Positions 1 to 64,000 of a DNA stretch of 64,000 nt are shown piece by piece. Position numbers and translations under genes: made by a program. The stretch comes from Sphagnum magellanicum. Lineage: Eukaryota; Streptophyta; Sphagnopsida; Sphagnales; Sphagnaceae. The first letter of the stretch is position 1. The number at the start of each line of letters is the position of its first letter. Where the stretch lies: assembly GCA_021904315.1 (NCBI GenBank), contig CM038916.1, positions 434,001 to 498,000 of the forward strand. Direction: 5' to 3'. The notes beneath the pieces were generated by a model. That model was not told the origin of the DNA. It made no database searches and saw nothing but the letters and a program-made list of their open reading frames with translations.

Positions 1-135
1 TGTATATGGAACACAAAGAATCTGAACCATATATGGCACACATGTTTACACATGAATGGAACACATTTCATCAAAGTGTGCAAAAAAATGACCAACAAAA
101 AAAAAGGTCTGGGAATTAGGAAGAAAGAAACCTAC

Positions 136-965
136 AGAGCCATCAAATAAGAGAGGAAATACGATGCAAGGAGCTACAGTGGCAAGGCCAAGGATCAAGT
201 ACTCCATCTCCTCAAACCTCTGTACTAAAAGGGGAACAAAACCACCAAAATTTCCACAAACCACAGGCATCAGTCTCAATCTCATTCATGGCCAAAGGAA
301 GCCACTACAACAAACTTCTCATATGAGATGCCAATTGAAATCAACTTTTCTCAAGCTAGAGCAGCTTCTTCTCAATTAAATGCTGGAGAAATTCTTGTTC
401 CTCTCGACCATCCTCAGCGCTCACAAAACCCTAAGCCGTAAAAAACCTAATAATATCTGAAGAGATATTTCACACCAGAATCCACTACTTACAACTTGTC
501 ATATGAGATGCCAATTGAACCAACTTTTCCCGGAGCAGTTTCCTCTTGACCATCCTCAGCATTCCCAAAACTCTAAAAACAAAAAACCCTAAACCCTAAA
601 ATCCTTATATATCTCCTCAAAAGAGACTATTTTCACACCAGCATTCACGAGGAAACGCGCTTAGAAACTTGAGAGAAATGTGACGAAATCTACACATTGC
701 TAAAATCGAAGATATACTTCCCAAGCTTGCTTGCAGCAGGAGCCGTGGGTGTGAAAAAGAAAAAGAAAAAAGAAAAAAGAAACCAACAACAACAATAACA
801 CCAGCATTGCTTCACCTCGTAAAGACGGAGAGGAACAACAACTCCGAGTAAGGCCGTGATCCAAAAGGGACTGTATGCCAGAAAGAAAAGCTCGCCCCAT
901 CGCTTGCTACGCGAAGCAGCCAGCCACAGACTATGATCACCATTGCTCCCACTCACTACACACAA
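136..965 (-). CDS. CPI1: Cycloeucalenol cycloisomerase (cyclopropyl sterol isomerase), 5' end only, two exons
   Basis: CPI opens the cyclopropane ring of cycloeucalenol to give obtusifoliol in plant sterol synthesis; it is an ER membrane enzyme. Two coding exons are visible on the minus strand. Exon 1 (965-816, 50 codons from the ATG at 965) contains SLWLAASRSKRWGELFFL then YSPFWITALLGVVVPLRLYE, which follows the N-terminus of plant CPI as I know it. It ends at GAG|GTGAAG. Exon 2 (219-136, 28 codons) follows a TACAG acceptor and reads RFEEMEYLILGLATV then APCIVFPLLFDGS, ending at TCT|GTAGGT. The phase-0 junction LYE/RFEEMEYL fits the family (KLYE/KFTELEYL type). Both exons hold hydrophobic membrane segments. 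The window ends inside intron 2, so about 200 C-terminal residues are outside. The upstream DNA (966-1260) has a CT-rich leader on the coding strand and a telo-box. Exon calls rest on remembered family sequence; confidence is high for the family. Confidence 0.85.
220..815 (-). other. Intron 1 of the CPI1-like gene, with telo-box repeats
   Basis: This 596-bp intron starts with GTGAAG and ends in TACAG on the minus strand. It carries two tandem telomere-type units on the plus strand at 584-600 and a further AAACCCTAA around 426. There are also two related stretches reading CTCATATGAGATGCCAATTG near 318 and CATATGAGATGCCAATTGAA near 500, i.e. a short internal duplication about 182 bp apart. Confidence 0.6.
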
Positions 966-1192
966 AAAACCGAGTTGCTAAGAAAAAACATTAACATCAA
1001 TGATCAAGGAAGCAACAAATCTGCAGGGGAAAAAAAAAAAAAAAAAACACCCGATCGATGGAAACACACAAAAGAGATGAGAGACAGAGATCCTTTACTT
1101 GTTTTGTTCTTCCTTCGTGGGCCCTCCACTGCGCGTGCTTTGCTTGCTTGCACGAAGAGGGCGAAGAAGACAAACTGAACACGAAGCTCTGG

Positions 1193-1227
1193 TTTAGGGT
1201 TTAGGGTGAAAGAGAGAGAGAGAGAGA
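1193..1227. promoter_or_regulatory. Telo-box plus GA microsatellite upstream of CPI1-like gene
   Basis: Two tandem TTTAGGG units (1193-1206) are followed by an (AG)n run (about 1209-1227). They lie about 230 bp upstream of the CPI1-like start codon. In plants, telo-boxes and CT-rich leaders are common in promoters of broadly expressed genes; a promoter role here is inference from position. Confidence 0.4.
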
Positions 1228-2159
1228 TAGATCCAGGGATCGATTCCCTTTGTTGACATGATATTGGCGGATATTGTGTTTAGATTCATTACAGAGTATA
1301 GTAGCTTAATGGGTTTTGGCCCCAAGGTAATAGTAATAGGTCTATTTTTATATGAGGATTTTGGAAAGATGGTATTTTGGCTTGTGTTGAAATTTGAGAT
1401 TAGTTATATTGTTGTAATATCTCGAAGGATTTTGGTTTTGTTTAGAGGATTTTTTTTGAAGATTATATTTTTGCCATGGTGAAATATTTTAGTTTCCATA
1501 ATGCTTCTTCTTTTGCCTTCAGATGCTTTTTGATGTAAATGGCAAGGCCATAGTGTGACACACCCCTTGTTTTTCAGGGTTTAGGGTTTGAAATTTTTAT
1601 CATCAAGGAAAGGGGTGAAAGCCTAAAATAAACCCAAAATAAGTTCAGGGTTATATCCAATTTGCAAAAATCTTCATTCTGGGGTAAAGCTCGACAAATA
1701 GGGCCTACCTAAAAGACCTATGCCTATGATGATAAAGCCCAAAGCCCAAAATTTGGAGCCTAGGAGGAGATTTTTTTTATAAAAAAAAGGTTTAGGGTTT
1801 GAATTTACCCTACATTGATATCAGATTTTGACACATATTATTAACCCAATTTTTGCTTGTTGGAAACTTTTGAGAAATTTCGCAATAATTCTACTTTGAC
1901 AAGTTGCTTAAGAATGAAAAAAGAAATAAAATTATTTCATTATTGTCTCCTCCTTATAAACCTCATTTTTTGCAATAATTTACATACTTCCCTTAAAATT
2001 GTCCAAAAAACAATGACACTCCTTGTGCCATTTCTATGGTCCTTGTGCCAAAGATTATCTTAAGTGTAAGCGGTGGATAAAGCCCAAAAAAAATAGCTTA
2101 AAGGTTCCGTCGAATTTGCAAAAACCCACATCTCTAATAAAGCCCAAACAAGTGAGACT

Positions 2160-2320
2160 TAGTAAATAGATGTATGCCTACGATAAAGCCCAAAGCCCAA
2201 AATATGGGGCCTAGTAAATAGACATATGCCTATAGATAAAGCCCAAAGCCCAAAAAATGGAGCCCTAGTAAATAGACATATGCCTATGATAAAGCCCAAA
2301 ACCCAAAATATGGGCCCTAA
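2160..2320. repeat. Minisatellite, 52-54 bp unit, three copies
   Basis: Units start at 2160, 2212 and 2266, each beginning TAGTAAATAGA and containing GATAAAGCCCAAAGCCCAAAA. A single related copy lies upstream around 1715-1770, where GCCTATGATGATAAAGCCC is followed by GGAGCCTAGG. Confidence 0.8.
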
Positions 2321-3636
2321 AGGAGGCTTTTGTTACCGAGTCTAGCCAACAATTGGGGAATGTTGTCACCTCTAGGCTTTACCCCCATCATAAAGCATGA
2401 GGCAAAGGTTATTTTGAATCTATGCATAAGTAGATTGCAAAGGAGTTGTGAAGGGGGAGGGTTCCTTATGCATAATCTCCTTAAGAGCGAGAGGGGTCTT
2501 TTGAGCAATCTTATGCCTACTAAGATCCTATAATAAGTAGTGTTTATTATTTTAGGGGGGCAAATCCCACAAGAAGGCACCTACAATTCCTATTGGTTGA
2601 ATGCTTGAAATTGGGCCCTCTAGTTTTACACTAAGACCCAAACCTAAGAACCCAATAATGATATGGTCACCCACATGTCCTTATTTTGACTCCAATACTT
2701 TGGAGGAGTGGGCTCATGAAAATGGAATGCCCACAAATTGAATATTTAACTTCTTGGGGAAAACCCCAATAAATGGTATGGTCACTTAAATGACAATTGA
2801 AGCCAATATTATTATAATAATTATTATTATGATTGTATGCAAATTGAAAACCTCGTTTTCTTTGCATATGTTGATTGATATTCTCACAAAAAAAAATTGA
2901 TTGAAAAAAATATTTAAAGAAATAAAATGTGTGAAACCATCTTCAAACAATGGAGAGGGAGGCAAGAAGGGGAAGGAGAGATTGAATGACATTTCGTTGG
3001 CCCCATTGAGTGAAGGTTTCCATAATGGGGTGGTACCAATCTAGGTTCCCAAAGGAAAACAATGGTCAAGAATTTCAAGGAGGAAGAGGAACAAAAGGAA
3101 GGGAAAAGGGGGAAAGATGAAAAGAGAGAGAGAGAGGACTAAAATAAGAATGAATGATAAAAGTCATGAACTTTTAGCAAAAGTATGATATTTTGTGTAG
3201 CCAAAAAGGAGTATCATCATCATCATCATCCATCATCACACTACTTTATTCCTTAACCTTTTGTGCTCTATTGGTGGATCTAGAATATTAGGGTTAGGGT
3301 TCTGAAAAATTGGGCCTAAGATGCATCACATAGGTCACCTTTCTAAGCATGTAATCTATTTTCATATAGCTTGTGATGAGGAAGAATGCCTTAAGTTCAG
3401 GAAATTCCAGCCATTGCAATGATCAGCTAGCCTAGATACTTATGGTTATTATTACTCTACTCTTCTAATTTGTGCTCTCTTTTTTTTTTTGGTTTTGTTT
3501 TGAGCTTTATTTTGGAGAAGAAAAAGCATAGACCTCACTTTTAAGGAAGAGTGAGTTTTATTTTATTTTATTTTAAACCATCATTAAACTTGACTCTAGT
3601 CCAAATATTAACTCTAGTCCAAATTAATGTGGATTA

Positions 3637-3890
3637 CAAATTAACCTTTAACTTGAGTGCTTTATCAACTTTACTTGAATAAAAGATGCGTAACAAATTA
3701 ACCTTTAACTCCAATGCTTTATCAACTTTCCTTGAATAAAAGGTGTGTAACAAATTAACCTTTAACTCCAATGCTTTATCAACTTTTACTCCACTAAAGA
3801 TGGGTAACAAATTTAACCTAACTCCAATGCTTTGTCAACAACTTTACTCCAATAAAAAGATGGGTAACAAATTCAACTAAATCCAATGAA
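3637..3890. repeat. Minisatellite, 57-60 bp unit, about 4.5 copies
   Basis: Units beginning CAAATTAACCTTTAAC or close variants start at 3637, 3694, 3751, 3808 and 3868. The period is exactly 57 bp for the first three steps, then 60. Each unit also holds CCAATGCTTTATCAAC and AAAGATGGGTAA or variants. The last copies are the most diverged. Confidence 0.85.
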
Positions 3891-4235
3891 CTAGGAACCA
3901 ATGTTGTGACAATTGCAGACCTAGTAGTTGTAATCTCTAGGGCTTTGCTTTTGTGATCAAACTCATTTTTTGGTCTTCAAATTGCTTAACCATGGTAATT
4001 GTTAACATGACTTTTGTTTGAACCTGTGTCATAAACTATAGAGACAAATTACACAATGACCCACTTGCTTTCTCTTCCCTATGCTTTTGAATCATTCTTA
4101 AAAGGCATCAAATGTCTGACTACATCCCATGTGTTGGAGTACTTGGTCCATTCCAATTTCTAGGCCACTCCTGAGGGCCCAGGCAGGCCAAGAAACAAGT
4201 CTGTATTCTTTGTATGTAACAAAAATACATTTCTT

Positions 4236-4288
4236 GTTTCTTCACCCAAGTATGTAATTTTTGTTACTACATACCTGGGTGAAGAAAC
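4236..4288. repeat. Inverted repeat, 21-bp arms, 11-nt loop
   Basis: Left arm 4236-4256 (GTTTCTTCACCCAAGTATGTA-type) pairs with 4268-4288 with one mismatch. A second, shorter inverted relation exists between GTATGTAACAAAAATACA at about 4212 and the loop. It may be the end of a foldback/MITE-like element or an intergenic hairpin; nothing shows a gene role. Confidence 0.75.
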
Positions 4289-4801
4289 TACTTGCAATCA
4301 ATCAATGCAAAAGGGCAAAAAGAGAGCCAGCTGCAATTGAGTTCAAAATATGTTTAAGCCAAGATGTGTTGTGTACCTTGAATTCCAGGCAAAATAGGTG
4401 TCGGAACAGACACCCACCAGTTTGTTTGATTTTTTGGCAATCAAACAAACAGCCTTTATTCCTTTGTTGTCCCCCTCCTCACACACGGTGTAAACCCTAA
4501 AAGCAACAATCCAGAAAGGATTATGTGACCCAGCACCCATCAGTGCACCATCCATGGGAAACCCCTTATGACTCACTTCCCTTCCCCACAAACCATAGCT
4601 TGTAAAGCTGAGTTACCAAGTTTCGCCTTATTATTAGTAACCTATCTTGTAAACCCTCCTAGTTCTCCCTCATACCCTGGGGGTTAACTACGAGTATTGT
4701 CCCAATATATAGAGTGCAACCTGGGTATATGGTACTGGTACGAGTGCTCATGATATTAAAGAACTTACCGGTCAAGTGTGACCTAAGACAATACCAGCCT
4801 T
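4289..4801. other. Intergenic stretch containing one member of a dispersed repeat
   Basis: No gene was seen. The segment around 4530-4620 (GTGCACCATCCATGGGAAAC, then TTATGACTCACTT, then AGTTACCAAG) has a diverged partner around 9395-9470. The remainder is unrecognised AT-rich DNA. Confidence 0.5.
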
Positions 4802-5001
4802 AAGGTGCATTCACACTTGGTGTTAAGGACTTTAGTATTAAGTCCCCTAACACCAAGCTAGTCATTTAGGACCTAAATCTATTTATCATGAAGATTTTGT
4901 GTTAACATTCATTTAATATTAAACAATCACCCATTTAACATTAGGTGCCACCTAAGATGCCACCTAGATTTTCACTTAACATTATGTGTGAATGCACCTT
5001 T
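4802..5001. mobile_element. MITE-like element, ~200 bp, with terminal inverted repeats
   Basis: The left end AAGGTGCATTCACAC (4802-4816) is matched in inverted orientation by GTGTGAATGCACCTT (4986-5000). The match then continues imperfectly (GTTAAG against CTTAAC) to about 26 bp. The inside has no coding frame. Both flanks are T/TA-rich; a TA target duplication is possible but the border is ambiguous by one base. This is a typical size and structure for a non-autonomous DNA transposon. The superfamily is not determined. Confidence 0.75.
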
Positions 5002-6640
5002 ATATTATTACTAAGCTTGGTATGAGACTTGAAGTAACATTAGGTATATACTTACTTTAAGGCCATGCTATACCTAGTGGTAGGGCTCTAATGCTAATGT
5101 TGCCCTAACATTATCACATACCTATTTGTCAACATTTGCTTTTGGGAAACACACCTTCTTATTTTTGGCTTCTATTTTGATTATAACTCTTTGGGTAGCA
5201 ACTTGCTCACAAAAATAAGTATTTCCTCCATGTTTTGTTCCCATTTTTTATTGAAAATATTTTTTTTTGCTATATGTTTATGTTTTTTAATTTTCTCTTT
5301 GTAGGTGTGCATTTAGAGTAGTTCCATATGGTGTCAAAGAACTTTTGACATCTTGGTTGCCTTCATGATTGTGATCCTCTAGAGAGTTTCACTTTGTGAA
5401 TTTCACTTCACAATGTGCCAAAGAATCTACAACATTTCGATCACCTTCACAATTGTGATCCTTGGGAGAGTTAAGTTTTGTGAGTTTTGTTTTGCAAATT
5501 TTAGTTTTTTGCTTTTCATGTTTTCTTGTGCCTCGGATTACTTTTTCATGTGTGAGCTCTCATTAGTGTTTTGATATCTCTTTGAAGCAAGTGAGAATTC
5601 ATATGTAAGTCCTCAATATGTTATTGCATGTTGTTTTTTTTAAAACTTCACTTCACCTTATAGCAAACTAAAATATTACCAAAAAAAAAAATTATAATAG
5701 ATTGGCCTACTTGAAAAGCAAAAAACTTAGGTCCATCATTCACCTCTCGTAACAAATAAAAATTGTTGGAAACCAAGGTCAATTCTTTTGTAATGTTTTC
5801 ATCTCATTTTAGAACCAACTTGAACTTGTTGTTGTTGCTACAAGAAAAGCTCGATTTTCATGTTCTTGTAGGGAAAACTATTCCATGAATTCATCCATGT
5901 TGGCATTGCATATACATATGTGGGGGGCAAGGAGGGGGGAGATGGTGGCAAATTTCTTGACAAGGTAGCAACATTACTAGTGAAAAGACTCAAAGACAAG
6001 GCTTGGCATTCAAAATAACCCTACAATAAACTTTATTCACAAAGTATGCATTCTATAGGTCTTTTCATTTCATTGTAAATTAGAATTAAAAAATTCCAAG
6101 AAAGTTTAGCTAAAAATATAAATATGAAATATGTATTTGTTCTTAATGAAGATATGAAAGAATTCTTGCATTTTATTGTTGTTATAAGGAGTTTTTAAAA
6201 GATATTATGTAACTTTTAAAAGTTTCTTTTTAAAAAATTATGGGTTGTTTTGTGTGTAATTGAAAAATGGAACTCCATGACTAATCATTATTATTAGTAG
6301 TTTTGCACTTTTGATCAAAGGCTTGCAAAAGATAGCAAAATTCGTCAATGATTCAAATTTGTCAGCCAAGGAATTGAATATAGATTTGTAACAAAATCTT
6401 CAAGGATTGTGAAAGTCTGCAGCATTACATGATTATGAAATGTTTTGTACCTTGTTAGCAATTGGTGAAAAGCTTGGGCATTAGGTGAAACCTTGATCAA
6501 AAACTTGATTTAACCACTTTTTATTAACAAAATATGATATTAATAGATGGATCCAACACTTTCAAATGTTTTATAAAAAAAAATTTGGACATTTGCAACT
6601 AGGTGAAGCCTTTAATTTCAACACATGTTATTGAATATTG
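5002..6640. other. AT-rich intergenic DNA, no gene seen
   Basis: The stretch is dominated by A/T runs. Two related phrases mentioning CTTCATGATTGTGATCCT (about 5361) and CTTCACAATTGTGATCCT (about 5444) form a diverged ~85-bp tandem pair. I recognised nothing else. Confidence 0.5.
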
Positions 6641-6641
6641 A

Positions 6642-6993
6642 ATGGTGATTCAAGTTGAAATCAAGGTTTTGTGCACAATCTACAAGCTTGCACATGGTGC
6701 AAACATTTTAACTTTTAGTGAGTTGTTTGCCATTGAGAAATCCATTATATTTTTTGTTATTGAGGAAGTGGGCCAAGGCAATCAATGGTGTGTTCAAAAA
6801 ATTCATGGTGTTGCTTATGCATGATAAGATGCATACTTTGATGATGGAGTTCAATAGTTGGTATGGTATGTCAAATGTTATTGGTGCTATTGACAACATT
6901 CACATTGCCATAATAAAACCTTTAAATGTTTTTGCTAAGGACTATTGCTTCTACAATTTAGCAATTGCTTATACCACTCCCTATTGTGTTTGA
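6642..6993 (+). pseudogene. Decayed PIF/Harbinger-type transposase fragment (DDE superfamily)
   Basis: Two overlapping frames together resemble plant Harbinger transposases. The first (6642 onward) reads VEIKVLCTIYKLAHGANILT then FSELFAIEKSIIFFVIEEV, like the helix-turn-helix region before the nuclease. After a frameshift near 6770-6780 the second frame gives AINGVFKKF and then WYGMSNVIGAIDNIHIAI followed by IKP, matching the family's NVIGAIDGTHI block that carries the first catalytic Asp. The frame stops at 6993 and I could not follow the remaining catalytic region, so this is a relic. A Myb/SANT-like relic on the opposite strand at 7792-8010 fits the usual two-gene layout of these elements. 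The ends of the element were not found. Confidence 0.7.
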
Positions 6994-7791
6994 TTTCTTT
7001 CAATGTATATTTATTTGAATTAATATTTGAATTATATTTCTTGTGTATCATGCACAATTTTCTTCAATTTGTAGGTTTACTTCATGGATATGGTTGATAA
7101 ATTCAACCAATGTCACATTCTTTTTTTTGATTGCTTCAATCAAATTCTTATGAACCATGGATGATTTCCTTTTCATTCAAGTGCTCCAAATATGATGGTG
7201 AAGTTCCTCAATAAAATTATTTGCATATAATTTCATGGTATTTGTTGTGTATTTATGTGGTAAGGGAATGTTAAATTATTATATTCTTGGAGTTTAAGAT
7301 GATTATGCAATTTTTCCTAAAAATGGGTGGGATGAAGTTTGCCCAAATGTTACACTTGAACTTGAAGAAGTAAGCTAAAATGTGGGATTGTTTCATGTTG
7401 AAGTTGGGGTTTTCCATTCACTTGGAGGGGGATTTGCTAGTGTACCTTGACCATGAATGTGAGGATTGGGGGCTTAACATTACCTAATTTTCCCCTTTTC
7501 GAAAATCATTTACACGATGTAGTATGTGATCAAAAGGTGCAAGGGGAGATGCATTTCTTTCGGGGGCATCTTCAATTATTTGTTCTTCATTAATATCAAG
7601 ATAATCATATGATGAAGACTCTTACAAGTAAAGTTGTCCATGATAGACATCACCTTTTGGATTCATGGAATCTTGTGAATGTTGAGGGTTAAAACATAAT
7701 TTAATGTGCATGAATTTGTCAATGAAGTCAAAATATGATTTGTTAAAGCTTCTAGGTAATACTTATGTGACCCTATTTTCTAAAACATTTT
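6994..7791. other. Degraded DNA between the two Harbinger-like relics
   Basis: No intact frame was seen. Frames around 7300-7380 (AIFPKNGWDEVCPNVTLELE-like on the plus strand) and 7620-7790 (minus strand, downstream of the Myb-like frame) look like frameshifted remnants of the same element. Confidence 0.35.
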
Positions 7792-8010
7792 TCAATAATC
7801 CTCATTATGATTAGTAACATCCTTGTAATTATTCATCTTCTTACAATCTCCATTAGAAAACCCCCACTTGTCCTTACAAATTGTTTCATTATGAAAATGC
7901 TTAAAATGACCATTGGTCATAATGAATGTTAAAATGCACTTCCACTTTTTGATGGATGTTTCCATGTTGTTTCTAAAATCAACCACTATCAAGCTAGCCT
8001 CATGTTCCAT
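7792..8010 (-). pseudogene. Myb/SANT-like domain protein relic, Harbinger-associated type
   Basis: The 72-residue frame contains KWKCILTFIMTNGHFKHF then CKDKWGFSNGDCKKMNNYKD and NEDY. This resembles the trihelix/Myb-SANT-like domain with its CKDKW..L..D.KKI..Y signature, found in the second protein of PIF/Harbinger elements. It appears interrupted right after NEDY, where a Trp codon would be expected but a stop is read. Opposite orientation and about 800 bp spacing from the transposase relic support a common origin. Confidence 0.6.
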
Positions 8011-11000
8011 TTTCTTTCCCTTAATGGGTGCTAGGATTTCAACATTATCCTAGTTTGGATATTTGGGTTGTTTTGGATCTAATTCTTACATTGTCTAAAT
8101 TTGCAAGAACTTTTTGCTTCCTTTTGTTCTTTCAAGATGGACTTTGATGTTTTTGTGTTATTGTCATTGAAGTTTATGATATTTGCAAAATTTGAGTAGA
8201 CCCTTCTTAACGTTTTCATAATATTAACATGGCTTGTTTTTGTTCATTATCAATGCATGCAAGAAAAGATTCAATGTAGTCAAAGGCATTCAACTTCATA
8301 CTCATTGAAATAACACTTGCAACATTGTTTGTTGGTGCTATTGTTCCCATTTGGTGAGTTTGGTTGTAGTTGTTACAATCATCATCAAAGGGTTGCAACT
8401 TGATTGTTGGTTATGCTACCTGATGGAGATTCTTGAAGAAACTTTGTTTAACATTGTTGTTAACTTCAATTTTCAATTATTACAATTGCTTAGTCTATAC
8501 AAAGGTAGGATGGAACTTTATAGTTGAACGTAGAATATAGAATGCACTTGGATTGTTTAGATGAAACTTTTGCAATTTTGGAAAACTGGTTCATTAAAAA
8601 TTAAACTCTTGCCATTTCATAGACATAACTATTACAATTGAGACAATTTGTAGATAGGATGCATTTGGATTGTAGTTTGGAAGGTAAACATTTTGCTTGG
8701 AACAATTTTGGAACAATCTTGTGAGAATAGTATTGATTGTAGGATAGTGTTAATGTACATGTTTCTATGTATTTGCTTATGTAGGAGGGATGTGCAAAAT
8801 AGAGAGAGGGGAACAAGTGAAGAAAGAAAAAAATAGGAAGTAAGAGAAAGGGGCAATTCTTTAACATTGAATTAATCCTTCATTTTTGGAGGCTATACGT
8901 AACTCCCAAAAACTATTTTGAAATCTACCTTTCTTGAAGATTAATTTAAAATTAAATGTTAATAAATACTAAATGTTTGCACCAAGTTAACACCAATGCC
9001 ATGTCACCTACCACATAGGATTTGGTGCCAATTACCTCTCACAGTGTGGACTCATGTAATTTTTTATCGCCTTAACATTGGCCTACCCCCACCAATACCA
9101 CCAATTGTGACGTGGCCTTTATACTGATACCAATATCAGGTTTATTCTTGCAATATACAAGGCAAAAATCAACCTTGGACCTAATACAAATACTAGATTA
9201 ATATGAAAATTTTGAAAGGAATACTTATACCAATACTTGCCAAGCATTGAAAAAAAAAAACTCTAATATGGGGACCAATTTGGTATGTTGAAAGGACAAT
9301 ACCAGTTCAACACTAGTAGTTGCTAACTTCTCATGTCAATGAGTGTCATACGTATGTTAATGGGTGTTATGAGGTATTATAGTGACTGAGCATCCCCACC
9401 CATGCACCATCCATTGGAAACCCATTATGACTCACTCAGTTGTGGTTTGTCCGCAACTGGGTTACCAAGGTTGGAGGTAACCATATTGGTGAACTGGTGG
9501 GTACAAGTTCATTTTGGCCAAGGGAAAGCATGACAAGAACATTCTTATTATGCTTTCAATATTTACCACAAAAAAAAGTCCCTACAGACAAACTTGCAAA
9601 CCCTATTTTAGTGAACGCATCCTATGTATTGGTACCCCACCTGATTTTCTCACACATAATGATATAGGCACTTCCATGTTCTCTAAAGATTTGCTCGAAT
9701 TTGGTCATACCCTACTGGGTAGTTGTTATGAGTGTATGAAGATTCTCTACTTTTCAATATTTTAGTAGGTATTAGAGTACTCCATAAAGCTACCTTGTCT
9801 TTGGGCATATACCCCTTTCACCCCCAAACCCCAATTTCAGTGCTGTCAGCAAAGTAATGAAATTTTATTAAATCTCATTATGTACCATGAAATGCTGAAA
9901 CTCAGCATTTAATGCACAAGGTTCGAGAGTAGTTATAGTAGTTGTACAGGTAGGAGCAGTGAAAATATACGTATTAGATATACGTATTACGTTGCAGCAG
10001 TGCAGGCGCTCAAGAAAAATGAAAGACAGATGAAACTCCGTTTATCACATAAAATTGATGGTTTTCTCAGTTTCACTCCCTATTATATGCTAATGTACTT
10101 TTTTTTTGCAAGTTTTTTTTGTGGAATCTCACCCTTATTATGACCAAACTCAGGACATTGCGCGGGTATTTGATTTTGTTAATAACCGTCAGTGTAATTT
10201 TTAAATATTTCAAAGTCCGAGAACTTTTGGTTAGGGTCTTTCTTGCTCCTAAATGGTAGGCATAATATCCTTTTTTTTCTTTCTTAGGAGGGATATTCAT
10301 GGCTATAAAGTGCCTTGAAATACAATACAAAATTTTCTCAAAATGCTTTAATTTAATATGAAAGCACTTTATGTTTTTTGGAAGATGGGAGGAGTTGGGC
10401 CATAAGCCAATGAAAACCCTTAAAGTGAGCCCCTCCGTTGGTGAAGTGACCTAGCCTTATAATGTAGCTGCCTTAGGGACTTTTTTTTTAAATAGGTAAA
10501 GCTTGAGGCCACGAGCTTTACCGTACATAAAACCCCGTGCCATTATTCTTTTTTTTTTTTCTTTTCCCTCAATGTTTGCCAGGTATCATGGGAAAAAATG
10601 GGGACATTCCAAAAAATGGAATGCTAGTGTCCAAGAAAGTTAAAATCCTTGTTGAAAGGTGGAATTCAAAAGGGTCCAAAAAACCACCAGTTCTAAAGAC
10701 ATTTTGGAGGAGTTTATCAAAATTGGATTTTCATTCTGAAATTCCAAAAGGTTAGATATTAGACTCAACAATTCAGGGAAAAAATAAACATACTTAACTC
10801 ATATTTAAATATTCATTCTCCATGTTGCATAAAGTCACACTAGTATCGTTACGAGGATGGCATCCATGGGAAATTCATAAGTGTTTTTATCGATCCATTG
10901 GAAGAGATTGAGATTAGTGCGGCAATGGAGTTGGTTTGGTTTAACTATGGTGTACGTTAATTGACGCTCATGTGCCAATGGGGAAAGCTATTATAGGTTT

Positions 11001-13344
11001 ACTTGGTGTTTCATGGGAGATAGCGTTGTAGTCACAAATTTTGAAATGAAATATTAGAGGGTGATGCCGTGATATTTTCAGTCATTTAAAATTAATTATA
11101 TTATGTATTTAATCATTAAATTTGTGATTTTGGTGGGTGGCAAACTAAACTTGGAGTGTTCATTGTAAAATATGTTTTCCAACCAAAATTTGCAACTTTT
11201 GGCAAAATAAGAAATCTGAAAAGACACTAATATTTTTCATTATTTATATTAAGGGTTTTATAAATAGTCTAATATAAATAATTAAAGAAATATTACTTAC
11301 TAGAACAATGAAAATGCAACTAAACTAAAAAGTGCACCCCCAAAAAAAAGTTAATCAAGTTAAAAAATTTAATTGGAATAAGTCTTTGAATTAAATGAAG
11401 TATTAAGTCATTTGCCTCCTAACTCCTTTTAAAGACTTTAAGTTCATTATTCAAAGCTTTTAAGATAGTTCTAAATTACTAAATGTATTTTTATAAATGT
11501 GTTTTAAGAATAACTCTTAATCACCATAAGGTTGAAGCTACTTCTATCCTTTGGTGTAGACCCAAGTGAATGCATAGTCCTTGCCTAAAGGCTCTAAAGG
11601 CATAACCCAAAAGGGTTTGATCTATTTCTAATATTGTAATACCTTAATATATTCAATAATAATTAGACAATAATAATTAGATTATTGATTTTTTTAGAAT
11701 TTTGTTACCCATAGTGCTACATTAAAAAAAATTCAAAATATGCAATGCTAAAAGTTTTGAAAAATTAAGGGTTTAGGGTTTAGGGGATATCATTATATAA
11801 ATGTCGAAATGTAAGGCAAGATTGTTTTCAATACACACATTTCACCAAAAATCATTTCATCTTCTCCATTGTCAACAACACAAAATCCTTTCATACATTT
11901 TAGTGTGGTCTAGTGCATTTGCAAGTTTGTAGAAGTGAATCGAATCATGGAAAGTAAGAATGAAGAAATGTAATGCATAGGTATATGCTATGTATCAAAA
12001 TGGATGAAAAATTAATAATCCTTATTAATATTAATAAGTACCCACTCTCTTACAAAATGCTATTAGTCCAGGCCAAAAATGATGATGAACAATTTTTACT
12101 TATAAAAATTTCAGGCGGTGAATATAAAAAATGGCTCAACAACAATCTCCCCCCCCCCAATGAGGGCCCATCTTTTTTTTTCCTTGTGAAAGGCTGGGCC
12201 GAGGGGTACAGTTTGAGATTTCTTTTGAAGTTTGATGTTATCATCATGTTCCCAATGTGTTCCCACCAATAGTTCTCCAAAGTGCCATTATTTTAGCCAA
12301 TGTATGAAATTCCATTTGCCACTTTTTTGGGGTATTTTGTGCAAAATAGGAACCATAAAGTGGCTTTGTTACGGAATTTCCTTTTGTGACAACTCAATTA
12401 TAGAGCCACTGAAAACTTTCATTTTTTTTTAATAAGGGTTTCAAATGATCAACATCAATATGCCAATGCTTTTTTTCTTTTCATTTTTCCTTTTTTTTTT
12501 TTTTTCTGTTTGTACCTTTGTAGACGTGATGAATTTTAGATAAGAAAAAAAAATGCTAAACAAGCATGTTTCCTCAAAAAAAATCTCAAAAAATTAGCAA
12601 TTTAGCAAGAATTCACAAGGGAATTAATTTAATGCAATACATCACAATGTCACATATGAGGATGCCAAGGATTTCAAACTATTTGTTCCAAATAATTATG
12701 TAAAAAAGTTTTGCCATAAACGAGTTGATGGGTAATTTACAAAAAAGATCGGAAAGTAGACTAAAACCAAATTAATTTAATGGAGGAAATTCTTCCAACT
12801 TAGCTAGAATAAACTCACTATCAAATGCACCAAAAAAAAAAATGGAAAAAAAAGGGGAGGCGCATAAAAACTTTGAATAAAATTAGTAAGTTCTTTAAAA
12901 GCAAAAGTAGGAAGGAATGAAATAATAAGCTATGACCACCCGAGCATTGATAAACATATGGAATTATTGGGGCTGGACAAAAGGGGGGTCAGGCTTGTAG
13001 AATATTTCCAGCTTTTGCCTCTCTTAAGTACAAGGCAAGTCCAAAGCCGAAACTATAAAACTTAGCACAATTGCACGTCGAGTGAATGAACGAACTAACA
13101 AACATCGAGTAATTGAGAATCTCCAACTGGCCTTCCTTTTTGCGGGAGAAAAAAAAATCAAATAAAAGGCAGGTAAGAATATGTAAATAAATATAAATGT
13201 AAAATACATATAGAGACTCAAGAGAGATGGATAGATACCTAGAAATCTCTCTTGTTTTATGGATGAGTTTCATTCATAGAAAGGATAGACACAAAATTTC
13301 ATGGATGACACCCAACAAGATTCACCATTAGGGTGGACGGGCGA
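8011..13344. other. AT-rich intergenic DNA, no convincing gene
   Basis: A minus-strand open frame at 8216-8398 may belong to the neighbouring transposon relic but is not recognised. The segment near 9395-9470 is the partner of the repeat at 4530-4620. Two TTTAGGG units occur at 11772-11785. Homopolymer A/T tracts are frequent (10101, 10548, 12170, 12490). A perfect 9-bp-arm hairpin (AAATGCTGA..TCAGCATTT) sits near 9892. No tRNA, rRNA or intact coding region was recognised. Confidence 0.5.
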
Positions 13345-13392
13345 CAAAACTAAGGTGGGGTTTAAACCTTGGTAAACCCCACCTTAGTTTTG
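13345..13392. repeat. Perfect inverted repeat, 20-bp arms, 8-nt loop
   Basis: The left arm 13345-13364 reads CAAAACTAAGGTGGGGTTTA and the right arm 13373-13392 is its exact reverse complement. The loop is AACCTTGG. The perfect pairing stands out in otherwise diverged intergenic DNA and suggests a young foldback element or a functional hairpin. Confidence 0.9.
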
Positions 13393-13479
13393 AGAACCAA
13401 CCAAGTGACCCCACCTCTCTATCTCTTTGTTTCTTACAAATGATACCCCCAAAAAAAAAAAAAAATCTTTAGTAGGGAG

Positions 13480-13960
13480 GGATACCGTGGAGTAAGCTTT
13501 AGACTTTTTTTTTCCCCCCTTTCTCTCTTCTCTTCTCTTTCCCAAAAAAACACCCGTACGATATGTCGACTATTGTGTAATATACTCGAGGAGGAGACGA
13601 GGAGAATCTGGTCACAGCTAAGTGTAATTGGCTGACCCCCATTGCCAGCAAGAAATGCAGGCGAGGGTCCGGAAACCTGGGGGAAGGCTGCCGGGGTGGG
13701 TGGGGGGCACCCGAGGGCATGAGCCTTCAAAGGGTGTTCCCAAACCTCAGGAGAATGCACGAGTATGGGAACCTCCCCTTACGTAAACAACTCTCTTTTT
13801 TATTTCCTTGCTTCTTTCCCATTTTATTAAAAAGAAATACTTCCATGGGAACGTGGGAACATATAAAATTTGGGGGAAATTCCCCCCGGCATAACACTCT
13901 AGGGTTCTTCTGCTGGGAGAGATCCCTCAAAAAAATACACATAGAAATAAAAAGGGAGTT
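13480..13960. other. GC-rich island in AT-rich surroundings
   Basis: This ~480-bp patch (for example GGGTGGGTGGGGGGCACCC near 13695) contrasts with the flanking AT-rich DNA. A 108-residue minus-strand frame (13434-13760) crosses it but has no recognisable domain. It may be a captured gene fragment, a transposon end or a CpG-rich repeat. Confidence 0.4.
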
Positions 13961-15354
13961 GTTTAAAGGCCATTTCATGCCATTTAAAATTATTTTAAAA
14001 GTATGAGTGCAACAAAGATTTACATGTAGTAATAATGGCTATTTAAAATCATTCAAAATTAGGTAAATACACATCTAACCTAAGCTAAATTAATAAGCAT
14101 AAGACATTTGAGCACATCATTGTTGTTGTTTTTTTTCTAATTTTTTTTAATTAATTAATTTTTTTCCAAGTGGTTCATTAATGTTTTATCAATACAAAAT
14201 TGGATATCCGATATAATGCTTTAAGCTAGGGTCAGCTTCCATATTGACAAAGCGAATAATTAATCATTTTTTTGAAAAATAAAATTATTATTTTTAATGA
14301 AATAATGTTTTTTCTGCATTATATATAAAAGTTTGCTATGAAATTATTGTCATGATAAGAAAGAAAATTATTCAGATCATAGTCTGCAATAATTATGATG
14401 GTTTTCAACACCCCCAACTTAATATTTTCACAAAAAAAAAGGTTTAAATATTAAAAGGATTATTTAATGACTAAATTGACCCTAATTGTTACACTATTTT
14501 TTTATAAAAAATTTTAATTTCAATTTTGCGATGTTGCTCAAGTGGAAATCATCTATAAATATGATTAGCCAAATCTGGTGATATTCAAAATATGAAAGTA
14601 AAAAAAAAATCATAAATGCCTTTTCATATTCTACGCAATAGTGACAAATTTTGGCATATTTTCAAATTTAAAATACTTTTTTTTGCAAATTATTGTCCAA
14701 AAAAAGAATTTGATAAATGTTAGCCTCTTTTCAAATATACATATATTTTAAATAAAATGACAAAAAATCGTCATAAAAAAATTACTTTTAAGCAAGGTAT
14801 AATAAGTTTTGATGTAAATTTGGGAATTAATTAATTGAAAAATCTAGAAATTAGGTACCATGGTCAATTTTTTAAAAAAAAATTCACCAAATTTTTGAAG
14901 TGGGTGGGTTGGGAAAGCATTAAACAAGTACACCAAGTTCAATGCATCTATAGTACAATGCCCAAAGGAAAAAAAATTAGATTTTTTAATATTATATTCG
15001 CACGATGATTAATATTGTAAGTATCTCTTTTACACAGTAGTTTCAAAAAAAATAATGATGTATTTGATATAATCCTCATTTTAACCCAAAGGTCCAAGGT
15101 TCAATCCTTTTCTCAATTATTTTTTTCAAAAAAAAAAAGGTGAAAAAATTCATAAAATATTTTAAAAAATTAATTACTTTTGAGAAATAATTTCCCTAGG
15201 CAAAAGAAAATTAAATGCTAGTTCCAAGCAAGTTTTCCATGAAGGAAAAAAAGTTCCTTCAGGGAAAACATAACTTCCTTGGGGAATGGCACCTTCCTTG
15301 GGAACAATGTATTTTCCCTTAGGGAAAGGCTTAAATTCCTTGGGGAAACATACG
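13961..15354. other. Very AT-rich intergenic DNA
   Basis: No gene was seen. It grades into the repeat family that begins near 15200, announced by recurrent TTCCTTGGGGAA-like motifs. Confidence 0.5.
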
Positions 15355-16700
15355 TTCTAAATCTTTTTGCAATTAGTCATCTCATTTTTATTTAAAAATA
15401 TTATTTACAACCTATCATTGGATAGGTTTTGAGAAAAGCTACAACTTTGTAGGCGAAAATATTTCAATCAAAATTTATATGCAAAAATTATGATCAAACA
15501 AAAATTCAAACACATTTTTTCCTCGAGGAAACTTAAACTCCTGCTCCCTAAGGAACATGATTGTTCCCCAAGGAAAAAAAGGTGTAAACCATTCTCTGGA
15601 GCAATTTAAACTCCTTCTCCTTGAAACCATGATTGTTTTTCAAGGAGAAGCCAATTTCCCTAGGGTACAATGAACTTTCCTTGGGAAAATGCCCCAAGGA
15701 ACATATGTTTTGAATTTTTATGTAATCATATTTCATTTTTGTTTTTATAGAGGTTTATGACTTATTGTTAGAAAGGTCTAAATGAGAACTACAACTTTGT
15801 AATTGAAACACATTAAGCAAAACCCAAATGCAAAAGTTATGATCAAACAAATTTTTAAACACATTTGTTCCTTGAATGACTAGTTGTTCATTGGAACAAT
15901 TTAAGTTCCTTTTCTTTGGGGATATGATTGTTCCTTAGGGAAAAAAAAGTTTAAGTTGTTCCCTTAGGCAATTTAAGTTCCTTCTCCTCAAGGACATCAT
16001 GATTGTTCTTAGGTGAAAAACCATCTTCCTAGAAGAAAGATGAACTTCACCCAAGGAAAGGTGCAAGTTCTTTGCATAAACATATGTTTTGAATCTTTTA
16101 ACAATCATAGTCATCTCATAATTGTTTTTATATAGTCTTGTGGCCTATCATTGGAAAGGTCTCGAAAAAAGGTACAACTTTGTAATTGAAAGCACTTTAA
16201 TCAGAACACATATGCAAAAATGATGTTCACACAAAGTTTCAAACACATTTGCTCCTCAAGGGAACATGGTTTAAGTTGCTCTCCAAGGGAATTACTCCTT
16301 GAAAGAACATGGTTGTTCCCTAACAAAATAATTATCTTCGAAACTTTGTGTGAACAATAATTTTTTCATGAGAGTTCTGATTGAAATGCTTTCAACTACA
16401 AAGTTGTACCTTTTTTCGAGACCTTTCCAATGATAGGTGGCAAGGTTATATAAAAACAACTATGAAATGAATGTGATTGCTAAAAGATTTAAAACATATG
16501 TTTCCTTAAAAAATTTGAACCTTTTTTCAAAGACAATTCATTGATCATCAAGGAAGTTAACTTTTCCTTGGGGAACAATCATGTCCCCAAGGAGACGGAA
16601 TTTAAAGTGTCCCAAGGAGCAACTTAAACTTTTTTCTTTCCATGGAACAACAATGTCTTCAGAAAGAAAGAACTATTTTTTCTTCAAGAACATGATTGTT
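15355..16700. repeat. ~350-bp tandem repeat family ending in a large inverted repeat
   Basis: Three direct units begin near 15355, 15705 and 16084. Each carries a TTTGAATC-like start, a block ending CTACAACTTTG or GTACAACTTTG (15439, 15789, 16172), and a segment like ATATGCAAAAATTATGATCA. A fourth unit lies inverted at about 16338-16505 (CAAAGTTGTAC at 16399-16409). The inverted relation appears to extend outward on both sides through the TTCCTTGGGGAACAATCATG-type motifs, giving arms of roughly 360 bp (about 15895-16262 against 16338-16700) around a ~75-bp loop. There is no coding capacity. It is either a satellite-like repeat or a foldback element. Confidence 0.75.
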
Positions 16701-17130
16701 CCTTGATGTGACTTAAACCCTTGCTCCCTTTCAAACATGGTTGTTCCTTGGGAAACAACTTAAACCCCTTTTTATTTTGAGAATTTATTTTTATCCATTT
16801 CGTTCGTGAATGAAAAATATAATAAAAAAAAACTCAAACCCATGACCTTTGGACCACAAGGAGGATTATCATCATTGCATTAGTTTTTTTCCTTTGAAAA
16901 TAATATTTAAAAAAAAATTTAAACCGTTCCCCCATCGTGCAAGTGCAATAAAAAAAATAAAAATAAAAATTGTTCCTATTGGGCACTATATTGTATGTAT
17001 TATAATTGTGTTGAGCCCGGTGCCACATTTAATTTGTTGCGCATGTTTAGTGCTTGCGGGTGGGTTGGCAAGAATCATGCACAAAGAGTACATAGCCAAG
17101 TTTGGCTAGAGTTGATACAAGGAAGTAGAA
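16701..17130. other. Intergenic DNA upstream of the SnRK1 gene
   Basis: No gene was recognised. Base composition changes from AT-rich to mixed near 17000, approaching the presumed promoter of the kinase gene. Confidence 0.4.
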
Positions 17131-17133
17131 AAC

Positions 17134-17142
17134 TTTATAAAG
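17134..17142 (+). promoter_or_regulatory. Candidate TATA box for SnRK1 gene
   Basis: TTTATAAAG lies just before the switch from AT-rich intergenic DNA to the GC-richer transcribed-looking leader. Assignment is by position only. Confidence 0.3.
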
Positions 17143-17164
17143 TTCCTCCTATAATTTGGCCACT

Positions 17165-19460
17165 TATTGGAATCTATTCTCTCTAAAAATGGCGAGTTTA
17201 GAGGAAAAACCTACCCCCCCCTCCCCACTCCCGTCTTCCTCCCCTGAATCTTTTTTTCTTCATTTGGATGGCGGTTTTGGGGTCGTCTTCTTCATCCTGC
17301 CAAAACCAGGACCCACTCTTGTCGAGCACTTCTTCGCGTTTGTCTTCTTCTGCTGCTGCCGCTGCTGCTGCTCGTCTTCCTTCCTTCCCTCCTTCCAGCT
17401 GCTACACGGATCGCTTACTTTTTTTGAGGTAATCTCCCTTGGTTCGCCAACTCTTGTGTTTGCGTCCCGACAACAGCTTTCAGCATCTTCCACTTTTTAA
17501 GAAATAAATTTTTTAAAAAAAAATCTTTGGGGGAAAAAGGAAGATCCATCTTCCACTTTTATCACCAAAAAAAGAAGAACAAAACAAAACCAAAACGAAG
17601 ACAAAATTAAAAAACAAAGCTAAATAGGAAAGGTTTCCAATCTTTTGTTTTGTGTTTTCTGTTTCGGTTATTGTCACCCTGCGGGGCATTTGCGATTGTG
17701 CTAGTAGAGGAGGAGGAGGAGGAAGAGGAGGGACCGTCTTTCTTGTGCGATTCATCCGGGATTGATTGCCTGAGTTTTCGCCATTGTCTTTGTGTTTACT
17801 TGTTTTGTTTTTGTCCCTTGTTCTTGTTCTTCTCCTTCTGCTTCCTCCTCTTGTTCTTGTTCTTCTTGCTCTCGTTTTCGTTGGAGTATGAAGGACAGTG
17901 CTGCTGCTCCTGGATTTTTTTTGGGAATTTTTGGCTGTTTTTGTGAGGATTTATTTCGGTGGATAAGTAGTTGTCGAGGGGAGGCGAGATTTGCTGCCTG
18001 CAAGCGGTGATGCTTGATTGTTGTGTTTTTGTGGAGCGGCGGAAAATGAGTGGAGTGGAGAAGAATAACAACTACAAGAGCGGCGTTGGCTTCTTCTTCC
18101 TCTTCTGATGTTGCCGGATGTTGTACCAAAGACGGCTCTCTAAGAACTGTTACGGTGCAGTTGTTGCATCCAGTTTCTGTGCATTTTTGTTTGCAATCAA
18201 GTGCGGAAATCTTGTAGAACGTGGTTGCGTTGCGATTTTCTGCTTTCGGGAAAGGATTTTGTCCCCCGTTTGCTGCTGCATCTTGCAAGTATACCGATTC
18301 TGCTGCTGCTGCATTTCGAGGTTCCAGGCATAGATCGCCCGTGCTCTTCTCTCAAGCTGCTTGCTTAGACTGGACAATTCTTAGTCCCCGATCTGTTTTG
18401 TCCGGATTCAGTAAGCGCCTTAGAAGAAAAGAACAGAAGAAGAACAGAGTGTTTGTGTTCAAGAGATCCAATCTGGAGCTTCAGAGACTCGCAGATCGGT
18501 CTAGAGGAGAGAGAAGGTGCACATTTGGATGGTCTGGTCCATAGCATAGCACCGCCAGAAGAAGCGACAACCAACGATTGATTGTCAAGTGCTGTCGGAC
18601 CGACCTGCAAGCTTGAATGTACAGACTTCCGTCTGGTTTTTTCACAGATCGCAGATTCTAGAGCATTTGAGGAGCGTCATCCTCTGCTGCAAGGCGGCGG
18701 ACTGCGGAACCTTTTGGACATGCTGCTGATGCGCACGGATCCAAACTCCTTCTGCACGTTTCTGGACTCCTCTAGAACGTCAGTAAGTACGTATAGCGTG
18801 ATCTGCAGCTTTTCTGACATGTATCTGAAGGGCCGCTTGAGTGCCACGCGACAGACGATGTATCGTGGGACGATGATGCGGTGGTAGACGTACCATATGT
18901 GCAGAGCCTGCGAGGCCGTTGTTTTCTGGCGCACCTTTCCAACAGACTGAACAAGTGCTGCCGCTCTTTCGGAGGCAGCAGCGTCGTCTACAGACTTCTC
19001 AGGCAAGTAAAGTGAAGCTGGTGGATCCAAGCTTGAGACACTGGTGATGATGAGCAGCCTCGGAAGTAGTAGATGTGGAGCTTGCTGACTTGTTGAATGG
19101 CAACTGCAGAATACGTTTCTGAAGGATTGGGAGTGGAAGAAGGGATGATGATGATGGAGTTGGTGGTCTTTGGTGGCCAATCAATCCAGAGCCTCTCCTG
19201 TTTTCTTTCTAGCACTTTCAATGATGCTGCTGCTGCAGTGGGGAGCAGCTCTGCTGCGGCAAGCAATCCACAAGTTGTTGCTGGTTGTCTGACTGATTTT
19301 TAGAAAATCCAAAAAAGTTTGAAAGCATTGAAAGTTTTGTTGAGGAAGTCTAGTTTGCTTGAGAATCAGTGACTACTGATGATGAGGAAACCATGAGAAG
19401 AAGAGGCAACCCATTAATGCATGTCAGCAGCAAGCCAGTGTGAAACAACAATCTTGGAAA
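17165..19460 (+). other. Putative long 5' leader of the SnRK1 gene
   Basis: This ~2.3-kb GC-richer stretch precedes the kinase start. It holds CTG/CTT-rich runs (17350-17372, 17820-17870, 18260-18312), many upstream ATGs and a strong donor-like CA|GTAAGT at 18783; a later TTTTAG near 19298 could be an acceptor. Open frames of 70-178 residues occur on both strands; the largest minus-strand ones (17752-18288 and 18677-19180) lack a recognisable domain. The simplest reading is a spliced leader. A separate unrecognised gene here cannot be excluded. Confidence 0.4.
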
Positions 19461-25296
<5,836 letters not shown>

Positions 25297-27882
25297 ACAT
25301 CATCAGCATCCTTAGTAGTGGCTTGACTTTCAGTGCTGCCAACTTCTCGTTTGTTTGCTTGGTAAGTAGCAAACTCCTCACTCATGAACATCATATGTGT
25401 TGATTTTCTTTGCCTCTTAACACTAATATCTGAATCCCCAGGACACTACAAAACACAGGAAAAACTATCCACCTTGGACCTTTAGGTCATTGGCTCTAGG
25501 AGGAGATTTCACACATCCGTATAGGATACAATTGGAGATACTATTTTGGCTTGAGCTGGTTGTCTCATTGTTGTCCAACTTCACAAACAGTAGTAAAAAA
25601 ATGTATACTTGCTACAGCTTGATGTTTTTAATGCCACTTTTATCATCAATCTAGCAAAGACTCTGATTCATCACTACTGATGTGATCTGTGTGAATTTGG
25701 TGCAGAATTTCTCAGGGAGAAAGAGGAAAAAAAGGATTTGATCAATCGATCAATCAATGATCTTCTCAAAAAAGTTCTCTCTCATGTACATTGTACATTT
25801 GCAAACCACAGCCCTTTTAAATTATCATAGTCTCTTGACTCTCCACCCATGACCTGCCACCACTCCTTAGGTCTCCCTGAGTTTTTGAGATCGAATTTTG
25901 AGTCCCTTATTATTGCTATTGATTACAAGCAATTTTGTAGTGTATGTATGTATCCAACAAAAGATTATCCATTATTCATATATTGTTCTCTCTGGCAGAT
26001 GGATCGGTGTATGCGGTTTTGAAAACTTGTACAGTTGGCTTTGTTCTGTCTGAAATGGCAGATCATGTCTAAATGTAAATCAGTTTGTTTCTATGGGGAT
26101 TGGAATGAAAGATCAATCTGCAGATGATGGTACCTGGGAACAGCAGCAGCAGCAGCAGTAGCAGCAGATGTACAAGAGTCCATTCCAGATGCAAGATACA
26201 AGAGAAATTTGCAAATATGTACTTAGGAGAGAATCTGCTGCATCATCAGGAATTGGAAGTGAATGTATTTGTTGATGTACATTGGGTGGACTGAGCCAAC
26301 ATACAGATGGCCATGAGCGGGGCTTAACAAGTGTCCATTATCTGTTGTAATTGGTCTCATGAATTTCCATTAACTGTTGTAACTGGCATTCAAGCCAGGT
26401 GTAACAAATGGTCATTGTCTGATATAATCAGCACTCAGCAGAGAGAATCTGCCATGTCATTAGGAACTGTGTCCTCACGATGTCTTATGTGCTAGCTGCA
26501 TGCGTTTGAAATAGCAGTTAACCGAAATAGCAGTTAACTAAAAGAAATTTAGAGTGAAGGGTTGTATCTCTCCTTGGTGCCAATTATGTGGTGGCAGTCA
26601 TGTAACCAAATAGTCGCAGTAACAGTAACCACAGCACCAGCACCAGCACAGCATGGAAGAGAAAACATAAATTTGTACTTTCAGGCATTCAAAGACCCAT
26701 TTCACCAGCATCTGCAACTATGAATTACCCACTTATTGCATTTTGCCTGACTATCAAGGACTAGATGGCTGTGAGAAGAGGGCCAAAACTCTATGTTAAC
26801 CTTTCAATCAAAACACTGGAAACTATAATTACATACACTAGTTCTGTCAAAACTCATTGATGGTGTCAAGGACCAAATATTTCTTGATAGGAATTGAGAA
26901 ATTTTCTCAATACTTATGATTCAACTCAACCTGAAGAAAAGGAGACTTGACCATAATAAGGTTATGAAACCTTTGAAGATCTGAAAACATACTGGCAGCA
27001 AGAAAATGAGGAACCCCAACACTTAAAACAAAAGAGAAATTAAAGATGAAAAAGAAAAAATCAGATGTGGAAAGCATGAAAGAAAATGAGTGACTTGCAA
27101 CCCTAAAGAAAAAGAGAGAACAAGATGACTTAGTGGTTTGGATGACAGATATGGTCATACACATTCGAGGACCAGCAAACACAGTAAATGTGGTAGATAC
27201 AGTTAGACACATGTTCAAGGAACCTTCAACAGCAACATGTCTTTATGTATGGTATTGCTCACCTACCTGGACATCCCCCATCTTCATCAGTTCCCAGTGG
27301 CAGCGATGGGTGTAGCTTCTCAATGTCCAACATGAGGCAACATACTGAGTTTCTGTCACAAGACCGGAAGTAATTGGAAAATTATCATCAGCCAACATCA
27401 GCCATGATGCTTGTTAGCTCAATAAAACTTAGAAGACATTGAGAAGACCAAGAGAATCCCAAAAAGAAAGAGGAACAGAAAAAAACAAAGAGAAAGAAAT
27501 GGAACAAGGAAAGGAATGGGAAATACTCAAAAGAGAAAAAGAGGGAGAAACAGACTCAAGCTTGTTACTCATAAATGAGGAGATGATGATGAACTTCACG
27601 ACAGGACATGACATGCCACAATATGACTTGCACAGAATTGCTGGCTGGCCAATTGTCTGAAGCTCTATCTTTTATGAAATATTGTACAAACTGTGGAGAA
27701 GGACAGAACTTTGACACAGAGACTCACGCTTTCTATGTCCATAGAGAAACATTGCAAAAGGTCCCATATGGGGATCAGCTACACAACTACTACTTCATAT
27801 CTTTCTGTTCAACATAGATGCAGCACAAGCTATAAATTGCAAGATACCACCACCACCACCACAAGAACAGAGCCTGAATGGC
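25297..27882. other. Interval between convergent SnRK1 and BTB genes, including both 3' UTRs
   Basis: No further coding exon was recognised. The stretch includes (CAG)6 at 26141-26158 followed by further CAGs, a repeated GTAACTGG/GTAATTGG phrase near 26340-26390, and a purine-rich tract (27420-27560). The (CAG)6 lies on the sense strand of SnRK1 and would be in its 3' UTR if the transcript extends that far. Confidence 0.5.
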
Positions 27883-29427
27883 TCATTCATTGAGTTGCTG
27901 CTCATCAAATTCCAGATATGCAAGGTTGGAGCACATGGTGCTGCACCATGCATCAAACGCCTCAGAAAGATTTGGCCAATTTTGTGTTGGCCAGCTTTTG
28001 AGATATGGCACTTGCTCAAGAGGAGGGAGGGTCTTGAGGACTCCATTCAGGGCTTTGTCAACATTCTTCTTGGTGGCCTCGTAGATACAGAAATCAATTG
28101 CTACCAGCTCTGGCAGCCATGCTTCAACCAGAGCAAGGCGCACAGAATTCTCCAACCAGATTTCTCCCTTTGCCACTATTTCCAGATAGCGCACAAGCAC
28201 ATTGCAGGTGTCTTGGACAAAGTTGAGACCTGAGTATGCATACTCTGTGCTCACAAGAGGCCAGATACCAAACAGCATTTGAGAGAAGGATCTGTCAACA
28301 AAGATCGTCCTTGCTGCTAACTCAGCAATCCCAAAATCAACAAGGGAGTTCAACAGCCAGAACAAACCTTTGCCTGCAACAGAGAATTCTTCATCTTTAT
28401 ACAAGTGGGGGATCCTGCAATGTTGCCTAAAATCGTCAACAGCCCGCTGTAGAGCATCGTACATAACAGCTTTCACGACATTAGCAACAGATTTAGACAC
28501 TGCTGGTCCCCGCATTGACACCTTCAGTAACCTCTCAAATGCAGCTCTGTTTTCCAGCACTTTAGTCTCAATCATCTGATCCTGCTGATTCAACTGCATG
28601 CTCTTCAAAAGCAAAGTCTCAAGTACCTTCTTCAATGCATCCAAGGAGCTGTCTCTTGCCAGGTTCCCAAAAGTACCAAGCCGGGCAGCCAGATCAGGCG
28701 AAGGAGCAATCTGGAAAGTGGAGACTGCACATCGAATGGCATCCAGATCCACTGCACTCCATGGCATCAATGCCAGGTATCGCATGCAGGTATCTACACA
28801 GTCCTGGAAAACAAGCTGTGCTGCAACAGGCAACACTTCTATAGCATGTGCCACATTCTCAAAGGAGGCAGGAGAGACTTGCTGGGCGTACAGAAGCTGC
28901 ATACATCGCGTGTAAGCCCGCGGATTGCTGCGGGCCTCCAAGGTCAGGTCAAGAGGAGGAAGGTCATTCTTGGACCAACGCTCCGCCAAGCATGCATCGA
29001 AGTATTGGCAACGTCGTAGATATGCGGAATGGACATGTAGGGTAGCGACAGCAGCATCTACCTGATCCGCCGTCAGCTGCTGCTGCTGCTTCTTCGATGA
29101 TTGCCCTTGCTGCTCCAGGGATTCGCCTCTACTACGCAGATCTGAGGGGCCGCATTGTAGTTTTCTGGATTTTTTGCAAGGAGGAGGTCCTTTCTCTGAG
29201 GAGGAGTCGCCCTCCTCCTGTTGTCTCTGGAACTGGTCCGGATTTCCTCCTCCTCCTCCTGCCTGCTGCTGCAATGGTACCAACCGCAGAGTCACGTCGC
29301 TAGTTTCGTCTTCCTTAAGCCACACCTCTGTCGGCATTCCTGAGCCATCTGCTTCCAGGCGCAAGGGTGGAGCCAAACGGAGCGTGATGCTGCTCTCGTC
29401 GTCTTTCGGCCACACCTCCATCAGCAT
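27883..29427 (-). CDS. BTB/POZ domain-containing protein, intronless coding region
   Basis: A single 514-residue frame from the ATG at 29427. The family is a plant BTB/POZ group of the At1g63850 / At3g05675 / At2g13690 type, as I recognise it; such proteins are usually presumed CUL3-E3 substrate adaptors, but that role is not proven for this group. Seen: two N-terminal copies of an EVWxKxDExSxxTLRLxP motif (residues 4-20 and 34-51), the second (SDVTLRLVP) like the start of a BTB fold. A low-complexity Gly/Gln/Ser linker (52-118) with a basic KKSRK (85-89) follows. Then come the BTB-like LHVHSAYLRRCQYFDACLAE (130-149) and a long helical C-terminal region typical of the group. The frame stays open upstream to 29484 without a better ATG; ATG CTG ATG offers a second start two codons later. 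It points toward the SnRK1 gene, tail to tail. Confidence 0.85.
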   Translation of the reverse strand: MLMEVWPKDDESSITLRLAPPLRLEADGSGMPTEVWLKEDETSDVTLRLVPLQQQAGGGGGNPDQFQRQQEEGDSSSEKGPPPCKKSRKLQCGPSDLRSRGESLEQQGQSSKKQQQQLTADQVDAAVATLHVHSAYLRRCQYFDACLAERWSKNDLPPLDLTLEARSNPRAYTRCMQLLYAQQVSPASFENVAHAIEVLPVAAQLVFQDCVDTCMRYLALMPWSAVDLDAIRCAVSTFQIAPSPDLAARLGTFGNLARDSSLDALKKVLETLLLKSMQLNQQDQMIETKVLENRAAFERLLKVSMRGPAVSKSVANVVKAVMYDALQRAVDDFRQHCRIPHLYKDEEFSVAGKGLFWLLNSLVDFGIAELAARTIFVDRSFSQMLFGIWPLVSTEYAYSGLNFVQDTCNVLVRYLEIVAKGEIWLENSVRLALVEAWLPELVAIDFCIYEATKKNVDKALNGVLKTLPPLEQVPYLKSWPTQNWPNLSEAFDAWCSTMCSNLAYLEFDEQQLNE

Positions 29428-30060
29428 CGCTACACTGCACCTCAGGACTACTAAGGAAGGAATAAACACCTGAAGACTGTGCACCTAAGACCTTAAGGTA
29501 GAGAACAGTTACAAACAGAGATAGCAAACGAAACGAGGACAGCGCAAGCACTCGGCAACATGTCCATTAGCATTCCTACCATGATATTCTTCTCTATGGA
29601 GAAACCCGACCGGCTTGCAAAGCAAGAGGAACAGAGCAAAATTTGACAGCAACGCCCCACAAAGGTCAACTGCAATGAGGAGAAACAAAAGAAGCAGCCT
29701 CAAAATGCAACAAACACTGCAACAAACAAAAAAAAGAGATGAAGAACCTGGGGGCCGGCGGGGGAGGTTCTTCTACGACAGAAGACACAAAAAGTGGCAC
29801 ATCCAGAAAGCAATTTTCCACAGCAAAAGGATCTATAAAAATTGGAAAAAAATTCAAAAATTCCCTGCAAACGCTTCTCCTGTATTTCAAGCTCTGGGGG
29901 AACTTGGATGTAGAGAAAAACAGCAAAACGAAGCAAGCAGACCACCCACTGTGTCGTTTTCTCTCTCTCTCTCTCTCTCTCTTTCTCACCCTCTCTCTCG
30001 CGCAGCAACTGTGCGCTTCCTTCCTCCCGCGGACCTTCCTGAGAGAGACGAAGGCTCAAC
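29428..30060 (-). promoter_or_regulatory. 5' leader and promoter region of the BTB gene, with CT microsatellite
   Basis: About 530 bp upstream of the start lies (CT)n at 29961-29982 (GA on the coding strand) followed by another short CT run, typical of plant leaders. Long plus-strand frames across this interval have biased composition and no domain; they are judged spurious. Confidence 0.45.
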
Positions 30061-31311
30061 AGCGTTCATCCAAACTACACAATTCACAGTTCATCCATCC
30101 ATTTTTCATTCAGGATCAACAGAGTTCATCTAATTCATACAATTCACCATCATCTAGTAGTTTTCATCCAAATGTTCTTCACCAAGAGTTTTCCCCCTTC
30201 TTCTTTTATGATCATCTTTGTCTTTTTACCTGTCTATGTAGAAATATCTATATTTCTTTTTCTTTGTTTCCCTGTTATTCTTTTTTTTCCTTTTTTCTTT
30301 GCCACATGAGGTTCTTTCTATTAGGCTCAACAGAGTTCATCCATATTTCTTTTTCTTTCTTTCTCCTTTTTTTTTTTGCCTCATGGAGTTTTTCTCTCAT
30401 TCTCAGTAGAGTTCATCCAAACCACATAATGCACCATCCATATGTGTTCCTCTTGTTTGGTAGGGGGATGGTGTTGTGCAGATACCCAACTTGTGGGCCG
30501 CAAACTTGTTGACATCTGAGGAGAAAGTTGGAGAAGTCTGAAGAGCGGTCGATACATACCGGCCAGCTTTCACCATTGCACAAAGCATTCCTGGTGATAA
30601 GGAATTAGCAGTGGGAAAGCTGTCTAACAAAGAAGATGACGGAGAGAATGGTCTTGAAGATGAGAATCTGCAATGGTGCGCTTTTAGAGCACAAATTGAG
30701 TACACTGCCTGGCAGTAATTCTGAAGCCAATGGTTTTTCTAAGCAATGAACTCGAAAGCTCGAGGCACTGGGTGCTCACATGCAGCCTTTGGAGAGCAGA
30801 GATGTTAGAATTGCCTGCTGCAACCAAACAGTCCTCCGAGGATCCCCGGTTTTGAAGAACCTTGATATGCCTAGGATTACATGTAGCTAATCTCCATGCT
30901 TGTGACTGCTGTTCTGATTTGGCTGTCATTTATGATTCTAGAAAACATGTTCTTGAAGTCAGTGGAATAACGTTAGCTAGTCAGCTCCATTTTTTATGGA
31001 GGTGATGGACTGTTGTAACTCACTGTAGTTAGCGCTCACAGTACCAGTGTTGGGTGGGACAGAGATACTTGGCAATCACATAGGCTGAAATAAACCCAAC
31101 AGCATGTGTTGTGTCATTCAAGGTTGTGTGCAGCAAAGAGTTGGCCAATTCTTTGCATGGGGTGTGAAGTTGTGAAAGTTCTACTCAGGATTTAAAATTT
31201 GTCATTGTACAGAGAGGCCAATTCTGCATAGAGTGAAGAGCAACCTCAAGTAAGGGCTCAATCTGTCATGTCTAGTGTATTGCTGAGGGCAAGGTGATGT
31301 CTTGTTTGCAG
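30061..31311. other. Intergenic DNA with GTTCATCCA repeats and an unrecognised open stretch
   Basis: AGAGTTCATC or close variants recur at about 30061, 30120, 30330 and 30411 in T-rich DNA. A plus-strand frame at about 30541-30717 (containing AFTIAQSIPGDKELAVGKLS and ENLQWCAFRAQIEYTAW) has coding-like composition but no identified family and no start. It may be a gene fragment linked to the PRP40C-like exon downstream. Confidence 0.4.
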
Positions 31312-31411
31312 GACATCTTGCACTCAACTGACCATGACAGTTTTTCCAAGTTGTGGGGTCATGATCCTCGATTTGAATCTTTTGAGCACAAGGATCTTTG
31401 AGTCATTGCTC
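31312..31411 (+). pseudogene. PRP40C-like FF-domain exon fragment, frameshifted
   Basis: After the acceptor TTGTTTGCAG the frame reads DILHSTDHDSFSKLWGHDPR then FESFEHKDL. One extra base later it continues as FESLLNER, ending at a donor-like GAGAG|GTGTGC. This follows the plant PRP40C/FF-domain pattern (D..TD...FK.KWG.D.RFE...RK.RE.LLNER), part of a WW/FF pre-mRNA processing factor that links U1 snRNP and RNA polymerase II. The single-base frameshift and the absence of neighbouring FF exons indicate a relic. Family call is from remembered sequence. Confidence 0.6.
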
Positions 31412-31547
31412 AATGAGAGGTGTGCTGTCAGATCCCCTTCAGGTTGTTGGGTTTTGATGCGGTTTGCCTACTCCTTAGAGCATTCCTTGGTATGGAACAC
31501 TGACGTGCCATCAAGATGCAAGCAGGACTGAAAGTGCAGATATCTAA

Positions 31548-34178
31548 TTTGAAAGAGAAGCAGCCTGCTAGTCTTCATGTGAGGGTAGGTATCAGGATAG
31601 CCAACCTTTCTTTTACAGAAGTTGTGGAAGCAGCCAGCTGGACAGTTGAGAGAGTCGGAAGATACTCTTCACACAAGGGAACATTGGTAAATAGAGATCA
31701 TGGCAGGAGGAGTAAACAGTCCTGTGGTAGCTGCGAAGCTAACTAGTTCCAAATCAGAATCTGGACTGTTTGGGAAATGCTTTATCCAAGCCTCACAGGG
31801 TACTGTCACAGAACTGGCAAATGTTATCAAAACTACCATTCCTAAAATCCAAAACAATATTGTGGAAAGAGTCTAGGAATACCTTGTGAGGAAGTAAAGA
31901 TGAACAAATCACCTGGAATTGTATAAGAGTGCCTTCACAATTGCAGCCTTAAGCATAAATCTGAGCAAAATCCATTCCACCAGACGTCCAAGACTGGAGG
32001 AGCTAGAGCACTTGCAACAAGTGCTTGCAGGTAGCAATCATATTTCGCATAGTGAGAACACTCAAGACAGTTGACATCAGAGCATCATATGGATTGAAAG
32101 ATGGAGTTTTTTCAGGCTTCTTCTGCACGCAAAGGGAACAATCAAAACAACCATTCTCTTTAGCTCCAGGAAAATTGGGAAACTTCATTGAGGTGACTTC
32201 TCTCCACTGCAAGCATAACCATGAAACATTCAAGCTTTGTCTATCCAAAGATTGGAATACGTTCACACACAATTCTTAAAAGGAACAACAGTAGAAATGC
32301 ATTGATGTTTGTCCTTCTTCTGAAAAATAGAAACAATGCATTCCAAATGCTTCATTACAATCTCAGCTTTGAACAACAGAAACTATTTATTCTAAATGCT
32401 TCATTATAATGACAAGCCACACACTGTCTCCTCCCCACACTCTGGAGAACACTTAAAGGGTTCATCAAACCTCCAAATGAGGAACAACTCTCATGGGCAA
32501 ATATGTGAAATTGAGAAACTTATCAGAATACATGGATTGAATATATTCCTTCAGAGATAGTCACAGGATCGATCAAAGCCTGTTGGGACAGAGGTGCATC
32601 AAAAGCTGGGGCCAATTCTGACCATCTTCAATTTGCCACTGCACAAGGTGATGGAATTCAATCTTTTTCTTGCCTCTGTACTGAATTCTCTATTGCTTGC
32701 TACATTCAGAGCAATTCTTTCCAAGTGCAACAACAGATCATCTAGATAAATTGTTATTGACAACTTGATAACTCCATACAACAGGTGATGGAGCACAACT
32801 ACTCGTGTGCATTAGAATGGTCATTTCTGCACCATGGGTGGAATATGTGTGAGCCTTGCACATGTGTTTCCACTCTAATGTCTTTGCAAAGCAGCTGAAG
32901 GTGAGGTCTTCATAAACACAAGTTCCAATACCAACTATCCTGAAATATACAACAGACAAAGAGAGTCAGGAGTCAACTAATACAAATCCTTCTTATCAAT
33001 CTTTCGGGGATTGTTCAGAAATGTGAAAAAAAGTTTGAGCTCAATGTTTGACAGTGGTATCTCCTGACAGTGTCAGAAAGTGAGCTTTTGCCTTCTTTAC
33101 AGTGTCCCCAGACTAGGCATTGATTAGCTGCTTCTACTGCTGGGGTCTGTCCTTCCTTAAGACAGGATTTTGTCATGTTCATCCAGATAGCACAACAAAC
33201 TTTATTTGGACTGTTACATTGCATTTGCCTTTGACAATGGTGCTTATCTTTCTACTGGTTGTAATCTCACAAGTCATCTTACCTTATGAAGACATTGAAG
33301 AGGTAAGACATGCGGTTGCTATTGTACACAACTTGGCAATTCTTTGCAAAGCTTCTTAAGGTTACAATTCTTGGTTCTCAAAAGCAGAATTCCATTGCTT
33401 GTTTTGCTGAGTTTTTTCTGTCTGAGATAATTGGAATGTCTTTTGGGAGGGTATCCACAGATGAAGAGGAGCTAGCATGCAATCATCAACCCTGCCATAA
33501 ACATTACATTTCAATTAGGTTCTAGAGGTCAAGGAGTTGCCTCATAGAAATGACCCCTACATGTTGTGCGACATCAAAATCTCAAATCCATTTACCATAA
33601 GCATTGCACTGGTCTCCAATTTTTGGATTAACAGTTCCTTATGATGGTATTATGTAACAATATAGTAGGATGATGATTTTGGTTGGAAGTGAATTAGGGA
33701 AGTAGAAAAGCAACAATTAAGTGGACTATCAAGACCTATCCACAAAAGATGTATGCAGAATGCCATTCCAAAGTGTTCTACATGGTGAATATTATCTGAA
33801 CAAGAAAAGAAACACTTACCAATCTCCTCTAGGAAGAGCAATAGCAGGTTTAAGCATACTGAAATCAAGAGTCAAAAAGTGGAAAGAATGGAATTAGGAA
33901 CGAATAACAGTGATGACCAAAGATTTGGGCAGCCAAGCATTATGTTGTTCAATGTAAGGGATTTCCACTCCCATGCCCATATGCCATGTCTTCAAAAACA
34001 TGCACTTTCAAATCAAGCCAGCTCTGCAAATTGGGAAGGAACAAAACTGATCAGAGAAGAGTGTTGGACATCTGGATGAGTGAAACCATACATGAGCTCC
34101 TAAAAAACTGTAAATCAATAGAGGATAAGTCTAAACTGTCTATGAAATCTATGTCAATTGAAAGAAGATCTTTACCTT
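31548..34178. other. 3' part of the duplicated block; no certain gene
   Basis: Several frames are shared by both copies on the minus strand: 32003-32272 (CFDCSLCVQKKPEKTP), 32738-32959 (WKHMCKAHTYSTHGAEMT) and 33015-33224 (EGQTPAVEAANQCLVWGHCK). A short exon-like piece at about 33819-33863 ends at a GTAAGT donor. They could be 3' UTR, alternative exons or remnants of another gene. None is recognised. Divergence between copies here is near the background level apart from small clusters. Confidence 0.4.
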
Positions 34179-34946
34179 CTAAATGAAATTATGAGGAAAG
34201 GCCTTTTTGAAATCTTCGAACCGCTCAATGACCCCACACTGGTCTGGAAGATGAGTCCAGAAGTCAGGAAAGAGCTTGATGGCATGTGCAGAGTGAGCAA
34301 CAGCAAGCTCAAGAGCCTCAATATTTGCAAAGTGTGCAGTTGAGTTTCTTTGATTAATGCAACGGCAAGAAAGCTCCCGATACTCTTGCACTGACATGCC
34401 CATGACCTTTGAACCTACCTGAATGGCAAATTCAAGCAGTTAAAATGGCAAACAACATCTTGAAAATTCATTGAAAACAACTTTAAACACTTATATGCTT
34501 CACTTATGTCCTTGAAAGTACTGGTACAAAAACTAGGAAGTAGTAATGTTGTAGTGTCTTAATGCTTATCAGATACTCACCACCATAGGTGCAACCAAAT
34601 CGTCCCGGAAGAATTGCTTTCCATCACTGCCCTCCTCTCCTCTTAGGTTTACACTCCATTTCAGGATTTCTGCTGCACAAAGTATTAAGTCATTCCTGCT
34701 CCAATAATGTCCGAGCACTTTGAACTCCTCGAGGTGTGCTTTCACCTCAGCAATCATTGCATATAGTTGCTTCATTGTTGAAGACCAGGGGGATACTGAT
34801 GGAGGCGTCAAAGGAGGGAAGTCCTCAAGACCAAGCTCTGCAAAAAAGACACATAGCTTTAGATTAACATACAAGCATAAAACACACAATTCAACAACCA
34901 TACACACATAAAAGTATTAATACAATCTAGAAAATCAACAACAAAG
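31548..34946 (+). repeat. Segmental duplication, copy A (direct, partner 59294-63585)
   Basis: About 3.4 kb matches the partner copy in the same order and orientation, with only a few percent mismatch in most non-coding parts. The left edge is at TTTGAAAGAGAAG and the right edge at CAACAAAG. The match is broken by a non-homologous block (33533-33809 here). The copy includes exons 2 and 3 of the minus-strand gene below. Confidence 0.95.
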
Positions 34947-35135
34947 TATAAGAAGATTTGCACCTGGAGGATTCTCCTGCTTGGAAGAGTTCTCTGTCAT
35001 AGCCTCCCCAGCAAGAGCAGGGGCAGGAACCAAGGATCCAGGGAAAGCTGCTTCTGGCAAAGGCTCTGCCCTAGTGTTCACCTCCCGTTTCCGAGGCTTC
35101 TTCCCTTTCTTTCCCATGATAAAGCTTGGATGCAT
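34179..35135 (-). CDS. Unknown three-exon gene, copy A, 222 aa, fast-evolving
   Basis: Exon 1 is 35135-34964, exon 2 34837-34581 and exon 3 34418-34179 (stop TAG). Intron 1 is phase 1 and intron 2 phase 0, both with GT..AG borders; total 669 bp. The start is ATG at 35135 or the in-frame ATG at 35117, which gives the Lys-rich MGKKGKKPRKREV N-terminus, a possible nuclear signal. No known domain is recognised. Exon 2 contains KQLYAMIAEVKAHLEEF and CAAEILKWSVNLRGEE; exon 3 contains VQEYRELSCRC, NIEALELAVAHSAHAI and LPDQCGVIERF, mostly helical-looking. Evidence that it is a gene: intact frames, clean splice sites, and conservation of both exon lengths in copy B. The exons differ far more between copies than the introns do. 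Function unknown. Confidence 0.6.
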
Positions 35136-36200
35136 GCAAGGTCAAGTGATTGTATGATGGCACATACAACAAACTGCACCGTAGAAATCTTGGACAATTT
35201 CTTCAACTCCAAAGCTCAAGTAGCTGTTGTCAAGCTCCAATTCATTAACACGTTCTTTATCAGTCCCTTGTGATTAGAATGGATATGGCAAAAGTAGCAA
35301 TCCACACTGCTGATCCACCCATGGGTTCATTGTTCATTCCAATTGACAACTAAGGTGCATCACGCTCAATTGCCATCACCATATCAAACGAAAGAGGGCA
35401 GATGCGCAGATTAAAGAACTAGCTAGTTCTTCCGCTTAGATGCAAAAGAGATCCAGAGAGTGACAAAAGACTTAATCCTAATCTTGTAAACCAACTTTTT
35501 TGCATGCCATAATAAGATAGCAAGAAAGAGAGGCATTGAGGCAGCAGTACTTCGGTCCGATCTGCAATTTAGCAATTCAACTCTCATCCTCTCACAACAC
35601 ATTCTAAAATTCACACCAAAAATACACTATCCACATATGCTCATGCATGTCAACCCCCAACGTTTCTTGTATCAACAGCATCCTAACCTTGCATGTGTGC
35701 TCCTCCGCCTGCGTCACAGCAATCGAAAGCTTTGATTCACGAACACAAACCCTTGTTTCTGAAACAGGAAAAACGGATCTGGTACCTCTTCATACAAAAG
35801 TATGGCACGAAAAAACGATTGGCAGCCAAGAGAGAGCCAGCGACAGAATCAGATGACCCGTAGGAGGAGGGAGGGCTAGAAAAATTATTAGAAAAAAAGA
35901 AAAATACATACACGGAGACAAAAACACGGCTGAGCAACCGATGCCTACACAGTGCCGACCTCAAAACACAACGACAGCGTCCGTCCGGTCAGGAGAAGAT
36001 CGAAAGGAAGTTCACAGATAGATATAGCATGTCTAGAAGAAAAAAAAAATTAACAACGCACGAACACAAAAAGACAAGAGTGGGGGTTTGAAGCGTAAAA
36101 ACCAATGAATGCCTCACGAACACAAGTCCCGACCAAACAACGCACGATAAAAACGAAGGTGAAAAAAAACAGTCCAGAAAAAATCGTCTCCAAAAATACA
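35136..36200. promoter_or_regulatory. Upstream region of the copy A gene
   Basis: The mixed base composition up to about 36200, before the AT-rich desert, fits a promoter and leader. CACGAACACAA occurs three times (about 35738, 36059, 36116). No TATA box was assigned and no other coding exon recognised. Confidence 0.35.
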
Positions 36201-39200
36201 AAGCTTCAGGTCTTAACATGTTGTGTAATATGCTTTCTTGCAAATTTGAGGATTTATTTAGCTTGAATAAGTGAGGAAAGGCTTTTGTAATACAAATATA
36301 AAACCAATTGTTTAAGACATACCATGCCAAGTGATAGATGCTTTCACTGTGAGGCCTCACCCTTTTAATTGATTACTTGGGTGCGTAATAAATTAATGCC
36401 TGAATATATGTCACTGGATATTTGTGAAAATGTTAATAGGGTTCAAGGTTTAACATAATACAAAATTGTGGAAAGTACATTAAAAGACCTTGCAAACTTC
36501 CCTCACCTCTTTTTGGTCCAAATTCTAAACAAAACTGTTCATTTTTTTAACATTTATTGTACATCATAATCTCAAAGAAGATGCCCTGCATGTAGTGTTT
36601 AGTTTTTTTACACTTTACATAACCAAAACATTTACATGTTGCCCTTAATATTTATGATGATGAATGAGTACATAAATCATTAATAATTATGTCATTTAAA
36701 AGAAATGTTATATATGCATAATTTCATATATTATGTAATACATTTAACTTAACATGTATCCAAATATATAGATTTTTTCAATTAATTTGGTCCACTCCAC
36801 TTCACATATAATATGAAAATCGAATATTTATTTATATTTAAAATATTAGTAAGTATTACTGACTTATGTAATTATGAAAAATTTAACAATTTCAATATCG
36901 CTATTTGTTGTGGTATTATTAGTTCTCCCACTTGAATTTATATTTATGAATGTATTAAATGAAGGTGAACTAATTACCTCTAATTTGAATGACCTAATCA
37001 TGGAGAAGTTTGCCCAACCATTGCGCTATAATCCAAGGCATGGTCTCAAATGTCTTAATTTGTTGACCCTAATTTTGCAAGTTTTTCTAATATGGTGTCT
37101 AGCTTCTCGATTCACTATGCAATAAAATTGAACTCAACTAAGGACTAAAACATATATTGCATCAATGTAAATCCAAAGGTCATGATAATATGAATACACC
37201 AAAAGCAAACATTGATTATTACAAGAGACACAAAAAGATATAAAGAAAAATCCAACACTAAATTTTCAAGATTATAGATGTTAAATACAAATACACAACC
37301 TTCCTTAAATGGAGTGAAAGTTTCAAGATGATCCAACAACATCTATATTAATATTAACAAAATGCTACCATAACCCAGAGGAAGTTTAGTAAGCAAAAGA
37401 ATGGGGACAATTTTTTTCTTGGAAATTGGTTCAATAGTTTTGTCACCTTAAATTTGAATATGGCAAAAATTAATTGGGTTCAGTTCACACATGATGAAGT
37501 GACATTTTTTCATAACCCCTGGCAACATCACATAAGTCAATTCAGGTGTAAATGAATTCTTTATGTCAACTATTATTTTTGATGAGATGGTTGCCACTTG
37601 AGATTTATGGCCAGTCATTGCATACGCAACTGCCAATGGAAATGTTGCTTTGAAAAACTTTCCATGGAACAAGTATTTATAATGGATTACCCTTCTTTTT
37701 TATTTGATTTGCAATCCGAGTCAATCAATATTGTGATGAAGTCTATTTCATTGTTGGTATGTAAATTGATGGTACATGTTTTTGCCATTGTGCCATTGAT
37801 TAGGCCTTTTTCTAAATTTATGTTTTCATTGATCATTACATGAACATTGATTGCAAGTTTTTTGGTTTGGTTGAATTTTGTATTGTGAATCTAGTAGTCC
37901 ATTCTGTCACTAGTGGTGTACATAGGTGTATTAGCAAACTTTTGAAAGATAAATGTATTTTTGTTAAGTTCTAATTAGGGTATAATGGGATAATGTTTCC
38001 ATTAGTATATTTATAAAGTTGTATTTAAGCAAATTAACTACTTACTCTACCTATATATGTTTTTTTACCTACCTAACCTAGCCTATCAACCTATCTTCTT
38101 ATATGTTTAACTATCTATCAAACCTAAATTACCTACCTACCTAACATAAGCTACCTACTTCTTAATTATTTACAATTATTTTTAATTAATTGATAATTAA
38201 TAGTTCATATTTCGTATTTATAATTTATAATTTGATATTATTCAGTATAAGTTTTTTTATTTGCACTATTAATCAATTGTTTATAACTAACTAGTTAGTT
38301 AATTATTATTTAATTCATAATTATTAATGTTATAATATTATAGTTATTTGTTTATTTATTTGTGAACTATTCATCCATAATTTATAACTAATTCATTATT
38401 TAATTTTTGGTTAGTTAATGATTAATAATTAGTTACTATTATTATTATTATTATTTAATAAAATTGAATCATTAAATTACAATATTTTTATTTTTATTTT
38501 TATTATTAATTTTCTTTGTATTCTAGTTATTTATTTGATTATTTAAGAACCATTAATGAAATCCTACAACTAATAAGCTAGTTAGTTAATTCATATTTAT
38601 ATAATAATAACTAATTCGTTGATATTTTCTTATTTATAAAATTAATATTCAATAACTCATAACTAATAAATTGGTTAATTAATTAGTATTTACTTAGCAT
38701 TTTAGTCTTTCATTTAAAAAAATTTGAACTATTAATTAATAATGTATAATTATTATGTTATGTTATGTTATGTTATTTATCATGTATTTAACTAAATTTT
38801 ATAATTGATAGCTTAATTAATTGATATTTATCTAATTATAATTTTATATTAAATTATATGAAAATTTATTTAGTAACTTATAACTAATAAGTTATTTATT
38901 TATTTATTTATTATTTAGATACTAATTATTGATTGGTTAATATTTTAATTATTTATTTTTAAATCTAAAGATTATTAAGTAAAACCTATAAGTAATAATT
39001 TTGTTAATTAGTTATTATTTCAGTCATTTTTTTAAAATATGAATTTTGAATTAATTAATTTTTTATTACATAAATATTAATTAATATTTATTTAGCGTAT
39101 TAAATAGTCAGTTAGTTACTTGTCTATTTAATTAAATCATTTATAAAATTAAAAAGGAAAACAAAAGATATGATATAAACTTTTTAGTTGCAATTTTTAT

Positions 39201-40439
39201 CTGATATGTTTTCTCCTCCACCTTCATTTTGAAAACTATATAATGAGGGGGCTTTGTTCTACACTTTCACATAGAAAACGCATGTCAATTGGGATGAATC
39301 AATCAAAGAAATTTAACCCCCTAAAAAGTTTAACCCTTAAAATTAAACCTAAAAAAAAATTAAAATATTTACCGACCTACCTAGTTCAACCTACTTACCT
39401 ACCTACTTAGTCTCACTTACCTACCTATCTACCTACCTAGTTCCACCTACCCACTTAAATATTGATTTTAATTTATTTTTATCGAAATTCAAAAATGCCA
39501 CATGGCATATTGGTATTATGACATCTGTCACAATTTAAAACTATTAAAAATAGATAATGAAAAGCCACCATCTATTTTTAAAACAAAATAATTTCAAACC
39601 TTTTACATTTGCCACATGTCATTATCTAAATTGTTGATTTTATGATAATATATGAATGGTATAGTACAATAATATACAGATTGTGAAATATTTTGTTAAC
39701 CATTGACTTCATTCACACTTGCAATTAGTGTCTCATGCAACTTGTCTTTTGCAATTAAAATATAATTGTAGATGATAGTTTTTCTTTTAATGTGAAGATT
39801 TGATTCACTTTCACTTTGATGAGTCAAGTTCTTAACCATTGGAACAACCTTTTATTTGTGAAATATTACATGTCACCACATTTTAATATTTTTTTTATAT
39901 TACTAATATGTAATTTGCCTTGCTTGGAATAGGTAGATATTGTTTTCAAATAACAACTAGAAATCCATGTCATTATGTCCTCCTTCATGGATGTCATTTG
40001 GATGAAATATAATTTACTAAATAAAACTTCTACATATGATCTTTGATATGTAAGCACATTTTCAAGCAGCTAGGCAGCCACCCTTCTATAAAAGGAGCTT
40101 TATCTTCAAGCATGAACCTGTACAACACGAACGGATTTGGAATCGAAACTATGTATGATTACTACATAGTTATGAAATCTATGTTCTTAGTTGTAAAATT
40201 ATTCTCTCACCCTTCTATTGTCTATGCAAGCCTCACCATTCTTTTATCATGAATTAAACATAAACAACCCCAAAACCATTCAAAATCAAAAACCTTTCAA
40301 AACCAAAACTTTAATTCTAACAAACTTTGCATTCATACAATAACTTTATATAAGTGAAGGTGTCACTCAAGGTCACGAACACCCACTTAAATATCAACCA
40401 AAAGGAAACTACTTAAGAAACCTCCTAAAGTTTATGCAC
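36201..40439. other. Extremely AT-rich desert with TAATTA-type and (CCTA)n tracts
   Basis: No gene was seen. Dense TTATTTATTTATT and TAATTAATT words fill 38160-39150. CTACCTACC-type tetranucleotide tracts occur at about 38040-38160 and 39370-39450. Open frames here are composition artefacts. Confidence 0.6.
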
Positions 40440-41195
40440 CACATGGTTCCCCATGTGATTCCACAATTAATCAAAAGGAAACAAATCCACATGGTCCTTC
40501 ATGTGATTTCACAATTAATTAGAAGGAAACAAAATCACATGGTCCCCCATGTGATTTCACAATTAATCAGAAGGAAACATAATCACATTATCCCCATGTG
40601 ATTCCACATGTGATTTCACAATTAATCACAAGGAAACATAATCACATGGTGCACCATGTGATTTCACAATTAATCACAAGGAAACATAATCACATGGTGC
40701 ACCATGTGATTTCACAATTAATCACAAGGAAACATAATCAGACAGTGCACCACGTGATTTCATAATTAATCACAAGGAAACATAATCAGACGGTGCACCA
40801 TGTGATTTCACAATTAATCACAAGGAAACATAATCACATGGTGCACCATGTGATTTCACAATTAATCACAAGGAAACATAATCAGACGGTGCACCATGTG
40901 ATTTCACAATTAATCACAAGGAAACATAATCACATGGTGCACCATGTGATTTCACAATTAATCACAAGGAAACATAATCAGATAGTGCACCACGTGATTT
41001 CATAATTAATCACAAGGAAACATAATCAAACGGTGCACCATGTGATTTCACAATTAATCACAAGGAAACATAATCAGACAGTGCACCATGTGATTTCACA
41101 ATTAATCACAAGGAAACATAATCAGACGATGCACCATGTGATTTCATAATTAATCACAAGGAAACATAATCACATGGTGCACATGATTTTCACAT
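40440..41195 (+). repeat. 48-bp satellite array, about 15.5 units, with a perfect palindrome in each canonical unit
   Basis: Units start at 40440, 40488, 40536, 40584 (59 bp), then every 48 bp from 40643 to 41171. The canonical unit starts with the 18-bp perfect palindrome CACATGGTGCACCATGTG and continues ATTTCACAATTAATCACAAG then GAAACATAAT. Variants replace the left palindrome half (CAGACGG, CAGACAG, CAGATAG). A distinctive variant with CACCACGTGATTTCATAATT recurs at 40739 and 40979, 240 bp (five units) apart, suggesting a higher-order duplication. Because 48 is divisible by three, a spurious 16-residue-repeat reading frame runs through it. Confidence 0.95.
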
Positions 41196-41219
41196 TAATA
41201 TGTGAAAATCAATGCACCA
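41175..41219. repeat. Hairpin closing the 48-bp array
   Basis: TGATTTTCACAT (41184-41195) pairs perfectly with 41200-41211 around a TAAT loop. The pairing extends outward through TGGTGCA against TGCACCA with one extra base. It lies exactly where the last satellite unit breaks off. Confidence 0.85.
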
Positions 41220-42049
41220 TGACCAAATTATGGAATCCAACCACTCAACTTACCCCTTTAAAAAATTACCTAAATAATTGTGTAATTACATCAAGTTACA
41301 CATCAAATTACAAGCCCCTTTATATGCAAGCAGGTTATAAGGGGCCCAAGCCTAATTGCACCTCTTTTCCCCCTAATAGCCTTTAGAATATTGTACTATT
41401 ATAATCATATCTATTATAAACTATCCATAAAGGTTTGAATAAGGAGACCATTGACCCCTTTACAAATGTGTGGACAGTCCAAGTATTTGGGAAAAAATGT
41501 GAGAGTTTTTGTTTTGTGTATCGAGGTGAGTGACAATGCAAAAAAGGTGAATATGTTAAAAAATGTGTGGACGATCCACATTTAGTGGACTATCCAGCTA
41601 TATATTTGGATGAGAAAATGGAATTTTTTTTTTAAAAAAAATTTGTGTCTTGAAGCGAATGAGGGCACAAGGTCTTGAATATGTTTAAAATTTTGTGGAT
41701 AATCCACATTTTTAAAATTGTCCAACTATTTTTTTCAAGAATGGGAAGGTTGGGTTTTTTTTCTTTTTGTCTTGAGGGTTAGTGGCGTGCAAAAGGAGGG
41801 AAGTGTGTTAAATTTTTAAAAATTTAGGATTTTAAATTGATGGGTTTGAGTTGAGGTTTTTATTTATTTACTTCTTTTGAAGTTGAGTAGATGATAGGGC
41901 TTACATGCTTTATTTTGGAGCCTTCTAAATTAATGTAAGAGGGGTTTGGGGTGGGTCTTTTTTTCTTCTTATTTTCAAGATGGATGATTGATGAAGCTTA
42001 TTCTTTTGAAGGATTTTGGGTTTAGGGTGGGTTTGGATTGTAGGACACT
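41220..42049. other. Intergenic DNA after the satellite
   Basis: No gene was seen. Diverged phrases around GTGTGGACAGTCCA, GTGTGGACGATCCACA and GTGGATAATCCACA (41468, 41564, 41693) recur about every 100-130 bp, an old tandem repeat. Confidence 0.45.
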
Positions 42050-42830
42050 TTTTTTTTTCCACCTCATAACTTTTAAGCTGATCTGTTCTTTTTTTTTCTT
42101 AAGACTTTCACAAGTCTTCACTGTGGAATGATATAGTTTAGAGGTTTTTTTATTTTTCTTCTTTTTTATAACCCAAGTGGGGTTCCAATGTGCTACCTTT
42201 GCTTGTTCATTTTTCTTTTCCTTCTCACAACTCTTGGTCTGGGATGAAGTTTAGGATTTTATTTTTTCTCTCTCCTCATAACTATTATGATGATATTTTA
42301 TTTTTCTTAAGACCTTCACAAGTCTTCATTGTGGAATGACATAGTTTAGGATTTTTTTATTTCTCTTTTTTTTCACAACTCAAGTGGGGTTCCAATGGGC
42401 TACCCTTACTTGTTCATTTTTTCCCCCCTTCTCACAACTCTTGGCCTAGGATAAAGAATAGGATTCTTTTTTGTTTTCTTCTCCTCATAACTATTAAGGT
42501 GGTATGTTCTTTTTTCTTAGGACTTTCACAAGTCTTCACTGGGGAATGAAATAGTTTAAGATCCTTTTCATTTCTCTTCTTTTTCAGAACCTAAGTGGGG
42601 TTCCCATGGGCTACTTGTTCTTCTTTTTTTTCCTCACAACTCTTGGCCCAGGATAAAATCTAGGATTTTTCCTTTTCCTCATAACTATCAAGGTGGTATT
42701 TTATTTTTCCTAGAGACCATCACAAGTCTTCACTATGGAATGACATAGTTTAAGATCTCTTTTTATTTCTCTCTTTTTTCACAACCCAAGGGAGGTTCCA
42801 ATGGGATGCTTTCACTTGGTCACTAAAACT
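42050..42830. repeat. Tandem repeat, ~195-210 bp unit, four copies
   Basis: The anchor TCACAAGTCTTCA is at 42108, 42316, 42526 and 42720. Each unit also has GGAATGACATAGTTTA-like, AAGTGGGGTTCCAATGGGCT-like and CTCACAACTCTTGG-like blocks in the same order, separated by T-rich spacers of variable length. Confidence 0.85.
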
Positions 42831-43790
42831 ATTGCTCAATTAAATGCTTAAACATATATGGTTAAATTTAAAAGTTAAACATAGGGTAAACTTACACATT
42901 AAACATATGGTTTAACCTAAAGATAAAACATATGATGAATTGGTCGACTAACCCCATGGCTAAACTTTAAAATCAAACATGTGATTAAACATATGTGAAA
43001 ACACTCAAACCTAAACATATGATCAAACTTGAATGTTAAACTTGAAGGCTAAGCATGTGCTTAAACTTATATGTGAAATATATGGTTAAATTTATAGTTC
43101 AAATGAGTTTTCAAAGTCAACATATAGTTAAACTTAAAGGCTTAAAGTATAACCCATGGTTATACTTAAAAGCTAAACATATGGTTAAAGTCAAAGGTGA
43201 AAGCATAACTAAATTTGAACACTTAACATATGGCTAAACATCATGATTACATTTTACATGGATTTATTTGGTTAAACTTAATTTAGCTAAACTTATGATT
43301 AGATTTTTAAACTGAACTTATGACTACATATTTGGCTAAACTTCAACTTATGAATAAAATTGATCAATAAAGTTATGGCTAAATTCAAAACAAATATATG
43401 GTTAGGGTTAAAGGCTTTACATATATTGGCTTTGGTTATACATAAAGGTTAAACGTATGGTCGTACTTGAAGGTTACTTTAAGGGTAAACTTATAACCAA
43501 AACTTGAATGTTCAACGTATGGCTAGACATTGAAGGGCTAAAAACTTAAATGGTATTTGCATATGGTTAAACTTAAAAGCTAAACCACATGCTTAGACTT
43601 AAAAGCCAAAGTTATGACTACCTATAAAAATTAGACCAATGGTTCTAAATTTAAACACCAAACTTGAATGCCAAATATATGGTTAAACATATGGTCAAAT
43701 ACATGGTCAACTTTAAATGCTAATCATATGGCTAAATTTAAAGATTAAATATATGGTTATTCTAAGATGGTAAACCTATAATTAGACTTA
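42831..43790. repeat. Degenerate short-period repeat based on CATATGGTTAAACTTAAA
   Basis: ATATGGTTAAA, CATATGGCTAAA and similar words occur dozens of times with spacing of roughly 20-35 bp, separated by TTAAAGGCTAAA-like phrases. It reads like a very old minisatellite. There is no coding potential. Confidence 0.75.
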
Positions 43791-46700
43791 ATGCCGAATT
43801 TTATTTTGGTTTGTTTCTTTGTATTTTGTTCTTATTATTAATTTGTCTTGATTTTTTCATTAGACATATCAGCTATTGGGTTTAACAATAGTTGAATGCA
43901 TATAAATTTTCTTTGCAAGGTTGAGGGGTGCATCCAAGTATTTTCATTTTTTATCTTATTGGGTCCAATTAAAAGGTAGATTCAAGTTTGTTTGTAAATG
44001 GGTGTTGTCATATGTTTTGTTTTATTTAAGGGTCAAAGGGGGTGGAGGCAAGAGGGGATGATAGAAGTTTTTTTTCCCCCTTTTTTTTGTAGCACAAGGA
44101 GGGGTTGGGGGTGTAGGTTCAATATTTTTTTACATTATTTTTATTTAAATGTTTTTAGAAGGTGGGGCTAAAGTTGGGCCATTTTAAGGCATTTGCAAAT
44201 CAAGCCTACACTATGATCCAAATGCATTTTTCTTTAGTGTTTCATATTTCTACCTCATCCGATATGGCACCCCCATTCACTTCTTTTTCTTCTTTCTTAA
44301 CCACATCTATTAGAGTTGGAACACAGTTTGTTCACCTTTTCCCCCCCCCCCAACATCCTCTTCACACATCTTGAACATGCAGTGGGTGGGTCGTTGATAT
44401 TTATTTTTAATTTAAACTAATGGGGACTCTTGCTCAGTTCTTGAGTTTTTGCTCGTTCACCCTCGGTTCCTTTTTTCAATTCTTGTGACCCTTTCGATGT
44501 AATGGAAGGTGGGCTCATTCCCTTGAAATCACAAAGAAGAAATGGAAGCAAAATATTTCCATGCATTTTGTGAACCTTTAAAAATATTTAACATGATAAT
44601 TAGATTTTTTTTAACACCCCTAAGAGAGTTGAAACTAGTTCTCCCAAACCATATTAATTAAAGCAACGTAAAATTGCACCCCCTCCAACCAGAAACAAAA
44701 ACCTCATCAAAAGTACAAGGTGTTTTACAACCCACTGAGAATTTTAAAGCCACAAATATTGATGTTGCTTGAAAACCCCCAATAGGATCCCAAAAAAAAT
44801 AAAATTTACCCACCTCTCAAACAAGATCCTCAAAACACGCAACTATAAAAAAAGAAACCCCCTTCACCCATCAAATTAAGATTGATGTTTTCCCCCTAAC
44901 TAGGCCTTTGTTGTAGTGCTTTAAGGATGCATATATTTATCCATTAAAAAATGGGGTATATTCTAGCCAATTTTTCAAGCCAATAATTCTTCTTGCTTGC
45001 ATTTGCCTTGGGAGTGAACATTTTTGTTTCAAGTTTTCTAGATCCTTTTCTAATGTTATGATGGGGTGGGACAGAGGGTCCTTCAAAATTAAAAATAGTC
45101 TATTCATCTAGGTACAAGGTTTATTTCAATAGGCTTAAAAAATTTGGCATGCAAGGTTGGGTTTAGGGTCAATTCAATTGCATTTTTTTTTGGTTTATAT
45201 TGGGTGAGCTAATGTCAAAACTTTGTTATCTTTGTTATTAGGTTTTTCAATGGGTTGGTGATTTTCAATTTACAACCACTAATTGGCAATGTTTTTGCAA
45301 ACCAACAAGGTCTCCATCAATAACGAAACAAGAACAATTGTTATATGTGGATATTTAATCTTTTACCTCCCTAAAATAGTCGTAATGTAGTGGCTTGCCC
45401 ACAAAATAGATCAGAGGGAGGTTAATTATGAATCTAACTTGTTCCTTCATGTGTGATTTCACACATACATTTCCACTTTACCCAAAGAAAGATGCTTTTT
45501 CATTCGTTGTTTTTTTTCCTTTTTCACAAATTGTTGGGGTTTCAACTTGATGTACTCATCCCCCCCCCCCCCAATTGTTGGAACTCTTGTGGCTAGGGCA
45601 TTCCCCTTTTGTTGCATGACATGAAACCATTATGATATATGTATCAAATAAGGTGACCTAAAAATGCTTCAATTTTTAACACATGTAGAATGAAAAAACC
45701 ATTTCAAATAGCATTATGCAAACCTCATGTCTTTCTTTGTGTTTACAATAAGATAATTATTAAATTTGAAAATGTTTATTTATGGTTTCATCTTTCTTTG
45801 CGGCAAGGAGGACCAACTATTTCCTTTACCATGCTTACATCCCCCTCTCAACTTTGGGTGATAATTATTTTGTCTGGACCAAAAATGGTCATGTTTTTCC
45901 AAATGTTTTGTGTTGAATTCTTTGAACTTGTCAAGAATGGAAAAAATATAATTTAACGACTTTCACATACAACATTTCAAAATAAGATATTGAAATTGGT
46001 CAGAATATTCATCACATCAATAACAACTTTGAACTTCCTAATCTTGTCTTTTTAAAAATTATTTTGAATATATTGTAGAGCTATTATATACCAAAAGCAT
46101 TGAAGAATTCAATTTTATTTTTAAAAAAGGTGACATGGGCATTTTTTTCAAATTTAACTACAAGCTAAATGCCATATCAATTTTATATTTTACATGATGT
46201 TTTCAATTTAAAATTTTTTTTTTCTCAGAATTCAATTGTGAAATGCATATAATTAATATAATATATTTGGAAGTTTAGTATTATATTTGAAGAGGGACAT
46301 GAAAGGGAAATATTTTGGGGTACGCCAATAAACCATCACCTATTTATGTAATTGGACACTTTTTTTATATTTCATAATTGTTGACATCCAAGTTTACGGT
46401 CAGTTCATCACCAACCCTAAACTCCTCCCTGTTTTTTTGGACTACAATGTTATTTCTTATATATTCATTTCAAAGACATGGGTGTTCCTTTCTCTTGCCT
46501 TTCTTGTGTCAACCAAAGGTTGGCCCATGTTTTTAAAAAAACCCAACAAGAATAACCTTCAAAAAAGAGGAAAAAGGGTCAACTTCTTGCATGTTGCTTA
46601 ATTCCATGTCTACCATTCCTTTGGCGACATCCTTCCAACACAATGCACTCCAAGCTAAAAACATGGTAGAAGTAGTTAGTCCTTCTAGTTCTATTGAAAT

Positions 46701-49700
46701 TGGAGTTACTTTTACACGTTTGCACACCTCATCTTCAAGTGTTGCTTCAAACTAACATCTAAATGGTTCTACACACCCCTTCTTCAGTGTTGTTTCAAAC
46801 TAATGTTTAACGGGTTTAGGATGCAACCCATACCCCCACCTTGAATCATTTGCAATGTAAAAAATGTGAACCATTTATTCCTCTTTGCAAATCATGCAAA
46901 GGGATTCCAATGGATTGTGGGCTTTATATGTTTATTACCATTGTTCACCGCATTCAACATAGATCTAGTTCATGGCTTTTAGTGGAGTTTCTTTGTTTGA
47001 AGGGGCTATATGGGAGTGAGGTTGACAAAGGTTGCAGTCACATGCTTGTTGCCAGAGCAAGTGTATGGAGGATTGGAAGGACATATGTTGTGGTATGACT
47101 TAGACGATCATGTTGACATGTTGTGTTTGGTGTGTTTGTTAGAAATGGATTCACCAAGCTTTCACCATTCACCAACCCTAAACCTTGCCCATACAAATGG
47201 CTCTACCAAAGTGGTTCTCCATACAAAAGTCTCCACCAAAGTGGCTCTAGGGCATGGGTTGTCTATTTTTTCCATTCTCATTTATGTGGGAATTGACATC
47301 CCTAGAATACATATTTGTTTTCTCTTGAGGCATGATACAACATTGTAAAATACGGTTGACAATCTCATCTTCTTGATGGTCTAAGGGTATCCAATAGAAG
47401 GACGTACAACAAGAACATGAGTAAGCAAAAGTATTAATGGAAGTTGTGGGTGGATTAACATAAGACAAAGAGAGAATTGTGAATGCTTGTTTGTTACAAC
47501 ACTTTTTGTTTTATAATGCTTGTTTGGAACGATTTCTTCTTAGTCAATGTTACAACATTTTTAATTTTATAATGACATTGCAAATGTGTGGATCTTCTTC
47601 TCCATACATGCATCCACCATTGAATTTTTAAACATAGATATATTGATTTAATAGGGCCAAAATCACAATAACATGTTTTTCGAAGTCCACCAGTTATGTT
47701 GAGCTTACCTTACAAATCAATATGGAAAAATGTTCAATGCTTGTATGGAGACACTTTATGCATATATGAAAGGAACCTATGTATATTTAAGTGCATTGTG
47801 CAAATGTTTTCACAACTAATACGTAGTCTTGATGGTTTTGCCCATCATTGGTTAAGTTCGTTTATAGGGATGGATGGCAAAGGACCATAAACATGATGAA
47901 ATAAACACAACAAGAAAGTAGATGTATGTGCATTTTAATAGTTGACAAGTATTCACACCTTATTGCCATTCATATCCTTTTCTACTCATGTTCAATTCTA
48001 GGGTTTTCGTCTTTAAAATAATTTGCAATGTAGGGTTTAAGGCTTTAACAAGTCATGCCAACAACTAGACTAAAATTCAATTGGGAAAGGTCATAAAAAA
48101 ATGTAAATGCAAACAATAAGAAGGCATTGGCATGGCACTCTTGTTTTGACACTAGCCACAAATATTATTGTAGGATTTGATTGTATAATTTTGTTTCATG
48201 AAATATTCCTCTTGGCCATAGGGTGGCAATGTCACTTGAAATAGTTGTGAACATTTTTAGGATAGTCAACATTGGAGCTTATTACTGGATAGATTGCACA
48301 AAATTGTTTGTGGTTGAAGCAAGTACCAAAAGTTGCAAGTGCATATATAGTCTTCGCTCTCCAAATCTGCATTGTTTGAACTCAAGTTCTATTAAACGTA
48401 GTTGATGTGCATGTCCAAGGTGTATATATGTAATCTAATGCCACACCTTTTAGAATTGTACTTGAGTTGAACCATCTAGTTGCACATGAATCAATGTGAA
48501 TTGTTGCATAAGTATCTTCAATCAATTGACATAATATTCTACATGGTATGAAATAAACTATTTTCTACAACATGCTCAGAATTTAGGATGTGTAACATAC
48601 AAGCATGCCCATGTGGTTGGCAATCAAATATTGATGGTGGGTTAGTCCTACTAAGTTGAATATAAATGTAACAACACAAAGTGTGGTCAGAAAGTTACGA
48701 CATTTATCAAATGTGCACGACTTCCAAGTGTTTCATAATTTTTCCTCAACCATTTGATAGTAAGCATGCAAGAACCTCTTGTGTCCTTGTATTAATACAA
48801 CAACTATGAAAAATGGTAAATTTCTTCGAGCATTAACTTGCCACAAGAAATCATGCATTGGGATATCATGGTGCTTTGAACTATGTTGTTGTATGGGGTT
48901 TGCAATCAAGCCTGCACAACAAATCCTACTTATGTGCTTTTATAACTTCTTTTTAATGGTAGGGCACAAAATTTGATTAAATGTTGGCAAGATGGGAAAG
49001 GGGTGCACAAGAAGGTTGTGGGGGCTATTTGTGCAACAAAGAATCATATGAGGGAGCCCAATCCCCAACATTTGGAGTATGCCAACAAAGTGGCAAGTCT
49101 ATTTCTATCTCTAAAGACCAATTTGGAATGTGGTTTTGTATTTGCATATGCCATTACAATCACAATTAGTGTGGTTGATGCCTTTAAGGTTTCAAGCTAA
49201 TGCACCTATCTTATAAGTTCAATTGATCATGCAATTTGGGGGGAAGATCGGGGTTGAATTGCCTAAAATTGGCTTCCAATTTCCAATTTATATATAGTTC
49301 CATTTTGGTTTTGCAACCGAAACTTGTTTTGCAACTCCATTGATTGGCTAATGTTATTTTATTATATTAGATCGTGGCAAGATTTTGTTATTCATTGCAT
49401 GTTTATGCAAGGGAATTCATTGGGTTTGTGACCATATGTGATTGACATTTAAGATGAAACTTAAATGAAGTGTTTTTTGATGTTAAGGAAGTTGAATAAT
49501 CTATAAATAAATAAAAATTGGTGGAACAATGTTTGCAAAGACCATTGGCTTTCAAAACTAACTCAGATGAAGGTGCTTAAAAGATCTTGTGAAGATCCAT
49601 ATCAAAACTTTGAGCTAAATGGTCTTTCAAACACCTTTAATGCATGCTTTTGTTATGGTAACATGTTGTAGCATTGTTTTGGACTTAATTTCATAAAAAA

Positions 49701-52700
49701 TCCTAACTTTTATCTTGTTCAAGAGGAATAGGAGAAGCACATCTTTGCTTCATGGTGGTGTGGCAAATGCTTACCCTATCAAAAGTTGACAAATTCACCA
49801 TAGAAAATGTGAACTCCTCAATGGAATTTTCTTACAACATTGTTGGTTGTGAGGCAAGAACACACAAAACACCAAAGATATTTTCTTATTAAGGGGTATG
49901 TTTGGTGTTGGGTTTATATGGAAAACAAATTGGCTTCAAGTTGGTGTTGCAAAAGAAATATTCAAACAAATTTTATTCAAAGTTTGGAAAAGTCGTAAAC
50001 ATGAAACAACATGGAGAAAGTTATAGTGTAAGGCTAAATGTCATACTTGTGTTGACCAAACTAGAAATAATGAAGGGGGCTACTCATATTTGTATCCACT
50101 TAGGGACCTAATTCAAAGAAACTTATATATGGCCCATCACCAAAAAATCAATATTCTTACCATCTTTCTTAAATACTTATTATTGTTGATCATATATAAT
50201 GATGGATGCATTTCATCCACAAATGACAAATTAAGGTGATCAAATGCCCATATTTACAATTAATAATAAAAATATTGAAATTATTTTCAATATAGTTGGG
50301 GCTAATATTCATGTGCTGCCAATTGGCCTTTCCATTATATATATATATAATTTTTGTGGTTAAGTTTTGTTTAAAGCCTACTTATTTCTATTTTTTTCTA
50401 TTGATTTTTATTTCTATTAAAAAACCTACATGTTTTCATTTTTCACTATTGTTAAATCAATTATTCTTCTTCCTATTGTTTTAAGAAATGTAATGGATTT
50501 CAAGATGTAGGTTTTTTTTTGAGGGATTGTTTGAAATTTTGATCATACCATTATACATTTCACCCACATTTTGCACTTGATGAATTTAATGGGACTAATG
50601 GAATTTATAATGAAGGTGATGTGTTGACATGCATGAAGTTACATCAATGTTTTAGGTGCACAATTTTATCAACTATAAATAATGGATTATAGACTACCAA
50701 CTACCAACCCCTAGTAGTTTGGTTTTAAAACAAATTACTCTATATCCATGCATAAAAATTGCCCATCTCATATTTTAAAATGATGAAATTTTTTCTTACA
50801 ATTGTTGTTTAGGTTATAGGGCTTGATCTCTAACAAAATCTTACAAGGTTTTTTATTACAAATATTTTACTATATATATTTTTATTTTTTTATTTTTTTT
50901 ACGAATCTTGTAAAGGCATGGTTGTATGCAAAAATTCTTGATTACTTGGAATTTTTTAAATATTATACATAAGAATATGCTATTATTTTCAAATAAATAC
51001 GAGGTGGGGGGGGGGGGGTGGGTGGAATTGGCTTTCTTTCTAGTTTTTAGCCTTAAACTATGCACATCAGAAATAAAAGGCTTGTTTTTTCTCTCATTTT
51101 GTCATCATTTGAAAGTGTTCATCAAACATTTCATTTGTTTTTGTGTTTGTTTGAAAATTGTTGTTTTACATGGAAAGAAAATCACTTTTTTTTATTGTGC
51201 TCAAAATGCTGTGGTACTTAATCAAAGTTCATTTTATTTTAAATTACACTTAGTAACTTGGGCCTTCAACAAATAATTTATGAATTTCTGTAAGATGACC
51301 ATTTGATGTGTTTTGAGGGCTTTCAACATTTCTATGGTCACGATCCCTCACCATAGTGAAAAGGGGGCCTTAGGCGATGCAACTTAGAATAACCAAAGGC
51401 CCACAATAGTATAGAATTAATGACAAATATAGGTAGAATATCCAATAGTAATTCAAAAAAATTGAAAATACCCTATAATGGCAAAAAAAATAGCCTTCAA
51501 ATTGCTTAGAATTGCTTAAACTTGCCTAGGGTGAAAGTGAATATGGCAAATGTCCTTAAGTTAGACATGAGGTGTGGAGGGGCATATTCATGCTTGTTGT
51601 TCATGTGGAGGTCATTAGTTCATTGATGCTAATTAGGGTGCCCAACTTTAACACATAAAACACAAAAGAAAGGCCAAAAAAAGACCTTCACTTTTGATAT
51701 GCAAGTTTATAAACAAATGAATTTGTGTTGTTTTAGGGTCATTTGACGTACACATTTGGCTACACGTAACGGCAAAACTTTATCACTTGATATCATGGAA
51801 AAACCTTGCATGGCTGAAATATACTCTAATCACATACAAAAAAAGGTGGTCCAAAAAATTGTGTGTGATATTCTTGGAAGATTACAAGTCATTTTCATTA
51901 GGATTTCCAACATGTTGTCAATAATTGTCAAAAATGTGAACGAATCAATCTTTAAATTGAATCCTTCATGTGTCAAACACAAATTGATTGTTAGATTTGC
52001 CATGTAATTATCAAAAACATCAAGTTCCACTCCAATGGGTTCAATCTCATGATCCCCCTTTAATTATGGGTCACACAACCATAACAATATGACCTTATAC
52101 AAGAACAAACTCACGATTATTTGAATATAAAACCCAAGCTACCCACCTTGAATGTCATTCATTAACAACCAATTAGGACATTAAAAAAACAAGTGTGACA
52201 AAATGTCATAAGCTTAAGAAACGGGAAATTTATAATGCATTGATAAAAAATTTCCATATAATCAAGTTATGAACATCCTATTAAAGTATTAATCATTTTC
52301 ATTGGGGCAAATGCACGTATGCAAAATGCATTTAATTAGTTGTCATCTTCCCACTGCATTTTATTTTTTCAACTTATGATGTATGCAACAATATGGTATT
52401 CTAATTTGTTGAAAGGAGGAAATGATATTTTGGACTTCAAAATATATTGCTCATATAAAATTGAAGAATCAACACACAAAATTAGTTGCATTTATTCCCA
52501 TGTTTTTAATTTTGATTTTCCTATTGTGCATAAAAAAATGTCCCATCCGAAATAATGCATTGACCATTTTTAGTTTGTATGTTTGGTATTTTTCACCAAA
52601 AAAAGTGTAGAAAATTAAGACAATATTTTCGGGTCACCATTAAAAAACCAGTACCCTTTTGGCATTACAATTTATAGATTTCCTTGGCATTGCAATTACG

Positions 52701-55700
52701 TGTACCCTTTTGGCATCGTAATTTGCACATATCCCAACTGGAACAAAGTCAAAGAATTGTTAAAAGGGGGGTTAAATTTTGCTAAAACATTATCCAAGGC
52801 CATTTTCTTAAAATATTGTGGTCCAAGTGCTACAAATTGTGTTCTCTTAGTTTTTATCCATTATGTATGCATTAGTGTATGGCTTCAATTTCATATTAAG
52901 GTATGAAATTATATTTGCAATGTTGGTTTGCTAATTTTCATGGCCTTTCAAGAATCATGCTTTTGAACATTGGGAATTCAAAACTACATTTTGCCCAATG
53001 GTCATTCCACTCCATCAATTATGTAAAAAAATATAACACAATACAATACCATCAAAAGTACCTTGGAAAATTCCCCCACCCCCAAAACCCTAAAACCATG
53101 TTTGAAACTTGTGTTCTTAACTCAAATGTTTGATGGAAGGAAAGTCTCCTACAATATTCCTAAATATTTTTTTTAATGCAAATGATTATGAACATTAAAA
53201 AAAAAAATTCTTAGACAAAATTAAATATTCATAACCTACTAAATGTATTCACAAAAAAGAATGAAAAAAAAAAAAATCTTTGAGTGATTCCTATAAATTT
53301 TTCCAACATTCGATGGGTCCAATAAAATGAAGTTGTGACATTCCCAATGGTACCACCAAGGATGATGTTGCATGTTATAAGCACAATTGTACTCATGCAA
53401 TATGTTCATTTGCATATATGTGTTTCAAGTGAGATTGTTTGGTCTAATATGATGCTTCCATCAACTTATAATGAAATTATAATAATTTTTTTGTATATGG
53501 TCAAATTTTGTGTGCTTCATTTGAAGTTGTTATATAATATGTATGGCTAATTTTGGGGACATTTTAATCTAGGTGTTTTTGTTTGACAGCCCATTAGATG
53601 TTTAGTTTCCTAAGGTTTCATCAAGGGATTTTATAAAGATCAAATGAGTGGTGAAACATGGATCAAAACCCACACATGTGCAAGGATGTCAATTTGTTGA
53701 TACCATTCAAATAGCCCAAACTAAATCATTTATTTTTTGGAGGGGAAAATGCAATTGATTTGATGGACATGTATGTTTAGGTCCATGGGGAGTTGAAATC
53801 CAATATGAAATAAACATTGAACTTTTTCCAAACAAAACAATTTTAGCACATTAAGTTTATAATGTCATAACAACGGATCCAGTTTGTCTTGAAAATAAAT
53901 TATATTATCACTAGTTCTTTTTTTAGGGTTAAAAAAATTATACATCATGTAATCATTTTCATCATGGTTCTTATTTTAATAAATTTATGGGGAATTAAAC
54001 ATAAGGTTTAAATTTTGTACTAAAGCAAAATCATGTTTTTGGGTGTATTAAGACATTTTCCCACTTGGGATGCAATTCATTAATTTGCCACCTAAGATAT
54101 TATTGGAATAATCTTGCAATTTAAAGTTGTTGTCCATGAAGTTTGAGAGTATTTATATGTGACCATTTATATATGTGCAAAAATGTATTTAAATGGCAGA
54201 TTGTCATATTAGAAAAGGGGTCCCAAGGACACTTTTCAAAACCCCCAAAAAATTTTGCCCTCCATTGATACAATCACACATGCTCACACATAATTACAAT
54301 GTGTTAAGACATAAGGATGAATCTCATCCTAAAAGGTAAGGAAAATGGTTCAACATGTTCTCGATCTTATTCATCTATATTTCATCAACTTATCATCACC
54401 CTTTTGAATTGTGTAGATGACCAAGCTATTCGTACATGCATTGTTCTAATGTTGATATAGTGTGAGCTCTAGTGAGGCTTGGAAAGTCCTAAGTTCACCT
54501 CCTTCATGTGCAAAACAATAATACATGCCATCAAACTATGGTGACAACAAGCACTCATTCTACTCCAATCACTCAAAAGTAGATTTTTTGTCAGTTGTGT
54601 GACATATGTGTGGTAGTATTCCATGTCCTGCGTGATGGAGCTTTGGTAGTAGGCAATTTCATCTTAAGCATAAGGTGGTTGGCAATGTATGTTATGGCTT
54701 TGATAATTCAACACCTTAGGAAATGAATTAAGCTTTGCAATCATGGTAACACATGTATTCATTAAATGTGAGTCACCCCTTCATGCACTTGAGCAATACA
54801 TGTTGATATGATCATATGTTTCCAAGATGAATGGTAGGTGCATATTTTATCCAAAATTATTCTCTACCTATTAATAAAACAATACAAATTATAGTCTCAA
54901 CAATACTTACAACATTCACATTCTATGGTTTTATTCATTCTAATTCCCCTATAAATTATATTCACACATTTTTCTTATAATTACAATTATTGTTTTCGGA
55001 TTTTCCAAAAAATTTATAATCTTTAATAATCAAAATATGTGATTAGGATTCATAATTCAGTTTTTCACACAATAGTTCAGAATAGTCTCAATGTTTCCTC
55101 ATCAATATTATATTGGTTTTTTTATTCAAAATCAAATATATCAAACACATGTTGTATTAAGTGTAGAAATTCAACATGGAAAACATGAAAATTTATGGTT
55201 TGAAACCCAATAGAATTCTAAACTACTCATTGTCTCTATTCTATTTTCCAGTAACTAGTTAAGTTTATATATGTGTTAAAAAAAAATCTCCCAAAAATAT
55301 CAACTTTCAGAACTACATCCTAAATTATTTCCTTCCAAAAGTAATTTGAATTTTCAAAACAATAAAATGTTTTCATTTTATGCAACTCACTAGCCATTTG
55401 CATTTTGCCTTGTTGAATTTTTACCATTTTCTTAATCATATTTTGCCTTGTTTAATCTCTACCATTCACCTCCCTCCACTTTAGATTCTATTTTTGAAAT
55501 CCTTCTTACAATTTAAAAAATTTATTATTCAAGTCATTGTGTTAATCATCTATGGCTTGATCTACTCATATTTAGTTGTTATTTGTCTCTACACTTCAAT
55601 TTGTGCTCATGTGGCATCCTCACATGTTACATTTATTTGAAGAATTGAATCCTCAAGCAATGGTTATGTTGTACCTTGTAGTATTTGCTCCATCACCTAT

Positions 55701-56690
55701 TTTGTGCTTTCAAGTAGTTCCTTCTAGTCATTAATGTCATTCGTTGTCCTCTTTGCTCAAGTAGTATTAAATTTTTTTGTGTTTGTTCCTCTTCCTCATT
55801 CTAAGGATCTTGTCCTTCTTAGAGTTTTTGAGGTATTTCCTCTTATTACTCCTATGTTGTTTCACTACACTTAGTTTCCTTTGCTTCATTCATTGGACTA
55901 GATGGCTCTAAGCTATCCAAACTCCTATATATGAAATTTGGAAAAGCTTTTGTAAGATCAAACAAATGTCATACGTACTTGTCCTCATCCTTCTTATGCA
56001 TAACCAATTTTTTTAATCATCTCTTCTTTGAATTAAACTTCTACCAGCTCCCACCATTCATCCAATTCAACATTGGAATTTTTCATTTATTGTTTGGTAC
56101 ATATTATAGTGTAATATTATACCAAATTGTCATATTCCTCCAACTTGTTATTAACATACACATGATCCAGATCCTTGTACCTTTCCAACAATCATTTAAT
56201 TTGGTATTAGTTTTTATCCTTCTATAGTGCTAACACCTCAAAGATTACCTTCTCATTTTCTTCTTCCACCTTTTGTTAATGGAATTTTTATGTCGTAATC
56301 ATAGACTTCATGGGAAAAAATTGTAGAGGCATTTTTTCAATTGTGTTATCCTTGGTCCCCTGCTCCTACAACCATAGTTCCTTTTCCTTTCCAAGATTTC
56401 ATTTTTACATGTTTATAATCTATGAATGCCTTTTGATACTTGTTCCATCTCATTCCATGCCTCTTCTTTTTTCTTTAATTCCTAGCATTCCTTATGTAGA
56501 GTTGTCCATTCAACCATCCTCCTCTTTAGCTCCTTATTTTCTATGGTCAATTTTAGTATTTGGGCATTCATTCATTCTTTTAGATTTATAGTTTATACTT
56601 CTTCCAACCCCCATTTACTTTTAATATTCCTCATAACATTTCTATTCCTTATGCATCTACCTAAACAATCCATGTTTTTTCTCCTTCTAG
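43791..56690. other. Long AT-rich intergenic DNA with homopolymer C/G tracts
   Basis: No credible gene, RNA gene or intact transposon was recognised in about 13 kb. Notable pieces are poly-C at 44341-44351 and 45560-45572, poly-G at 51006-51018, and (TA)n near 50337. Short local repeats include CCAAAGTGG..TCT near 47205-47255, TGTTGCTTCAAACTAA near 46740 and 46790, and CCTTTTGGCAT near 52655 and 52706. Open frames of 60-116 residues have low-complexity composition. Confidence 0.5.
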
Positions 56691-56702
56691 TATGGTCAAC
56701 TT

Positions 56703-57540
56703 TGTCGCAACCCCACTTTGGGGCTAAGTGTGAAAAGGCAACTCACACTCCCAAAAGTGGGAAAATGAAGCCCTCCGGGACTCTCGAAAACTCAGAAGAC
56801 AATTTGAGGGGGTCAAATCTCCTCGCCTTGGTGCGTTCTTTATATCAATGGAAAGATTTTGAAGTGTAGATGTCTAAAATGGCCTCGCATTGCCCATTTG
56901 GACATCTGCAGCCCAAGTTATGGGCAAAAGAAGGGCCGGTAGTCAAACTGTTAGTTTGACTCCCGACCACTAAAAGTCGGGAATCGACCTTTTCCCGACG
57001 TCTCCCCAAGGAATGCGACATGGCATTGGAAAGCTCTCAACGAGAGCTACAACTTTGGTTTAAAGCTCATCCCGATCCGAGTTAGGGGCGAGGAGCTATG
57101 AGCGTCCAAAGTCCCAAGACTCCAACTCGGGACAGTTTCGGGACTCCAACTTGGGAGTCTTGGGAAAAAAGGCCATTTGGATGTAGCCTTGGCGAAGAGC
57201 TACAGAGAATACTATATGGGGGAAGGTGGTGGCTTCCCCCGAGTCCGGGCCGTGGTGAGTCAAGTAGTCCAAGTTGCCCGTGGTTTGTCCCAACACCCAA
57301 GGGTGTTCCCGAATGTGAACTAACCTTCTTATGGTTGGTTTTGGATGCAAATTCATGCTTGATCTTCTAGCCCATCTTCCTAGTCTAATCCCGCGACTTC
57401 TAGCATGCCCCTCTACCCCTCTTTAGTGTTGGAAGTCGGGAGCGCCCTTCAAGTCCCAACTTTCCGCAACTACACATAGTTGGACCCTCGAGTGTGTTCA
57501 ATAAGGGACTTGGGAATGCTTCAAACTCAGTGTCATTACA
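56703..57540. mobile_element. GC-rich repeat island, possibly a solo LTR or other transposon fragment
   Basis: Composition shifts sharply at TGTCGCAACCCC (56703) and back after ATTACA (57540), giving TG..CA-like limits of about 838 bp. No matching target-site duplication is visible at these limits. TCGGGA/TCCCGA words and GACTCCAACTCGGGAC-like phrases recur inside. It carries the motif ATTGGAAAGCTCT then GAGCTACAACTTTG (57025-57058), also seen in the 15-16 kb repeats. No coding region was recognised. Confidence 0.45.
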
Positions 57541-58647
57541 AGAAAATGTGACTTTTTAAAAGGTCCAACTTGATTAAAATGTTCACATTAACCAAGGGGG
57601 ATGGGCATGAAAGACATGAGTTACTTTTGATTAAAACATTTTATTAAAATGACCTTTTTTACCATGTGACAAATCAAACATCCAATAAAAAAGACCAAAG
57701 ATTCATCAAAATGATTAAGATTTTGTAAAATTGACCATACTCAATGACCATTGTGATTTACAATTAGTCAAATTGACCATTTTGATTTGACACTTAGTCA
57801 AATCAACCATACTAATTTGATTACTTAACCTACAAATTTATTTTGTCGAAAGTGCATACCAAAACTTAAGTTCATAATTATTAGGTCTTAGGTTAAGCAT
57901 GTTACACCTAGTAAGTATTTATGAAGTTTAATAAGTTACCTACATACTATTTTTAGGCACAAGTAAATATTTAAACTTAGTACATTAATTAGTTGATATT
58001 TAATAATTGATAGTTAATACTCAATAATTTTGATTAATATTTTATATAATTAATTAATAACCAAATAAATATTGATTAATAATCAATAACTAATTTATCC
58101 ATCAAGTTGTTAATTGATTAAATTATTATTATCAAATTATCAATTTTATCTAATTTTTTTGGCTAATATTAAATAATAATTTATAGTCATCAATATATTG
58201 TTGTTTAATAATTTTTTTAAATAATTTTTTTAGTTAATAATATTTTATATATTAATTGATAATTATTAATTCATATTAAATAATCAATAACCAGTAACTA
58301 AAATTTAGATCACCTGCGGTGCAGAGCTGTAAAGCATGATGACTGAGAAAAAGCATTTCATGCTTATTATACTGCACAGTTGAGGGCACCTGAGCAGGAA
58401 GTGGAACATGCAGGAAAATCTCACAAAGATAAAGAGGTCAACTTATCCCTAAACCTAGCATGGTGGAGGAGGAAGAGTGAGAGGAAAGAAATGAGTTTGT
58501 AAAGACAATGTAAGAATGGGTCATTTCAGTTTCAAAAGCGTTAGGCTTTTTCTCTGGAACCAAGCTTTTCATAGTCAATTTCTGGGATTGAAGAATGGCA
58601 TCTTTAAACAATGTATGTTATGTGATGTGACTTGGGAGTGTGCACAG
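57541..58647. other. AT-rich DNA grading into gene-like sequence
   Basis: 57541-58310 is very AT-rich, with short repeats such as TTGACCATTTTGATTTGACA around 57700-57810. From about 58310 the composition becomes genic. A plus-strand frame at about 58396-58500 (EVEHAGKSHKDKE) may be a further decayed exon of the PRP40C-like fragment. Confidence 0.4.
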
Positions 58648-58827
58648 GAGAAATTGAGAAGGAAAGAGTGAGAACAGTGGATCAGGAGGAAAAAGTGTTG
58701 GAAAGAGTTTGTCTCCAAGCTCAGCACAGGAATTCTGTCACTGTATACCAAGTGTTCTTGAAGGAGAAGATCAAAGACCCTGAAGTAGCCACTCTCTCCC
58801 ATCACATGTTGACAGAGCCCTCATTGC
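58648..58827 (+). pseudogene. PRP40C-like C-terminal exon fragment
   Basis: After an acceptor-like GTGCACAG the frame reads EIEKERVRTVDQEEKVLERV, then CLQAQHRNSVTVYQVFLKEK, then IKDPEVATLS. This resembles the segment of plant PRP40C that reads MERVRLKARRKEAVSSYQALL then EKIKDPEASW. The exon probably ends before GTAACAG at 58828; the frame meets a stop at 58836-58838. A further exon-like piece (VLEKEVTLRDHGNR, 58877-58916) follows a TTTTTCAG. No complete gene is present, so it is treated as a fragment. It sits just left of duplicated copy B, as the other PRP40C-like fragment sits left of copy A. Confidence 0.55.
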
Positions 58828-58916
58828 GTAACAGTTAGATTAATTGCTTTCTGTGTAATGTCTTCCAATTTTTCAGGTGTTGGAAAAAGAGGTGACACTC
58901 AGAGATCATGGCAATC

Positions 58917-59293
58917 GTAAGCCTTATTATGTTGTTCCTCTCTGTGTGTCTGTCAACTGCCTACTTCTCATGGTTTGTTTGCTGAAAAAATTGATTCTCT
59001 GAAGTACACATTCCATGTAAAGAGAAAATGCTCTAAAGTGAAGTCGAGTCTCAGGTCAAGTACTCTCTTCTGGTAGAGCCTTTTCTTTGTGAATGATCTT
59101 ATTCACAAATGAATAGATCAAAAAACAGCTTAATGATCTTCACCACCAATGACTGCTTCTTATTGGTTCTCTCACTGCCGTTTTCCATTTCTGAAGCTTA
59201 ATCAGCAGGTCGACATACTGTTGACTTTTGACTTGGAGATTGAAGTTGTTGGTAGTTCTCCTGTTTCTGTTGGGGGGTTCCCTTACCAACATA
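58917..59293. other. Unassigned DNA between the PRP40C-like fragment and copy B
   Basis: The composition is genic but no exon was recognised. This stretch has no counterpart left of copy A. Confidence 0.4.
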
Positions 59294-59348
59294 TTTCAAA
59301 GAGAAGCAGCCTGCTAGTCTTCATGTGAGGATAGATATCAGGATAGCC

Positions 59349-60110
59349 TGTGACCGGACAATGGGTGGCCACTACAATGTGAATACTGCTGTTTGTGTTG
59401 AAAGATCCGATCTTGGTTATTAACTGATTTGTGCTGATTCTTGTTGCATGGCGGCTGCTCCAACTTCCATGCATGGTTGTGTGATGGCGCACAATGATGG
59501 GCCGAAATGGAGCTTCCTTGATGTGGGGAATGGCCGACGGCGCGTACTGGATGAGACTTGATGACGCTTTGAGCGCGAGGAGGGGTTCTTCCGGAAGGCC
59601 TGGAGGTGGTTGAGAGGAAGAGCTGGCTAGATAGATTGGAGCTGGGGAGAGGATAGGTAAGGTGTAGTGGAGGAGCTAGAGAGATCGCCTGCTGTTGATT
59701 TTCTTCCGCTGCGTTAGCAACTAGGGGATGACTAGCTCCCACATTTTTGGTACGAGTCAGGGTTCGAAGCAAAGCTCGGTGAGGTTTGGGAGGCATATAG
59801 ACGGACGGTTCGAGTGATCTGTGTTGGACTCTAGCATTCACTGAGTAGTAGTTAGATCACTGATGAACATGATGGAAAGAGGAAGCTTGTGCTGTTGAGG
59901 ATTTTGTGCAGTCTGAACTGTGAGTCGGATCGAGATAGGTTCAAGCAGATTCTTCTATTCCAGCAATTGATTTTTCGTTTGGTTTCGGACTAGTGCATGT
60001 TGCTGTGTGTTTCTTTGGTATGTGAGTGTCCGTGTTGAATCTGTCCGGAGTAAGCACGTCCTCGGGGACCTAGTGATGTTAGCTTCACGTCCCTCTCTTT
60101 TTTGGTTACA
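59349..60110. mobile_element. 762-bp insertion in copy B, solo-LTR-like
   Basis: Copy A reads straight through GGATAGCCAACC. Copy B has GGATAGCC, 762 bp, then AGCCAACC. The inserted piece begins TGTGACC and ends GGTTACA, so it has TG..CA ends with short inverted termini, and AGCC is duplicated (59345-59348 and 60111-60114). This fits a solo LTR or another LTR-type derivative. It contains no recognised protein; a 167-residue minus-strand frame (59338-59841) crosses its left border and is probably fortuitous. Confidence 0.75.
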
Positions 60111-62817
60111 AGCCAACCATTCTTTTACAGAACTCGTGGAAGCAGCCAGCTGGACAGTTGCGAGAGTTGGAAGATACTCCTCACACAAGCGAATATCGGT
60201 CAATAGAGATCATTGCAGGAGGAGTAAAAGTCCCGAGATAGCTGCGAAGCTAACTAGTTCCAAATCAGAATCTGGACTGTTTGGGAAATGCTTTATCCAA
60301 GCCTCACAGGGTACTGTCATAGAACTGGCAAATGTTATCAAAACTATCATTCCTAAAATCCAAAACAATATTCTGGAAAAAGTCTAGGAATACCTTGTGA
60401 GGAATTAAAGATGAACAAATCACCTGGAATTGTATAAGAATGCCTTCACAATTGCAGCCTTAAGCATAAATCTGAGCAAAATCCATTCCACCAGACATCC
60501 AAGACTGGAGGAGCTAGAGCACTTGCAACAAGTGCTTGCAGGTAGCAATCATATTTCGCATAGTGAGAACACTCAAGACAGTTGACCTCAGAGCATGATA
60601 CGGATTGAAATATGGAGTTTTTTCAGGTTTCTTCTGCACACAAAGGGAACAATCAAAACAACCATTCTCTTTAGCACCAGGAAAATTGGGAAACTTCATT
60701 GAGGTGACATCTCTCCACCGCAAGCATAACCATGAAACATTCAAGCTTTGTCTATCCAAAGATTGGAATATGTTCACACACAATTCTTAAAAGGAACAAT
60801 AGTAAAAATGCATTGATGTTTGTCCTTCATCTGAAAAATAGAAATAATGCATTCCAAATGCTTGCTTCATTACAATCTCAGCTTTGAACAACAGAAACTA
60901 TTTATTCTAAATGCTTCATTAGGGTCTCAGGAATGACAAGTCACACACTGTCTCCTCCCCACACTCTGCAGAACACTTAAAGGGTTCACCACACCTCCAA
61001 ATGAGTAACAACTCTCATGGGCAAACATGTGAAATTGAGAAACTTATCAGAATACATGGATTGAATATATTCCTTCAGAGATTGTGACAGGATCGATCAA
61101 AGCCTGTTGGGACGGAGGTGCATGAAAAGCTGGGACCAATTCTGATCATCTTCAATTTGCCACTGCATGAGGTGATGGAATTCAATCGTTTTCTTGCCTC
61201 TGTACTGAATTCTCTATTGCATGCTACATTCAGAGCAATTCTTTCCAAGTGCAACAACAGATCATCTAGATAAATTGTTATTGACAACTTGATAACTCCA
61301 TACAACAGGTGATGGAGCACAGCTACTCATGTGCATTAGAGTGGTCATTTCTGCACCATGGGTGGAGTATGTGTGAGCCTTGCACATGTGTTTCCACTCT
61401 AATGTTTTTGCAAAGCAGCTGAAGGTGAGTTCTTCATAAACACAAGTTCCCATACCAACTATCCCAAAATATACAACAGACAAAGAGAGTCAGGAGTCAA
61501 CTAATACAAATCCTTCTTATCAATCTTTCGGGGATTGTTCAGAAATGTGAAAAAAAGTTTGAGCTCAATCTTTCACTGTGGTATCTCCTGACAGTGTCAG
61601 AAAGTGGGCTTTTGCCTTCTTTACAATGTCCCCAGACTAGGCATTGATTAGCTGCTTCTACTGCTGGGGTCTGTCCTTCCTTAAGATAGGATTCTGTTGT
61701 GTTCATCCAGAGAGCACAACAAACTTTATTTGGACTGTTACATTGCATTTGCCTTTGCCTTTGGTGCTTATCTTTCTTCCGTTTCTAATCTCACAAGTCA
61801 TCTTACCTTATGAAGACATTGAAGAGGTAAGACATGCGGTTGCTGTTGTACACAACTTGGCAATTCTTTGCAAAGCTTCTTAAGGTTACAATTCTTGGTT
61901 CTCAAAAGCAGAATTCCATTGCTTGTTTTGCTGAGTTGTTTCTCTCTGAGATAATCAGAATGTCTTTTAGGAGGGTATCCACAGATGAAGAGGAGCTAGC
62001 ATCCAATCATCAACCCTGCCATAAACATTACATTGTGATTAGATTCTACAGGTCAACAGTTATAGATAGGTGCATGTGCTACCTAGTATTATTAAAATTT
62101 TGGGAAAAAAATTCATTAAGTCTTAGTAATTGTTCCACTACAAGTTACAACTAGCCCAAAACCAATTATTAAGTTAGTAATTTTATTTTATTTTTGTAAA
62201 AGATTAACGGCATGATTTTATTGGGAAAAAAAATCCTCACAATCAATGTTGTTCATCATTTATTAAATAACTCCACTTGTTATTAACAAATTGATCATCA
62301 AGGCTTCATATAATACTCTACAAAGTTAAATCTATGAGGTTGAAAATTGGCAAATGATGCCCTAAAAAGAAAAATTTTAGTTTAAAACAAATATAAACAT
62401 CCAAATTTTATTTGGAAGAATTTGCTAAGGTGTAAACATTTTCCCTAAACACTTACCAATCTCCTCTAGGAAGAGCAATAGCAGGTTTAAGCATACTGAA
62501 ATCAAGAGTCAAAAAGTGGAAAGAATGGAATTAGGAACGAATAACAGTGATGACAAAAGATTTGGGCAGCCAAGCATTATGTTGTTCAATGTAAAGGGAT
62601 TTCCACTGTTCCCACACCCATATGCCATGTCTTCAAAAACATGCACTTTCAAATCAAGCCAGCTCTGCAAAATGGGAAGGAAGAAAACTAATTAGAGAAT
62701 AGTGTTGGACATCTAGATGAGTGAAACCATACATGAGCTCCTAAAAAACTGTAAATCAATAGAGGATAAGTATAAACCATCTATGAAATCTATTTCAAAT
62801 GAAAGAAGATTTACCTT

Positions 62818-63476
62818 CTAAATGAAATTACAATGAAGGGCGTTTTTTAAATCTTTGAACCGCTCAATGACCACACACTGGTCTGGAAGATCAGTCTGGA
62901 ATTCAGGAAAGCGCTTGATGGCATGTGCACAGTGAGCAACATCACGCTCAAGAGCCTCAATATTTGTAAAGTGTACAGTTGCGTTTCTCTCCAAAATGCA
63001 ACGGCGAGAAAGTTCCCGATACTCTTGCACTGGCATGTCCATGGCCTTTGAACCTCTCTGAATGGCAAATTCAAACAGTTTGAACATCCTGAAAACATCT
63101 TGAAAATTCATTGAAAACAACATTAAACACTTATATCCTTCACTTATGTCGTGAAAGTACTGGTACAAAAACTTGGAAGTAGTAATGTTGTAGTGTCTTA
63201 CTGCTTATCAGATACTCACCGTCACGGGCTCTGTCAAGTCGGGCCGGAACAATTGCCTTCCATCACCACGCTCCTCTCCTCTTAAGTTTACGCTCCATTT
63301 GAAAATTTCCGCTGCACAAACTATTAACAGATGTTTGCTCGAATAACATCCAAGCTCTTTGAACTCCTCAAGGTGTGCTTTCTCTTCGGCATACATTGCA
63401 TATAGTTGCTTCTCTCTTGGAGACCAGGGGGATACTGATGGATCCATCAAAGGAGGGGAGTCCTTAAGACCAAGCT
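62818..63476 (-). pseudogene. Unknown gene, copy B: exons 2 and 3 intact, exon 1 missing
   Basis: Exon 2 is 63476-63220 (257 bp) and exon 3 63057-62818 (240 bp, stop TAG). Lengths, splice sites and phases are identical to copy A. Homology to A stops at 63585, inside intron 1, so no counterpart of exon 1 is present before the window ends. Residues differ strongly from copy A (for example KQLYAMYAEEKAHLEEFKEL; RRCILERNATVHFTNIEALE), yet no stop or frameshift has appeared. It may use a different first exon beyond the window, or be a recently beheaded copy. Confidence 0.55.
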
Positions 63477-63585
63477 CTGCAAAAAAGACACATAGCTTTA
63501 GATTAACGTACAAACATAAAACACACAATTCAACAACCATACACACATAAAAGTATTAATACAATCTAGAAAATCAACAACAAAG

Positions 63586-64000
63586 CTTGATGAAGTTGCA
63601 GAGAAATCTCCACAACAACAATTATAGGTAACACGACAATGAGTGCAGTCATAACCTCATGAGAGTTGCTCACAAAGTGACAGACCATCACCTTCATCAC
63701 GAACGGCAGTGACAAGCTGCCATGACTACCCACTGAGTTCATCAGCTCCCAACAGTGGGTGTAGATAAGCATATAATAATGTTCCCAAAAACTTGGGCAA
63801 ACCATTATACATAATCTGCGTCCTGAGTTTCTGTTGCCTTTCCAGAAGCAATGGGAAGACTCAGACGTGATGTTGGCTAGCACTCAAGAGACATCGCTAA
63901 TCAAAAAGTCAACAGTATCCTCATTCAACCTGCAGCAAGCTTCTGAAGGAAAGAGCTTTTATTTCATTTTAGCATGTCCCTGTATATGCAAGCATCTATG
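63586..64000. other. Sequence beyond copy B, unassigned
   Basis: A 105-residue minus-strand frame (63566-63883) has no recognised domain. Short pieces near 63738-63765 and 63820-63860 weakly resemble 27289-27320 and 27345-27382, downstream of the BTB gene. Confidence 0.35.

What the first reader, a model, noticed from the sequence alone, without database searches (positions are those of the whole stretch)
34179..34837. Exon-restricted hyperdivergence between duplicated copies of an unknown gene
Copies A (34179-34837) and B (62818-63476) share exons 2 and 3 with identical lengths, frames and splice sites. Exon 3 (79 residues) shows about 24 amino-acid replacements but only about one synonymous codon change. 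Exon 2 (85 residues) shows about 26 replacements and about 10 synonymous changes. The adjoining 105 bp of intron 1 has about 2 differences and the 3' flank about 4 percent. Intron 2 is higher (about 8 percent), half of it in one cluster beside the acceptor. Replacement changes far exceed neutral divergence, which is the signature of diversifying selection seen in arms-race gene families with conserved introns and hypervariable exons. The protein is not recognised (Lys-rich N-terminus, helical body). Partial exon replacement by gene conversion from a third paralogue is the main alternative, especially for exon 2.
Basis: partly seen in the sequence, partly recalled or inferred. Interest (0 to 1): 0.88.

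Follow-up and report, generated by a model that had tools for sequence, protein, structure and literature searches.

The report
Duplicated plant gene with hyperdivergent exons
Two copies of an unknown, apparently plant gene differ about three to four times more in their coding exons than in the DNA around them, but only one of the two shared exons shows a clear mark of selection for protein change; the other looks partly replaced by sequence from an older relative.

Summary
On the minus strand, copies A (exons 34837-34581, 34418-34179) and B (63476-63220, 63057-62818) share exon lengths, phases and splice sites, without indels or stops. Exon 2 differs at 50/257 sites, exon 3 at 31/240, against 90/1933 and 20/367 in flanks. 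The best-fitting high block is 34582-34826, almost exactly exon 2; around exon 3 it is less sharp (34131-34453).

The selection reading holds for half of it. Exon 3: dN .174, dS .041, ω 4.3 (ML 6.1, p .0055). Exon 2: dN .19 but dS .35, ω .56; its silent changes also exceed the flanks (15/56 v 110/2300, p 8e-8), which amino-acid selection does not give. Both exons: ω .99 (ML 1.37, p .28).

Best reading: a fast-evolving gene whose exon 2, mainly codons 30-86, carries sequence from a more distant paralogue or allele, with diversifying selection on exon 3 and perhaps the start of exon 2. No donor was found: none in the window, and plant paralogues elsewhere could not be searched. No known domain. 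It works like MHC or venom genes; it is not shown to be either.

The parts
34964..35117 (-). Copy A exon 1: ATG, Lys-rich start MGKKGKKPRKRE, phase-1 donor; no homologue beside copy B in the window
   Evidence: codon preference favours this frame
34838..34963 (-). Copy A intron 1; only 34838-34946 is shared with copy B (2/109 differences)
34581..34837 (-). Copy A exon 2 (257 nt); 50 differences from B, spread evenly over codon positions
34419..34580 (-). Copy A intron 2; 14/161 differences, 9 of them in the last 37 nt before the acceptor
34179..34418 (-). Copy A exon 3 with TAG stop; 24 replacement and 1 silent codon difference from B
33810..34178 (-). 3' flank of copy A shared with B (20/367 differences)
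31599..33532 (-). Downstream shared block of copy A, treated as non-coding (90/1933 differences) and used as neutral yardstick
63220..63476 (-). Copy B exon 2
63058..63219 (-). Copy B intron 2
62818..63057 (-). Copy B exon 3 with TAG stop
63477..63585 (-). Copy B part of intron 1; the duplication ends at 63585, so exon 1 of A is not part of it
60111..62056 (-). Downstream shared block of copy B

Best explanation
A protein-coding gene, of a plant by recall of its neighbours, and apparently a fast-evolving member of an unrecognised family, was duplicated as a roughly 3.4 kb segment, from inside intron 1 to the 3' flank, about 28.6 kb away. Flanks and introns have since diverged by about 5%. The exons hold older or extra variation. 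Exon 2, chiefly codons 30-86, carries sequence whose silent divergence is about seven times that of the flanks, most simply a tract acquired in one copy from a more distant paralogue or allele by ectopic gene conversion. Exon 3, and perhaps the first third of exon 2, shows replacement changes several times above neutral with silent changes at the neutral level, the mark of diversifying selection. Shown: the pattern, the open frames, the rates. Inferred: the conversion, its donor, and selection as the cause in exon 3. The product would be an intracellular, basic-tailed, helical protein of unknown target (inferred from its start and from low-confidence models).
For: Exon 3 omega 4.26 (NG86) and 6.1 (ML, p .0055). 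Exon 3 replacement 29/187 against flanks 110/2300, p 1.6e-7, with silent 2/50, p 1; against introns alone (16/270) p .0012. Exon 2 silent 15/56 (NG86 count 15.5, rounded down) against flanks p 8e-8, against introns 2e-5. Exon 2's silent rate differs from exon 3's, p .0013. The high block in exon 2 ends at the splice donor within 1 nt. Frames are open in both copies with no indel: chance about .06 for no stop and .011 for no indel if indels follow substitutions. Codon preference favours the coding frame in all five exon pieces tested.
Against: No third paralogue was seen, so the donor is hypothetical: none in the window, none confirmed in viral or prokaryote contigs (two short patterns each), and no plant data could be searched. 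Both exons together give omega not different from 1. The split of exon 2 at codon 29/30 was chosen after seeing the data. The depletion of third-position changes in exon 3 alone is marginal (6 against 10.3 expected, P .056). Copy B has no visible exon 1, so it may be a dead fragment. The block around exon 3 spills into non-coding sequence. Charge-changing replacements are not in excess of neutral simulation (20 of 50; P .13 starting from A.39 from B). If indels follow length rather than substitutions, their absence is unremarkable (P .26).
Confidence: 0.5

Rival explanations
1. Diversifying selection alone since the duplication, on both exons; silent changes in exon 2 came along by multi-nucleotide mutation or hitch-hiking.
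For: Exon 3 omega 4-6; the first 29 codons of exon 2 have 8 replacements and no silent change; several silent changes in exon 2 sit next to replaced codons.
Against: Exon 2 silent divergence .35 is about seven times the flanks (p 8e-8); exon 2 omega .56-.84; overall omega about 1.
Confidence: 0.17
2. The copies are old and the non-coding parts were homogenised by ectopic gene conversion, while exons were shielded because their differences were kept by selection (balanced or paralogue-specific function).
For: Flanks and introns lie near 5% while exon 2 has dS .35; sharp edge at the exon 2 donor.
Against: Exon 3 dS .04 equals the flanks; conversion would have to stop at both edges of exon 2 again and again.
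Confidence: 0.15
3. Relaxed constraint or pseudogene decay of one copy (B lacks exon 1), with no selection for change.
For: Overall omega .99-1.37 is what decay gives; exon 1 is absent beside B in the window.
Against: Decay cannot make exons diverge about 3-4 times more than introns and flanks; no stop or frameshift in 165 codons with 81 changes.
Confidence: 0.1
4. Exon-targeted replacement from a spliced RNA or cDNA of a relative, which would end at splice junctions.
For: The exon 2 block coincides with the exon to within 1 nt at the donor and 11 nt at the acceptor side, and all codon positions are raised equally.
Against: The exon 3 block overshoots the exon on both sides; intron 2 is kept in both copies; no donor was found.
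Confidence: 0.07

Closest known systems
Snake venom multigene families (three-finger toxins, phospholipase A2): conserved introns, fast exons
   Same: Introns of three-finger toxin paralogues highly alike while exon segments differ, with the cause of the exchange unresolved (PMC2474615, passages; PMC2711939, abstract and one section); KA/KS above 1 in venom copies (PMC6062510, passages).
   Different: Those are toxins of large families (secretion and Cys frameworks recalled); here two copies seen, no Cys framework, a Lys-rich start rather than a signal peptide, and only one of two exons with omega above 1.
Conotoxin superfamilies
   Same: Introns conserved; both dN and dS rise in the diversified exon (PMC3862624, abstract and one section), as in exon 2 here.
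   Different: Peptide toxins with a conserved signal exon; no sequence relation tested or suggested.
MHC genes with exon-wise gene conversion
   Same: Different exons of one gene with different histories through conversion of short tracts (PMC12431779, passages).
   Different: No MHC domain match; here paralogues, not alleles; no tract donor shown. The two MHC papers whose passages I saw did not analyse introns: that DRB introns are more alike than exon 2, and that replacement changes are raised there, is recalled.

Membership tests
Gene under diversifying selection | dN significantly above dS in the coding sequence | tested here: inconclusive
   exon 3 yes (omega 6.1, p .0055); exon 2 no (.84, p .63); both 1.37, p .28
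Gene under diversifying selection | dN above the neutral rate of introns and flanks | tested here: met
   29/187 and 34/202 against 110/2300, p 1.6e-7 and 2.5e-9; against introns 16/270, p .0012 and .0002
Gene under diversifying selection | Silent changes at the neutral rate | tested here: inconclusive
   exon 3 yes (2/50); exon 2 no (15/56, p 8e-8)
Gene conversion from a third paralogue | A donor sharing a tract with one copy | tested here: inconclusive
   no third copy in the window; whole genome and plant proteins could not be searched (ten genome-search runs unanswered; not sent)
Known protein family (Pfam, PDB) | Significant profile or sequence match | tested here: not met
   Pfam: A best E .011 (16.3 bits, cut-off 24), B none up to E 1; PDB for A only, best E .95
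Venom-like accelerated gene family | Secreted, Cys-rich product in a multigene family | tested here: inconclusive
   with exon 1 the product starts MGKKGKKPRKRE, not signal-like; 4 (A) and 6 (B) Cys in 165 residues; two copies in the window, family size elsewhere unknown; an alternative hydrophobic start in intron 1 is not excluded
Pseudogene pair | Stops, frameshifts, exon divergence equal to flanks | tested here: not met
   the missing exon 1 of B is the open point

The most novel reading that the evidence does not exclude
Coding exons of a plant nuclear gene are diversified by an exon-targeted route, such as conversion templated by spliced RNA or cDNA of relatives, that stops at splice junctions and leaves introns behind.
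Probability: 0.06. Interest if true: 0.8.

Novelty: new member of a known kind. Interest (0 to 1): 0.4.

Why it matters
Genes whose exons outrun their introns mark conflicts (host and parasite, mating, selfish elements) and are well described in animals. A plant example encoding a non-secreted, unrecognised helical protein would point to an unknown conflict. The case also shows that comparing exon replacements with intron divergence alone overstates selection when an exon has been replaced.

Tried and rejected
Wrong strand or frame: other frames of exons 2 and 3 carry stops and score lower on codon preference (trained on the neighbouring 533-codon frame, which itself has no Pfam match). Targeted mutation of one base type: the exon change spectrum resembles the flanks, with 45% (exon 3) and 48% (exon 2) of differences involving A against 54%. 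Radical charge changes: not in excess. Folds: exon 2 and exon 3 of copy B, each aligned with A, gave helices with pLDDT 58 and 56, so no fold search was made. Downstream block as further coding exons: the acceptor before one open stretch is not kept in B, so the block was treated as non-coding; this was by eye. Mobile-element capture of copy B: a 15-nt exact inverted match near its edges but no target-site duplication seen by eye. Organism: the SnRK1-like reading of the kinase gene (one exon matches Pfam kinase), the BTB-like reading of the 533-codon frame, and the guess of a bryophyte are recalled. Among the papers listed by searches (14 of 14; 12 of 88; 9 of 9; 2 of 2; 6 of 6), none describes this gene pair by its title or abstract start; searches found no paper. 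This does not establish absence from print.

Full report
Structure. The gene lies on the minus strand. Copy A has exon 1 at 35117-34964 (ATG, ending in phase 1), exon 2 at 34837-34581 and exon 3 at 34418-34179 with a TAG stop. Copy B has exon 2 at 63476-63220 and exon 3 at 63057-62818. Acceptors and donors are kept. The copies belong to a duplicated segment: A 31599-33532 pairs with B 60111-62056, and A 33810-34946 with B 62447-63585; a further 56 nt pair at A 31547-31602 and B 59293-59348. The upper edge lies inside intron 1, so exon 1 of A has no partner beside B. The window ends 415 nt further on, so a first exon of B could lie outside.

Divergence. Differences per compared site: downstream block 90/1933, 3' flank 20/367, intron 1 part 2/109, intron 2 14/161, exon 2 50/257, exon 3 31/240. 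A model with separate exon rates beats a uniform rate (2dlnL 38.2). A free scan finds 34582-34826 as the high block around exon 2. Around exon 3 the best block is 34131-34453, which goes beyond the exon on both sides: 5/46 in the 3' edge (p .066 against the downstream block) and 9/37 in the cluster before the acceptor; the rest of intron 2, 5/124, equals the flanks. Sliding the exon 3 interval 40-70 nt upstream improves the fit by up to 1.95 lnL. A two-state HMM did not recover the exons as single blocks but as 37 short segments; the longest dense one, 34722-34579 with 35/144, ends at the exon 2 donor, and one dense spot (33977-33956, 12 of 26 columns) lies in the 3' flank where the alignment has a gap.

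Codons. NG86 gives exon 2 dS .347, dN .194 (ω .56); exon 3 dS .041, dN .174 (ω 4.26); both dS .186, dN .184 (ω .99). A two-sequence codon model gives exon 2 ω .84 (p .63 against 1), exon 3 6.1 (p .0055), both 1.37 (p .28). Exon 2 codons 1-29 have no silent change (p .008), and codons 30-86 give .51 (p .09); this split was made after looking. By simulation the single silent codon in exon 3 has P .013; its third-position count, 6 against 10.3 expected, has P .056. Exon 2 silent sites (15/56) exceed the flanks (p 8e-8) and exon 3 silent sites (p .0013). Selection on amino acids does not raise silent divergence, so exon 2 needs another history for at least part of its length.

Coding status. No stop or indel occurs in 165 codons with 81 changes. 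Neutral change alone would avoid stops with probability about .06. With indels in proportion to substitutions it would avoid them with probability .011; by length alone the figure is .26, so that test is weak on its own. Codon preference taken from the neighbouring 533-codon frame is highest in the proposed frame for all five exon pieces; that training frame is itself only presumed to be a gene.

Identity. No Pfam family reaches its cut-off, no PDB relative of A was found, and no encoded relative was confirmed in viral or prokaryote contigs. The protein database was off and the genome search did not answer in ten calls. Models of single exons are helical but of low confidence.

Reading. Exon 3 behaves like exons under diversifying selection. 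Exon 2 behaves like a partly replaced exon. Exon-wise mixtures of this kind are described for MHC genes (PMC12431779, passages) and for venom and cone-snail genes with alike introns and unlike exon segments (PMC2474615, passages; PMC2711939 and PMC3862624, abstract and one section each). I therefore rate it a new member of a known kind, in an unrecognised and apparently plant protein, with the donor and the selective agent unknown.

Noticed in passing
34838-34916 and 63477-63555, minus strand: The end of intron 1 is open and in frame with exon 2 in both copies, with identical translation despite two DNA differences. An internal Met would give a hydrophobic, signal-peptide-like start (MVVELCVLCLYVNLKLCVFFA). 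Either an alternative start that would serve B, or a T-rich intron.
   Followed up: partly
59215-59229 and 63904-63918: A 15-nt exact inverted match flanks copy B (1 of 1000 single-base shuffles of the two flanks reached it); no target-site duplication seen by eye.
   Followed up: partly
59349-60110; 62057-62446; 33533-33809: About 760 nt are present in B and absent from A; a stretch between the two shared blocks is unrelated in the two copies.
   Followed up: partly
40440-41199, 42041-42822, 15293-16674: Two arrays of overlapping direct self-matches (tandem-like) and a region of inverted self-matches.
   Followed up: no
19460-25100 (+) and 27883-29484 (-): A protein-kinase gene (Pfam kinase exon at 19920-20426; SnRK1-like and its extent by recall) and a 533-codon frame that looks BTB-like by recall, without a Pfam match.
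   Followed up: no
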